A stretch of DNA of 64,000 bases, from assembly GCA_024276305.1 (NCBI GenBank), contig JAJRXK010000018.1, forward strand, positions 45,818-109,817, written 5' to 3'. The notes beneath the pieces were generated by a model. That model saw only the letters and a program-made list of their open reading frames with translations. It did no database searches and was not told the DNA's origin. The position numbers and the translations under genes were made by a program. How positions within the stretch are numbered: position 1 is the stretch's first letter; each line of letters starts with the position of its first letter. Shown here piece by piece: positions 1 through 64,000 of the stretch. Source of the stretch: Candidatus Krumholzibacteriota bacterium. GTDB lineage: Bacteria; Krumholzibacteriota; Krumholzibacteriia; JAJRXK01.

Positions 1-252
1 TACCGAGTTCTGGGAACGGACGGTTTCGGCCGCAGTGATACGCGCCAAGCGCTGCGAGCCTTCTACGAGACCGATGCCGAGCACATGGTCTACGCGACGG
101 TCCATGCCCTGGCGCAGATGGATCGCCTCGATCAGGAAGTCGTCCTGGAAGCAAGAGAACGCCTCGGCATCGACCTCGACGGGATCGATCCGGCCCGCAC
201 CGACGAGATCGTCGGGAATCCCGCCCCGGAAGATGGAGACTCCCAGTCCTGA
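1..252 (+). CDS. aceE: Pyruvate dehydrogenase E1 component (AceE-type), C-terminal fragment cut by the window edge
   Basis: Frame 1 is open from base 1 and reads YRVLGTDGFGRSDTRQALRAFYETDAEHMVYATVHALAQMDRLDQEVV..., matching the AceE C-terminal 'VLGTDGFGRSD' signature; TGA at 250-252. Not in the ORF track because the start lies outside the window. Confidence 0.85.
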   Translation, partial: YRVLGTDGFGRSDTRQALRAFYETDAEHMVYATVHALAQMDRLDQEVVLEARERLGIDLDGIDPARTDEIVGNPAPEDGDSQS

Positions 253-256
253 GTGA

Positions 257-1069
257 TCAGGGCTGGGTCTCCGCTCCCGACAGAATCCGAGGCGCCGCAG
301 GATCTGCTCGAAGTCGCTCGCCCAGCTCTCGGGCTCGGCGTCCGAGCGAGAGATAGGGCCGGGGCGCGGGGAAGATCGATTCGTCCCGGCTCAAGTCGAA
401 GGCGCCGGTGCGTCCCTTGTGGCCCCCGGTATAGCCGAATCCCAGGCCGATTCGTCGGTCTCCTTCGCGGAAGAGCAGGAACCCGCTCAAGTCCACATCG
501 TCGAGTTTGCCCCGCAGCAACTTGTCGAGCCAACCGTCGATGTCCATCACGATGCTCCCAGCCGAAATGACGAAGAGGTCGAGGTCCTCGGCCTCGAGCA
601 CCACCGTGCTGTCACCCTTCTCACTCGGAAGGCGCAGACTCTGTGAACCCAATTCCCAATGCTCCAACTCCACTATCCGGGAGGCTCGGATGCTGCCGGG
701 ATTGTACTTCAGGATCGAGTAGGGAATCGGTGTCTTCACCGGTCCCACGAAACGCAGGCGCAGTCGAGCGTCCGACTTCGACGAGGGCCGTCGTGATACG
801 GATTCGAAGAGCTCGATCGGTAGACGGCTTCCTCCCCCGGCGCGGGCCAGAGAATCGAGGAGCGAAGCATCGGCCTCCCCGTAGAGACCGCGGTCGGTCA
901 CGTCCACCAAGAAGGCGAAGAGAGGATCCACCACGCCCTCGGCGTAGCCCACCTTCACCGGCCCGTGATCCATTCCGGACCACAGAGCCCCGGCGTGGGC
1001 CGAGCCGGTCCACGCCACCGAGCAGAGTATGAGCGCGAAGAGGGAGAGCTCAGGCCCGCGGAAGCGCAC
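257..1069 (-). CDS. Hypothetical secreted protein
   Basis: 270 aa ORF with an N-terminal signal peptide ([26 protein letters not shown]); start overlaps the 3' end of rho by 20 bp. Confidence 0.6.
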   Translation of the reverse strand: MRFRGPELSLFALILCSVAWTGSAHAGALWSGMDHGPVKVGYAEGVVDPLFAFLVDVTDRGLYGEADASLLDSLARAGGGSRLPIELFESVSRRPSSKSDARLRLRFVGPVKTPIPYSILKYNPGSIRASRIVELEHWELGSQSLRLPSEKGDSTVVLEAEDLDLFVISAGSIVMDIDGWLDKLLRGKLDDVDLSGFLLFREGDRRIGLGFGYTGGHKGRTGAFDLSRDESIFPAPRPYLSLGRRARELGERLRADPAAPRILSGAETQP

Positions 1070-2282
1070 GCAGGAGGTCCTCGTTGGTGGGGTGCTTCGC
1101 CATCAACTTCAGCAGTCCTTCCATGGCCCGGTCCGGAGACATGTTCGAGAGCACACGACGCACCTTGTGGATCAACTCCATGATCTCCGGATCGTAGAGC
1201 TTCTCTTCCTTGCGTGTCCCGCTCTTGGCGATGTCCACGGCGGGGAAGATGCGCTTCTCGAAGAGTTGACGCGAGAGAACGATCTCGGTATTGCCGGTTC
1301 CCTTGAACTCCTGAAAAATGACTTCGTCCATCTTGGATCCGGTGTCGACGAGAGCAGTTCCGATGATGGTCAGACTTCCGCCATTCTCCAGATTCCTCGC
1401 CGCACCGAAGAGGCGCCGCGGCATCTGCATGGTATTCGCATCCAGCCCCCCGGTCAGAGTGCGTCCGGAATCACCGAGGGTCGTGTTGTAGGCGCGAGCG
1501 AGGCGAGTGATGGAGTCGAGCAACAGGACCACGTCCTCACCCGCGAGCACCGGCTCGAGAACTCGATCGATGGTGCTTTCCGTCGTTCGGACATGCTCCC
1601 GGGCCGTGCGATCACTGCTGGCCGCGATCACCTCCGCATGACAGGAACGGGTGAAGTGCGTCACTTCCTCCGGGCGTTCGTCCACGAGCAGGGCAAAGAC
1701 CTTCGCGTCGGGATGGTTGGCGTGAAGAGACTCCGCGATCTCCAGGAGCAGCGTCGTCTTTCCCGCCTTCGGCGGGGCCACGATGAGACATCGTTGCCCG
1801 CGACCGATGGGCGCCACCAGATCGATCACCCGGGGAGTGAGGGATCCATCGTCGCGCGAGAGAATCCATCGCTCGCAGGGATCGATGCTGGTCTCGAGCT
1901 GGAGACGATCGAAGAGCTGACGAAGCCGTTGGTTGCGGCCGTTCCGTACGTCTCCCGAGTTCCGACGTCCCCGTCCTCCACTGGCCCCCGAAGGTCGTCC
2001 TCCCCGTCGTGAGCGCTGCTTGCGGCCGCCCCCCGAGGGTCGACCCTGACCCTGACCCTGGCCCGAGCGACGGCGCTGCCGCTCCTCGGGACGGGCAGTG
2101 TCCTCGGCTTCGGCATTGCGCCGGCCCGAAGAACGTTTGCGACGACGGGGCGAATTGCCCCCGCCGTTGGAAGAAGGCGGTTCGGATGCGGTGGGATCCG
2201 GCTGCACTGGAGCGGCGGATCGTCCGTTGCGGCGCCATCCGCTTCTGCGGGCGCGCGGCGACTTCGTTGGTGGCTTGGCCAT
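1050..2282 (-). CDS. rho: Transcription termination factor Rho with an atypical Arg/Gly-rich N-terminus
   Basis: Canonical Rho ATPase core: [75 protein letters not shown] track gives 2357; the start at MAKPPTKS (2282) is preferred. Confidence 0.93.
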
Positions 2283-2561
2283 GCTCTCGGTTCGAAAAAA
2301 GAATCTGACTTTCGTGTCCGAGGGTAGGCCGTAGCACTTGTCCGGACACGCATGCAACGCAGCTGAGCGGCGTCTCTTGCACTTTGTTGTGGATTCCAGG
2401 GAGGAGCCAAAGGCTCATCTCCCTCTCCGCCGCAACCTTCGATCCATCCGTGGGGGATGATCTTCTCGGCGGGAGATACTACAGCCTTACTCCATTTCCC
2501 TTGCCTCCGCAACGCTTTCTCTCGATTCTGTCTCTATTCTCCCCTCCTCGGGATCCATTCC

Positions 2562-2804
2562 ATGACCCCGCAGCCGACCCTTCACGACCCCGCGTTCCGC
2601 CGGCGCGCCCTGCAGCACCTGAGCCAGGTGGACCCAGCCATGGGCCGTTGGATTCGGGAACAAGGCGATATCTGGCCGGTTCGGAAGGTGTCGTATTTCG
2701 TGTTGCTCTGCCGAATCATCCTCGACCAGCAGATCAGCGTGCAGGCAGGCCGTACGATCTTCGGCCGATGGCGGAGAAGCCTGGCCCGCTTCGATGCGGA
2801 GTGA
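2562..2804 (+). pseudogene. Truncated AlkA-like / HhH-GPD DNA glycosylase N-terminal fragment (about 80 aa)
   Basis: MTPQPTLHDPAFRRRALQHLSQVDPAMGRWIREQGDIWPVRKVSYFVLLCRIILDQQISVQAGRTIFGRW resembles the AlkA-family segment leading to '(G/D)QQ(I/L)S'; stops before the HhH-GPD motif. Confidence 0.5.
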
Positions 2805-2903
2805 AGCAGCCCCGAAACCGAACAATCTCTCGTCCCATCTCCGCGGTGGAGATATGCTCTGCGTTTTCCGCTCTCCCCTGCTGCTTCCCCTCGCGAGGTC
2901 ACG

Positions 2904-4331
2904 ATGAACGCACGCGCCTTGGCTCCACTGGTCCTTCTCGCCGCTTTCCTCTCCCCGTCGCCCTCGCACAGCGCGGCCGCCGAACTCGACCGAGTGGCCC
3001 CGCAACTCCTGGGCGCAGCCCACCGATCGACCGAGGCCTACGATCGCCTGGGCGAGCTCTGCGACGAGATCGGACATCGGATCACGGGATCTCCGCGCTT
3101 GGAGGAGGCCGTCACCTGGGCCGCCGACCTGATGCGAGACTACGGCTTGGAGAACGTCCACACCGAGGAGGTGGTCGTCCCCCACTGGATTCGCGGGAAG
3201 GAATCCGCGTGGCTGGTCTCGCCGAGCCGCCAACCGCTCCACATTCTGGGTCTTGGCCGAAGCGTGGGAACGGGCGAAGGAGGCGTCGAGGCCGAGGTCG
3301 TGGTGGTCGACAGCTTCGAGGACCTCGACTCCCGCCCCGAGGAAGAGATCGCGGGCAAGATCGTGCTCTTCGACGTTCCCTTCCAGGGCTACGGCAAGAC
3401 CGTCGCCTACCGGGGACGGGGACCCAGCGCCGCGGCCAGGAGAGGGGCGGTGGCCTGTCTGGTCCGGTCAGTGGGACTCGACGGACTCCAGACCCCCCAC
3501 ACCGGAGCCCTTCGCTACGCAGAGGACGCGCCGCGGATTCCCGCGGCCGCGGTCACCATGGAAGACGCCCAGAGGATCGCGCGGATGGTGGGCCGGGGAC
3601 GGACCGTCGTCGCCCACCTGGAAATGGAAGCCCGCAACGCAGAGGAGACCCTCTCCCACAACGTGGTGGGCGAGTGGCGGGGGAGTGAGGCTCCCGAAGA
3701 AATCGTGGTTCTGGGGGGCCACCTCGATTCCTGGGATGTGGGCCAGGGAGCCCAGGACGACGGCTCCGGGTGCATGATCGCTCTGCATGCAGTGCGTCTG
3801 ATCCAGCAATTGGGCCTGCGTCCGAAACGCACCTTGAGGGTGGTGTTCTGGACCAATGAAGAGTACGGACTCCGAGGAGGCAGGGCCTACGCCGAGGCCC
3901 ACGCCGACGAGATCGAGCACCATGTGGCCGCGATCGAGAGCGACGGCGGGAATGGTCGCGCCCGTGGCTTTCGACTCGACCTCCGCGAGGTCGAGTCCTC
4001 CGATCGCCCGACCGACGCATCGATCGAGGATCTGCGGGAACGGGCCCTGCGATTCCTGGACGTGGTGGGAGCGGAACTGCGCTTCGTGGGAGCCGACACC
4101 ATGCGAGCCGGCGGCTCTGGCGCCGACATCAGTCCGCTGGCTCGAGCGGGTGTCCCCTGTCTCGGTCTGGACCATGAGATGTCCGAGTACTTTCGGATCC
4201 ACCACACCGAAGCGGACACCTTCGACCGCATCGACCCCGATGACCTGGCCCACAACGTTGGAGTGATGGCGGTCATGGCCTTTGCCCTCGCCGACGCCCC
4301 CCGCGGCCTGCGGACCGGCGCCACCCCCTGA
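2904..4331 (+). CDS. M28 family metallopeptidase (carboxypeptidase Q/PGCP-like), secreted
   Basis: Signal peptide; metal-site motifs GGHLDSWDVGQGAQDDGSG, NEEYGLRGG, ESDGG, IHHTEADT. Confidence 0.85.
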   Translation: MNARALAPLVLLAAFLSPSPSHSAAAELDRVAPQLLGAAHRSTEAYDRLGELCDEIGHRITGSPRLEEAVTWAADLMRDYGLENVHTEEVVVPHWIRGKESAWLVSPSRQPLHILGLGRSVGTGEGGVEAEVVVVDSFEDLDSRPEEEIAGKIVLFDVPFQGYGKTVAYRGRGPSAAARRGAVACLVRSVGLDGLQTPHTGALRYAEDAPRIPAAAVTMEDAQRIARMVGRGRTVVAHLEMEARNAEETLSHNVVGEWRGSEAPEEIVVLGGHLDSWDVGQGAQDDGSGCMIALHAVRLIQQLGLRPKRTLRVVFWTNEEYGLRGGRAYAEAHADEIEHHVAAIESDGGNGRARGFRLDLREVESSDRPTDASIEDLRERALRFLDVVGAELRFVGADTMRAGGSGADISPLARAGVPCLGLDHEMSEYFRIHHTEADTFDRIDPDDLAHNVGVMAVMAFALADAPRGLRTGATP

Positions 4332-4440
4332 TCCCCCCCTCGGGCCCCACATCGGCCGTCGATACGGGGCTGGCTTGGGTTTGCAGATCTTTCCCCAACG
4401 TCCCCATCGGGCCCTGGTGCGGTCGATTCGATCGGCAGAC

Positions 4441-4470
4441 TTGTCTCCGAGGGGCAGAAAAATGTACACT
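4441..4470 (+). promoter_or_regulatory. Putative sigma70-like promoter (TTGTCT-N18-TACACT)
   Basis: TTGTCT at 4441-4446 and TACACT at 4465-4470, about 60 bp before the 4533 ORF. Confidence 0.35.
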
Positions 4471-4532
4471 CGACGGACGCGCCCCTCGCCAATCGCGCCC
4501 TAGTTGAAGCATCTCCAGGAGGCTCCCTCAGC

Positions 4533-7500
4533 ATGAAGTCCACTCGCGGTCTCGCCATCCCCAGCGTGCTCCTCGCCGGAATCCTGAGTCTGTTCGTCGC
4601 CACGGGCTCCTTCGCCAAGGCGGTGGTTCAACCGACTCCCAGCTCTCCCGACCGACCGAATCTGGCGGAATACGATTCCAGCCTCCTCCTCCACGGCGGC
4701 CCCGCCGGACGCTTCGCCAAAGCGGTCGCTGACAGTTTCAATCTCTACGGCGGGGTCAAGTCCGACGGAACGAACGACCGACGCCCCGAGGGCCAGTTCG
4801 AAGATCCCCTCCTCGCTCCTCAGAGTCAGGGATGGTTCGGGGTCGACCGGACCGAGAATCCGACCTTCTGGCATCCCTCGACCTTCAACGCATCGACTCT
4901 CCCTCCTGGAGCAGGCAACACCGCGATGTTCTCGGGAGTGGAGGCCGGGACTCCCGGCTACCTGACCGCGCCGGGATACGGGAACAATTGGAACGATGTC
5001 CTGCAGTGGGAAGCCCTCACCAACCCCACCATCTTCACTCAGGTTCGGCTCCAATTCGACTACCACCACGACACCGAACCGGGCTATGACTTTTTCCACG
5101 TCGAATTCGATTCGGCGGGAACCTGGGTCTCGATGCTGACCATCGATTCGTCGAACCGCGACAGCACCGGCGCCTTCGTGCCCCAGGTCTTCGACCAGAG
5201 CGTGACCTTCACTCCCCTGATGTACACCGGCCCCCAGCTGGCCGGAATCCGGCTCCGCATCCGAATCACCAGCGACAGCGCATGGTCCGACGAAGACGGA
5301 CTCTTCCCCACCGACGGCGCGGCACAGATCGACAACGTGCGGGTCTCCTTCAACGGAGTCCTGGTCACCACCAATGGAGACGACGGCGTCGCGACCTTCG
5401 AGGACACGGGCTCCGGGCCGGACACCGAGGGATGGACCCCCGTCTCCGCGGTCTTCGCCGGAGATTTCGCCAAAGTGATTCCGCAACTCCGCGACATCGA
5501 TCCCTGCCGCCAGAATCTCTCGCCCCAGATCGGATTCGTCGACGACGGAACGCCTCCTTCGAACAGCTCGATCAGCACCGGAGGAACGATCTCCCCCAAC
5601 TGGAACTATGGAGTGCGCGGCGGATGGGTCGTGAACTTCAACGGTGGCCTCAGCTTCGGGGGAGTCGAACTCAACAACGAATTCTGGTCCCCGGAAATCG
5701 CCTGGAACGACACGACCACCACTCTCGACGACGGACTCGTCGGCGGTGCATTCCTCCGCTTCTCCGTGTGGCAGCACCTGCCCTTCGACAACGGCATGTT
5801 CTGGACCTGGGCGGTGCGGAGTGAAGTCGGTGGAACCTGGTCGAATTGGCAGAATCGCAATTTCGTCTACTACGGCGGAGGAGTGCCGAATTACGCCAAT
5901 GTCCAGACCGACGTCACGGATCTCCTGATCCCCAATCCCGATCATGTCCAAATCGCGCTGGGGGTGATCGATCTGGCCCAGGAATTCCTCGTTGCGGGCG
6001 ACGATGCCACTCCGGCTCCGACCTTCGACAATGTGAGTTTCTGGCGCTACAACAAGACTGGCCCCGCCTTCAACGCGGAGGTCATCAATCTCTTCCAGGA
6101 CAGCTTCCCCAATGGCGGCTCGATCGACGCGGTGGGCAATCCCGCCGGGCTGTCGGTGCGATTGGACATGGCCCGGGACGTCTCGTCCGGCGTCATGAAC
6201 GTGGCCGGAGACTCCATCGTCGTCGACGTGACCCCATCGATTCCCGGCACCTCGCTCGCGGGTCTGCCGGTGATGAAGTGGATCCTCGATGCGAATCCGC
6301 TCTTCGATTCCGTCCGATCGATTCCTCCCGGAGCGACGAACCTGGGTCCCGGACCCAAGGGTTGGACCCGATGGATGGGAACGGTGACCGGGGACAGTGC
6401 CCGGACCTCGGCCGGCGCGGTGGTCGCGAACAAGTATTTCTTCGACGCCCCGAACGACGGCCCCCCCAATCCGAACGCGGCGTTGCAGCATGTCGAGCCG
6501 GCGATGTTCTTTCCGGGTGACCGATTCCGCTATTTCATCGAGGCGGTGGACGATCTCGGCAATGCTTCGATTCTTCCGGCGGACACCACCGGATTCATGG
6601 GTTCGGGAGACTACAACCGCGTGTTCACGGTCAAGGCCTTGCCTTCGATCGTCGATGACGGGGCCGGTGGCACCCAGCAGCCTCCGGTCCTGGTGGTCAA
6701 CGACTTCGGTCATCGAGGGGGAGAGGGGGCCTTCCTGACCGCCTTCCATCAGAACGGTCTCTTCGAGGACACCGACTTCGATGTCTACACCGTTCAAGGC
6801 CCGAGCTCCCTGGTGAGCAATGGCATCGGCTCGGCCGGAGTCCACGGCGCGAACGCCCAGCAACTCGGCGGATACCGGATCTTGATGTACCTCGCCGGCA
6901 ATCTCTCCACCGGCTTGATTTCGGATGGCTCGAACGCCAATGGTCACGACAAGAGTTCCGACGTCCAAACCCTCACCCAGTGGCATGGCCTGCCCGGAGA
7001 TCGTTTCGCGGTCCATTTCGGGGATGACCTCTGCTCCTTCCTGGCCGGAGGAGGCGGAAACACCTCCACCTACCTGGCCACCATTCTCTCCGTGAACCTG
7101 GTGGACAACGATGTCCGCAACGACATCGAGGGACAGGCCGCCAGTCTCGTCCAACCCACGGGGGCGGCCGGGGGACTCTTCGCTCAGGAGTTCATCGCCT
7201 TCGGCGGCTGTTTGGGAATCAATCAATTCGACAATGTGCTCCCCCTCGCGCCTGCCGTCGCGACCCACAAATTCGTGTCGAATTCGACTCTCCTGCCTTT
7301 GGCCCCCGCCGCCAGCGTCTGGCATCAGCGAATCCAGAACATCGCCGGTGTCGACTACCAGAGAGTGGATCTGACCTTCCCCTACGGCTTCCACTACATC
7401 TTTGGCCCCATCGCCAAGGGAGCGGTCGGAAGCTCGACCAGCACCATCGTGCTCGCGGAGATTCTCAACGCCTTCGGTCAGGCGGTGAATCCGGGCGGCG

Positions 7501-7802
7501 CGGTTCCCGCTCCGCAGGCTCGAGGACGCCTCTCGGTCGAACCGAATCTCCCCAACCCCTTCAACCCCACCACCACCATCCGATTCGATGCCCCCCCTCG
7601 GGGAGAGGTGAGAGTCCGGATCTACAACCTCCGCGGCGAGCTCGTGCGCGATCTCCTGAACGGATCGGTCGAGGCCGGAAAGCATCGTGTGGTCTGGGAC
7701 GGAACCGATACCAGTGGCAATTCCGTGGCGAGCGGAGTCTATGTCTACGAGGTGGAGGGTTTCGGAGATCGAGTCACCAAGAAGATGGCTCTGGTCAAGT
7801 AG
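4533..7802 (+). CDS. Large secreted protein with C-terminal FlgD-like/T9SS-type sorting-like domain
   Basis: 1089 aa; signal peptide; C-terminus LSVEPNLPNPFNPTTTIRFDAPPRGEVRVRIYNLRGELVRDLLNGSVEAGKHRVVWDGTDTSGNSVASGVYVYEVEGFGDRVTKKMALVK. Confidence 0.8.
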   Translation: MKSTRGLAIPSVLLAGILSLFVATGSFAKAVVQPTPSSPDRPNLAEYDSSLLLHGGPAGRFAKAVADSFNLYGGVKSDGTNDRRPEGQFEDPLLAPQSQGWFGVDRTENPTFWHPSTFNASTLPPGAGNTAMFSGVEAGTPGYLTAPGYGNNWNDVLQWEALTNPTIFTQVRLQFDYHHDTEPGYDFFHVEFDSAGTWVSMLTIDSSNRDSTGAFVPQVFDQSVTFTPLMYTGPQLAGIRLRIRITSDSAWSDEDGLFPTDGAAQIDNVRVSFNGVLVTTNGDDGVATFEDTGSGPDTEGWTPVSAVFAGDFAKVIPQLRDIDPCRQNLSPQIGFVDDGTPPSNSSISTGGTISPNWNYGVRGGWVVNFNGGLSFGGVELNNEFWSPEIAWNDTTTTLDDGLVGGAFLRFSVWQHLPFDNGMFWTWAVRSEVGGTWSNWQNRNFVYYGGGVPNYANVQTDVTDLLIPNPDHVQIALGVIDLAQEFLVAGDDATPAPTFDNVSFWRYNKTGPAFNAEVINLFQDSFPNGGSIDAVGNPAGLSVRLDMARDVSSGVMNVAGDSIVVDVTPSIPGTSLAGLPVMKWILDANPLFDSVRSIPPGATNLGPGPKGWTRWMGTVTGDSARTSAGAVVANKYFFDAPNDGPPNPNAALQHVEPAMFFPGDRFRYFIEAVDDLGNASILPADTTGFMGSGDYNRVFTVKALPSIVDDGAGGTQQPPVLVVNDFGHRGGEGAFLTAFHQNGLFEDTDFDVYTVQGPSSLVSNGIGSAGVHGANAQQLGGYRILMYLAGNLSTGLISDGSNANGHDKSSDVQTLTQWHGLPGDRFAVHFGDDLCSFLAGGGGNTSTYLATILSVNLVDNDVRNDIEGQAASLVQPTGAAGGLFAQEFIAFGGCLGINQFDNVLPLAPAVATHKFVSNSTLLPLAPAASVWHQRIQNIAGVDYQRVDLTFPYGFHYIFGPIAKGAVGSSTSTIVLAEILNAFGQAVNPGGAVPAPQARGRLSVEPNLPNPFNPTTTIRFDAPPRGEVRVRIYNLRGELVRDLLNGSVEAGKHRVVWDGTDTSGNSVASGVYVYEVEGFGDRVTKKMALVK

Positions 7803-7829
7803 CCAATAGAGCCCTGCAACGGAAGCCCC

Positions 7830-7857
7830 GGCCCCGCCATCTCCCGACGGCGGGGCC
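7830..7857. terminator. Hairpin between convergent genes
   Basis: GGCCCCGCC-N10-GGCGGGGCC, then ATTTCCTT. Confidence 0.6.
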
Positions 7858-7867
7858 ATTTCCTTCC

Positions 7868-7887
7868 CGCCGGCTTCGAAGCCGGCG
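7868..7887. terminator. Second hairpin/palindrome between convergent genes
   Basis: Perfect palindrome CGCCGGCTTCGAAGCCGGCG. Confidence 0.5.
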
Positions 7888-7895
7888 AAAGGCCT

Positions 7896-8963
7896 TCACT
7901 GACGACGCGCGCGAATCGTGGATCCGAAGGGAGATGAAGGCTGCTCCGGGGCCTGATCCGCAGGCCCGGAGAACGGGGCCTGCGTTCGGTAGTCATAGCC
8001 GCCGGCCTCGGCCAACTCCCTCAGACTCGGCACGAATCCGGACCAGGTATCGCTCACCTGTCCTCCTTGCACCCAGATCGCAGCCGGGTACATGGTGGTC
8101 AGCTTCTCGAAGCGATCCAGGTCCAGCACGTGGATCGGATAAGTCGGCTGGAAGGCTTCCCGGAATTGTCCCAGGGATGCCGGGTCGGAGAAGGTCACTC
8201 CGTGGACCGTCACCCCCTCCAGGCGGCGATGCATCAGCTCCACGCCTCCGGCGAATGCCCAACAGTGGTCGCAATCCGCCGAGAAGAGAAAGAGAAGCTG
8301 GTCGCCGCGACTGAGGTCGAGCGGAGGATCGGCCTGCGACAGCGAAGCGAGGGCTTCGGCCGGAACTTCGAGCTTCTCGTCCGCCGGAAGCATGGGGTTG
8401 CCCGAGAGAAAGAGAACTCCCCCCAGAAGGAAGGCCGACCATCCGGTGACCGTGGTCACCCGATGACCGCTGGGGATCAGATCTTCACCCCAGGCCAGAC
8501 TCAACCCCACGAAGAGGAGCAGCAGCATGTCGACGAAGAGTTCGACCGTCGGAGGCATCTGGACGACCTCGCCGAAACACCCACAATCGCTCAGCCCGTT
8601 TCGAATGGCGTAGACGATCATCGCCACGAAGAGTAGGACCAGCGGCAGCGAGACCTTGGTGGCCCACCTCCGTCCCACCCCCAACACCAGCATGACTCCC
8701 AGGGCCAATTCCAGCGCGGTCATTCCTGTCCCCGCGGGAAGCACCCAATGGCCCCCCAGAATCCCGTAGTCGGCAATCGAAGACAGAAAGGCCCTCGGGG
8801 CCAAGATCTTGGTGCCCGCCGAGAAGATGAACACGGCACCCAGACAGATCGCACTGACCAGGCCGATGGCGCGGCGGCCCGGACTCGGCGAGGAGAATTC
8901 TGCAGTCGAGTTCATCGCATTCCTCTCGAAACGAGGGAGAAGGGCTCTAGTCGTCTTGACCAT
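7896..8963 (-). CDS. MauE/DoxX-like membrane protein with C-terminal thioredoxin-like domain
   Basis: N-terminal DoxX/MauE-like TM region (FIFSAGTKILAPRAF...; NGLSDCGCFGEVV), then a soluble thioredoxin-like region (LLFLFSADCDHCWAFAG...). Start could be 8918 (MNSTAEF). Confidence 0.65.
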   Translation of the reverse strand: MVKTTRALLPRFERNAMNSTAEFSSPSPGRRAIGLVSAICLGAVFIFSAGTKILAPRAFLSSIADYGILGGHWVLPAGTGMTALELALGVMLVLGVGRRWATKVSLPLVLLFVAMIVYAIRNGLSDCGCFGEVVQMPPTVELFVDMLLLLFVGLSLAWGEDLIPSGHRVTTVTGWSAFLLGGVLFLSGNPMLPADEKLEVPAEALASLSQADPPLDLSRGDQLLFLFSADCDHCWAFAGGVELMHRRLEGVTVHGVTFSDPASLGQFREAFQPTYPIHVLDLDRFEKLTTMYPAAIWVQGGQVSDTWSGFVPSLRELAEAGGYDYRTQAPFSGPADQAPEQPSSPFGSTIRARRQ

Positions 8964-9050
8964 GCAATCATATACTGGACCCGACGTCGGGCAAGATCAC
9001 AGTCCCGGTGCATCGGCGCCATCTGAAACCGACTCCGACGCGACCCCTGC

Positions 9051-10286
9051 ATGATAGGTGACACCATGGCGAAGACCGCAAGCCTGAGCAGCCCAGAGAT
9101 CATCGAACTCACCGAGAAGGTGAGCGCCCACAACTACCACCCGCTTCCGGTGGTCCTCTGCGAGGCCGAAGGAGTATGGTGCCATGATCCCGAGGGCAAG
9201 CGCTACCTCGACTTCCTCTCGGCCTATTCCGCTGTGAACCAAGGTCACCGGCACCCCCATATCATCGGCGCGCTCAAGGACCAAGCCGACCGCCTCACCT
9301 TGACCAGCCGCGCCTTCCACAACGATCGGATGGCAGGGTTCCTCGAACATCTGTGCAATTACACAGGCTTTACGCGGGCTCTGCCGATGAACACCGGCGC
9401 CGAAGCGGTCGAAACCGCCCTCAAGATGGCCCGCTTGTGGGGCCACAAGGTCAAGGGAGTCCCCGACGGTCAGCAACGAATCATCTGCTGCGAAGAGAAC
9501 TTCCACGGACGCACGATTGCCATCATCTCCTTCTCCACCGATCCCGAGGCGCGGGACGGCTTCGGGCCCTTCGCCGAAGGTTTCGATGTCGTGGCCTATG
9601 ACGATGCGGCCGCCATCGAGGCTGCCATCACCGACGACACGGTCGCGGTCCTGCTCGAGCCCATCCAGGGTGAGGCCGGAGTACGGGTTCCCGGCGAGGG
9701 ATACTTGCGAGCCGTCCGCGAGATCTGCACTCGCCACCAGGTGCTCATGATCGCGGACGAGGTGCAGACCGGATTCTGTCGTACCGGCCGCCCCTTCGCC
9801 TGCGACCACGAGGAAGTGCGCCCGGATGCCATGTGCTTGGGCAAGGCCCTGGGCGGCGGAGTCTTCCCCGTATCCGCAGTGGTGGCGAACGAGGAGGTCA
9901 TGGGAGTGTTCACCCCGGGATCCCATGGGTCCACCTTCGGCGGGAATCCCCTCGCGGCGGCGGTTGCCGACGCCGCGCTCGATGTCCTCGAGGACGAGAA
10001 GCTCGACCAGCGCGCGGATCGACTCGGACGCCTCCTCCGTGAGGAGCTTCGCAAGATCGAGTGTTCCCGCATCGTCGAGATCCGAGGGAAGGGCCTGCTC
10101 AACGCCGTGGTCTTCGACGAAGGCTTCGAGGCCTGGGACACCTGTCTCGAGCTCAAGGAGCAGGGCCTGCTCGCGAAGCAAACCCACGGCAACATCATTC
10201 GCTTCGCTCCCCCTCTCGTCATCACCGACGAGGAGCTGGACCAGGCGATCGGCATCATCCGCAAGGTCTTCGAGTCCATCGACTGA
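9051..10286 (+). CDS. rocD: Ornithine--oxo-acid transaminase (class III aminotransferase)
   Basis: RocD-like over full length: HNYHPLPVVL..EGVW..D.EGKRYLDFLSAYSAVNQGHRHP, MNTGAEAVETALKMAR, DEVQTGFCRTG, HGSTFGGNPLA. Start may be 9066 (MAKTASL). Confidence 0.9.
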   Translation: MIGDTMAKTASLSSPEIIELTEKVSAHNYHPLPVVLCEAEGVWCHDPEGKRYLDFLSAYSAVNQGHRHPHIIGALKDQADRLTLTSRAFHNDRMAGFLEHLCNYTGFTRALPMNTGAEAVETALKMARLWGHKVKGVPDGQQRIICCEENFHGRTIAIISFSTDPEARDGFGPFAEGFDVVAYDDAAAIEAAITDDTVAVLLEPIQGEAGVRVPGEGYLRAVREICTRHQVLMIADEVQTGFCRTGRPFACDHEEVRPDAMCLGKALGGGVFPVSAVVANEEVMGVFTPGSHGSTFGGNPLAAAVADAALDVLEDEKLDQRADRLGRLLREELRKIECSRIVEIRGKGLLNAVVFDEGFEAWDTCLELKEQGLLAKQTHGNIIRFAPPLVITDEELDQAIGIIRKVFESID

Positions 10287-10319
10287 TCGCGGAATCCCCC
10301 CCCTGGATCGGACGCTCTC

Positions 10320-11270
10320 ATGCGCACCAAGATCCCGATGCTCGCGGCCGGCGCACTCACGGTGGCCGCGTTGCTGACCACCTCCGGCATCGGTCTCTCC
10401 CGGGCCCAGAACGACCCAGAGGCGGTCACCATCGATCGGACCCCTCTCGGTCCCGGAATCGACATGCTCACCGGCCAAGGGGGCAATTTGGCCGTCTGTT
10501 CGGGTGCGGACGGGATCTTTCTCGTCGACGATCAATTCGCTCCGCTGAGCGTGAAGATTCTCGCGGCGATTCACGAGATCCAAGAGGCTCCGCTGCGCTT
10601 CGTGCTCAACACCCATTGGCATGGCGACCACACCGGCGGCAACGCGAATCTGGCCGGCGAGGGAGCGGTGATCGTGGCTCAGGACAACGTGCGACACCGC
10701 ATGTCGACCGAGCAGATCAGCACGATCTGGGACCGGACCACGCCGCCTTCTCCGCCGAATGCCCTGCCGATCCTGACTTTCTCGGCCGAGGTGACCTTTC
10801 ACATCAACGGGCAGACCATCGAGGTCTTCCACCTGCCTCACGCCCATACCGACGGAGATGCCATCGTCCACTTCGTCGAGGCCGATGTCTTCCACACCGG
10901 TGACATCTTCTTCAACGGCCTCTACCCCTTCGTGGACACCGACAGCGGCGGCAGTCTCGCGGGAGTGCTGGCGGCGGTCGACCTGCTCTTGGAACGATCC
11001 TCCGCCACCACGAAGTTCATCCCCGGCCACGGTCCCCTGGCCGCTCGCACCGATCTCGTCGCCTACCGGGACATGCTCCGCACCGTGGAGTCGCGGCTCG
11101 CCGCCGCCCGAGCCAAGGGTCAGACCTTCGAAGAATTCCTCTCCACCCATCCGACCGAGGAATACGACGACCACTGGGGTCAGGCATGGTTGGATGGCAG
11201 GAAATTCTTGGAGATTCTCTACACCGGCAGTGACCCCGAGGCCGACCACCACCACGATCCTCGGCCCTAG
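10320..11270 (+). CDS. MBL-fold metallo-hydrolase, secreted
   Basis: Signal peptide; HWHGDHTGGN zinc motif, LPHAHTDGDAIVHF, FIPGHGP. Confidence 0.85.
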   Translation: MRTKIPMLAAGALTVAALLTTSGIGLSRAQNDPEAVTIDRTPLGPGIDMLTGQGGNLAVCSGADGIFLVDDQFAPLSVKILAAIHEIQEAPLRFVLNTHWHGDHTGGNANLAGEGAVIVAQDNVRHRMSTEQISTIWDRTTPPSPPNALPILTFSAEVTFHINGQTIEVFHLPHAHTDGDAIVHFVEADVFHTGDIFFNGLYPFVDTDSGGSLAGVLAAVDLLLERSSATTKFIPGHGPLAARTDLVAYRDMLRTVESRLAAARAKGQTFEEFLSTHPTEEYDDHWGQAWLDGRKFLEILYTGSDPEADHHHDPRP

Positions 11271-11316
11271 GCCTCGGGTTCTGGGGTGGGAAGAGCTCTC
11301 GGTCGGCGCACGACCT

Positions 11317-12180
11317 TCAACTGAACCTCTCGCCCACTTCGTCGATGCGGAGCTGGGTTCGGTACATCAGCTTCTCCAGGCCGGGTCGATCCAGCCCCAG
11401 AGCGGCCAATGGTTCCTCGAATTCTGCGTCGGCGGGCGGAGGCGAAGACGCCCCGAAGCCCAGGCCATTGGCCACGAGGTCGGCCAGATGCACGACCCAG
11501 GGAACGATCTCCAGCGCCTCTCCCGCGGCGGAACCCGCCTCGGGACGATGGTGATGTTCGATGCCCGCGACGATCGCCCGGGGGAGCTTCCAATGTCGAG
11601 CAACGACCCCACCGAGCTCGGCGTGGTCCACGTCGAGAAGCTCCTGCTCCGCCTCCGACAGCGACGCCCCGCTCTCGGCTCTCGCTCGGTGAAGAAGCGC
11701 CACCACCTCGGGGCGGAGATAGCGCGCCAGCACCAGTTTTCCCACGTCGTGAAGAAGCGCGGCGGTGAAGGACTCCGGCGGTACCTGCGCCTGACAGATC
11801 CCCCCGAGCGACTCCGCGGCCAGCGCGGTGGCCACCGAGTGCTGCCAGAGCTGCCCCTCCTCGAGGCCATATCCTTCCAGCCCCTCCATCATCCTACCCC
11901 GAATCCCGGCCGCGACGGCGATGGACAGGACGCTCCCGGTCCCGATTCGCATCACCGCCGCATTCACCGTCGCGATCTCCGACCTCGCGCCGCTGGCGGC
12001 CGAATTCGCAATGCGCAACAGCTTCACGGTGAGCGCGGAATCGAGGGAAATGGCTTCCACGATCGCGTTCATGTCGGAATTGGGATTGGCCACCAACGAG
12101 GCCAGTCGGGTGGAGGTCGCCGGCAGCGGTTCCAACTCCTGCGCCTGGACCAGGAGTTCGTCGTGATCGAGTACTTCCAT
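11317..12180 (-). CDS. HDOD domain-containing protein
   Basis: HDOD signature (LLRIANSAASGARSEIATVNAAVMRIGTGSV, LLHDVGKLVLA, HAELGGVVARHWKLP). ORF opens at 12237; likely start MEVLDHDELL at 12180. Confidence 0.85.
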   Translation of the reverse strand: MEVLDHDELLVQAQELEPLPATSTRLASLVANPNSDMNAIVEAISLDSALTVKLLRIANSAASGARSEIATVNAAVMRIGTGSVLSIAVAAGIRGRMMEGLEGYGLEEGQLWQHSVATALAAESLGGICQAQVPPESFTAALLHDVGKLVLARYLRPEVVALLHRARAESGASLSEAEQELLDVDHAELGGVVARHWKLPRAIVAGIEHHHRPEAGSAAGEALEIVPWVVHLADLVANGLGFGASSPPPADAEFEEPLAALGLDRPGLEKLMYRTQLRIDEVGERFS

Positions 12181-12418
12181 GCTTCGTTGCCCCCCTCGCG
12201 CAGACTTCACCGCCCGGAAGGCTGCCGGGCGCGTCACGGCAGGGGTATCGGCCCAGCGGGTCCGAAAATGAAGGGAGAAATCGAGGGAATGGAGTCCACA
12301 TCGGAACTACATCTCTAAGGCACGGTCGGGCAACCGATTAGCCGCGGATGGGGGCGGAATTAGTGCAAATGCATGATGGCGATCCCAGCGTGAGCCTTGA
12401 GATGGCCGGAATTGCAGT

Positions 12419-12447
12419 TTGGCATCACAGATTCGTATGGCTATTCT
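12419..12447 (+). promoter_or_regulatory. Putative promoter of the act-cox cluster (TTGGCA-N17-TATTCT)
   Basis: TTGGCA at 12419-12424 and TATTCT at 12442-12447 in the intergenic region upstream of actA. Confidence 0.4.
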
Positions 12448-12642
12448 CTCCGGCGGCGACGGACGAGAAGAGAGCCGCCCGACCCGGGACCCGAGTCCTG
12501 ACCGCGGAACCGGAAGTTCTTCTGCAACTCCCGGCTTCGTTCTCAGACCCGACCGCGCCGCATTTCGCCGCCCCCTGGATTCCCACGCCCTCCTCAGGGC
12601 CCAGGGGCCATTCGACTTCAGCGGATCCGGGAACACACCCGC

Positions 12643-13293
12643 ATGGCGCAGCTATTCCACCGCAGCGCGAACGCAGTCGCGCGCTTCACGATCTTCGGAG
12701 GAGTCTTCCTCCTGGCCGGATTGGGCTACGTCGGCTGGATTTTCGCCCATTCGTCCTTCATGACCGGCGAAAACGTCTACCTCAAGCAGCCCGTGCCCTT
12801 CAGCCACGACCACCACACCGCGGGCCTGGGGATCGACTGCCGTTACTGCCACACCTCGGTGGAAGAGTCGAATTTCGCCGGGATCCCCCCCGTCGCCACC
12901 TGCATGAACTGCCACAACATCATGTGGAAGCGTGAGGACATGCTCGCGCCCATTCGGGAGGCCTACGCGGGCGGCGACGCCATTCAGTGGTCTCGGGTGA
13001 ACGACATGCCCGACTACGTCTACTTCGACCACTCGATTCATGTCCGAAAGGGGATGGGTTGCGAAGTCTGCCACGGACGCGTCGATCGACAGCCGCTGAT
13101 CCGTCAAGCCACCTCCATGCAGATGGCCTGGTGTTTGGACTGCCACCGCGATCCGGGGAAGTACATCCGGCCCCGTGAAGAGGTCTTCACCATGGGTTAT
13201 CGCCCAACGGAGGATTCCCGAAGCATGGCCGAGCGCCTGTTGAAAGAATACGACGTCAACCCCGGCACCGACTGTGGTGTGTGCCACCGATGA
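12643..13293 (+). CDS. actA: Alternative Complex III subunit A, pentaheme cytochrome c
   Basis: N-terminal TM anchor and five CXXCH motifs (CRYCH, CMNCH, CEVCH, CLDCH, CGVCH); first gene of an act cluster. Confidence 0.9.
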   Translation: MAQLFHRSANAVARFTIFGGVFLLAGLGYVGWIFAHSSFMTGENVYLKQPVPFSHDHHTAGLGIDCRYCHTSVEESNFAGIPPVATCMNCHNIMWKREDMLAPIREAYAGGDAIQWSRVNDMPDYVYFDHSIHVRKGMGCEVCHGRVDRQPLIRQATSMQMAWCLDCHRDPGKYIRPREEVFTMGYRPTEDSRSMAERLLKEYDVNPGTDCGVCHR

Positions 13294-13361
13294 CCCCTCG
13301 ACACCAATCGGGTGCCGACGATCCCACCCACCTCGAATCCAAGTCGCATGGAGAGCAGACA

Positions 13362-16358
13362 ATGCCCGAGACTCGTCCGGACCGTGGACTGAAGGTCGAA
13401 GAGGTGCGTGCGCGCCTGGCTCAGCACTCGGGACCCAGGTACTGGCGCAGTCTCGACGAGTTGGCCGCCACCGAAGAGTTCCAGGACCTTCTGGAGCGAG
13501 AGTTCCCGCAGCTCCTCCCGGAGACGGGAAGTGGCTTGAGTCGACGCCGTTTCGTGCAGCTGATGGGCGCCTCCCTGGCCTTGGCGGGCATCAGTGGTTG
13601 CACCATCCAGCCCGACGAGAAGATCGTCCCCTATCTCCGGCAGCCCGAGGGATTGGTCCCCGGCAAACCTCTCTACTTTGCCAGCGCGACCTCGGTGGGG
13701 CCCTATGGCCGAGGAGTCCTGGTGGAGAGCCACACCGGACGTCCCACCAAGATCGAGGGCAATCCCGAGCACCCGAGTAGTCTCGGCGCCACGGATCTCT
13801 TCGACCAGGCCTCGGTTCTCGACCTCTACGATCCCGATCGCAGCAAGACGCCGACCCAGCTGGGGGATCTGCGTTCATGGGAACGCTTCAGCGAGGACAT
13901 TGCGGCCGCGATGCAAGCTCAGAAGCAGCTCCAGGGAGAGGGACTCGCGGTGATCATGGCCAACAGCAGCTCCCCCACGCTGCGGCACCAGGTCGAACGG
14001 CTCCGCAACGACTACCCCAAAGCGAACTTCGTCTTCTACGATGCCGCCGGCAACGACAACCAGCGCGCCGGGTTGCGGATGGCCTTCGGCCAACCCACCG
14101 AGGTCCACTACGACTTGGCCCGGGCCGAGGTGATCCTCGCCTTCGACGCGGATTTCCTCACCGAAGGACCGGGCGCAGTCCGCTATGCCCGGGATTTCGG
14201 TCGTGGGCGTCGGGTGGTCGAGGACTCCGACCGCATGAACCGCCTCTACTGCGTGGAGGCCAGCCCGACGAACACCGGAGTGTTGGCGGACCACCGCTTC
14301 GCCCTCTCTCCCCACGCCGTCCGGGCCTTCGCTCTGAGTGTGGCCAGCGCACTGGGAATCGCCGAAGCGGATGACCAGGACCTGCCCACGGAGATTCGAG
14401 AGCCTGCGCTCCGGGTGGCCAAGGACCTTCGGGCGCACCGGGGTCGCAGTCTGGTGATCGCCGGCGATTCGTGCTCGCCCGAGATGCACGCTCTGGTGGC
14501 CGGGATCAATGCTTCTCTTCGCAACCTGGGCCGCACCGTGATCCTTCGGGACCCGGTGCTGCTGGGAGAGGAGGATGGCGCGGAGTCCCTGCGTCGACTC
14601 ACGGCCGCCATTCACGCCGGGTCGGTGGAGCTCGCCATTCTTGTCGGCGGGAACCCGGCCTACGACGCCCCGGCGGAACTCGATTTCGCCGAGGCAATGC
14701 TGAAGATCCCCCGGCGCATCCGCGTAGGCCTCTACGAGGACGAAACTTCCCGACTCTGCCAATGGCACATCCCCCTGAGTCATCCGCTCGAGTCCTGGGG
14801 CGATCTCGTGAGCCACGACGGCACAGTAACCTTGATGCAACCGATCATCGAGCCCCTCTACGGGACCAAATCGGTTTCTGAAGTCCTCGAATGCCTCCTG
14901 GGAGACCCCAATGCGAAGGGTCACGATCTGGTCCAGAACTACTGGCGCCAGCGACAGGGGGGCTCGGGTTTCGAAAAGCGCTGGCGCCGGTGGGTTCACG
15001 ACGGATTCATTCCCGACTCTGCCCCTGGACATCAGCCTCGCACTCTCCGACAGAACTCGGTCAAGCTCGCCGCTAGATCTCTCAGCGAGACGACGCACGA
15101 TGAGGACGCGCTCACGCTGGTCTTCCGTCCCGATCCCACAGTGGGCGACGGAAATCGCGCCAACAATGGCTGGCTTCAGGAGTGCCCCAAGCCCCACACC
15201 CGGATCACCTGGGACAATGCAGCCCTTCTCTCGCCCCGGACCGCCGAGAAGCTCGCGGTCTCCAGCGAGGAGATGATCCGCATCGACGTCGATGGCCGAA
15301 GCCTCGAAATCGCCGCTTGGATTCTTCCCGGCCACGCCGACGACACCATCACCCTCCACCTCGGCTACGGACGTCATCACAGTGGTCGTGTGGGTACCGG
15401 CTGTGGCTTCGACGCCTACCGGCTGCGCACTCGAGCCGGACGGTGGGAAGTCGCGGGGGCGCGGGTGGAGGCCCTGGGCAAACGGTATCGACTGGCAACG
15501 ACCCAGCTTCACCAGAACATGGAGGGTCGCGATCTCGTTCGGATGAACAACGTCGACGAGTTCCGGTCTGGTCACCTCCATGCACCCCATGAGCACGTCG
15601 ATACCGAGGCGTCTCTCATGCCCGGATTCGACTACTCGGAAGGTTATCGTTGGGGCATGGCCATCGACCTCAGTACCTGCACGGGGTGCAACGCCTGTGT
15701 GGTGGCGTGTCACGCCGAGAACAATACGTCGATCGTCGGCAAGGACGAAGTCCTCATGGGCCGAGAACTTCACTGGCTCCGCATCGACCGCTACTTCGAA
15801 GGTGATCTGGACGATCCCCGCACATTCTTGCAGCCGGTCATGTGCCAACACTGCGAACAAGCGCCATGCGAGATCGTCTGCCCCGTGTCCGCCACCATGC
15901 ATACGGACGAGGGCATCAATACCATGGCCTACAACCGTTGCGTGGGCACCCGCTACTGTTCGAACAATTGCCCCTACAAGGTCCGGCGATTCAACTACTA
16001 CGAATACGCAGATCTCGACACCGAAACCCTTGCTCTGGGACGCAATCCGGATGTCACCGTACGGACGCGCGGGGTGATGGAGAAGTGCAGCTACTGCATT
16101 CAGCGAATCAACCACAAGAAGATCGAGGCCACGGTGCATGACCTCCCTCTCCAAGCGGTGGGACTCCAGAGCGCGTGTCAGCAGGTCTGCCCCACCGAGG
16201 CCATCCAGTTCGGGGATCTCAACGACCCCCAGAGCCGAGTGGCCCAATGGAAGAGCTCGGAGCTGAACTACGGCATCCTCGAGGAACTCGGGACTCGTCC
16301 CCGAACCACCTATCTGACTCGAATCGCCAATCCCAATCCCGAGCTGGAGAGGAGCTAG
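13362..16358 (+). CDS. actB: Alternative Complex III subunit B (molybdopterin oxidoreductase-like plus iron-sulfur domain, TAT signal variant)
   Basis: SRRRFVQLMGASLALAGISGC TAT motif; 4Fe-4S clusters CTGCNACVVACHAENN, CQHCEQAPCEIVCP, CVGTRYCSNNCPYKVRRFN. ORF track opens at 13281; MPETRPDRG at 13362 preferred. Confidence 0.92.
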   Translation: MPETRPDRGLKVEEVRARLAQHSGPRYWRSLDELAATEEFQDLLEREFPQLLPETGSGLSRRRFVQLMGASLALAGISGCTIQPDEKIVPYLRQPEGLVPGKPLYFASATSVGPYGRGVLVESHTGRPTKIEGNPEHPSSLGATDLFDQASVLDLYDPDRSKTPTQLGDLRSWERFSEDIAAAMQAQKQLQGEGLAVIMANSSSPTLRHQVERLRNDYPKANFVFYDAAGNDNQRAGLRMAFGQPTEVHYDLARAEVILAFDADFLTEGPGAVRYARDFGRGRRVVEDSDRMNRLYCVEASPTNTGVLADHRFALSPHAVRAFALSVASALGIAEADDQDLPTEIREPALRVAKDLRAHRGRSLVIAGDSCSPEMHALVAGINASLRNLGRTVILRDPVLLGEEDGAESLRRLTAAIHAGSVELAILVGGNPAYDAPAELDFAEAMLKIPRRIRVGLYEDETSRLCQWHIPLSHPLESWGDLVSHDGTVTLMQPIIEPLYGTKSVSEVLECLLGDPNAKGHDLVQNYWRQRQGGSGFEKRWRRWVHDGFIPDSAPGHQPRTLRQNSVKLAARSLSETTHDEDALTLVFRPDPTVGDGNRANNGWLQECPKPHTRITWDNAALLSPRTAEKLAVSSEEMIRIDVDGRSLEIAAWILPGHADDTITLHLGYGRHHSGRVGTGCGFDAYRLRTRAGRWEVAGARVEALGKRYRLATTQLHQNMEGRDLVRMNNVDEFRSGHLHAPHEHVDTEASLMPGFDYSEGYRWGMAIDLSTCTGCNACVVACHAENNTSIVGKDEVLMGRELHWLRIDRYFEGDLDDPRTFLQPVMCQHCEQAPCEIVCPVSATMHTDEGINTMAYNRCVGTRYCSNNCPYKVRRFNYYEYADLDTETLALGRNPDVTVRTRGVMEKCSYCIQRINHKKIEATVHDLPLQAVGLQSACQQVCPTEAIQFGDLNDPQSRVAQWKSSELNYGILEELGTRPRTTYLTRIANPNPELERS

Positions 16359-16360
16359 GA

Positions 16361-17751
<1,391 letters not shown>

Positions 17752-17752
<1 letters not shown>

Positions 17753-18300
17753 TGTCACTCTCCAACTCGAGTCGCCCGCTCCGCGGATACCTCGCCGAAT
17801 TCGACGCCCCCGAAAAGGTGGTCGATGCGATCCACCGGGTCAGAGAAGAGGGCTACGAGAAGTACGACACCTTTTCTCCCTATCCCTGCGAAGAGATGGC
17901 CGATGCGATGGATGTGCACCGCTCTTGGTTACCCTTCATCGTTCTCGGAGGCGGGATCACGGGGGCCCTCACGGGATGGGCGCTGCAGTTTCTGACCTCG
18001 ACCCAGGTCTACCCCATGAACATCGGTGGCCGACCCTACAATTCCTGGCCCGCGTTCATCGTGGTGATCTTCGAGTGCACGATCCTCTTCGCCGCCTTCT
18101 CGGCGGTGCTCGGGATGTTCGCCTTGAATCGGCTCCCCCAACCGCACCATCCGCTCTTCGGGATCGAGTCGTTCAAACGGGCATCGCAGGATCGCTACTT
18201 TCTCTACGTCGAATCCACGGATCCCCGATTCGACATCCATTCGACTCGTGCGTTCATGGAGAGCCTGGACTCGAGCGAGGTGACCGCCGTTGAAGACTGA
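17752..18300 (+). CDS. actD: Alternative Complex III subunit D (DUF3341)
   Basis: RGYLAEFDAPEKVVDAIHRVREEGYEKYDTFSPYPCEEMADAM...; position after actC. Confidence 0.9.
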
Positions 18301-18943
18301 TCGATGGGCGAGGAGCCTCGTCGCTACGGTTTCGGTGCTGATCTCGATGGCCGCCTTCACCGGCTGCGCGGACATGAAGGATCAGCCGCACCACGAGCCG
18401 CTCGAGTACTCGAGCTTCTTCGCCGATGGACGTTCGTCCAGGCCCCTGGTCGAGGGAACCGTCGCGCGCGGTCATTTGCGGGCGGACGACCGGATCTATC
18501 GGGGCCTCGAAGCCGATGGCTCCTTCGTGGCCCAGAACCCGCTCGTCGTGGACGCTGCTCTGTTGTCACGTGGGCGCAACCGCTTCGAAATCTACTGCAC
18601 ACCGTGCCACGGACGAGTCGGAGACGGGCAGGGGATGGTCGTGCAACGCGGATACAAGCAACCGTCGAGCTACCACATCGATCGGCTCCGAGGCGTCGAA
18701 GATGGATACTTCTACGACGTAATCACCAATGGCTTCGGCAAGATGTCCTCTTATGCCTCCCAGGTGAAACCGCGCGACCGTTGGGCCATTGTGGCTTACA
18801 TCCGTGCCCTGCAACTGTCGCAATACGCCGACCTGCGGTCCGTGGACGCCGCGATCGGGGCCCGCCTCGAGGCTGGCGAAGTCATCGACACCCGCAGGCA
18901 TGATGCAGAGGGAGAAGAAGAGCACCATGGAACGGGCCACTAA
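18290..18943 (+). CDS. actE: Alternative Complex III subunit E, monoheme cytochrome c lipoprotein
   Basis: Lipobox FTGC; one heme motif CTPCH; TTG start overlapping actD. Confidence 0.85.
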   Translation: MKTDRWARSLVATVSVLISMAAFTGCADMKDQPHHEPLEYSSFFADGRSSRPLVEGTVARGHLRADDRIYRGLEADGSFVAQNPLVVDAALLSRGRNRFEIYCTPCHGRVGDGQGMVVQRGYKQPSSYHIDRLRGVEDGYFYDVITNGFGKMSSYASQVKPRDRWAIVAYIRALQLSQYADLRSVDAAIGARLEAGEVIDTRRHDAEGEEEHHGTGH

Positions 18944-20105
18944 TCGCTGGGCGCCTCCGGCGCAGATCGGCCAGCTTCGGAACGTCGCCTTCGCGGTGGG
19001 TGCGATTGCTGCCGTCGCGTCGGGGATCGGCGCCTTCCTCACCCCCCAGCGCTTCGTGCAGTCCTACCTCGTTGCCTATCTGTGGGTGCTGGCGGCCCCT
19101 CTGGGAGCCCTCGGGCTAATGATGCTGCATCACGTCAGTCGCGGCGCCTGGGGAGTCCTGATCCGACGCATCCTCGAAGCGGCCGCCCGAACTCTGCCCT
19201 TCATGGCGGTCCTCTTCCTACCCGTGTTGCTGCGGATGCAGGACCTCTACATCTGGAGCGATCCCGCAATCGTCTCCGAAGACGCTCTCTTGCAGGCCAA
19301 GACTCCTTGGCTCAACACGACCTTCTTCACTATCCGCGCCGGATTCTACTTCTTGGCCTGGATCGGTCTCACTACGGTATTGACGAGGATCAGTCGGTCG
19401 CAAGACCGTGCATCCGAAGGGCTCTCTGCCGCGCGGCGATTGCAATCGATCAGCGCCGGAGGCTTGGTACTCTTCGTCGTGACCGTGAGCTTCGCATCCT
19501 TCGACTGGTTGATGTCTCTCGATCCTCATTGGTACTCGAGCATCTACGGCATCTACTACATGATCGGCGCCGTTCTCACCGCACTCTGTCTCACCGTGGT
19601 GATTTCGCTGTGGCTCTCCGGACGGACCCCGATGGACGGAGCCCTGCGCCCGCTTCACTTCCATGACCTCGGCAAGCTGATGCTGGCCTTCCTCATGCTC
19701 TGGGCCTATTTCGCGGTGTCCCAGCTCATCATCATCTGGTCTGGCAACCTCCCCGAGGAGGTGCCCTGGTACATCGAGCGAACCACCGGGATGTGGAAGT
19801 GGTTCGCCCATGCCATCATTCTGGTCCATTTCGCCCTCCCCTTCGCCCTTCTGCTCAGTAGCGACCTGAAAGCCGACGCCAAGCGCCTGGTGGGAGTCGC
19901 GGGACTGGTTCTGGTGATGCGGTGGGTCGACATGTTCTGGCAGGCTGCGCCTTCCATGCACCTGCACCACCTCCACTGGCTCGATGTCACGACGGCCATT
20001 GCGCTGGGTGGGATCTGGACGGGGTTGTTCCTGACTCAGCTCCAGGGTACGGCCCTCATCCCGCGGAACGAACCCTTCCTCGAGGAGGCGTTGCAGCATG
20101 GTTGA
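18927..20105 (+). CDS. actF: Alternative Complex III subunit F (integral membrane)
   Basis: About 10 TM segments; MERATNRWAPPAQIGQLRNVAFAVGAIAAVAS...; ActF-typical SFDWLMSLDPHWYSSIYGIYYM. Start at 18927 preferred to the track start 18789. Confidence 0.88.
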   Translation: MERATNRWAPPAQIGQLRNVAFAVGAIAAVASGIGAFLTPQRFVQSYLVAYLWVLAAPLGALGLMMLHHVSRGAWGVLIRRILEAAARTLPFMAVLFLPVLLRMQDLYIWSDPAIVSEDALLQAKTPWLNTTFFTIRAGFYFLAWIGLTTVLTRISRSQDRASEGLSAARRLQSISAGGLVLFVVTVSFASFDWLMSLDPHWYSSIYGIYYMIGAVLTALCLTVVISLWLSGRTPMDGALRPLHFHDLGKLMLAFLMLWAYFAVSQLIIIWSGNLPEEVPWYIERTTGMWKWFAHAIILVHFALPFALLLSSDLKADAKRLVGVAGLVLVMRWVDMFWQAAPSMHLHHLHWLDVTTAIALGGIWTGLFLTQLQGTALIPRNEPFLEEALQHG

Positions 20106-20520
20106 CCCCAAGATCAAGACCGGCGAGCCGCATGTCGACGGCGACTTCGACCAGGAACTCAGCTATCGAGGTATCGGGATTTTCATCGCCGCGATCGGGC
20201 TGCTCACCGTCCTCACCTTCGTCTTCTCCTGGCATCTGGACGGGGGACTGAAGCGGTACCTGGCCCACGGCGATCCTGAGCCCTCCCCACTGGCGGAAGC
20301 CCGCGTTCCCCGGGTGCCCCCAAGCCCCCACCTGCAGACCCTTCCCTATGAGGACCTCGTTCAGATGCATGCGATCGAGGACCGCGTGCTCCACTCCTAC
20401 GGCATGGTCGATCCCGGCGCAGCCAAGATTCGCATTCCCATCGACGAGGCCATGTCACGTGTCGCCCGCGGCCATCTTCCCCACTGGCCCAAGCCAAGCC
20501 CGGAAGGTGGACAACTCTGA
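20098..20520 (+). CDS. Small single-TM protein of the ACIII/oxidase cluster, uncharacterised
   Basis: 140 aa, one TM (GIFIAAIGLLTVLTFVFSW), conserved-looking tail EDRVLHSYGMVDPGAAKIRIPIDEAMSRVA; overlaps neighbours by 8 bp and 1 bp. Confidence 0.75.
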   Translation: MVDPKIKTGEPHVDGDFDQELSYRGIGIFIAAIGLLTVLTFVFSWHLDGGLKRYLAHGDPEPSPLAEARVPRVPPSPHLQTLPYEDLVQMHAIEDRVLHSYGMVDPGAAKIRIPIDEAMSRVARGHLPHWPKPSPEGGQL

Positions 20521-21380
20521 TGGATTTCTCTCTGGGTCATCGGTCGATCTCACGGTTCTTGGCCGCGTCGCTGCTGGTCTCCGCTCTCGCTTCGGCAGCG
20601 ACCGCCCAGCAGCCCCCGATTGCCAACATGCCCGGCCCGCTCCGCGAAGTCGGCTTCGAACAGAAGTTGGGCGCCACCGTCCCCAGCGGACTCTCCTTCG
20701 TCGATTCCGAAGGACGGGCGGTCTTGCTCGACGACTACTTCGACGACAAGCCGGTGGTCCTGGCTCTCGTCTACTACGAGTGTCCGATGCTGTGCAGCAT
20801 GGTTCTGAACGGACTCGTGAGCAGCCTCGACATTCTGACCTTCGACGCCTCCAAGGACTTCGAAGTGGTCGTGGTCAGTTTCGACCCCGACGAGACGCCG
20901 GAGCTGGCCCGGGTGAAGCGGCAGGAGATCGTGGATCGCTATGATCGTCCCGGCACCGAAGCCGGGTTTCACTTCCTCACCGGCAATCCCCCCGAAATCG
21001 CCACCCTGACGAAGGCGGTTGGATTCAGCTACAAATACGACGAGGACAAGGATCAATTCGCACACGCAGCGGGGATCACCATCCTCACTCCCGGCCGCAC
21101 CGTGTCCCGCTATCTCTTCGGCATCGAGTACGCACCCAAGGACTTGCGCTTGGCATTGGTCGAATCCGCAGAGGGATCGGTAGGCGGAATGGTCGACCAA
21201 CTCCTGCTCTATTGCTACGCCTATGACCCCGCGACCGGAAGCTATGGTGCCGCCACCATGAACATTCTGCGGATCGCAGGGTTGTTCACGGTCGGTTCCA
21301 TTCTCGGTTTTATTCTGCTCTCGAGGCGCCGGGACCGGCGGCGCGAGCGCGCCCACAAAGAGGATTTCGCTCAGTCATGA
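20520..21380 (+). CDS. SCO1/SenC family copper chaperone
   Basis: YYECPMLCSMVLNGL copper motif, VVVSFDPDETPELA, HAAGITIL; signal peptide and C-terminal TM. Confidence 0.9.
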   Translation: MDFSLGHRSISRFLAASLLVSALASAATAQQPPIANMPGPLREVGFEQKLGATVPSGLSFVDSEGRAVLLDDYFDDKPVVLALVYYECPMLCSMVLNGLVSSLDILTFDASKDFEVVVVSFDPDETPELARVKRQEIVDRYDRPGTEAGFHFLTGNPPEIATLTKAVGFSYKYDEDKDQFAHAAGITILTPGRTVSRYLFGIEYAPKDLRLALVESAEGSVGGMVDQLLLYCYAYDPATGSYGAATMNILRIAGLFTVGSILGFILLSRRRDRRRERAHKEDFAQS

Positions 21381-22351
21381 AGCTACCTTTCTTCCCCGAA
21401 CAGGCATCGGCCATGGCCCAGCAGGTCGACGCGATCTCCCTCTTCGCGGTCAGCATTTCCTTTGTTGCCGGCGTGGGAATTGTCGCGGTGCTGACCTGGC
21501 TCGGTCTGCGCTACCGGCGGAGTCACCGTGACGAAGTCGGAAGCGCGGGGCACAGCAGCAATCTCCTCGAGATCATCTGGTCCGTGATTCCGGGGATCAT
21601 CTTCATCGGACTCTTCTTCTGGGGCGCCAAGATCTACTTCGAGAACTACCGCATCCCCCCCGACGCCGTTCGATACTATGTCGTCGGCAAACAGTGGATG
21701 TGGAAGTACCAGCATCCTTCGGGGAACCGGGAAATCAACGATTTCCACGTGCCGGTGGACACTCCCATCGAGCTCGTGGTCACCTCTGAGGACGTGATTC
21801 ACTCCTTCTTCGTTCCCGCTCTGCGAGTGAAGCGCGATGCCGTCCCCGGTCGATACTCCACAACCTGGTTCGAAGCCAATCGCACCGGAACCTTCGATAT
21901 CTTCTGCGCTGAGTACTGCGGGGCCGAACACTCGCTGATGATCGGCAAGCTCCATGTGATGGAGCAGCACGACTACGAAGAGTGGCTCGAAGGCAACGAG
22001 CCCGCTCAATCATTGGCCATGAGTGGTGCAGCACTCTTCGAGCAGAACTCCTGCGGTACCTGCCACCGAAGCGACAGCTCGGCCCGGGCTCCCATTCTCG
22101 ACGGAATCTACGGCCGGGAGATCGCTCTCCTCGGCGGCGGCGTCATCGTCGCGGACGACGCCTACATTCGCGAGTCGATCATGAATCCTCAGGCCAAGGT
22201 CGTGGCGGGGTACCAACCCATCATGCCAACCTTCCAGGGTCAGCTCCGAGAGGAAGAGATCCTCGAGTTGATCAGCTACATCCAGTCTCTCGGAAAGAAG
22301 GCCGAATCCCGCACCGAAGCGGCGGCGGCGGTCTCGGATGAAGGTGAATGA
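21377..22351 (+). CDS. coxB: Cytochrome c oxidase subunit II with fused cytochrome c (caa3-type)
   Basis: CuA motif [14 protein letters not shown]-terminal heme motif CGTCH. Confidence 0.93.
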
Positions 22352-24005
22352 GATGAGCAGCGCGGCGTTGCACACGCAGTCGGACACCAACTATCTCAAC
22401 GACGGATTCGGGATTCGTTCGTGGCTCCTCACGACCGACCACAAACGGATCGCCATTCTCTATCTCATCACCAATACGCTCTTCTTCTTCATGGGCAGCG
22501 TGATGGCAGCTCTGATCCGCATCGAGCTTCTGACTCCCGAAGGCGATCTCGTGCAACCAGACATGTACAATCGGCTGTTCACGATGCACGGCGTGATCAT
22601 GGTCTTCCTCTTTCTGATTCCGACCATCCCCGCCGTCTTCGGAAACTTCCTCATTCCGATCATGATCGGAGCCAAGGACCTGGCCTTTCCCCGATTGAAT
22701 CTGGGAAGCTGGTACGTCTTCAACGTCGGTGCGGCTCTTATCTTTTATTCAATCTTCAAGGGAGGTTTGGACACCGGGTGGACATTCTACGTCCCCTTCA
22801 GTTCGACCTACAGCGCCACGAACGTCATGACGGCGGCAGTGGGGATCTTCATTGCGGGCTTCGCCTCTATCATGACCGGGCTGAACTTCCTGGTCACCAT
22901 CCACCGGATGCGGGCCCCAGGAATGACCTGGTTCCGAATGCCGCTCTTCGTGTGGGCCCACTACGCGACGAGCATCATCATCTTGCTCGGAACTCCAGTG
23001 GTCGCGGTCACGATCCTGATGGTCGGCGCAGAACGCGTGCTGCACTTGGGCATCTTCGATCCCGCCTACGGCGGCGACCCGATCCTCTTCCAGCATCTCT
23101 TCTGGTTCTACTCACATCCTGCAGTCTACATCATGGTGCTGCCAGCCATGGGGATCCAGAGCGAACTGGTGGCTGGAATGTGCCGCAACCGGGTCTTCGG
23201 CTACCGAGCCGTTTGCTACGCCAGCGTGGCCATTGCGGTATTGGGATTCCTCGTGTGGGGACACCACATGTACACCACTGGGCAATCTCCTTACGCGGGA
23301 ACCATCTTCTCTTTCCTGACCATGCTGGTGGCGGTGCCTTCGGCGGTCAAGACCTTCAACTGGACCGCGACTCTCTATCGGGGGTCGATCTCATGGGAGA
23401 CCCCGATGATCTACGCCGCGGCGTTCATCGGACTCTTCATCATTGGTGGAACCACCGGAGTCATGCTGGGTACCCTGGGCATCGATGTGCACGTACACGA
23501 CACCTACTTCGTCGTAGCGCACTTCCACTACGTCATGGTTGGCGTCACCATGATGGGCTTCATGGGCGGCCTTCACTACTGGTGGCCAAAGATCACCGGG
23601 CGCATGTACGACGCATTCTGGTCCAAGATCTCGGCCTTGCTCATCTTCGTTGGATTCAACCTGACGTTCTTCCCCCAGTTCCTGTTGGGCTACATGGGAA
23701 TGCCTCGACGCTACCACGCCTATCCGGAGCAGTGGCAGACCTTGAACGTGCTGTCCACCGCGGGCGCGTCGGTATTGGGCATCGGCTTCGTGCTTCCAGC
23801 AATCTACTTCCTGTGGTCCCTCAAGAAAGGGAAGAAAGCCGAGGCCAACCCCTGGGGGGCGGTGGGACTGGAGTGGGAGATCTCTTCTCCTCCCATCTCG
23901 CACAACTTCGAGGAGACTCCGGTGGTCATCAATGAGGCCTACGACTATCAGGCCGGACATGTGGGCGTGATCCCCAGCACCGAGAAGGAGGCCGACCTTG
24001 TCTGA
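22338..24005 (+). CDS. coxA: Cytochrome c oxidase subunit I (A2-type)
   Basis: Heme-copper oxidase signatures ([52 protein letters not shown]). Confidence 0.95.
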
Positions 24006-24675
24006 TTCGACTGGGGCGACCACTCGTCTCGCCCACTGGTACCGCAGTTACGAAGAGCAGACCGAATCCGTCACTCTCGGAATCTGGCTCTTCTTGGTCA
24101 CCGAAGTGATGTTCTTCGGGGGCCTGTTCATGGCCTATACCCTCTACCGTTCGCTGAATCCCGAAGCATTTGCGGCCGCGAGTCACCACCTGAGCATATT
24201 CCTGGGAACCGTGAATACGGCCGTACTGATCGGATCGAGCTTCACCGTCGTGATGGCAGTGTGGTCGGCCGAACGTGGGAAACAGAAGAGCCTCGTCTTC
24301 TGGCTCGGAGCGACCATCGTCCTCGGCCTGGCGTTCTTGGGAATCAAAGCCAACGAGTATGCGCACAAGTGGCATGAAGGCCTCGTGCCCGGACCAGATT
24401 TCGTATTCCACGACACTCGTGAAGGAGTCCACGCCGCCGCCGATCCCAATCGCGCTCGGATGTTCTTCCACCTCTACTTCGGAATGACCGGATTGCATGC
24501 CCTGCACATGATCATCGGAATCGGCGTATTCCTGACGCTCATGGTCAATGCGATCCGAGGCAAGTACACCCGCCAGTGGCACGACCCCATTCCGGTCGCG
24601 GGTCTCTACTGGCATTTTGTCGACCTGGTATGGATCTTCCTCTTTCCCCTGTTGTACCTCATCGGTCGGCACTAG
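23998..24675 (+). CDS. coxC: Cytochrome c oxidase subunit III
   Basis: [55 protein letters not shown] start overlapping coxA. Confidence 0.93.
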
Positions 24676-24681
24676 GAGACC

Positions 24682-25005
24682 ATGATGTCCACGAAGCAAC
24701 CCATCGGACTCCCAACCTACTTCGCGGTATTCGCGGCACTCCTCGTCTTGACCGGACTTACGGTGTGGGTGGCGTTCCAAGACTTCGGGGTCTACAACAA
24801 CGTCATCGCTCTGGGGATTGCAGTCATCAAGTCAACCCTCGTCGTTCTGTTCTTCATGCATGTCATCCACAGCACACCATTGACCAAGTTGATCCTGGTG
24901 ACTGCGGTGTTCTTCTTCTTGATCCTGGTAGCCTTCGTCTACGCGGATGTCTGGACTAGGGACATGCTGAACCTGCCCGGTCGTCCCCCGCTCATCGGTG
25001 GCTGA
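24682..25005 (+). CDS. coxD: Cytochrome c oxidase subunit IV-type small membrane protein
   Basis: 107 aa, about 3 TM, TLVVLFFMHVIHSTPLTKLILV; follows coxC. Confidence 0.85.
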   Translation: MMSTKQPIGLPTYFAVFAALLVLTGLTVWVAFQDFGVYNNVIALGIAVIKSTLVVLFFMHVIHSTPLTKLILVTAVFFFLILVAFVYADVWTRDMLNLPGRPPLIGG

Positions 25006-25014
25006 TCCCCTGGC

Positions 25015-26961
25015 TCAGTCGAGTTCCACCCGACCGCGGTACTGATCAAGACACTCAGGATTGGCGAGAGCATCGCGATTGTCGAGGGCCTCGCCATGAA
25101 TCGTCCGCTGCACGGCGATTTCGCTGATCTTCCCGCTCACCGTCCGCGGAATGTCACTGACGCACAGGATCTTCCGCGGCACATGGTGCGGACTGGCGTG
25201 ATCACGGATCGCCTGCCGGAGCTCGGTCTCGAGGGCTGCGTCGAGGTCGACCCCCTCTCGCAGCACCACGAATAGGATCACCCGTACATCTCCTTCGAAG
25301 CGCTGCCCCACACACACCGCCTCGACCACGGAGTCATGGCCTTCCACCGCACGGTAGATCTCAGCCGTACCAATGCGCACTCCACCGGGGTTCAGGGTGG
25401 TGTCGCTGCGCCCGTGAAAGATCATCCCCCCGCTCGGTGTGAGTTCGACCCAATCCCCGTGGTGCCAAACCCCGGGGAATCGGGCGAAGTAGGCCTGATG
25501 GTAGCGCTCTCGATTCGGGTCCCGCCAGAATCCGACGGGCATCGAGGGAAAGGCTCGGGTGCACACGAGTTCGCCGGGCTGACCGGACGGTGCCTCCGCT
25601 CCGTCGGGTGATCGAACCTCGACCCGCATCCCCAAACCCCGAGTCTGGAGTTCACCTCGCCGAACCGGCAATACTGGATTGCCCAATGCGAAACAACTGA
25701 CGATGTCCGTACCGCCGGAGATGCTCGAGAGTTGGAGGTCGGCCTTCACCTCTCGATAGACGTAGTCGAAGCTCTCGGGAGACAGCGGGCTGCCAGTGCT
25801 GAGAAGGGTCTCCAGTCGCGGAAAGTCCAGATCTCTCGCCGGACGAAGGCCCCGCTTCTCGGCCAGGCTCAGGAACTTCGCGCTTACCCCGAGGCAGGCA
25901 AGGCCCTCCTCGGCCGCAATCCTGAACAGCCGATCGGGCTGGGGATGGAAGGGGGATCCATCGATGAGGACCACTCTCGCTCCGAGCCCGAGCGCCGACA
26001 CCAACCAATTCCACATCATCCATCCGCAGGTCGTGTAGTAGGCGACGTGGTCGCCGGGACCGAGGTCCGTGTGGAGCCCCAACTCCTTGAAGTGCTGCAC
26101 CAAGGTGCCGCCCGCTCCGTGCACGATTCCCTTGGGAAGTCCGGTGGTGCCCGAGGAGAAGAGGATGTACACGGGATGATCGAAGGGCAAGGACTCGAAG
26201 GTCGGCTCACCGGACTCCGTCTCCAGAACTGCAAGCGCCCAATCTTCCTCGTCGGCATCGAGCTGCGACCCCGAGGTGCCGCCTCCTCGGACCACCAACA
26301 GTCGTTCGGCCGAGTCCATGGCCCGGAAGAGCGAACGAGCCCGCCCCAACACCGGACGTTCCTTGCCCGCGTAACGATAGGAGTCGACCGACACCAGCAC
26401 CTTGGGTTCGATCTGACCCAAACGGTCCAGGGCCGCCTTCACTCCGAAGTCGGGGCTGCACGAGGACCAGATCGCGCCGATCGACGTGGTCGCCAGCATG
26501 GCCACCACGGTCTCGATACAATTCGGCATATAGGCAGCGACCCGATCTCCAGCTTCCACCCCCACACTGCGTAGCCAGGCCTGGCACTGCCCTACCCGCT
26601 CTCGCAGCTCATCACGGCTGATGGACCGTGGCATTCGACCCTCTGTGCGTTCCACCAGAGCGATTTCGGAACCTCGATGCCGCAACAAGTTCTCGGCGAA
26701 GTTGATGCGTGCCCCGCTGAACCACTTCGTGTCGAACATCCGATCGAGATCCTCGACGATCCGATCACCACGCTTCCCTTGGATCTCGAAGAAGTCCCAG
26801 ATTTCGGCCCAAAAATCCGCCGGTTCCTCGATGCTCCAAGCGTAGAGATCTTCGGAGGTGGGACCGATCTGGGGATGTCGCTCCCGACAGCCCTTCGCGA
26901 ATCGGTCCATGCGCGTCGAGGCGATGCGCTCGGCGCTCGGCTCCCACAACACTTCCCCCAC
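25015..26961 (-). CDS. Acetoacetate--CoA ligase (acetoacetyl-CoA synthetase)
   Basis: ANL-superfamily ligase (ILFSSGTTGLPKGIVHGAGG, YTTCGWMMWNWL) with AACS N-terminus. GTG at 26961 preferred because the longer ORF start (27057) overlaps fahA. Confidence 0.9.
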   Translation of the reverse strand: MGEVLWEPSAERIASTRMDRFAKGCRERHPQIGPTSEDLYAWSIEEPADFWAEIWDFFEIQGKRGDRIVEDLDRMFDTKWFSGARINFAENLLRHRGSEIALVERTEGRMPRSISRDELRERVGQCQAWLRSVGVEAGDRVAAYMPNCIETVVAMLATTSIGAIWSSCSPDFGVKAALDRLGQIEPKVLVSVDSYRYAGKERPVLGRARSLFRAMDSAERLLVVRGGGTSGSQLDADEEDWALAVLETESGEPTFESLPFDHPVYILFSSGTTGLPKGIVHGAGGTLVQHFKELGLHTDLGPGDHVAYYTTCGWMMWNWLVSALGLGARVVLIDGSPFHPQPDRLFRIAAEEGLACLGVSAKFLSLAEKRGLRPARDLDFPRLETLLSTGSPLSPESFDYVYREVKADLQLSSISGGTDIVSCFALGNPVLPVRRGELQTRGLGMRVEVRSPDGAEAPSGQPGELVCTRAFPSMPVGFWRDPNRERYHQAYFARFPGVWHHGDWVELTPSGGMIFHGRSDTTLNPGGVRIGTAEIYRAVEGHDSVVEAVCVGQRFEGDVRVILFVVLREGVDLDAALETELRQAIRDHASPHHVPRKILCVSDIPRTVSGKISEIAVQRTIHGEALDNRDALANPECLDQYRGRVELD

Positions 26962-26975
26962 CGACGATCGCTCTC

Positions 26976-28304
26976 TCAACTGGGCCGCTCCCGCGCTGGC
27001 AGGACCCGGCCTCTGCACTCCCCGAATCCGATGGGAACCGCACCCTCGGCTTCGCACCGCCCCCGGATCACGATCTCGTCACCGTCCTGCAGGAACTTCC
27101 GCTCTTCTCCGTGCGGAAGGACGATGGCCTCACTTCCTCGCCAGGTGATCTCGAGGAGACAACCGCGATTGACTTTCGCGGGGCCGGACACCGTCCCGCT
27201 GGCCATCAGATCACCCGGACGCAGGTTGCATCCATTGCTCGCGTGGTGAGCGAGCATCTGCGCGATGGTCCAGTACATCTCCCGAAAATTGCCCTGGCTC
27301 AGGCGATGATCGGCCAAGCCCTTCTCCCGCATGAGCGGCGTGCTCAAGTAGACTTCCAACTGAAGGTCGATGCCTCCACGTCGGCGATTCCCTTCGCTGT
27401 CGAGATGAGCGAGCGGTTGGGGATCGTCTGCCTCGCGCGCGAAGCTCGGGCAGCGGAATGGCTCGAGAGCGTCGAGAGTCACCACCCAGGGCGAAATGGT
27501 CGTCGCAAAGCTCTTGGCCAAGAACGGGCCCAGAGGCTGGTATTCCCACTTTTGCAGGTCCCGGGCCGACCAATCGTTCACCAGACACAGGCCGAAGACG
27601 CGGTCCTCCGCCGTCGCCAAATCGACGACCTCCCCCAAGCAATTCGAGTCGGCCACGAAGAACCCCACTTCGAGTTCGTAGTCGAGCAATCGAGAAGGGA
27701 GGTATTGCGGTGCGGCGTCCTCGCCCGTCACCGTCTGGCCCCAGGGACGGTGGAGTTCGGTTCCACTCACGACGACCGAAGATGCGCGGCCGTGATACCC
27801 CACCGGAATCCATTTGTAGTTGGGCAAGAGGGGGTTGTCCGGCCGGAACATGGAACCCACATTGGTCGCGTGATGAATCGAAGCGTAGAAATCCGTGTAG
27901 TCCCCGATGTCGGCGGGCAACAGCATCTCGACCTCGGATTGTCGGTGCAGAATCCGGTCCGCGTATTTCACCGCACTGCTGTCCGAGCCCAATACTTCGC
28001 TCAGCTGATGACGCAGCTCGCGGGCCACCGTTCGACCGAGAGACATCAGTCCATTGAGCCGTCCGGTTCCCGCCGACTGCACCGCCACTCGGGCGTCGCC
28101 GGTCAGGAGCCCCAATTCCTCGCACTTCTGCAAATCGAGGATTCGGTCTCCGATGGCCACCCCGATTCGCGGTCCTTCGTCTGCGGCGCAACGATAGCTG
28201 CCGAAGGGAAGATTCTGGAGAGGGAAGTCACTGCGAGGGTCGTTGGCGCTGTCGACCCAACTCTTCCGTTCGGGATCATGGGTGATGTCGAGTCGGTGGT
28301 TCAT
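26976..28304 (-). CDS. fahA: Fumarylacetoacetase
   Basis: 442 aa; DFPLQNLPFGSY, IGDYTDFYASIHHATNVG, GRASSVVVSGTELHRPWGQ, NDWSARDLQKWEYQPLGPFLAKSFATTISPWVV. Confidence 0.95.
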   Translation of the reverse strand: MNHRLDITHDPERKSWVDSANDPRSDFPLQNLPFGSYRCAADEGPRIGVAIGDRILDLQKCEELGLLTGDARVAVQSAGTGRLNGLMSLGRTVARELRHQLSEVLGSDSSAVKYADRILHRQSEVEMLLPADIGDYTDFYASIHHATNVGSMFRPDNPLLPNYKWIPVGYHGRASSVVVSGTELHRPWGQTVTGEDAAPQYLPSRLLDYELEVGFFVADSNCLGEVVDLATAEDRVFGLCLVNDWSARDLQKWEYQPLGPFLAKSFATTISPWVVTLDALEPFRCPSFAREADDPQPLAHLDSEGNRRRGGIDLQLEVYLSTPLMREKGLADHRLSQGNFREMYWTIAQMLAHHASNGCNLRPGDLMASGTVSGPAKVNRGCLLEITWRGSEAIVLPHGEERKFLQDGDEIVIRGRCEAEGAVPIGFGECRGRVLPARERPS

Positions 28305-29167
28305 CGTATCTCCAATGCTCGTAAGTCATCGAGGGGTTCGACAAAGGAACAAGAGCCGAAAGAAAGGGCGATCCGTCTACGATAGTTCATCAAGTCGCTC
28401 ACCCCGACCCGGTGGTGACGCCAGCCGGCTTGGTCACCATGAAGGTGAAAGGCCTTGGGATCCATCTCGCTCACCGTGCTCTCCATCTCCTCCGGACTCA
28501 AACCGACTCGAGCGTAGAGGAGTCCGGCCAAGAACAGGTTGACGAAGCCATGCATCATCGCGCGCGGCGCATTGGTCTCGTAGGTCAGGGGATATGCCCC
28601 CCGGAAGGGATGGTGCAAGCCCGCAGTCGCCTTGAAGGCCACCCCTCCGTCCAGGCATGCGCGGAGAAAGGAGCAAACCGTGGCCACCGGGGGAATCAGG
28701 CCGGCCTCCACTCCCCCGGTGCGGATCTTCGCCCGAAGACCAGCTCGGCCGAGGGCCTTCACCCACGGGCGCGGGTCCTCCCGCCAATCGAACTCGATGA
28801 AGGTCGGAATTGCCTCGGTGAGTTCCGCCAACCATGGCAAGTCCTCGACCGCCTGGGCCCTGGTCTCGATGCTCACGATCCGCACGCGGGAAGGATCGCG
28901 GGCCAGCGATCGCGTCAGCTCCGAATCGAGAGCAGGGTCGCGGGTCCAGAGCAGGCTCAGAGGCCATGCCTCTCCGCGGATCCATCCCCCTGCCAGAAGC
29001 TCTTCGACCCGGGAGACCGGAATGACGAAGGATCCCAGCGCCGACCGATCCGGGCCCCGCAGATAAGCACCGTAGTTGGTGGCCGCCTCCTCCAAGGGGA
29101 GGGCCGCAGGGGGGAAGAGCCCCGCGTAGTCGACGATTCCGTCGAGAAGTGCCTCGATCGCGTTCAC
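28301..29167 (-). CDS. Uncharacterised protein translationally coupled to fumarylacetoacetase
   Basis: 288 aa, MNAIEALLDGIVDYAGLFPPAALPLEEAATNYGAYL...RAKIRTGG...VAFKATAGLHHPFRG...; stop overlaps the fahA start (ATGA). Confidence 0.75.
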   Translation of the reverse strand: MNAIEALLDGIVDYAGLFPPAALPLEEAATNYGAYLRGPDRSALGSFVIPVSRVEELLAGGWIRGEAWPLSLLWTRDPALDSELTRSLARDPSRVRIVSIETRAQAVEDLPWLAELTEAIPTFIEFDWREDPRPWVKALGRAGLRAKIRTGGVEAGLIPPVATVCSFLRACLDGGVAFKATAGLHHPFRGAYPLTYETNAPRAMMHGFVNLFLAGLLYARVGLSPEEMESTVSEMDPKAFHLHGDQAGWRHHRVGVSDLMNYRRRIALSFGSCSFVEPLDDLRALEIR

Positions 29168-29387
29168 ATTGCTCCTGGGTAGGGCGAAAGAAGGAGTTTA
29201 GCGCCTCTTGGCGGCTCTTCCCACCCCAGATCGCCGAAGCTCGAATCGAGGTGAGGACGGCCTTCGGCCGTGGGAAATTCTCCCCAGATGTGCTAATTTC
29301 TCTCCGATCCCCGCGCCGGCTTCCCCGGTCCGGATCGCTTGTCCGCTACATTCCATGATCTTCCCGCGATCCCCGAGAGGTTCCTCC

Positions 29388-30479
29388 GTGAGCGAGAATC
29401 CGCTGAGACTCAAGCGCCTGCATCACGCCGAGTTCTGGGTGGGAAACGCCAAACAGGCGGCATTCTACTACACCCGCGCCTTCGGGTTCTCCCGCTTCGC
29501 CTACCAGGGCCTCGAGACCGGCAGTCGAGATCGGGCCAGCTATGCCCTCCAACAGGGGAAAGTCCGCTTCGTGCTCAGCTCGGCGCTCGAGCCCGACGCC
29601 GAGATCAATGCCTTCCTCACCCAGCACGGCGATGGGGTCAAGGACCTGGCCTTCGAGGTCGAGAACGCAGACTTTGCCTACGAAGAAGCTCTCCGCCGCG
29701 GCGCCAAGGGAGCCATCGCGCCACGGACTCTGTCGGACGCCAACGGGAAAGTACGACACTCTGCCGTTTGCACCTACGGAGACACCATTCATTCCTTCTA
29801 CGATTTGCAGGATTATCGTGGACCCTTTCTCCCGGGTTATGTCGAAAGCGAAGAGGCAGGAGAGGGAGTGGGACTTCTGCTCATCGACCACTGCGTGGGG
29901 AACGTCGACTGGGGTGAGATGGAGGCCACGGCCCGGTGGTACGAGGAAGTGATGGGTTTCTCTCGCTACATCACCTTCGACGACAAGGACATCTCGACCG
30001 AGTACACCGCGCTGCAGAGCATCGTGATGAGCAATGATCAAGCATCGATTCGCTTTCCGATCAACGAGCCCGCAAAGGGGCTGAAGAAGAGCCAGATCGC
30101 AGAGTACATTGAGGCCTATCACGGACAAGGTGTCCAACACGTTGCCCTTCTCACCAAGGATATCATTTCTACCGTGGCCCGATTGCGCGCGAACGGAGTG
30201 GACTTTCTCGAGGTCCCCGACAACTACTACGACACGGTTTGGGACCGCGTCGGGGACCACGTGAAAGAAGACCGCGACGAGATTCGTCGACTGCGCATCT
30301 TGGTGGACAGCGATGAGCACGGCTATCTCCTCCAACTCTTCACTCAGCCAGTCCAAGATCGCCCAACTCTCTTCTTCGAAATCATCCAACGGGTCGGTGC
30401 ACGCGGTTTCGGAAAGGGCAACTTCAAAGCCCTCTTCGAATCCATCGAGCGCGAGCAGGGACTCCGCGGAAACCTCTAG
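29388..30479 (+). CDS. hppD: 4-hydroxyphenylpyruvate dioxygenase
   Basis: Two VOC-fold halves ([53 protein letters not shown]), [40 protein letters not shown] at 29388 preferred. Confidence 0.95.
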
Positions 30480-30486
30480 GCGGAAC

Positions 30487-31641
30487 ATGCCCATCTATCA
30501 CCACCTCGGCAACCTCCCACGCAAACGGCACCAAGTTCTCGTCCGTCCCGACGGCGGGATGTACTTCGAAGAACTCATGGGAAACAAGGGTTTCGTCGGA
30601 CCATCGACCCTGATGTACCACATGCGCTACCCCACCGAGGTTCGCGATCAACGCAGCGCCGGCATCTGTTCCTTGGAGGAAGCCACCCGCGATGACCTGC
30701 GACACTGTCATTTCCGGACGGCGTCGCTGGACTGTGGTCCGTCAGTCGTGCGCGACCGCGTGGGACTGCTCTTCAATGATGATGTTGCCCTCTTCGTTGC
30801 TCGGCCGGATGCAAGTGAGGAACCGCTGTTTCGCGACGGTGGGTCGGACGAGCTGATCTTCGTGGCCAAGGGCGAGGGCACCCTCCACAGCATGCTCGGG
30901 GACCTCCCCTTCCGAAGCGGAGACTACATCGTCATTCCGCGGGGAATCGTTCACCAATGGGAATTCGCCAACAACGATAATCATCTCCTCATCCTCGAGA
31001 GTCGAGGTGCGGTACGTACGCCGAAACACTATCGCAACGAGTTCGGGCAGCTACTCGAGGGCGCTCCTTTCAACGAACGCGATGTGCGTCCTCCCTCCAA
31101 CTTGGTCACTCACGACGACGAAGGTGATTTCGCCGTGCTCACCAAGCATGGGCAGCGCTACACCGAGCAAGTCCTGAGTCATCATCCCTTCGATGTCGTG
31201 GGCTGGGATGGTTTCTACTACCCATGGGCTCTCAACATCGAGGACTTCGAGCCCAAAGTCGCCGCCTACCACCTTCCTCCTCCTGTGCATCAGACCTTCG
31301 AGTCGGAGGGTTTCGTCATCTGTTCCTTCTGCCCGCGTCCCTTCGACTATGGAGAAGGTGCCGTTCCGGCCCCCTACTTCCACTCGAATGTGTGGACCGA
31401 CGAAGTGATTTTCTATGCCTGCGAAGAGTTCATGAGTCGAAAGGGGATCGGCTTCGCATCGATCACCCTCCATCCCGACGGGCTTCCTCACGGTCCTCAG
31501 CCCGGTCGCATGGAAGATTCGATCGGCGTGAAGTGGACCGACGAATTGGCAGTGATGCTCGACACCTTCGCTCCGCTGAAGATCGCCAAGTCGGCGTTGT
31601 CGATCGAAGACGAGGCCTATTACCGGAGCTGGCTCGGCTGA
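30487..31641 (+). CDS. hmgA: Homogentisate 1,2-dioxygenase
   Basis: HmgA-like cupin (HHPFDVVGWDGFYYPWALNIEDFEPKVAAYHLPPPVHQTFESEGFVICSFCPRPFDYGEGAVPAPYFHSNVWTDEV). Start MPIYHHLGNL at 30487. Confidence 0.93.
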   Translation: MPIYHHLGNLPRKRHQVLVRPDGGMYFEELMGNKGFVGPSTLMYHMRYPTEVRDQRSAGICSLEEATRDDLRHCHFRTASLDCGPSVVRDRVGLLFNDDVALFVARPDASEEPLFRDGGSDELIFVAKGEGTLHSMLGDLPFRSGDYIVIPRGIVHQWEFANNDNHLLILESRGAVRTPKHYRNEFGQLLEGAPFNERDVRPPSNLVTHDDEGDFAVLTKHGQRYTEQVLSHHPFDVVGWDGFYYPWALNIEDFEPKVAAYHLPPPVHQTFESEGFVICSFCPRPFDYGEGAVPAPYFHSNVWTDEVIFYACEEFMSRKGIGFASITLHPDGLPHGPQPGRMEDSIGVKWTDELAVMLDTFAPLKIAKSALSIEDEAYYRSWLG

Positions 31642-32168
31642 TCGCCGGTCGCTTCGGTGAAGGGGACCAGCGAAGACTGTCCCCGAGCCTTCAAGTAGTG
31701 CTCGAGGGCCCAGTGGTTGGTGGGAAAGGCCAGATCCTGCCACGGAAGCTGGTCCACCGCGAAGAGTCCTACCTCCAGAGTTTCGTCGCCGGCCGCGACG
31801 CTCTCGCAGAGAAGTCGCCCCCGATAGATCATGTGGACCTGGCCAATGTGGGTCACACTGTAGACTCCGAGCAGGTCCACGATCTCCACTTCGGCTCCGG
31901 TCTCCTCCCTCACCTCGCGTATGGCCCCCTCGGAGGGAGTCTCGCCCAGCTCCAAGAAACCGGCCGGCACATTCCAGAATCCACGACGTGGTTCGATCGC
32001 ACGTCGACCCAGAAGCAGTCGACCTTCCCACTCCGCCAGAACTCCCACGATGATCCGAGGATTCTCGTAGTGGATCCATCCGCAATCCCCGCAGACCAAG
32101 CGTGGACGGTTGTCGCCATCGGGCACCCGAGCCTCGAAATGCGGGTGAAGAGGATCTCCAGGACTCAA
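31620..32168 (-). CDS. NUDIX hydrolase with N-terminal zinc-ribbon-like segment
   Basis: CGDCGWIHYENP and Nudix box GFLELGETPSEGAIREVREETG. TTG start at 32168 overlaps the upstream stop; GTG at 32126 is an alternative. Confidence 0.85.
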   Translation of the reverse strand: MSPGDPLHPHFEARVPDGDNRPRLVCGDCGWIHYENPRIIVGVLAEWEGRLLLGRRAIEPRRGFWNVPAGFLELGETPSEGAIREVREETGAEVEIVDLLGVYSVTHIGQVHMIYRGRLLCESVAAGDETLEVGLFAVDQLPWQDLAFPTNHWALEHYLKARGQSSLVPFTEATGDQPSQLR

Positions 32169-32692
32169 GCTGCCTCCAGAACCGTCTTGAGTCGGTCCAA
32201 ACCGCGTTCGAAGTCCGGCCCCACCATCCAGTCCATCAGGACCCCGAACCACCGCTCCACCGGATTCGAACCCATCTCGCCGTCCATGCTCCAGGTCACT
32301 CGAGTGCCGTTCTCCACCGTCTCGTAGCGGAGCGCACCCTTCGTGCGATAGCGGCCATGATCGAAGTCGAGGTCGTATTCGACCCCCCAAGCGGGATCCA
32401 CACTGCGGAAGGTGAGTTCTCCGTCCCCACTCTTTCCCGTCCAGCTCTGATGGGCCCCCACTCCGGTCGAATGCTCTCCGATGGTCACCACGATCGTGGG
32501 ATCGGCCTCCTTCCAGGGCGTCCAGCGATCCCACTCCTCCAAATCGCCCACGAGAGCATGAACTTCGGTCACTGGCGCGCCGATCACCACCTCACGCTCC
32601 ACATGGTAGCGGGCAGGCAGGACGAATCCCACGGCCAGGAAGAGGATGACGAGCAGGAGCAGAAGCCCCAGAATCCGGCGTAACCATTTCAT
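32165..32692 (-). CDS. SRPBCC family protein with N-terminal TM
   Basis: MKWLRRILGLLLLLVILFLAVGFVLPARYHVEREVVIGAPVTEVHALVGDLEEWDRWTPW, typical polyketide_cyc2/SRPBCC pattern. Confidence 0.8.
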   Translation of the reverse strand: MKWLRRILGLLLLLVILFLAVGFVLPARYHVEREVVIGAPVTEVHALVGDLEEWDRWTPWKEADPTIVVTIGEHSTGVGAHQSWTGKSGDGELTFRSVDPAWGVEYDLDFDHGRYRTKGALRYETVENGTRVTWSMDGEMGSNPVERWFGVLMDWMVGPDFERGLDRLKTVLEAA

Positions 32693-32780
32693 CGGAGCCT
32701 CCCGGGTGGATGGAGTCTCCCATGCTAATCTCTGCTCCGGCCGCGGGGCAAGCAGGCATCCGCCTCGAAAGGATGTTCCA

Positions 32781-33926
32781 GTGCCGAGCCAGGATCCGAG
32801 CCGTGACCGCGTCGTGCGGAGGATCGCGCCCCTGCTGAGTGGTCCTCTGGCCTGGATCCTGTCCCAACTCCTCCCCGCTTCGGCCTGCGAATTCTGGGTC
32901 CGGCACCTGAGCGCGAATCTCACCTGGCCACTGGCAGAGGTCGCCACCCTCATTCCCATCTCTGCCTCCGAAATCCTGGTGGTGTCGATCGTGGCCGGGG
33001 TCGCGATCGATGGGTTGCGGCGTCTGCGCCAACGGGGACAGCCGCGCAGTTGGCGGATCGGAGCCTGGATCTTCGACCTGCTCCGGACCGCAAGCGTCTT
33101 GGTGGCCGCCTTCTACTTGCTGTGGGGATTCGGGTACCATGCGCCGCCGCTGGACCAACGCCTGGGCCTTCCGGCCCTGGATCCTGCGAACGCGGAGCGG
33201 ACTCTCGAGACGATGGCCCGAAGTTGGATTGCGCTCACCAATGCCGCCTACGTCGAGATCCACGGCACTTCGGATTCCCGGTCTCCGACCCCCGCGCCTT
33301 CGCTGCGGGAAATGACCGCCTCCCTCCGTCGCAGTTTCGACGACTTGAAGCGTGAGCAGCCCAGCTTGCTTCTGATGCATGGAGGCCGGGCTCCGGTCAA
33401 GGAACTCCTCTCCGGAGAGGTCTTCCACCGTCTGGGGATCTCGGGAATCTATTCGCCCTTCTTTGCCGAGGCCCATGTCGTGGCCTCTCTCCCCGGCGCA
33501 GCCATGGGCCAGGTCCTGGGGCACGAAATGTCGCATCAGCGGGGAATCAATCGGGAGGACGAAGCCAGCTTCGTGGGTGTGCTGGTCGCAACCCGATCGG
33601 ACCGCCCCGAACTGCGCTACTCCGCATGGCTCTTCGCCCAACGCCAGGCTCTTCAGACCCTGGCCGCCCAGGGGTCCACCGCGGTGCCCGAACTGATCGC
33701 AGCCCGCCTCCCCGGAGTGCAGCGCGATGTGGACTCTCTGCACGAGTACTGGAAGGTGGCCCGAGGTCGTGCCAGACTCCTCGCCACCCGGATGAACCAC
33801 GCTTACCTTCGGTCGAATCGAGTGAGCGATGGAGTCGCCAGCTACCGGAGAAGTCTGGATCTTCTCCTCCGGTGGTACGCTTCCGATGTCCAGGATCGAC
33901 CCACAATCCCGAAGGGCCTCCCGTGA
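32781..33926 (+). CDS. DUF3810 domain-containing putative membrane metalloprotease
   Basis: GISGIYSPFFAEAHVVASLPGAAMGQVLGHEMSHQRGINREDEASFVGVL with HEMSH zinc motif; N-terminal TMs; GTG at 32781. Confidence 0.8.
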   Translation: MPSQDPSRDRVVRRIAPLLSGPLAWILSQLLPASACEFWVRHLSANLTWPLAEVATLIPISASEILVVSIVAGVAIDGLRRLRQRGQPRSWRIGAWIFDLLRTASVLVAAFYLLWGFGYHAPPLDQRLGLPALDPANAERTLETMARSWIALTNAAYVEIHGTSDSRSPTPAPSLREMTASLRRSFDDLKREQPSLLLMHGGRAPVKELLSGEVFHRLGISGIYSPFFAEAHVVASLPGAAMGQVLGHEMSHQRGINREDEASFVGVLVATRSDRPELRYSAWLFAQRQALQTLAAQGSTAVPELIAARLPGVQRDVDSLHEYWKVARGRARLLATRMNHAYLRSNRVSDGVASYRRSLDLLLRWYASDVQDRPTIPKGLP

Positions 33927-34705
33927 ACGACCACCCCGAAAAGCCGGATGCCTTCGAGAAATCCGAGTATCGTCGCCTCTTCGCGTGGAGTGATCGTCTC
34001 CAGAGAGAGTGGCCTCTCCTGGAGAGAATCCTGTCCACCGGCCCCCATCGCAGACTTCTCGATCTGGGGTGTGGAAGTGGTGAACACAGCGCATTCCTGC
34101 AGGAAAAAGGCTTCTCCGTCACTGGAGTCGACGCCTCACCGAAGCAGATCGAGAGTGCCCGCAGCCTGCAATCACCCACCGGGCCGGAATTCGTCCTCTC
34201 GACCATCGGAGATCTCGGGGGGCAGGTCGACGGCACCTTCGGGGCTGCACTCTGCGTGGGCAACGTCCTTCCCTACCTCGATGCCGACGAGCTGGATCGT
34301 TCCTTCGCCACCGTGGCCTCCTTGGTCGATCCCGGCGCGCCCTGGCTGTTGCAGATCGTCAACTATCCCGGCCTGCGAGAGCGAGGCGTCCGGACTCTGC
34401 CCGTGAACGTCCGGCCCGGGGACTCCGAGGATGAGGAACTGGTTCTCCTGCGACTGATGCGGTTTTCGGAGGAAGGCAAGGTTCTCTTCAGCCCTTCGAC
34501 CCTTCGATGGCGTCCCGGCGAGGATCCTCCAGTGACCGTTCAGTGGACCAAGACGATCTTGCTCGAGGCCTGGAGCGCGGATGATCTCGTCGCAGTTGCC
34601 GCACGCCACAGCTTCGAGGAAGTGGAGCGCTTCGGAAGCGTAGAAGGTGAAGCTTTCGATCCGATCCACTCCCATGACATTATCTTGCACCTGCGACGGA
34701 AGTAG
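33923..34705 (+). CDS. Class I SAM-dependent methyltransferase
   Basis: RRLLDLGCGSGEHSAFLQEKGFSVTGVDASPKQIESAR; GTG at 33923 overlaps the upstream stop. Confidence 0.85.
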   Translation: MNDHPEKPDAFEKSEYRRLFAWSDRLQREWPLLERILSTGPHRRLLDLGCGSGEHSAFLQEKGFSVTGVDASPKQIESARSLQSPTGPEFVLSTIGDLGGQVDGTFGAALCVGNVLPYLDADELDRSFATVASLVDPGAPWLLQIVNYPGLRERGVRTLPVNVRPGDSEDEELVLLRLMRFSEEGKVLFSPSTLRWRPGEDPPVTVQWTKTILLEAWSADDLVAVAARHSFEEVERFGSVEGEAFDPIHSHDIILHLRRK

Positions 34706-34709
34706 AACC

Positions 34710-35879
34710 ATGCCGCGCTTTCCCGAGGTCTCGGCGAGGAGTGCCCGCATCTCGGGGTCGACCTTCGAGAAATTCCTACCCCGACTGCGGCAGCACCGAG
34801 ACGGATTCTACAAGCTCCACATCGGTGACAGCGACCGCGGTCCGAATTATGTGCTGCCCTATCGAGAGGATTTCGCAGCGCAGAACCCCTACGCCTTCCA
34901 ATACGCAAACACCTGGGGAATCACCCGGCTTCGACGAGCCATCGCCGAGAAACTGCGGGACGAGAACCATCTCTCGGTGGAGGCCGACGAGGTCCTGGTC
35001 ACCGGAGGAGCCACGAATGCGCTGAGCGCCTGCGTTCACGCCATCGCCGATCCTCACGAAGAGATCTTGGTCCTGACTCCCTCCTGGCCCTTCTTCCGAG
35101 GCATGGTCCAGCTCGCGGGAGCCCACGTGCGGGAGCTCCCGTTCTACTGCGAGCTGCGACAGGGAAGCATTCCGAGGATCGAGACCTACCTCGAGTCGGC
35201 CATCACCAGCCGCTGCGTGGGGATCTATCTCAACTCGCCGAACAACCCCAGCGGGGTCACTCTCGACGAGGCCGAACTCACCGCCGTGCTCCGGGTGGCC
35301 GAAGCTCACCGGCTGTGGGTGGTCTCCGACGAGGCCTACGACCAGATGGCCTTCGACGGACGAAACACCCTCAGCCCCGCGGCTCTTGGAGTGGCCGCCG
35401 GACAGGTTCTCACCACCTTCACCTTCTCCAAGACCTATCGATTCGCGGGACTCCGGCTGGGCTGGGCGACCGGACCGAGAACCCTCCTGGAGGCGATGAA
35501 CAAGATCATGGTCCACATGATCTACGGGCCCACGGTGCCCGGGCAGTACATGATGGTCGAGGCCCTGCGGACCCGTCGAGAGTGGGTGCCCTCCGTCCAG
35601 GCCGAGTACCAGCGACGGCGAGACGACTTCCTCGACGCCTTGGCCCTCGATCTTCACGCCCCTGAAGGAACCTACTTCGTCTTCTTCGACGCGCAGCAAT
35701 TCCTCGGCAAAGAGCCCATCGACGCCCTGGTGGCACGATGCATCGATGCCGGGGTCGCCGTGACCCCAGGAGAAGATTTCGGAGACGATTACCGAAACTG
35801 GATTCGGGTGTGCTTCGCGGCCGAAGATCCCGAACGAAGCCGGCAGGCTGCCGTCCGCCTACGCGAGATCCTGGCCTGA
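34710..35879 (+). CDS. Pyridoxal phosphate-dependent class I/II aminotransferase
   Basis: NTWGITRLRRAIAEKL, LNSPNNPSGVTLDEAEL, SDEAYDQMAF, TFSKTYRFAGLRLGW. Confidence 0.88.
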   Translation: MPRFPEVSARSARISGSTFEKFLPRLRQHRDGFYKLHIGDSDRGPNYVLPYREDFAAQNPYAFQYANTWGITRLRRAIAEKLRDENHLSVEADEVLVTGGATNALSACVHAIADPHEEILVLTPSWPFFRGMVQLAGAHVRELPFYCELRQGSIPRIETYLESAITSRCVGIYLNSPNNPSGVTLDEAELTAVLRVAEAHRLWVVSDEAYDQMAFDGRNTLSPAALGVAAGQVLTTFTFSKTYRFAGLRLGWATGPRTLLEAMNKIMVHMIYGPTVPGQYMMVEALRTRREWVPSVQAEYQRRRDDFLDALALDLHAPEGTYFVFFDAQQFLGKEPIDALVARCIDAGVAVTPGEDFGDDYRNWIRVCFAAEDPERSRQAAVRLREILA

Positions 35880-35889
35880 GTCGCCTCTG

Positions 35890-36075
35890 CTAACGATACA
35901 CAGCTTTGAGCGCCCCCACTGCGAGGACTCGACGGCCACCGCCGCCGGGCCCGAGAATGCGGCTGACGCCCGCGGACGGGGTTCCACGATTCGCAGTGCC
36001 GCTCAGCGGAAAGATGTCCCGTGCAAATGCAGGACTGGATGCGACCAAGAGCAAGAATAGGATCGCGACTTTCAT
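35890..36075 (-). CDS. Small putative secreted peptide (61 aa)
   Basis: MKVAILFLLLVASSPAFARDIFPLSGTANRGTPSAGVSRILGPGGGGRRVLAVGALKAVYR: clear signal-peptide pattern, AGGGG upstream; no recognised family. Confidence 0.35.
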   Translation of the reverse strand: MKVAILFLLLVASSPAFARDIFPLSGTANRGTPSAGVSRILGPGGGGRRVLAVGALKAVYR

Positions 36076-36564
36076 GTCGGGACCCCTATCCATGACCAGG
36101 GTGTCTTCTTCTGAATGGAAGCGCGGTCTCACCACGAATGGCCAATACGACAGATGACGTAATTCCAGCGTTCCGACCGAGAGATGGATTGGATCAACGC
36201 GCGAGACCACCCTGGAGCCCGAACCCTGGTCTGCGCCCTGGGCCGGGGTCGATCGCCGTGGTCGCTCCCTCACCTCCGACCTACGGCTTTCTCCTGACGC
36301 GATCCTCTACCATCAGCAATATCTCTATTCGGTGTCGCCATTCGATGCGTCTGGTCGTCTGATCCGAAATTCCACGGGGGCCCGCAAGAACTTCGGTGAG
36401 CCGCAACTATTCGAGACAAACGGCGACGGTTGCGCCTGGGCGTCATGGGGGAGTCTTGAATGTGCTCCTGTGATTCGGACGCCGCCCAGTCACCAGAGTT
36501 TGGACCAGGGAGAAACACTCTGCCTTCGATGGCAAGGAGCGCCACGAAGTCCGATCCAACGCAA

Positions 36565-36594
36565 GAGCCCGCCCCCGAAGTCGGGAGCGGGCTC
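36565..36594 (-). terminator. Rho-independent-like terminator downstream of groEL
   Basis: GAGCCCGC...GCGGGCTC hairpin immediately 3' of groEL. Confidence 0.6.
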
Positions 36595-36625
36595 GGTTCC
36601 GCAGAGCGGAGTGAGCAGAGGGACA

Positions 36626-38289
<1,664 letters not shown>

Positions 38290-38339
38290 TCAGGTTTGGG
38301 ATCGAAGTGGATCGTCGGGCTCTAGGAAAAGAATCTGGC

Positions 38340-38630
38340 CTAGAGAATGGCCAGGATGTCGGTCTCGCGCAGAATGAGGAGGTCCTTGCTTTCGACCTCG
38401 ATCTCCGTTCCGCTGTACTTTCCGAAGAGGACGACGTCGCCCTCCTTGACTTCGGGCTTCACACGATCGCCATTGTCACTGAGGCGACCGGCACCCACCG
38501 CCACGACCTTGCCCTGCTGCGGCTTCTCCTTGGCAGTGTCGGGAATGATGATGCCGCTCTTGCTGGTCTCGGCCTGCATGGCCTCTACGATGACTCGATC
38601 GCCCAGGGGCGTGATCTTCATCTTCGCCAT
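38340..38630 (-). CDS. groES: Co-chaperonin GroES (10 kDa)
   Basis: [48 protein letters not shown]; start at 38630. Confidence 0.97.
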
Positions 38631-38735
38631 TCTCGAACTCCTCCGGTTCGGCCCCCAGGGGCCGACTCTTGGATCGAAGACCCCGGGACTCGGGGCCTCC
38701 ACTACAGATTGGGGTTCAGCAATCCGGGCTCTCGA

Positions 38736-38802
38736 TTGCCAACCGATGCGCAAGATAGTCCAAGCGCCAGGAGTTGGCAACCCCCATTGGCGACTGCCAA
38801 TG
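38736..38802 (-). promoter_or_regulatory. Candidate groESL promoter with flanking/overlapping inverted repeats
   Basis: Minus strand: TTGCCA-N17-TATCTT; TTGCCAAC/GTTGGCAA arms at 38773-38780 and 38736-38743; second IR CATTGGC-GACT-GCCAATG at 38785-38802. Confidence 0.45.
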
Positions 38803-38852
38803 GAACGCCGAATCATTGGGCAAGTGCAAGTTTTTCAAGCAGTTGGAGTAGA

Positions 38853-38907
38853 GACCGGGCCGCCCTCCCCAGGCTGGGACTCGAGGAGTCCCACGGGCGG
38901 CCCGGTC
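38853..38907. terminator. Long hairpin (12 bp outer stem, 8 bp inner stem)
   Basis: GACCGGGCCGCC...TGGGACTC-GAG-GAGTCCCA...GGCGGCCCGGTC immediately 3' of the CBS gene. Confidence 0.65.
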
Positions 38908-38916
38908 GGAGCAGGC

Positions 38917-39435
38917 TCAGCTGGCCTGGAGACCGCGGGGACGGTGCCGGGCAAAGGCATTGAGGATGTCCATGGTCGAGAGGATCCCCACCAGGCGCGA
39001 TGATTCGTCGAGCACGGCCAGATGATGGATCTGGTTCTCGAGCATGGTGACCGCGGCATCGGGCAAGGGAGTGGAGGCCGACACCGATACCACATTGGTG
39101 GACATGAAGTCCTCGACCATGGACTCGGAGAGTCCCGAACGTTCGAAGATGTCCACGAAGTCTTCCCGGCCCTCCTGACTCACAGTGGCCAATTCCTGGA
39201 GATCATGGTCGAGGCTGTGGGTGGGAGCGAGGAGATCCACGGCTGCGATCATCCCCACACAACGCCGTCCGTCGTCGATGACCGGCACGGTCGCCACACC
39301 GTTTTCGAGCATCACATCGAGGACTTCGTGGAGGGTTTGACCCACAGAAACCGTATGGACCTCGGGGACCATGACATCGCCAACGAGTTCGGAGTAGGCA
39401 CCGTTCACGTCATTCCTCTCTGTAGTTCTGGGCAA
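38917..39435 (-). CDS. CBS domain-containing protein
   Basis: Two CBS motifs (VGDVMVPEVHTVSVGQTLHEVLDVMLENGVATVPVIDD; VEDFMSTNVVSVSASTPLPDAAVTMLENQIHHLAVLDE). Confidence 0.88.
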   Translation of the reverse strand: MPRTTERNDVNGAYSELVGDVMVPEVHTVSVGQTLHEVLDVMLENGVATVPVIDDGRRCVGMIAAVDLLAPTHSLDHDLQELATVSQEGREDFVDIFERSGLSESMVEDFMSTNVVSVSASTPLPDAAVTMLENQIHHLAVLDESSRLVGILSTMDILNAFARHRPRGLQAS

Positions 39436-39569
39436 GCGACGCTGTCCCGGCGACGCCGAAGACAGAATCGGACAAGGTCATGGGATTATTGAACGGAATG
39501 CCCGACCAGCTTGCATTATCGAAACTGTGAGGCGGACCAAATGCCGGATCTGACTCTGTGAGAGCCGTC

Positions 39570-40337
39570 CTATCCCTTCGGACCGAGGCGGGCGATCTCG
39601 GCTGCCCCCTCCAGGGTCAGGTCCGGGAGATAGAGCGGGCGACCGGGCAGCTCCGGTCCCAGCAGTTCCGCCATTCCCCCGGTCAGCAGGACCGCGAGCG
39701 GCCCCATCTCCCGACACAGGACCTCGATCACTCCCCCCACTCCTGCCAGGGCTTGGCGAAAACTTCCCGCCTCGATGGCCTCCCGCGTGTTCCGTCCGTA
39801 GAGGGTAGAACTGTGCACGAAGGGAATCTCCGGAAGAGCAGAGCCTCTCTCCACCAGACGCCGATGGGACTCCGCACAACCAGGAGCGATGAGTCCCCCT
39901 CGGAAGTGCCCTTGGAGAAGCAGGTCGAAGGTATTCGCCGTTCCCAAATCGACGACCAGGGCCGAGTCGAAACCTCGGGCTCGTGCACCGGCGATGTTGG
40001 CATAACGATCTGCCCCCACCGTCTCGGGGGATTCCACCTCGACGCTGAAGGGCATGCGGCAGCGATGGTCGATGAGGGTCCACGGAAGTCGGCGGACGGT
40101 GGCCTTCCCCTGAACGAGGTGGATCCAGAGTTGGGTCGCCGACTGGACCACCGAAGCGAAGGCCACCGACACGATGTCGGAATCCTCTTCGAGGCGATCC
40201 ACGGACCAGTCGAAGAGCTCGGAGAGGTTCACACTGCCTTCGACCAGAGGTAGAGACAACGCGGTCTCCACGATCTGACCGTTCACGACTCCGGCCCGCA
40301 TCCGCGTGTTGCCAACGTCGATGGCGAGCACCTTCAT
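39570..40337 (-). CDS. coaX: Type III pantothenate kinase
   Basis: LAIDVGNTRMRAG, GADRYANIAGARARGFDSALVVDLGTANTFDLL, GGLIAPG. Confidence 0.92.
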   Translation of the reverse strand: MKVLAIDVGNTRMRAGVVNGQIVETALSLPLVEGSVNLSELFDWSVDRLEEDSDIVSVAFASVVQSATQLWIHLVQGKATVRRLPWTLIDHRCRMPFSVEVESPETVGADRYANIAGARARGFDSALVVDLGTANTFDLLLQGHFRGGLIAPGCAESHRRLVERGSALPEIPFVHSSTLYGRNTREAIEAGSFRQALAGVGGVIEVLCREMGPLAVLLTGGMAELLGPELPGRPLYLPDLTLEGAAEIARLGPKG

Positions 40338-41116
40338 CCCGTCCCTCCTCCGAGATGTACCTCACCGGCGTGAATGGATTTCGAACGGCCATCCTCGAGG
40401 AGGACCTGCAGAGAACCCTCGTCGTCGACTCCCTGCGCGATCCCCCCCCACTCCCGCTCGTTCTCCACCCATCGGATTCTCCGACCGCGAAGGACACAGG
40501 CCCTATTCCACCGCTCCCGCCACGGGGCGAAACCGTCGGTCGAGAAGGTCGACCACGCTTCCTCGACCACCGGCAACCACCGCCGCAGGACCTCGGTGGG
40601 GGTCCATTCCTGAGACTGCTCCTCCAGCGAAGTGGCCTGCCCCTCGAGTTCTCCCCACCCTCGAGGAGGACGGCGCAGGTTGAGGCCCACTCCCACGATC
40701 ACCTGCGTGGGCTCGCCGCCGAGACTCTCCAAGAGCACACCCCCGAACTTGCGGCCTTCCCACCAGAGATCATTCGGCCACTTCAGGCCGCAGGCCGCGG
40801 GCCTCCCCAGCGCCTCGCGCAGGGTCCATGCGACCAGAGGAGAAAAGCTCGGCAGACCCTTCGGGCGCCCGGGACTGCGCAGCACCAACGAAACGAAGAG
40901 GTTCCCGGGGCCGGGATCCACCCACTTCCGGCCCTGTCGACCTCTCCCCGCAGTCTGACGATCGACCAAGACCACGGCCCCCGACGGCGCGCCCGCATGA
41001 ACCCAGGACCTCATGCAATCCTGAGTGCTCTGGGCCAACTCCAGATGCCACACCGGACGACCGGGGGCCCACACGGAGTCCACCACCGCTTCGGCGACCT
41101 TCCCGCGGTCGTTCAA
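40334..41116 (-). CDS. birA: Biotin--[acetyl-CoA-carboxylase] ligase
   Basis: AQSTQDCMRSWVHAGAPSGAVVLVDRQTAGRGRQGRKWVDPGPGNLFVSLVL, LKWPNDLWW. Confidence 0.92.
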   Translation of the reverse strand: MNDRGKVAEAVVDSVWAPGRPVWHLELAQSTQDCMRSWVHAGAPSGAVVLVDRQTAGRGRQGRKWVDPGPGNLFVSLVLRSPGRPKGLPSFSPLVAWTLREALGRPAACGLKWPNDLWWEGRKFGGVLLESLGGEPTQVIVGVGLNLRRPPRGWGELEGQATSLEEQSQEWTPTEVLRRWLPVVEEAWSTFSTDGFAPWRERWNRACVLRGRRIRWVENEREWGGIAQGVDDEGSLQVLLEDGRSKSIHAGEVHLGGGTG

Positions 41117-41988
41117 GACTCCGCTCCCCGATCCACCAGATCCATGCCGATGTCCCAGGCCGGAGCCGAGTGGGTCAACGCCCCCACACTCACGCAGTCC
41201 GCGCCGGCCGCCGCCACTGCGGCCACGGTCTCCAGGCGAATGCCTCCCGAAACCTCCAGTCCCACCGGCGACTCCACCCGGTCACGGATCTCCCTGGCCC
41301 GGCGAATGTCCGCCAGGTCGAAGTTGTCGAGAAGGATTCGATCGGGACGGAGGGGTAGGACCTCCTCGAATTGATCGAGAGAATCCACCTCGATCACCAC
41401 CGGCAGGTTGGCATTCTCCGCCCGGGCACGAGCGACGAGCTCCGTCCAGGAGAGCCCGCCGTGGCGATGGTTGTCCTTGACCAAGAAGCCGTCCGCGAGG
41501 TGGAAGCGATGATTCTCCCCGCCTCCGCAGCGCACCGCGTACTTCTGCAGCAGTCGAGCTCCGGGGTAGGTCTTGCGAGTGTCGAGGACCCGGCAGGTCG
41601 AGCCAGCGGCGTCCACGAAGGCCCGAGTCAGAGTAGCCGTGCCCGAGAGCATTCCCATGAGATTGAGAATGGTGCGCTCAGTCGACACGATGTCGCGCCA
41701 CCTACCGGTGAGACGGACCAACTCCTCGCCCGCATCGCAGCGCTTTCCATCTGCGACCCGGGACTCGGCCCGCGCCGACGAAGCAAAGACCTCGAGAGTG
41801 ATGGCCGCGATCTCCACACCACACACCGTCCCCCCCTCCCGATTGCGGATGACCACCTCCACGGTTGCGTCGGGGGAGAGCGCGAGGCGAGCGGTGAGAT
41901 CCTCCTCCGCGTGATCTTCGGCCAAGGCAAGTTCGACCAGGACTCGGGCGGCCTCCCGCTCCTGCGGATTCATGCGGAAGTCGGTCAC
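41113..41988 (-). CDS. nadC: Nicotinate-nucleotide pyrophosphorylase (carboxylating)
   Basis: [73 protein letters not shown]. Confidence 0.95.
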
Positions 41989-44045
41989 GCTCTTCCTCCT
42001 CGCCCTCGCGGCTTCTGGGCTGCGGGCCCATCGAGTTCGTGCTCGAGACGCAGCTCATCGATGCGGTCGCGCAGAGAGGCCGCAGTCTCGAAGTCGAGAT
42101 TCTTGGCCGCCTGGTACATCTCCGCACTGAGCCGTTCCACCAATTCCATCGGGGTCGCCGTATCCAGCGAATCCAAGATGGATCGAAGTTCCTCCCGCCC
42201 CCGAGTGCCCCGCTCCGAACGTTTCTTCTCGCCCACGCTGTCGGCGGCCGAAGTCGCAGACATGATCTCGGTGGCGCTCTTGGTGATGCTCCGCGGGATG
42301 ATTCCATGCTCCTCGTTGTAGCGAATCTGCTTCTCCCGGCGACGACTGGTCTCATCCATCGCTCTGCGCATGCTGCCAGTCACTCGATCTGCGTAGAGAA
42401 TGACTCGCCCATCCACATTGCGGGCGGCGCGTCCGGCGGTCTGGATCAGACTGCGATCGCTGCGCAGGAAACCTTCCTTGTCAGCGTCGAGGATGGCCAC
42501 CAGGCCGACCTCCGGCAGATCCAAACCCTCGCGCAGAAGATTGATCCCCACGAGAACGTCGAACTCCCCCATTCGCAGTCCGCGCAGGATCTCCACTCGA
42601 TCGAGAGCCGCGATGTCACTGTGGAGATATTCGACCCGGATTCCCGCCTCTCGCAGGTAGTCTGTCAGATCTTCGGCCATGCGTTTGGTGAGGGTGGTCA
42701 CCAGGACGCGGTACTGTGACTTCACGCTTCGATGGATCTCCGCCATCAGATCGTCGACCTGTCCGGTCACCGGGCGCACTTCGAGGACCGGATCCGTCAA
42801 TCCCGTGGGTCGAATGACCTGCTCGACCACGACCCCCGCGCTTCGCTCGAGTTCGTAATCCGCCGGCGTTGCCGAGACGTAGATCGTCTGTGGTGCCACG
42901 GCTTCGAACTCCTCGAATCGCAGGGGACGGTTGTCGAGGGCGCTCGGAAGTCGGAAACCGTGTTGGACCAGGGTTTCCTTCCGCGAGCGGTCCCCATTGT
43001 ACATCGCTCCGATCTGGGGAACCGTCACGTGGCTCTCGTCGATGATCAAGAGCCATCCGGGCGGGAAGTAGTCCAGCAGACAAGCCGGACGCTCGCCGGC
43101 CTGGCGCCGGTCGAAGTAGCGACTGTAGTTCTCGATGCCCGAGCAATAGCCGAGCTCCAGAATCATCTCCATGTCGTAGCGGGTGCGCGACTCGAGTCGC
43201 TGCATCTCCAGGAGGCGGCCATCCTGCTCGAATTCACTGAGCCGAGTCTCGAGATCCACCCCGATCTCGTGCACCACCTGTTCGAGCATGCTCCGCTCGG
43301 TCACGAAGTGGGTGGCGGGAAAGATGGCCACGTTTTCCAATCGGGAGAGCACATTCCCCGTGATCGGATCCACTTCGGTCAATCGGTCGATCTCGTCGCC
43401 GAAGAGTTCGACTCTCACGACTTCATCAGCGTAGGCGGGTTTGATTTCCACCGTATCGCCTCGAACCCGGAAGGAGCCTCGGCCGAAGGCCACGTCGTTG
43501 CGGCTGTACTGGATCTCGACCAGCCGCGCGAGCAATTCGTCTCGCTCGAGGGTCTGGCCCACGCGCATTCCCAGAACTTGTCGCCGGATGTTCTCGGGGT
43601 TTCCCAGTCCGAAGATACAGCTCACGCTGGCCACGACGATCACATCCGACCGGGACAACAACGAACTCGTGGCGCGCAGGCGCAGCCGCTCGATTTCGTC
43701 GTTGATACTGGCATCCTTCTCGATGTAGGTGCTGGTCGATGGGATGAACGCTTCGGGCTGATAGTAGTCGTAGTAGCTGATGAAGTACTCGACGGCGTTG
43801 TGCGGAAAGAATCCTCTCAGCTCCCCGTAGAGCTGCGCGGCCAGAGTCTTGTTGTGGCTCAGCACCAATGCGGGACGTCCACACTCCGCAATGACATTGG
43901 CCATGGTGAAGGTCTTGCCGCTGCCCGTCACGCCCAGCAGAGTCTGGTGACTCAGGCCATCCTGGATGCCTCGGACCAATTCCGCGATGGCCTGAGGCTG
44001 ATCCCCGGTCGGCTCGAAGGGGCGATGTAGATCGAAGACGGGCAA
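41985..44045 (-). CDS. uvrB: Excinuclease ABC subunit B
   Basis: [82 protein letters not shown]. Confidence 0.97.
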
Positions 44046-44123
44046 AACGGTCCTTCTCCCCGGCCGAGAGTCCTGAATCCATGCCCCGCCGGAGCGACAC
44101 CACTGCGCCCGACAGAAGCTTCG

Positions 44124-45137
44124 TCAGTTCGGATAGATCAACCACTCGCTGCGAAGTCCTCGAGGAGCCTCGCGCCGCACTCCGTCGAGTTCGACGATGA
44201 CCGCGCCGACGTCGGAGAACTCGACCGCAAAATGGTCATAACCCTCGACCACCCAGACTTCACCTTCCCGCAGGGTGCGGGTCTTCTTGGCCTTTCCGTC
44301 GGCGCTGACCCGGGCGCTGACCACATCGAGAGCCCGCAAACTGAGCTTCATCAGCTTCAGCTCGGCATCTGCCGGACGAAGCACACTGGGGATTCCAGGC
44401 GAGGCCTTCTCGTCGTAGGGAACCCGTTCTTGGTCCTCGAAGCGAGTGCCCGAGGCAGCGACCACCTTCTTCACGGTGGTTGTGGCCGTCTCGCCCGCGA
44501 CCTCCTCGACCTCGGGGGAAGCCTCGTCGGCGGCGAGGGTATCCGTGGAGAGAGGACTCACGGACTCGGCCTGCGTGTCGAGCGACATGGAGGACTCCCC
44601 GAGGGTTGGAGCCTTCGTCGACTCCGACTGCGGCAGGAAGGTCCGCCCCATCCAGAACAGGAGAACCACTGCGACGGCCACCAATGCCCACCACAGGCGC
44701 TTTGGCACCCGAAGAGACGACGACGCCCGGAAACGCCGCACTCGAGCGTTGTCCACCGTTTCGATGGTCCAGGTGGCTTCGGTCGTCGGCGCCGACTCCG
44801 CTTCCGCCGTCGCATCCGCAACTGGAGCCAGGGATGGACTCGGGGGCAGCACCGGGGTCACCGGAATCGATTCCCCAACGGACTCGAGCTGGGCCTCGAG
44901 CTTGGTCATCATCCACTCGCGGTCGAGACCATAGAGCTGGCACAAACTCCGGAGGAATCCTCGCGCGTAGACCGGCCCGTTCAAGCCGGCAAGGTCGTCT
45001 CCCTCCAGAGCATGGATCTGGCGAGGAGCGATCTTGGTCCTTTCGCTCACATCCTCCACAGACCATCCCCGGCCCTCACGGGCATCGGAGAGAATCTCTC
45101 CGAGGGAACGATAGTCGCGGCGATCTTCCTCGCTCAT
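44124..45137 (-). CDS. RodZ-like helix-turn-helix/TM/DUF4115 protein
   Basis: LGEILSDAREGRGWSVEDVSERTKIAPRQIHALEGDD (HTH_25-type), single TM, C-terminal DUF4115-like region. Confidence 0.75.
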   Translation of the reverse strand: MSEEDRRDYRSLGEILSDAREGRGWSVEDVSERTKIAPRQIHALEGDDLAGLNGPVYARGFLRSLCQLYGLDREWMMTKLEAQLESVGESIPVTPVLPPSPSLAPVADATAEAESAPTTEATWTIETVDNARVRRFRASSSLRVPKRLWWALVAVAVVLLFWMGRTFLPQSESTKAPTLGESSMSLDTQAESVSPLSTDTLAADEASPEVEEVAGETATTTVKKVVAASGTRFEDQERVPYDEKASPGIPSVLRPADAELKLMKLSLRALDVVSARVSADGKAKKTRTLREGEVWVVEGYDHFAVEFSDVGAVIVELDGVRREAPRGLRSEWLIYPN

Positions 45138-47872
45138 TTCGACTCCAGACTCGCCAACTGGGCTTCGACCCGGGCGAAAGTCTCCTCGAGTTCTCGCACG
45201 AGTTCCTTTTCCCGCGCCACCACCGCCTCGGGCGCCTTGGACACGAAGCTCTCGTTTCGGAGCTTGGCTCGGGCCGCACTCAGACGGCCCAGGAGTTGGT
45301 CTCGCTCCTTGCCGAGGCGCGCTCGCTCCTTGTCGAGGTCGACGAGGCCTTCGAGGGGCATGACCAGATCCACATCATCCACCACTGCGGTGACGCACTG
45401 TGACGGCCGCTCCCGCCTTCCCTCGACCTCGACCGATGCCATCTTCGCCAGAGTCTCCACATGGGAGGAGATTCGCGAAAGATCTCGTTGCCGTCCTTGC
45501 TCCGCCTGCAGTCGCAGCAGCCCGCGCTTGCCCGGAGCTACTCCGATTTCGCTCCGAAGGTTTCGCACCGACGCCACCAACTCCTGGGCCAGACCGAAGA
45601 GTCCCGCCTCCTCCGCCGCCGGAGCCACGCCCTCGAAGTGGGGCATCGGAGCCTGCGCGATGAGGCCAGAAGTCGCCGGGTGCAGACTCCACAGCTCCTC
45701 GGTGATGTAGGGAAGGAAGGGATGCAGCATCCTCAAGAGAATGTTGTGGACACAGAGGGCAACCACCAGAGCGGTCTGCCGAGACGCATCGTCCTCTCCC
45801 CGGAGACGGGGCTTGATGGCCTCGAGATACCAGTCACAGAACTCGTGCCAGAAACAGTCATAGCCCGCGTAGGCCGCATCGTTCAGGCGCCGCGACTCGA
45901 GCTCCTTCTCCAGGCGCTGCGCCGCGCACACCACCCGGTGCAGAATCCACCGATCCTCGAGAGCCAACGGGGACCGCTCTCCTTCCGGAAGGTCTGCTCC
46001 GAAGCTCCGAGCGTAGAGGCGCACGAACCACTCCTCGACATCTTCGCCCTCCTCGACGCCGACCTCCCTTCGCATCGCCTTCGCATCGGCGGAGGGAAAG
46101 GACAACCCGCACTCTTCGACATTGGTCCACAGCAGACGCGTGGCATTCCAGATCTTGTTGCAGAAATTGCGACCGGTTTCGACCGTCTCTTCGCTGAAAT
46201 TCATGTCCTGCCCGGTCGGGGTCAACATGATCAGAACGAAGCGGAGAGCATCCGCCCCATAGCGGTCCATCAGCTCGAGCGGATCGGGACTGTTGCCGAG
46301 CGACTTGCTGAGCTTTCGCCCTTTTTCGTCCCGGATGATCCCGGTGTAGAGCACTTCGGTGAAGGGTGGCTCCCCGAGGAATTCATAGGACGCCATGATC
46401 ATGCGGGCGACCCAGAAAAAGAGGATGTCCGCACCGGTCACCAGTACGCTGGTAGGGTGGAAGCGCCGCAGGTCCTCGGTCTCTTCGGGCCAACCCAGCG
46501 GACTGAAGGTCCATAGCCAACTGCTGAACCAGGTGTCGAGCACGTCGGGATCCTGCACCAGGTCGCGGCGACCGCATTCTTCGCAGGCTTCTGGCTCCGA
46601 GCGGTGTACCTGTCCATGACCGCAAGCGGCACACTCCCAGTAGGGAATCCGGTGCCCCCACCAGAGTTGGCGACTGATGCACCAATCCCGGATGTTGCGC
46701 ATCCAGTTGTAGTAGACCCCGATCCAACGTTCGGGGTACATCCGGATGGCTCCAATCTCGACCGCCTCGATGGCCGGACGGGCCAACTCTTCCATCTTGA
46801 GAAACCACTGCTTGGAGATGTAGGGCTCGATGACCGTGTCCGTGCGATCGTGGTAGCCCACCTTGTGGACGTGATCTTCGGTCTTCACCAGCCGCCCTTC
46901 GGCGGCCATGTCCGCGACCACTCGACGGCGAGCCTCGAAGCGGTCCAGGCCCCGATAGACCTCCGGAACTGCGTCGTTCAGTCGGCCATCGGGCTCGAGG
47001 ATGTTCACGAAGTCCAGTCCATGGCGTTTGCCGATCTCGTAGTCGTTCGGATCGTGGGCGGGAGTCACCTTCACGCAGCCCGTCCCGAATTCGGGATCCA
47101 CGTGCTCGTCTTCCACGATGGGAATCCGCCGACCGACCAGCGGAAGAATGACCTCCTTCCTCTTGAGGTGTGCGGTCTTGTCCGCCGTGGGATGAATGGC
47201 GATCGCGGTGTCCCCCAACATCGTCTCGGGCCGAGTGGTGGCCACGACCACCTCTCCCCCTCCCTCGAGGTCGTAACGAAAGTGCCAGAGCTTTCCCTTC
47301 ACTTCCTTGTGAACCACCTCCTCGTCACTCACCGCGCTCTGCTGGGCAACCGACCAGTTGACCATGTAGTCAGCCCGGTAGATCCAACCCTTTTCGTAGA
47401 GGCGAAGGAAGGCCTCCCGCACGGCTTCGGACCGCGGTTCATCCAGGGTGAAGGCCTCCCGCTGCCAATCCAGGCTCACCCCGTAACGCCGAAACTGATC
47501 GACGATCACATCGTGATGGTCATCGGACCATTTTCGAGCCCGCTCGAGGAAAGCCTCACGACCGATCGTCTTGGGATCCTTCCCCTCCTCCTCGAGTGCA
47601 CGCGCCACCTTGTTCTCGGTCGCGATGCTGGCGTGATCGGTTCCCGGGACGAAGAGAGTGGGACGACCGCACATCCGGTAGTAACGAACCAGGGCATCCA
47701 TGATCCCCGCGCCGAGGCAATGGCCGATGTGGAGGATCCCGGTGACATTCGGAGGGGGGAGCGTGATCACGAAGGCATCGTCCGTCCCGTCGTGGGGACG
47801 AAAGACTCCCGCCTCCTCCCAACGGGGATACCATTTGGACTCGAGTCCACTGGGGTCGTACTGCTTGTCCAT
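45134..47872 (-). CDS. valS: Valyl-tRNA synthetase
   Basis: LPPPNVTGILHIGH, KGRKLSKSLGNSPDPLEL, C-terminal coiled coil. Confidence 0.97.
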   Translation of the reverse strand: MDKQYDPSGLESKWYPRWEEAGVFRPHDGTDDAFVITLPPPNVTGILHIGHCLGAGIMDALVRYYRMCGRPTLFVPGTDHASIATENKVARALEEEGKDPKTIGREAFLERARKWSDDHHDVIVDQFRRYGVSLDWQREAFTLDEPRSEAVREAFLRLYEKGWIYRADYMVNWSVAQQSAVSDEEVVHKEVKGKLWHFRYDLEGGGEVVVATTRPETMLGDTAIAIHPTADKTAHLKRKEVILPLVGRRIPIVEDEHVDPEFGTGCVKVTPAHDPNDYEIGKRHGLDFVNILEPDGRLNDAVPEVYRGLDRFEARRRVVADMAAEGRLVKTEDHVHKVGYHDRTDTVIEPYISKQWFLKMEELARPAIEAVEIGAIRMYPERWIGVYYNWMRNIRDWCISRQLWWGHRIPYWECAACGHGQVHRSEPEACEECGRRDLVQDPDVLDTWFSSWLWTFSPLGWPEETEDLRRFHPTSVLVTGADILFFWVARMIMASYEFLGEPPFTEVLYTGIIRDEKGRKLSKSLGNSPDPLELMDRYGADALRFVLIMLTPTGQDMNFSEETVETGRNFCNKIWNATRLLWTNVEECGLSFPSADAKAMRREVGVEEGEDVEEWFVRLYARSFGADLPEGERSPLALEDRWILHRVVCAAQRLEKELESRRLNDAAYAGYDCFWHEFCDWYLEAIKPRLRGEDDASRQTALVVALCVHNILLRMLHPFLPYITEELWSLHPATSGLIAQAPMPHFEGVAPAAEEAGLFGLAQELVASVRNLRSEIGVAPGKRGLLRLQAEQGRQRDLSRISSHVETLAKMASVEVEGRRERPSQCVTAVVDDVDLVMPLEGLVDLDKERARLGKERDQLLGRLSAARAKLRNESFVSKAPEAVVAREKELVRELEETFARVEAQLASLESK

Positions 47873-48014
47873 GGTCTACCTTCGCCCTGGCAAGAAAGCT
47901 TGGCGGCAGCGTGAGGCCTTCCCCACGTCGAAGCCGTCCGGAGCCCGTGAGGTTAGTCGGGAAGCCTGGGGGTGTCAAAGAAACGGCGGCGGTGCGCGGG
48001 GGAGCAAATCGGGG

Positions 48015-48695
48015 TCAGCGCAGGAGCGCGACGAGGTCGTAGACCCCATGGGATCGTGCGATCTCATCGCCCGCGGTGCCCCCCTTCTCGCCGCTGAAGT
48101 CCCGCTCGGAGCGGTATCGAACCCTCGCCCTCCAGAGGAGTTCGCCCGCCTCGAGGTCGACGAGACAACCCACCAGCTTCCCCTCGAGCTGAGCATAGCT
48201 CGCGCGGCGCACGTCCACCGAGAAATCGACATCGACATAGTCGCCCGGGAGGTCCTCGAGCCCCACCACTTCACGCTCGTCCACCCAAGCCACGAGGATG
48301 TAGCGTTCGTGAATCACGGCTCCGAGATCTCGGGTCGATTCCGACCCGATCGCTTCCTCCCGCACCAGCCGGCGGCGCAACTGCCGAAAGCCCTCCAGTC
48401 CGGAGTCCCCCGCCTCGCCCAAACGTTGCAAGACGAGGTCCGGAGCGATGATGTCGACCCCTCGAAGCTGGGTCATGCATTCGAGGTAGAGCGCATTCGA
48501 CACCTCTGCGGCGACGTCAGCCGAATCCGAGACCGAACGCAGGTGGGCCGCCGGCGCCACCGCGAAGCCCCGTTCGAAAGCCTCCGGCAGTCGATCGGAC
48601 GCGAAAATGACTTCGGTTCGAAGACCCTGGCCCGGAGCACAGGCTCCCAGGAGGAAAGTTCCCAGGAGGAGGCCACACTTCGAGAAACGCTGCAT
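48015..48695 (-). CDS. Hypothetical lipoprotein
   Basis: MQRFSKCGLLLGTFLLGACAPG with lipobox LLGAC; no confident family. Confidence 0.6.
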   Translation of the reverse strand: MQRFSKCGLLLGTFLLGACAPGQGLRTEVIFASDRLPEAFERGFAVAPAAHLRSVSDSADVAAEVSNALYLECMTQLRGVDIIAPDLVLQRLGEAGDSGLEGFRQLRRRLVREEAIGSESTRDLGAVIHERYILVAWVDEREVVGLEDLPGDYVDVDFSVDVRRASYAQLEGKLVGCLVDLEAGELLWRARVRYRSERDFSGEKGGTAGDEIARSHGVYDLVALLR

Positions 48696-49062
48696 CGCCG
48701 CTGCTTTCGTGAAGAAAACGGTCCCTCGACCCCGCAAAACGACCTCGATTTCCCAGTCGATCGTTTCAGCCTACTTGCGCAGGGCTTTCGACGGCAAGTC
48801 GAAACCTCACTCCCTCCAGCCGACGCCCCAGATATCCCCCTTGTGCGAAAGAGGGCCAGGCGTCTAGAATGCACTCAGCTCGTCGATCTCGGGTCACCCG
48901 CGGACTTCTTCGCCCCCTGGCGGGGAACTGTGAGCGCTGACTGGTCCCAACGGCACCTCGACTCGGCATCTCCTGGTCGTCGCCACACCAGCCCGAGATC
49001 AATTGCATCGTTCGTGCTCGCCGCACCACGAATGACAAGCTCATCCATTGGAAAGGATGCTC

Positions 49063-52000
49063 ATGCGATCCTTGTGCAATCTGCGCGTGGGAATGGTCTC
49101 GACCTGGATCTTTGCCATCGCTCTGACTCTCCTTCCGAATCCTTCGCTGGCCGCACGCTCGGCGCTCGAAGTCCAACAGCTCGACCAGGACTACCGCGCC
49201 GCCGGCTATGTCCTGCATTGGGACCCCGACCGTGGAATTCCCGACCGCATCTACGACGGCCAGCTGGGGCTGCGTCGTGGCACCCCGCCGAGCGGGAGCG
49301 CCGAATCCATCTCCGAGACCTTCCTCCGGGACAACGCTCCGCTGCTCTTCGGCACCACCGACGTGACCTTCACCAACGACGGACTGCGCAAGGTCGGCGG
49401 TGCTTCCTTCGAACTGCGCGTGGTCCAGACGCGGGAAAGCCTCTCGGGTACGCAGGTCATTCGGCAACAGTATTCCAATGGAATCCCGGTCGACGGAGCC
49501 ACCGTTCAGGTGAATCTGAACAAGGTGGGCGAGGTCCTCTCGGCCATCAACGAGATCGATCCGACCGCAGTCCTGGTCAACACGGTTCCGACCATCACCC
49601 GGAGCGAGGCCATCGCGGCCACTCTGGCTCCGCTCACCAAGGTCGGCCCCGAGCGCGTGCCGCCGACGGCCGAGCTCGTGGCGGTCAACAACGCGGGACG
49701 AACGGTCCTCGTGTGGAAGACCTCGGTTCCGCTGTGGTCTCCGTACAGCGATCAGATCGCTTACATCGATGCCACCACCGGCGAGACCTTGCGCCAATAC
49801 GATGCAATGCTGAACTGCTCCAACAAGCTGCCCTCCGGCGACAACGAACGCATCGACATCACGCCGCCGGTCGCCCAGCCCGAACCGGCGAATCCCGGAT
49901 TCGCCAAGGGGGCCACCGCTGTCGGATCGGGGAACGTTCTTCCGGCGAATCCTCTGAATGGACATCCCGAACGCTATAACCTCCGGGACGGCGATCCCGT
50001 GGTGGGCTTCGTTCAGAACCAGGTCCTGAATCGCCTCGATGGATCGGGCTTCTTGCGTGGCGACTACTGCGACGCCAACAACAGCGACCAACCGCGGGCG
50101 AATGATCCTACCCTCACTTTCAACTTCAGTCCCGATGTACTCAACGGTCATTTCCACGAAGTGAATGTCTATTGGCACATCGACGAGTTCCAGAACTACA
50201 TCCAGACGGTTCTGGGGATCACTGGGGCGAACAACCGTCAGCAGCCGGCCTTCGCTCACCAGGGCGAAGACGACAACTCATCCTACAGCCCCGCGACCGG
50301 GGACGTGCGCTTCGGCGATGGCGGAGTCGATGATTCGGAGGACGGCGAGGTCGTCCTCCACGAATACGGGCACGCGATTCACGACAACATCTCTGGAATC
50401 GGCGGCGGAGAAGCCGGCGCGATTTCGGAGGGATTCGGTGACTACGTGGGTGCGACCTTCGGAGACAATCCCCTTGTCGCCGAATGGGATGCCACCGCCT
50501 ACAACCCCGGCCCTCCCCCCAACCTGCGCCGAACCGACACCACCAAGCACTATCCCGAAGATCTCACCGGCGAGGTCCACGCCGACGGAGAGATCATCGC
50601 TTCCACCTGGTGGGATGCGAGGGTAGCCCTCGGGGCGACCATCGCCGACCAGCTCACGATCGAGAGCTTCTTCCTCGTCGGTCCCAATGCGACCATGAGT
50701 GACATGGCCAATGCCTATGTCCAGGCCGATCAGGCCCTCTATGGAGGCGCTCACCTGGGGATCATCTTCAGCGTTTGGGGAAATCGAGGGATCGGTCCGG
50801 CCTACTTGCTCGAGATCGGCCACACCCCCCTCTCGGACACCGAAGACACCGCTGGACCTTACATGGTCCAGGCCTCGATCGCCCATACCTCCCCCATCAC
50901 CGGCGCCGGTGCGGTGCAGATGCACTGGCGCTTTGCGGGAGACCCGACCTTCACCGATGTGGTGATGACCTCGACTGGAATCGACCAGTGGGCGGCGTCC
51001 ATCCCCGGGCCCGGGGCTGACGCCACCATCGAGTACTACATCAGCGTGACCGACGATCAGGCGGTCTCCGCCAATCTGCCGGCGACCGCACCGACCACTA
51101 GCTTCAGCTTCAACGTGGGTACGGACTTCGTGCCCCCGGTGGTCGTCCACAACCCTCTCGGCAATCAGCCCCTGCTCACTTGGCCCGCTGAGGTCCGCGC
51201 TTCGGTGACGGACAATCTGGGGCTGGCCAGCGTGAGTTGTGACTGGTCACTCAATGGCGTGCCGCAACCGAGCTTTCCGCTCTTCGTGGCCGGAGGCACC
51301 GACTGGGCGGCGGACTTCCCGATTCCCGCCACGAATCTGAGTATCGGCGATCAGATCGTGTACACCGTGGTGGCCGTGGACGCCTCCTCGGCGAGCAACA
51401 TGACCTCGTCGGGCCCGCATACCTTCCAGGTGATCGATGCGAAGGGCGTGGTATTGCTCATTGATGACGACACCACGGCTGCATCCGGGTCGGCGAAACA
51501 GTTGCCCGACAAGACCACGGTCCAACCCGGTCCCCCACGGTCGGAACTGTCCAAGGGCGCCTCGGCCAGTCAGATGGCAGCGGCCCTCACCGCCGCGGGT
51601 TATGTGGTCACCACCGAGACGGTGGCCGCCACGGATCCCGCAACCTGGTCCACCTACAGCTTCCTCATCTCCAGCTCGGGTGCGAACAACTCGCCGCTGG
51701 CGGATGCTGCCTACCGCGCCGCCCTGGTGGCCTACACTCAGGCTGGAGGCAAGTTGGTGGTCGAAGGTGGAGAGGTCGGCTACGCGTCGGCGAGTTCTCC
51801 CGGGTACCCCGAAATCGTCGCTGACGTCATTCACGCCTTCGACTGGGACGCCGACAATGCGGGGGCACTGACGGAGATCGCGGGACAGGAGCTCCATCCG
51901 CTCCGAACGACCCCGAATCCGCTGCCCGCCACCATTGGGGTGACCTATTCGGGCAACTACGGCGATCAGGATTCGGTGAAACCGAATCCCGAGGCTTATC

Positions 52001-53403
52001 TCGTCTACGGAACCACGGCTCAGCCCGCCAACGCGGGAATCCTGGTCTTCGATGACAACCCTGCTCCGCAGAGCGCCCAGATCGTCTATCTGGCCTTCGC
52101 GATGTCCCAGGTCACGGACCCGGCCCAGGCCGACGCCCTGATCGAGAACGTCGCGGACTTCCTCCTGGCCAGCGAAGGTGGCGCAAGCTCCACGATCAGC
52201 GGTCGGGTGCTCGTTCAGAACCGTTCCACCCATGCCGGAGTCACCGTCGAGGCCGGCGGAGTGACCGCGACCACCAATCATGACGGCATCTACACCCTGA
52301 GTGGACTCTTCGCGGGAACCTACACCGTGACTGCGTCCCTGCCCGGTTGGGGTACCGCCCGTCAGATGGTTACCGTCGGCGACGGTCAGACCGTGTCGAA
52401 CGTGAACTTCGAGCTGAGAGAGATCGCGACGGTCCAGGTCTGTGATCAGGCCAACATCGCGATTCCCGATGCCGATCCTGTGGGCATCCTGCGCACCATC
52501 GACGTGGTGGATGCGGGAGAGCTCGGCGACGTCAAGATGAGCGTCGACATTTCCCACACCTGGCGTGGCGACCTCATCGTCGAATTGACCAGTCCGCAGG
52601 GAACCACGGTACGGGTGCACAACCGCACGGGGGGGGCGGCCTCCGACCTCGTCGCGAATTATGATGGCGATACCCTGCCGGATGGGCCCGGGACCATGGA
52701 TGACTTCGACGGAGAAGAAGCCCTCGGAACCTGGACCCTCATGGTGAGCGACAATGCCAACTTCGACACCGGAACCCTGAACTCCTGGTGCCTGGATTTG
52801 GGCATCCTCCAGGCGGGATCGGTGCCGGTTGCGGTGACCAGTTTCGGTCTCACCAATCTCGAATCGGGCATCGAAGTCAGCTGGGAAGCCGTCGACATTC
52901 GAGCGGTGAAGGCCTTCCAGGTGCGAAGAATCGTCCGCGGTCTCGATCGCATTGCGAACAAGGCACCCATTACCCCCGAGCAGGGGACGATGCGCTTCTT
53001 CGATCCCCTCGAAGGCGTCGAGCCCGGAACCGAGGTCGCCTACGTTCTGGATGCTCTGATGACCGATGGCAGCTGGCAGCAGATGAGTGAGTTGACCAAG
53101 ATCAGCTACGCTCCCACGCGGCCCGCGAATTACGCCCTCGATCAGAACCTTCCCAACCCCTTCAATCCTCGAACCGAGATCCATTTCGCCCTGGTGCGGA
53201 GCGGGGTCACCACCCTGCGGATCTACGATGTGTCGGGACGTTTGGTGAAGGAACTCCTCAACCAGGAGCTGGGCGCCGGACGCCACACCGCGGTGTGGGA
53301 AGGTCTGGACGAGCGCGGACGCCGCGTCTCGACTGGAACCTACTTCTACCAGTTGCACAGTGGTGACTACACCCAGACCCGTAGCATGGTGATGGTGAAG
53401 TAG
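49063..53403 (+). CDS. Secreted multidomain M36 (fungalysin-like) metallopeptidase with P-domain and C-terminal FlgD-like sorting domain
   Basis: HEYGHAIHDN zinc motif with GAISEGFGDYVGATF; P/Homo B-like VDISHTWRGDLIVELTSPQGTTVRVHNRTGG...WTLMVSDNANFDTGTLNSWCLDLG; C-terminal LDQNLPNPFNPRTEIHFAL...RSMVMVK. SD GAAAGG favours ATG at 49063. Confidence 0.85.
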   Translation: MRSLCNLRVGMVSTWIFAIALTLLPNPSLAARSALEVQQLDQDYRAAGYVLHWDPDRGIPDRIYDGQLGLRRGTPPSGSAESISETFLRDNAPLLFGTTDVTFTNDGLRKVGGASFELRVVQTRESLSGTQVIRQQYSNGIPVDGATVQVNLNKVGEVLSAINEIDPTAVLVNTVPTITRSEAIAATLAPLTKVGPERVPPTAELVAVNNAGRTVLVWKTSVPLWSPYSDQIAYIDATTGETLRQYDAMLNCSNKLPSGDNERIDITPPVAQPEPANPGFAKGATAVGSGNVLPANPLNGHPERYNLRDGDPVVGFVQNQVLNRLDGSGFLRGDYCDANNSDQPRANDPTLTFNFSPDVLNGHFHEVNVYWHIDEFQNYIQTVLGITGANNRQQPAFAHQGEDDNSSYSPATGDVRFGDGGVDDSEDGEVVLHEYGHAIHDNISGIGGGEAGAISEGFGDYVGATFGDNPLVAEWDATAYNPGPPPNLRRTDTTKHYPEDLTGEVHADGEIIASTWWDARVALGATIADQLTIESFFLVGPNATMSDMANAYVQADQALYGGAHLGIIFSVWGNRGIGPAYLLEIGHTPLSDTEDTAGPYMVQASIAHTSPITGAGAVQMHWRFAGDPTFTDVVMTSTGIDQWAASIPGPGADATIEYYISVTDDQAVSANLPATAPTTSFSFNVGTDFVPPVVVHNPLGNQPLLTWPAEVRASVTDNLGLASVSCDWSLNGVPQPSFPLFVAGGTDWAADFPIPATNLSIGDQIVYTVVAVDASSASNMTSSGPHTFQVIDAKGVVLLIDDDTTAASGSAKQLPDKTTVQPGPPRSELSKGASASQMAAALTAAGYVVTTETVAATDPATWSTYSFLISSSGANNSPLADAAYRAALVAYTQAGGKLVVEGGEVGYASASSPGYPEIVADVIHAFDWDADNAGALTEIAGQELHPLRTTPNPLPATIGVTYSGNYGDQDSVKPNPEAYLVYGTTAQPANAGILVFDDNPAPQSAQIVYLAFAMSQVTDPAQADALIENVADFLLASEGGASSTISGRVLVQNRSTHAGVTVEAGGVTATTNHDGIYTLSGLFAGTYTVTASLPGWGTARQMVTVGDGQTVSNVNFELREIATVQVCDQANIAIPDADPVGILRTIDVVDAGELGDVKMSVDISHTWRGDLIVELTSPQGTTVRVHNRTGGAASDLVANYDGDTLPDGPGTMDDFDGEEALGTWTLMVSDNANFDTGTLNSWCLDLGILQAGSVPVAVTSFGLTNLESGIEVSWEAVDIRAVKAFQVRRIVRGLDRIANKAPITPEQGTMRFFDPLEGVEPGTEVAYVLDALMTDGSWQQMSELTKISYAPTRPANYALDQNLPNPFNPRTEIHFALVRSGVTTLRIYDVSGRLVKELLNQELGAGRHTAVWEGLDERGRRVSTGTYFYQLHSGDYTQTRSMVMVK

Positions 53404-53424
53404 TCTCCTCCCAACCCTCCTCCT

Positions 53425-53457
53425 CAGGTCACGGTGCCCTCGGGGCTCCGTGACCTG
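53425..53457 (+). terminator. Strong hairpin after the M36 peptidase gene
   Basis: CAGGTCACGG-TGCCCTCGGGGCT-CCGTGACCTG. Confidence 0.65.
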
Positions 53458-53563
53458 GGAGAGGGTCTTTCTCTGCTCCCCCCCGACGTGGTATATTCTA
53501 AGCATCCGGCGGATGGTCCTCGCTCCCCCGCCGGGGACCTCACCCCCATTCGAGAGGCTTCGC

Positions 53564-55195
53564 ATGCGCGCACGCCCTTCGCTGCTGACGCTCCTCCCCT
53601 TCCTCGTGGCACTCGCGATGTCGACAGACGTCCTGGCCGGAACTGCGGTCTATCGCCTCGGACCCCAGACCCGCCTTCCCGCCGCGGTCGAGACGGAGGT
53701 CATCCTACGCGATCTTCCCGGTCTGCGATTGGCGCTGCTCCCCGACTCCACTCCGGTCCCCCCCACGGCTGGAATGACTCTCATCACTCCAGCTCCGGGA
53801 GAAGAACTCTACCTCGTCGATCTGGGACACGACGCCGACCTCGACCTCTTGTCTAGAGAAGGTCGGGTCCTGGTCGTGGGGAATGACCTCACCGTGATCT
53901 CGATTGCCCCGGATCACCTGCGGCGTTTCGATCGGCTCGGCGTCTGCAAAGAACGACTGAAGTGGCTCCCGCGCGTGCCACGCCAAGCGGGACCCGCCCG
54001 ACCGCAGTTCCTTTCGAAAGTCGATGCGCAGGTCAAGCAAGCGATCGTGGATGCGGTCAGTCAATCGCGCTTTTCCCAGATCGACCGAGAGCTCTCCGGA
54101 GATCTGGTTTTCTGGCTGAACGGCAATCTCATTTCCAATGATGACCGCTACACCCACAGCGCTGGATCGGGCACGGATATCGATGTCGCCGCAGACTACC
54201 TCACGGACCGGTTCCAAGCAGCCGGCTACTCGGTGATCCGTCAACCCTTCACCGTCGGATCCACGACCACCGAGAACATCATCGCCGTGAAGACCGGGAC
54301 GGTGTACCCGGATTCCGTCGTCGTCGTGGGGGCACACTACGACTCCACGAGCGAGATCCCGACCGTCAAGGCCCCCGGCGCCGAAGACAACGGCAGCGGA
54401 ACCGCCGCCGTCCTACAACTGGCCGAGATCTTCGCCAACTACACCACCGAACGCACCATTCACTTCGTATGTTTCAGCGGTGAGGAACAGGGCCTGTACG
54501 GAAGTCAGTACTACGTCAGTCAGCTCAATGCCAATGGGTGGAATGTGACCCAGTCGCTGATCATGGACATGATCGCGACTTGGAAGACCAACTACAAAGT
54601 GATCATCGAAGGGCAACCGGCGTGGGCCGGACTCATGGCCAATTTCGAAACCAACGTCACCACTTTCGCTCAGATTGCCTCCCGCAAGGACTGGGTGAGC
54701 TGGGGATCCGACCACGTCCCCTTCCAGAATGCAGGCATCCCCTGCTTCCTCGCCATCGACTGGGATTACGACGCCTACGCTCACTACCACCGAAGCACTG
54801 ACGAGTGGACCTACCTCGATCCGACCCTTGCGGTCAGGATCGCCAAGGCCATTGGAGCCACCTTGGCCGACCTCGCCAATCCCTCGGTGATCGGAACCCC
54901 CGTTCCACCCCAGAGGGTGGAGTACCAGCTGGACCAGAATCTTCCCAATCCCTTCAACCCGCGCACGCGCATTTCCTATACCTTGGGTCGCGAGGGCGCG
55001 GTGAAGCTGGAGATCTTCGACCTCGCCGGGCGAAGGGTTCGAAGCCTCGTCGACATGGAACAGGATGCCGGCATTCACGCCGTGGACTGGGACGGAAGGG
55101 ACTCTTCGGGCCGTCGGGTGAGCTCGGGGCTGTACCTCTATCGCTTGGTCCACCCCGACGGGGTCCTCTCCCGGCGGATGGTCCTCGCCAAGTGA
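53564..55195 (+). CDS. Secreted M28 family metallopeptidase with C-terminal FlgD-like sorting domain
   Basis: VVVGAHYDSTSE, GAEDNGSGTAAVLQLAEI, FSGEEQGLYGS, HYHRSTDEWTYLD; LDQNLPNPFNPRTRISYTLG...SRRMVLAK tail. Confidence 0.88.
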   Translation: MRARPSLLTLLPFLVALAMSTDVLAGTAVYRLGPQTRLPAAVETEVILRDLPGLRLALLPDSTPVPPTAGMTLITPAPGEELYLVDLGHDADLDLLSREGRVLVVGNDLTVISIAPDHLRRFDRLGVCKERLKWLPRVPRQAGPARPQFLSKVDAQVKQAIVDAVSQSRFSQIDRELSGDLVFWLNGNLISNDDRYTHSAGSGTDIDVAADYLTDRFQAAGYSVIRQPFTVGSTTTENIIAVKTGTVYPDSVVVVGAHYDSTSEIPTVKAPGAEDNGSGTAAVLQLAEIFANYTTERTIHFVCFSGEEQGLYGSQYYVSQLNANGWNVTQSLIMDMIATWKTNYKVIIEGQPAWAGLMANFETNVTTFAQIASRKDWVSWGSDHVPFQNAGIPCFLAIDWDYDAYAHYHRSTDEWTYLDPTLAVRIAKAIGATLADLANPSVIGTPVPPQRVEYQLDQNLPNPFNPRTRISYTLGREGAVKLEIFDLAGRRVRSLVDMEQDAGIHAVDWDGRDSSGRRVSSGLYLYRLVHPDGVLSRRMVLAK

Positions 55196-55303
55196 GAAAG
55201 CGGACCGAGGTGCACCGAAACCCCACCACGGAGAGGGTTTCAAGCCACCCTTGACGCGGCGGCACCGGCCAGGCAGAGTGGGATCTCTGGGGAGGTCGCC
55301 CTT

Positions 55304-57808
55304 TTGCCGTCTCTCGCCCGAAAACCCACCTGGCGCCGCACTCTCTTCTTCGTGGCGGCTCTCCTGCTCGCCACCGAAGTCCCCGGCGTCATCGAGACGC
55401 TTCGCATGCCGGACACCGGCTTTCAAATCCGGCAGTGCACCATCATGTCGGTTCGGCCTCGCGGTCCCGCAGCATCCATTCTGCGCCCCGGCGACCGACT
55501 CGAACGCGGCAATGGCGTTCCGCTCCGGGGATTCGCCGATCTCCGATCCGTGCTTCACGGAACCTCGCCCGGCGACGAACTCCGTTTGACTCTCCGCCGC
55601 GACGGAGAAGTCCTCGAGTTCCCCATCCAGCTCCAGGCGAAGGATCTCGAGAGCCGCGTCTACGGACTGCTCTTGAGCGCGGTGGCGGTGGCCTTCTTGT
55701 TCCTGGGCTTCGTGACCTATTACCGGCGCGACGACGAACTCGGGCACGCCTTCTTTCTCACCTGCCTCTTCCTGGCCTATCCCTTCCTCGACCTCCCCAC
55801 TTCGAGTCGTCCAGTAGTGATGCGGATCCTCGAAGGGCTGCACGACACCGCCCAGGTCTTCATGCCCGCCTTGCTCCTCCGCTTCCTCCTCATCTTTCCC
55901 GAGGGAGTCGACTCCTCGCAAGCGGCCTACCGCAAACAGCGCTGGCTCCTTCTACCACCGGCACTCCTGACTCCCTTGCATTTCTGGTCCCATTTCGCGC
56001 CGCGGACCCCGGCCGCGGAGCGTCTCCTCGCGATGCTCTTCGCAGCGACCACTCTGGTGTTCGTGGTCTACGTCGTCGCGGCGCTCTGGGTCTTCGCCAT
56101 GAAGATCCGGCGCCGCGACCGCTGGGTGCTCTGGAGCAAGCTGCGCCTGGCCCTGAGCGGCCTCGCGGCGGGGCTCCTGCCCCTGCTCGGGGTCACCGTC
56201 CTGCGCCAAGTCCACCCCACCGAGCAGCTCTACCTCGATCGGATGGCCGTCCTGCTCCTGCCTCTCGTCCCCGCCAGCTTCAGCATGGCGATGCTGCGGA
56301 CCGGTGCCATCGACGTCACCGACTTGCGGCGGCAGTTGGCCATCGGTGCCTTCGTGGTCGGTCCCACCGCGTTGCTGCTGGGCCTCGTTCCCCAAGTGAC
56401 GAGGCTTCTGGGAGTCGAAGCTCCGGCCGGATTCGGGCGAGTCCCCCTTCTCGTGGGCATTCCCGCCCTGCTCCTGGTCACCCGCCTTCCCCAACGGATG
56501 GGAAGTCTCCTCGCCGACCGGGTGCTGGACCCCGAACTCCAGGAATTGCGTCGCGAGGCGGCCACGTTGGGTCAGAGTCTGAGCGAACGCAAGAGCCCCG
56601 AGGAGATCGCGGAGATCTTCGCGCAGGGACTCCTGCCCCTGGTGGGCGCAGACCGAGTCACCATCTACCTGCGGGAGGATTCCCGCTTCCGGCGAATCGC
56701 CGAGCACCACCGCCACCAGGAAATGCCCACCGGCGTCGAGAGTTTCCGGGCGGACATTCCTCTGGTCCAGTCGGTCCTCGCGGACCGGGAGCTCGTCCTC
56801 GTCGAAGCGCTCTTGGAAGGAGGTCGACGTCACGTCGATCCGGTGAGCCGCCGGTGGCTGGATCGAAGCGATGCCTCGGTGATCTTCCCTCTCGTGGCCA
56901 GCGGCGATGTGATCGGCATGGGGCTGCTCGCCGGACCCACCGGCCGACAGACCTACAGCGCGGGACAACTCTACCACCTCCAGTCTCTGGCCCAGTTGGC
57001 AGGGGCCGCCCTCGAGAATGCTCAGCTCCACCAAGACGACATGGCGAGAGAGAGGCTCCAGACCGAGTTGGCCCTGGCCCACGAGATCCAGGAGCGGCTG
57101 CTCCCCCAGGAGAGCCTTCGAGGACCAGACTTCGAGATCTGCGGTCGGACCGTGAGCTGCCGTGAGGTCGGCGGTGACCTCTTCGACCACTTCCACCTCT
57201 CCGACGGACGAGTCGTGGTGGCCGTGGCTGACGCCTCGGGGAAAGGAGTCCCGGCAAGCCTCCTCATCAGCGGGCTCAGAACCTCGATTCGCGAAACCAT
57301 CCGGCCGGGACTCCCCCTCGAGGAGGCCGTGAGCCACATCAACCGCGATCTCCACGCGACCACCCAAGTGGGGCACTTCATTGCGGCATTCCTGGCGATC
57401 TACGACCCCGACCACGCGGAACTCGAATATGCCGTGGCCGGAATCGAGCCGCCGCTCTGGGTCCGAGCGAGCCAAGGCCGGGTGGAACGACTCCACCGGG
57501 GTGGTCCGGTTCTGGGCATCGAGCCCGATGCCCGATTCCGGAGCGGAATCGTGCGATTGGCCCCCGAAGATTGCGTTTTGGCCTATTCGGACGGAGTCAC
57601 CGACCAGGTAAATCCTTCCGACGAGCCCTTCGGTGCAGATCGCCTCGAGGCCATTGCACGATCCGACCACTCCCACCAAGCCCAGGACCTCCTCGACGCC
57701 GTATTCCGCGCCCTGCAGGCCTTCCGCGGCCACGAGATCGTGGACGATACGACCCTCTTGGTCCTCAGGCGTTCCCACTGTTCCACCGCCGGCACGATGT
57801 CTGCTTGA
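55304..57808 (+). CDS. Membrane-anchored PP2C/SpoIIE-type serine phosphatase with N-terminal PDZ-like and GAF domains
   Basis: PDZ-like VRPRGPAASILRPGDRLERGNGVPLRGFADLRSVL, multiple TMs, GAF-like region, C-terminal SpoIIE (AHEIQERLLPQESLRG, REVGGDLFDHFHLSDGRVVVAVADASGKGVPASLLIS). TTG start with SD GGGGAGG. Confidence 0.85.
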   Translation: MPSLARKPTWRRTLFFVAALLLATEVPGVIETLRMPDTGFQIRQCTIMSVRPRGPAASILRPGDRLERGNGVPLRGFADLRSVLHGTSPGDELRLTLRRDGEVLEFPIQLQAKDLESRVYGLLLSAVAVAFLFLGFVTYYRRDDELGHAFFLTCLFLAYPFLDLPTSSRPVVMRILEGLHDTAQVFMPALLLRFLLIFPEGVDSSQAAYRKQRWLLLPPALLTPLHFWSHFAPRTPAAERLLAMLFAATTLVFVVYVVAALWVFAMKIRRRDRWVLWSKLRLALSGLAAGLLPLLGVTVLRQVHPTEQLYLDRMAVLLLPLVPASFSMAMLRTGAIDVTDLRRQLAIGAFVVGPTALLLGLVPQVTRLLGVEAPAGFGRVPLLVGIPALLLVTRLPQRMGSLLADRVLDPELQELRREAATLGQSLSERKSPEEIAEIFAQGLLPLVGADRVTIYLREDSRFRRIAEHHRHQEMPTGVESFRADIPLVQSVLADRELVLVEALLEGGRRHVDPVSRRWLDRSDASVIFPLVASGDVIGMGLLAGPTGRQTYSAGQLYHLQSLAQLAGAALENAQLHQDDMARERLQTELALAHEIQERLLPQESLRGPDFEICGRTVSCREVGGDLFDHFHLSDGRVVVAVADASGKGVPASLLISGLRTSIRETIRPGLPLEEAVSHINRDLHATTQVGHFIAAFLAIYDPDHAELEYAVAGIEPPLWVRASQGRVERLHRGGPVLGIEPDARFRSGIVRLAPEDCVLAYSDGVTDQVNPSDEPFGADRLEAIARSDHSHQAQDLLDAVFRALQAFRGHEIVDDTTLLVLRRSHCSTAGTMSA

Positions 57809-57886
57809 AGATCACACAAACGGAAGAAGCCGGGCGGTGTGGGGACGGGAAACCATCATCCTCCAAGCCACAGGAAGGGGGTCGCC

Positions 57887-57955
57887 ATGGGCGTCAATGA
57901 CTTCCTGGCCCTCTTGGGACTCAGCGCAGACATCTTCTGGTGGTTGCGCCGCTAG
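57887..57955 (+). CDS. Candidate 22-aa microprotein
   Basis: MGVNDFLALLGLSADIFWWLRR* preceded by GGAAGGGGG; followed by a hairpin at 57993-58019. Confidence 0.3.
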   Translation: MGVNDFLALLGLSADIFWWLRR

Positions 57956-57992
57956 ACACAAAGGAGAACACGATCCATGGAGTCCAACTGAT

Positions 57993-58019
57993 GCCCCGTC
58001 GCGTTTCTCGCGGCGGGGC
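57993..58019 (+). terminator. Hairpin terminator candidate
   Basis: GCCCCGTCGCG-TTTCT-CGCGGCGGGGC then TTCTTC. Confidence 0.6.
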
Positions 58020-58034
58020 TTCTTCGTCGGAGCC

Positions 58035-58631
58035 TCAGCCCCAAGACGGCCCCGGCCAATGCAGCAACAGGAAGCGGACCCCCAGCTCGTACCACCCTCC
58101 CACTTGGGCCGACACCAATAGCAGCACGCCGATCGCTCCCACCCACCGTCCGATGGTCGAAGGCACTCGTCGGAAGCAGATCACTGCGAGGCCATAGACC
58201 AGGGCAAGGCCGATTCCGCTTCCGAGATGGTAGCGAAAGAGGAGGAAGCGATCCGGAGTGGACTGCCAACTTCCGCGTAGCACTCCCAGCTGAGGACCGA
58301 AGACATCGAGGCGGAGGAGAATCGCCGCCGAGGCCAGAAGGAGAGCCCAGACCACCGTGCTCGCGTGCAGGTTTCCCTGGCCACGACGACCGAGATCTGC
58401 ACCGAAGAACAGGATGCCGACCAGAACCCACCGGGTCATCGAGTCGGGGCTGGACACTCCCCGCTGCGAGAGCGCCAGGCCGAAGAGGAGGATCATCACC
58501 ACCGCGCTCAGGCCGTGCTCGGCGACTGACCGATTCCTCGCCGAGCCGGCCCCCGCGATCACCACCAAGCCCACGCTGATGGACAAGGCCACGGTGAAGG
58601 TCGCTGCCAGACCCGCGAACAAGATTCCCAT
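58035..58631 (-). CDS. Hypothetical integral membrane protein
   Basis: 198 aa with several hydrophobic TM segments. Confidence 0.6.
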   Translation of the reverse strand: MGILFAGLAATFTVALSISVGLVVIAGAGSARNRSVAEHGLSAVVMILLFGLALSQRGVSSPDSMTRWVLVGILFFGADLGRRGQGNLHASTVVWALLLASAAILLRLDVFGPQLGVLRGSWQSTPDRFLLFRYHLGSGIGLALVYGLAVICFRRVPSTIGRWVGAIGVLLLVSAQVGGWYELGVRFLLLHWPGPSWG

Positions 58632-58664
58632 GGATGTCCTCGGAACAAGGGCCGAACGCAGAGC

Positions 58665-59450
58665 CTAACGCAGAGGGAGTTCTTCGCGCTGGTCCACTTC
58701 GTAGATCACCATGATCTGGTTGAGATTGTAGGCCAGGATTTCTTCGATTCCATCCCCGTCGATGTCGAAGAGCTCGATCATGTCTCCGAAGGGATCCGTT
58801 TCCCACTCCGGCTCCCCTCGGGCCACATCGATGACCGATCCGGTGTTCAACACGATTTCGAGGTCCGCGTCGGTGTCGACATTGCCCACGGCCATTTCGG
58901 TCGCCTGATAGGTCTGGGTGGATTGATACTCTCGATTGAAACCCTGCCCATCGATGTAGTCGAGGCGCCCGTCCGAAAGAAGAATGATCTCGTAGGCAAC
59001 GTCGTTGTCGACATTCGCGATCGCCATCGCGGTGACGTTCCGATAGTCCTCCGGCAAACTCTCCCACTTGAGAGAGTAGTCATCCGAGTAGACATAGATC
59101 CGGCCGAGCTGATTGCGAGCGATGATCTCGGCGCGCCCGTCCCCATCGAGGTCCTCCACCAGGATCTCCAACGCGCTTCCGCCCTCGAGTCGACGGCTGC
59201 GCCACTCCTCGTTGACACGATCTTCGGTGACCCGAAGCACGCGTAGGAAGCCGAAACGATCACCGTAGACCATACGTTGACCTCCCCGTCCATCGACGGG
59301 CAGGAGCGCGATCACCTTCAACCGCATGGCGCTGCGATCCATGGCCAGAAGTCGGAAATAGTCGATGTTCGCCACCGACTCGGCTTGGGCCACGGGGATC
59401 GAGATCTCCGCGGACAGTACGGCGAGCAATAGAATCGTCATCCACTTCAT
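58665..59450 (-). CDS. Secreted VCBS/FG-GAP repeat-like protein
   Basis: Signal peptide (MKWMTILLLAVLSAEISIPVAQA) and repeated calcium-site-like motifs (DLDGDGRAEIIARN, NVDNDVAYEIIL, NVDTDADLEIVLN, DIDGDGIEEILAYN). Confidence 0.75.
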   Translation of the reverse strand: MKWMTILLLAVLSAEISIPVAQAESVANIDYFRLLAMDRSAMRLKVIALLPVDGRGGQRMVYGDRFGFLRVLRVTEDRVNEEWRSRRLEGGSALEILVEDLDGDGRAEIIARNQLGRIYVYSDDYSLKWESLPEDYRNVTAMAIANVDNDVAYEIILLSDGRLDYIDGQGFNREYQSTQTYQATEMAVGNVDTDADLEIVLNTGSVIDVARGEPEWETDPFGDMIELFDIDGDGIEEILAYNLNQIMVIYEVDQREELPLR

Positions 59451-60463
59451 CTGGGTATACCTCCAGGGGGAGCTTCTTTCGACGGCAATCCTGGGATCTC
59501 GGTCAAGTCGACTCGTCGTCCCTCCCGATGAGCAAGATAGCAGGCCTCGGCCATTCTCAGGGTTTCCACACCCTCCTCGAGGGGAATGGGATTGTCGCGT
59601 TCTTCTCGGGCGAAGGCGAGAAAATCCTCGAGAATCGCAGGAAGCGTGGGCCGCGCCGGAGGAGCTTCGATCTTTTCCCACTGGGTGGCTCGGAGCTCTC
59701 GCACTTCCCCGCCAAGATAGTCCACGAAGCACTGACCGCGGGTTCCCACGGTCTCCAACCGAGCGCAGCGGCTGGACGAGCACTTGGCGACTTCGGCCGA
59801 GACGATTCGTTCCTCCTGCCGATAGTGGAAGGTCGCGGTGAACAGATTCTCGAGGGGGTGCCCTTGCACCGAGAGCTGGTCGGAAACCACCGAATCCGGA
59901 GTGCGTCCCCACCACCAGCGAATCTGATCGAAGAGGTGGACTCCCGTCAACAGGACCGATCCTCCCCCCGCCAGAGCCGGATCTCGCTGCCAGCTCAGAT
60001 CGCTGGGCTCGAGCCTCTGACTCCACCGTTGGAAATGCACCGGTCCCAAGGACTCCCGCCGAGACCGACCAAAGATCAGAGTGGGGTGATAACGCAGGGT
60101 CTGGGCCACCATCACGCGGTCTCGCTGAGCCGGTGAGACCATCGCGAGTTGGGCAAGATCGCCTGCGACCGGCTTCTCGCAGAGCACAGGCTTGGGAGAG
60201 GCTTCCAGTCGACGCAAGGACTGCGCGTGCAGGCCGGGCGGAGAGGCGACGATCACCGCCTGTACTCGCGGGTCCTCCAGAGCGCGGTTCTCCTCCTCGA
60301 CATAGTCCACCGCATAGCGTGCGGCCAGACTCTCGCCAAGCTCTCGACTGCGCCGTTGGATCACGACGACGCGTGCACCAGCCACATCTCCTGCCGCGAT
60401 GTGGCGCAAGTAACGCTCGCCATGCCGACCGCAGCCCAATATGGCCAAACCCATCTCTTTCAC
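59447..60463 (-). CDS. Gfo/Idh/MocA family oxidoreductase
   Basis: GLAILGCGRHGERYLRHIAAGD Rossmann motif, VLCEKPVA. Confidence 0.88.
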   Translation of the reverse strand: MKEMGLAILGCGRHGERYLRHIAAGDVAGARVVVIQRRSRELGESLAARYAVDYVEEENRALEDPRVQAVIVASPPGLHAQSLRRLEASPKPVLCEKPVAGDLAQLAMVSPAQRDRVMVAQTLRYHPTLIFGRSRRESLGPVHFQRWSQRLEPSDLSWQRDPALAGGGSVLLTGVHLFDQIRWWWGRTPDSVVSDQLSVQGHPLENLFTATFHYRQEERIVSAEVAKCSSSRCARLETVGTRGQCFVDYLGGEVRELRATQWEKIEAPPARPTLPAILEDFLAFAREERDNPIPLEEGVETLRMAEACYLAHREGRRVDLTEIPGLPSKEAPPGGIPR

Positions 60464-61695
60464 GATATCCGCTCCCCGCTGACTTCTCGATAGAGTTCGA
60501 GGTGACTCTCGTAGAAGCTATCGAAACGGTAGCGCTCTCGAGCCAACGCCGCGGCAGCCTCCCCCATCCTCATGAGCTCGGCTTTCCCTCCTTCGACCCG
60601 TTTCAGGGTCTCTGCCCACGCCGTCGGATCTCCGGGCGCAACCCGCCACCCGTTGACCCCCTCCTCCACCATCTCCACCAAGCCGCCATGATCAGCGGCG
60701 ATCACCGCCCGCCCGCTGTGAAAAGCCTCGATCGCGGTGAGGGGGGCATTCTCGTACCACACCGAGGGTACTGCGATCGCCCAGGCGCGGGCACGCTCCC
60801 GCCCGAGTTCGGCCGCGTCGAGACTTCCCAACCATCGCAACTGTTCGAGTTCCGAATAGGTCGCTCGCAACTCAGCCGCGAGGGGACCATCTCCGGCAAT
60901 CCGAATCTCCACCCCGGGGGTGTCCCGACTGGCCTCGAGAATCACCCGCAGGCCCTTTTCCTCGCTGAGACGTCCTGCGACCAGGACCGTGGGACCCTCA
61001 CTCCACTCGGAAGTGGGGGCGACGTCGATGTCGAAGCGCGGCGCATTGGGGATGACCCGCACTTCTCTCTCACCAAGACCCTGACGTCTGACCACCGCAG
61101 CCAGGAAGTGACTCGGCGAGATGAAAACCGAGATGCTGCGTTCGTAACTTCTTCGCCAACGGTGCCACGTCGATTCGATGGCCAAGACCAACCCCTCGGA
61201 CCGACTGCCCCGCGAGCAGGAATGCCAGAACACCCCCCAGGGGAGCCGCCGCCCCACGCATTCTTCGCACACCTCGTTGCCGCGGAACAAGCGATAGGCC
61301 GGACACACCAGTTTGTAGTCGTGAAGCGTCATCACCGCCGGAATTCCCCGCGAACGAAGCTCGTCGAGGATCGATGGACTCAGTTGGTGATAGATATTGT
61401 GCAAGTGCACGACTTCGGGTCGAAAGTCGTCCAGAATGCGCGAGAAGGACTTCCGCGCCTGCCAATCGTAGATCGTGGCGAATGCATGGCCCAGCCGATC
61501 CAACGGCGAAGGATTCTCGTAGTCTCGGCCCTCGGCGAAGTACTCACGCCACGGACTCTCGCGGTTGCGATCCTCGCGGGTTGCGAATACCGCCGTTTCG
61601 TGACCATCCTCTCGCAGGGCTTCTTCGAGATCGAAGAGGACTCTTTCCGTCCCTCCTCTCAGGTCGTAGAATTTGTTCACCAGCAAGATGCGCAC
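60460..61695 (-). CDS. Glycosyltransferase family 4 protein
   Basis: VRILLVNKFYDLRGGTERVLFDLEEALREDGHE, VVHLHNIYHQLSPSIL, VLVAGRLSEEKGLRVILEA, Cys motif CEECVGRRLPWGVFWHSC. Confidence 0.88.
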   Translation of the reverse strand: MRILLVNKFYDLRGGTERVLFDLEEALREDGHETAVFATREDRNRESPWREYFAEGRDYENPSPLDRLGHAFATIYDWQARKSFSRILDDFRPEVVHLHNIYHQLSPSILDELRSRGIPAVMTLHDYKLVCPAYRLFRGNEVCEECVGRRLPWGVFWHSCSRGSRSEGLVLAIESTWHRWRRSYERSISVFISPSHFLAAVVRRQGLGEREVRVIPNAPRFDIDVAPTSEWSEGPTVLVAGRLSEEKGLRVILEASRDTPGVEIRIAGDGPLAAELRATYSELEQLRWLGSLDAAELGRERARAWAIAVPSVWYENAPLTAIEAFHSGRAVIAADHGGLVEMVEEGVNGWRVAPGDPTAWAETLKRVEGGKAELMRMGEAAAALARERYRFDSFYESHLELYREVSGERIS

Positions 61696-61723
61696 GACAA
61701 CCCCGATCGCTCGCTGAGATTCG

Positions 61724-62368
61724 ATGACCCAACACGAATTGCCGGACCAGTATCTCACGGTGGCCCGCGTTTCCAAAGCCGAGACCAAGGTCAAGGGCTC
61801 GCGTTTCCTGGCCGAGGTCCATCCGGCAGTCGACGAATCCCAGGCTCGCGGCATTGTGCACTCCATCGAGAAGCGGGACTACGACGCCACGCATCACTGC
61901 AGTGCTTGGCGAATCGCGCCGCCCGAAGCCGTCGTCGAGCGATTCGACGACGACGGTGAACCGAGCGGGAGCGCGGGCCGCCCTCTCCTCAACGCTCTCC
62001 GCTCTCGACAACTCTACGGTGCTGTGGTGGTGGTGACCCGGTGGTTCGGAGGCACCAAGCTCGGCGTGGGAGGCTTGGCCCGGGCCTATGGAGAGGCCGC
62101 AATGGCGGCCGTCGGCGCCGCGACGCTTCGAACCATCTACCGAGAAGTGGAGATCTTGGTGCGCGCGAACTACGACCACGTAGGAGCGGTCGAGGCCATC
62201 CTGGGGCGCGAGGCCGCAAAGCTACGAGGAGTCGAAAGGGACTACGGCAGTGCCCTGAAGGTACGGGTCCGCATTCTGCGAGGCGATCAGGATCGCTTCG
62301 TGTCGCTCCTCCGCGAGGGAACCGGAGGACAGGCAAGTTGTGAGGTGAGAATTCTGCGGAGTGAGTGA
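61724..62368 (+). CDS. YigZ/IMPACT family protein
   Basis: SKAETKVKGSRFLAEVHPAVDESQARGIVHSIEKRDYDATHHCSAWRI, DGEPSGSAGRPLLNAL, VVVVTRWFGGTKLGVGGLARAYGEA. Confidence 0.9.
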   Translation: MTQHELPDQYLTVARVSKAETKVKGSRFLAEVHPAVDESQARGIVHSIEKRDYDATHHCSAWRIAPPEAVVERFDDDGEPSGSAGRPLLNALRSRQLYGAVVVVTRWFGGTKLGVGGLARAYGEAAMAAVGAATLRTIYREVEILVRANYDHVGAVEAILGREAAKLRGVERDYGSALKVRVRILRGDQDRFVSLLREGTGGQASCEVRILRSE

Positions 62369-62524
62369 GAACCCGACAAACTTGCGTCGGGGCCCATCGA
62401 GCGACCCCCCTGTTTGTCGCTGAGACGAACCCCGACGCTCGAACATTGCTCGCCAAGGTCTACGCGCCCTGCTGTCCGGTGTGACTTCGACGGACCGGGG
62501 TTGTGCCGCTTTTTCCTCGAGGCT

Positions 62525-64000
62525 ATGATCGCCGTCCCCCTCTTCGTTGGAGTTGTCGTGATTCGTGCTACCCCAGATTGCCGCCGGTCCTGGTTCGGTG
62601 GGCCCAAGAATCTCCACCTCGCCTTGGCCGTCGTGTCCGTCCTTCTGGTGAGCGGGTGCGACGGCGCCTCCCCGCACCGATCGGCCTCCTCTCAGGTGAT
62701 CTCCTTCGTGACCGAGAACGGGCTCCGAGCGGAACTCCTCCCCCCAAGGGGGAGCGGACTCATCGCTTCGAATGTCTTCGTGGGAGCGGGCTCCACCCGT
62801 GAGCAGGATCACAATGCCGGCGCCTCCCATTTTCTGGAGCACCTCCTCTTCAACGGAACGACTTCCCGGACTCAGGAAGAGCTCTACGCCGAAACCGACC
62901 GTATCGGCGCCTACAACAATGCGACGACTCGGCAGGAATACACCCACTACATGATGGTCGCTCCCCGGGAGCAATTCGCCCGAGCTCTCGAGATTCAGTC
63001 CGACATGCTGCTCCACAGCACGCTCCCCCCCGAGAAATTCGAAAAAGAGCGCGGCATCGTGGTGGAGGAATTGCGCAAGGACCAGGACACCTTGAGCTAC
63101 CAGCGCCAGCGCACCCTGGCCCAGGCCTTCTACTCCGATGACAATCCCTACCGCCGTGCGGTCCTGGGATCCGCGGAAACCATCCAGTCGCTCCGGCGAG
63201 AGGAAGTCCTGGACTACTACCGCTCCCAGTACCAACCCCAGAACATGCGCCTCCTCCTCATGGGGGACTTCGATCCGACCGAGGCGCGGGGTCTCCTCGA
63301 GAAGCTCTTCCCCAGGGCCGACGGCACGCCGCAGCCCGCGCCGGCCCAGGAGCCCTTGCGAGGAGGTCGGTGGCACGATCGACGGCTCGACGACGAGGCC
63401 CTCACGGTGGCCCTGCGCATGCCCGCTCCCGCGCCGGGGTCGGAGGACCGAGCCGCCTTCGAGATCTTGGCCCAAGTTCTGGCCGAAGGAGAGGGCAGCC
63501 GCATTTCTCGAGCTTTCGACCGAGCCGACCTCACTCCCCACCACTTCGGCTCGTCGTTCTTGATTCAGGAGGGGCAATCGCAGATCGAATTCAGCGGTGA
63601 ATTCGACTCCGATGTGGATCCGGCGGTGGTGGTGAACGCGATCCTGACCTCGATCGCCACCGTCGGGCGCAACGGAATCCGAGCCAGCGAGTGGGCTCCA
63701 GCCCGGACCACTCTCCTGGCCTCCTCCGTTCGCCACCTCTCCCAGCTCCACTACTACGCCCTCTACGAGGGAGATCGGATCTGGCATGTCGGTGCCGCCG
63801 GCGAGAATTCACGGCTGGTCGACCTCGAGCAGAGCTACCCCCGCCTGCGCGAAACTGCACGGATCTGGTGCCAGGATCCGGCGGTCGAGATCGTCTGCAC
63901 CGGACCGAAACTCTCGGACCGGGATTCGGACTTCGACCTCGCCCACGCGGGATTCGTCGCCGACCCGAAGGTGGAGCCCTCGGCCGAATTGCCCGGTGAA
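62525..64000 (+). CDS. M16 (insulinase/pitrilysin) family peptidase lipoprotein, truncated at the window edge
   Basis: Open frame from ATG 62525 (or GTG 62558) to the window end; lipobox VSVLLVSGC; inverted zinc motif HFLEHLLFNG; ERGIVVEELRKDQD. Not in the ORF track because the stop lies outside the window. Confidence 0.88.
   Translation, partial: MIAVPLFVGVVVIRATPDCRRSWFGGPKNLHLALAVVSVLLVSGCDGASPHRSASSQVISFVTENGLRAELLPPRGSGLIASNVFVGAGSTREQDHNAGASHFLEHLLFNGTTSRTQEELYAETDRIGAYNNATTRQEYTHYMMVAPREQFARALEIQSDMLLHSTLPPEKFEKERGIVVEELRKDQDTLSYQRQRTLAQAFYSDDNPYRRAVLGSAETIQSLRREEVLDYYRSQYQPQNMRLLLMGDFDPTEARGLLEKLFPRADGTPQPAPAQEPLRGGRWHDRRLDDEALTVALRMPAPAPGSEDRAAFEILAQVLAEGEGSRISRAFDRADLTPHHFGSSFLIQEGQSQIEFSGEFDSDVDPAVVVNAILTSIATVGRNGIRASEWAPARTTLLASSVRHLSQLHYYALYEGDRIWHVGAAGENSRLVDLEQSYPRLRETARIWCQDPAVEIVCTGPKLSDRDSDFDLAHAGFVADPKVEPSAELPGE

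Follow-up and report, generated by a model that had tools for sequence, protein, structure and literature searches.

In MaiA, the zeta-class glutathione transferase of the homogentisate pathway, the thiol of glutathione adds to the cis double bond of the substrate. In glutathione-less bacteria, a glutathione-dependent cis-trans isomerase is replaced by the mycothiol-dependent maleylpyruvate isomerase (MDMPI), a DinB-like protein. A glutathione-independent maleylacetoacetate isomerase activity is also said to have been described in Gram-positive bacteria by Hagedorn and Chapman (in the Journal of Bacteriology, in 1985), and we know of no gene that has been assigned to it. In Bacillus anthracis, no maleylacetoacetate isomerase gene was found and the fate of maleylacetoacetate is unresolved (PMC4457819). 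In the full-text literature, no paper was found that assigns a gene to the isomerase step in maiA-less bacteria, most subscription journals being outside the coverage. Another protein of tyrosine degradation, HmgX of Aspergillus fumigatus, belongs to the HppD step and is encoded in a fungal cluster that also contains maiA (PMC3203155). Here, a gene of a bacterial tyrosine-degradation locus, designated X, is analyzed, and it is considered likely that its product is a glutathione-independent maleylacetoacetate isomerase, an activity inferred from genomics in the absence of biochemical data.

The window (the whole stretch of DNA analyzed, 64,000 nucleotides, from a member of Krumholzibacteriota, referred to below as the home phylum) contains the genes listed in Table 1. 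X is followed on the minus strand by fahA and then the acetoacetyl-CoA synthetase gene, while hppD and then hmgA are read divergently from X on the plus strand. The first-pass annotation had described X as a 288-aa reading frame without giving its strand, with a 4-bp ATGA overlap with fahA and the motifs VDYAGLFPPA, RAKIRTGG and FKATAGLHHP; the frame lies where it was placed, on the minus strand, and both the overlap and all three motifs are present. Its start codon is GTG, with AGGAG 4 nt upstream. The neighbors named HPPD, FAH and acetoacetyl-CoA synthetase are matched by the corresponding NCBIfam equivalogs, and FahA also matches solved fumarylacetoacetate hydrolase chains over its whole length. 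The listed GTG of the acetoacetyl-CoA synthetase is probably too early, since the TIGR01217 model matches from residue 35. The naming of HmgA holds through homology of this 383-aa protein to the Priestia gene that carries the annotation homogentisate 1,2-dioxygenase, but the score with TIGR01015 is weak (just 54 bits, for a cut-off of 511) and the protein is of a short divergent type, so that automatic annotation may miss such short HmgAs. The HmgA partners of X are of this short type or, in Acidobacteriota, of a longer type weakly similar to it. The aminotransferase that had been noted nearby is indeed a PLP aminotransferase, its substrate being uncertain. Bordering the tyrosine genes, a respiratory cluster (cytochrome c oxidase subunits, an SCO-like protein and cytochrome c) was recognized by eye.

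Table 1. Features of the X locus in the window, followed by loci in other genomes mentioned in the text
Feature	Location	Strand	Support or remark
X, 288-aa uncharacterized predicted TIM-barrel protein	28301-29167	minus	ORF read from sequence
Shine-Dalgarno-like AGGAG before the GTG of X	29172-29176	minus	direct sequence reading
ATGA, overlap of X stop codon (TGA) and fahA start codon (ATG)	28301-28304	minus	
fahA, fumarylacetoacetase, canonical full-length type	26976-28304	minus	TIGR01266, 552 bits (cut-off 375)
acetoacetyl-CoA synthetase	25015-27057	minus	TIGR01217, 827 bits
hppD, 4-hydroxyphenylpyruvate dioxygenase	29400-30479 (start approximate)	plus	TIGR01263, 453 bits
hmgA, homogentisate 1,2-dioxygenase, short divergent type	30490-31641 (start approximate)	plus	
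PLP aminotransferase	34647-35879		substrate uncertain
Respiratory cluster	17752-25005		by eye
X without FAH, home phylum	L118 / G074 C1, around 4103330		single-contig genome
Divergent X without FAH	L165 / G322 C291		
FAH genomes without detectable X or maiA	L155-L164 (G167, G171, G224, G233, G269, G277, G284, G292, G324, G364); L117 (G079)		
Gene pair before X, two Phycisphaerales	L095 4460-6960; L110 4644-6989		~375-450 aa each
Maleylpyruvate-isomerase N-terminal domain gene, two Streptomyces plasmids	L033 6346-7002; L170 1003-1659		

X is confirmed as a real gene and not a chance reading frame by a family that is conserved and coupled to FAH across dozens of lineages. The single protein gave no match in NCBIfam and Pfam up to an E-value of 10 and nothing significant among PDB sequences, and alignments of 26 and 80 members gave no significant relative in Pfam, NCBIfam or PDB sequences. 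More specifically, no FAH-domain profile of Pfam or NCBIfam and no MDMPI_N (DinB-like) domain of Pfam matches X, and no GST family match occurs among 80 family members. As judged by these sequence comparisons, X lies outside every known isomerase family and belongs to an unrelated, undescribed one. Its relatives are encoded in at least 555 stretches of genome_contigs and the family covers some ten phyla; the best 80 of these stretches come, judging by record titles, from Gemmatimonadota, Acidobacteriota, Planctomycetota, Chloroflexota, Cyanobacteriota, Verrucomicrobiota, Ignavibacteria and others. Further members are found on plasmids of Bacillota and Actinomycetota, where RefSeq names them 'hypothetical protein'. 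A single copy is present in the home genome, which is 3.5 Mb in size and 97.9% complete.

The AlphaFold2 model of X, computed from 80 sequences (pLDDT 96.6, pTM 0.93), bears out the alpha/beta barrel guessed earlier from the motifs. It is a TIM barrel in which eight strands alternate with helices, and additional hairpins are inserted after strand 7 and before strand 8. Searched with Foldseek, the model retrieves only generic barrels, headed by deoxyribose-phosphate aldolase (DERA, 1ub3; E 5.5e-4, probability 1.00), and a viral structure library yields only weak generic barrels. In 128 of 128 distinct sequences of the family, D13, A15, P20, E125, K147, R149, G151, G152, P159, K179, T181-L184, G207, N210, G271 and C273 are invariant, C273 being the sole invariant cysteine. 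Invariance at residues ~13-21 and 178-186 is partly the result of selection, because the patterns used for fetching the sequences covered these regions; E125, K147, R149, N210 and C273 are outside the patterns and their invariance was not selected for. The invariant residues are inferred to lie where the strands end on their C-terminal side, or slightly beyond, and would thus form the catalytic mouth of the predicted barrel, an assignment drawn from secondary structure and not from coordinates.

The genomic neighborhood was surveyed at 110 X loci, of which 105 could be evaluated. FAH is encoded downstream of X in 92 of these 105, in 87 cases within 100 bp. The median gap is 0 bp, 46 loci having abutting or overlapping genes, and the overlap is exactly 4 bp in 35 of the 92. 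In the home phylum, FAH adjoins X in 29 of 30 loci, often with HmgA preceding. Among 14 genomes without FAH at the X locus, 11 have a FAH over the cut-off elsewhere; in Nostoc, for example, X is near hmgA and hppD, with FAH elsewhere in the genome. The conservation of the neighborhood, to which the first-pass annotation had pointed as a check, is therefore established: X tracks fahA in some ten phyla, often in the order hmgA-X-fahA. In Priestia the order is hppD-X-fahA-hisC-hmgA. Two Streptomyces (Alt3 and NBC_01213), Pseudonocardia and two Rhodococcus plasmids have hmgA-X-fahA with no hppD nearby, although in Rhodococcus the annotation of the first gene reads cupin-domain protein and includes terms for tyrosine metabolism. 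Such loci place the X step at or after the cleavage of the homogentisate ring, and agree with X acting once the ring has been cleaved and before FAH.

Two kinds of unassigned neighbors were also observed. In two Phycisphaerales, two similar-looking uncharacterized genes precede X in the same orientation, on the side away from FAH. In two Streptomyces plasmids with X-fahA, a gene with a maleylpyruvate-isomerase N-terminal domain is located 1-4 kb from X.

At the level of whole genomes, X and FAH are almost always present or absent together. In the 80 genomes of the home phylum, 30 have both (in one of them FAH is truncated where the contig ends), 48 have neither, one has X only (G074) and one has FAH only (G079); in the Acidobacteriota sample (the group of G096, 247 genomes, assigned to this phylum from the record titles of members), the corresponding numbers are 46, 190, 1 and 10. 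The association has Fisher p-values of 1e-19 and 7e-39, respectively, which take no account of relatedness and serve only as a rough indication. The X-only genome of the home phylum contains a well conserved X and no FAH was found in it. Another X without FAH (G322) is divergent, with H185, H186 and S274 changed and K147, K179 and C273 kept, and possibly has another function.

The distribution of maiA (TIGR01262) complements that of X. The absence of a GST-type maiA, noted earlier for the locus alone, was extended by a search throughout the home genome, in which none was found. Over the curated cut-off, maiA is absent from all 80 home-phylum genomes and present in 1 of 247 genomes of the Acidobacteriota sample, one without X, and in 1 of 50 X-bearing genomes of other groups. 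The latter is a Steroidobacteraceae MAG (L077, JAHCAM010000048.1). Its X is closest to Gemmatimonadaceae (59% identity) and no FAH is near its maiA, so the contig with X and FAH is probably mis-binned; true coexistence of X and maiA, for which this is the only case, was rejected. Among the plasmid FAH records listed, those of Proteobacteria have maiA beside fahA, whereas those of Actinomycetota, Bacillota and Cyanobacteriota have X. Glutathione synthetase is not over the cut-off in any home-phylum genome, and the home genome has no match whatever; two X-bearing relatives (G041 and G042) have a strong match below the cut-off. Cyanobacterial members of the X family coexist with many GSTs, so the absence of glutathione explains X only in part.

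Neither X nor maiA is detectable in eleven genomes with a canonical FAH, ten from Acidobacteriota and one from the home phylum. A repeat search of the X-less Acidobacteriota FAH genomes with a more closely related X as query, together with a reading of the genes around FAH, again revealed no X. Neither protein is thus strictly required wherever FAH occurs, and these organisms may rely on a spontaneous reaction, on FAH alone or on a third enzyme. In several of the eleven, FAH adjoins hppD and a large gene resembling RND transporters.

These data bear on other roles that X could have. It might act on maleylacetoacetate otherwise than by isomerization, as a direct hydrolase or as a keto-enol tautomerase that readies the substrate of FAH. 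In Bacillus, a hydrolase that converts maleylacetoacetate into maleate and acetoacetate has been reported (Crawford 1976, as cited in PMC4457819), and different chemistry on a beta-diketone would be compatible with the invariant Lys, Glu, Arg and Cys. Such a role is nevertheless held to be unlikely: a hydrolase would make FAH unnecessary, whereas X and canonical FAH hardly ever occur apart, and a tautomerase would leave the missing maiA unexplained. Little weight is likewise given to the possibility that X handles the product of FAH or a side product (acetoacetate, or a toxic by-product, for instance succinylacetone), with isomerization being spontaneous or performed by FAH. The tighter link of X to FAH than to HmgA agrees with this, as do the eleven genomes lacking both X and maiA and the acetoacetyl-CoA synthetase or CoA transferase genes that often share clusters with X. 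Those same clusters, however, already provide acetoacetate with a dedicated activating enzyme, and X holds beside fahA the place that maiA has in Proteobacteria and is complementary to it in distribution. A non-catalytic role for X, as a partner of HmgA, HPPD or FAH, is very improbable. It would be analogous to the role proposed for Aspergillus HmgX with respect to HppD, HmgX being an uncharacterized cluster protein required for HppD activity (PMC3203155), but X has an enzyme-like fold with invariant polar residues at the strand ends and is found in clusters without hppD.

Maleylacetoacetate isomerization therefore remains the preferred function. The earlier reading of X as the missing isomerization step is supported, isomerase activity still being an inference: of the outcomes that the first-pass annotation had listed as refuting it, a maiA elsewhere in the genome and neighborhoods not following fahA both failed to appear. 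X very probably replaces MaiA in bacteria without MaiA, again with the reaction inferred. In the scheme proposed, X would take the cis ring-cleavage product of HmgA and convert it into fumarylacetoacetate, the substrate that FahA, translationally coupled to X, would then split. The substrate of X would bind at the C-terminal mouth of the barrel, a carboxylate being held by R149 and neighboring residues, while polarization of the C4 ketone, possibly through an iminium, would fall to K147 and/or K179. From its position where the eighth strand ends, C273 could then attack the cis double bond with its thiol; rotation about the single bond so formed, followed by elimination, would yield the trans isomer. 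C273 would in this way be the counterpart in X of the glutathione thiol in MaiA. This cysteine and lysine chemistry is a hypothesis, less certain than the functional assignment and not backed by distance data. More tentative still, and held with somewhat less than even confidence, is the general notion of a widespread, unnamed TIM-barrel family that performs cofactor-free cis-trans isomerization with a built-in cysteine and activation of the ketone by lysine, and that evolved independently of MaiA.

If the assignment is true, X would fill a recognized hole in the breakdown of tyrosine, phenylalanine and homogentisate across much of the bacterial tree, where genomes are annotated with HmgA and FAH but with no enzyme linking the two. 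It would also name a family that is without a Pfam or NCBIfam model, and would provide an isomerase that needs no low-molecular-weight thiol.

Compared with known systems, X resembles HmgX in being an uncharacterized protein of a tyrosine-degradation cluster, and HmgX was rejected as an analogue on the ground that it works at another step. MDMPI belongs to a separate family, to which neither Pfam nor NCBIfam relates X, and the fold of X is a predicted barrel. DERA (DeoC) is the top structural match to the predicted barrel of X, and X has two invariant lysines on neighboring strands; in contrast, X has no aldolase gene context and the TM-score is just 0.42 by query (0.54 otherwise), with many other barrels close behind. 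Comparison of X with DeoC profiles by hhalign gave probabilities of 4% and 1.5%, with a score that beat all but 1 of 150 column shuffles, a weak signal at best. K147 and K179 fell on K167 (the Schiff-base lysine) and K201 of DERA in one run and in another register under a different column rule; sequence homology between X and DERA is accordingly not claimed, given these low probabilities and the dependence of the lysine register on settings. With MaiA, X would share the reaction, the place in the homogentisate pathway and a gene beside fahA. The two proteins differ in that they have no sequence relation and that X is a predicted TIM barrel whereas MaiA has the GST fold; the thioredoxin-like N-terminal fold with its glutathione site is missing from the X model and no glutathione is expected to be needed. 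As to the activity reportedly found in Gram-positive bacteria in 1985, the link is one of inference: it would equal the activity proposed for X, which is present in Priestia megaterium and Rhodococcus.
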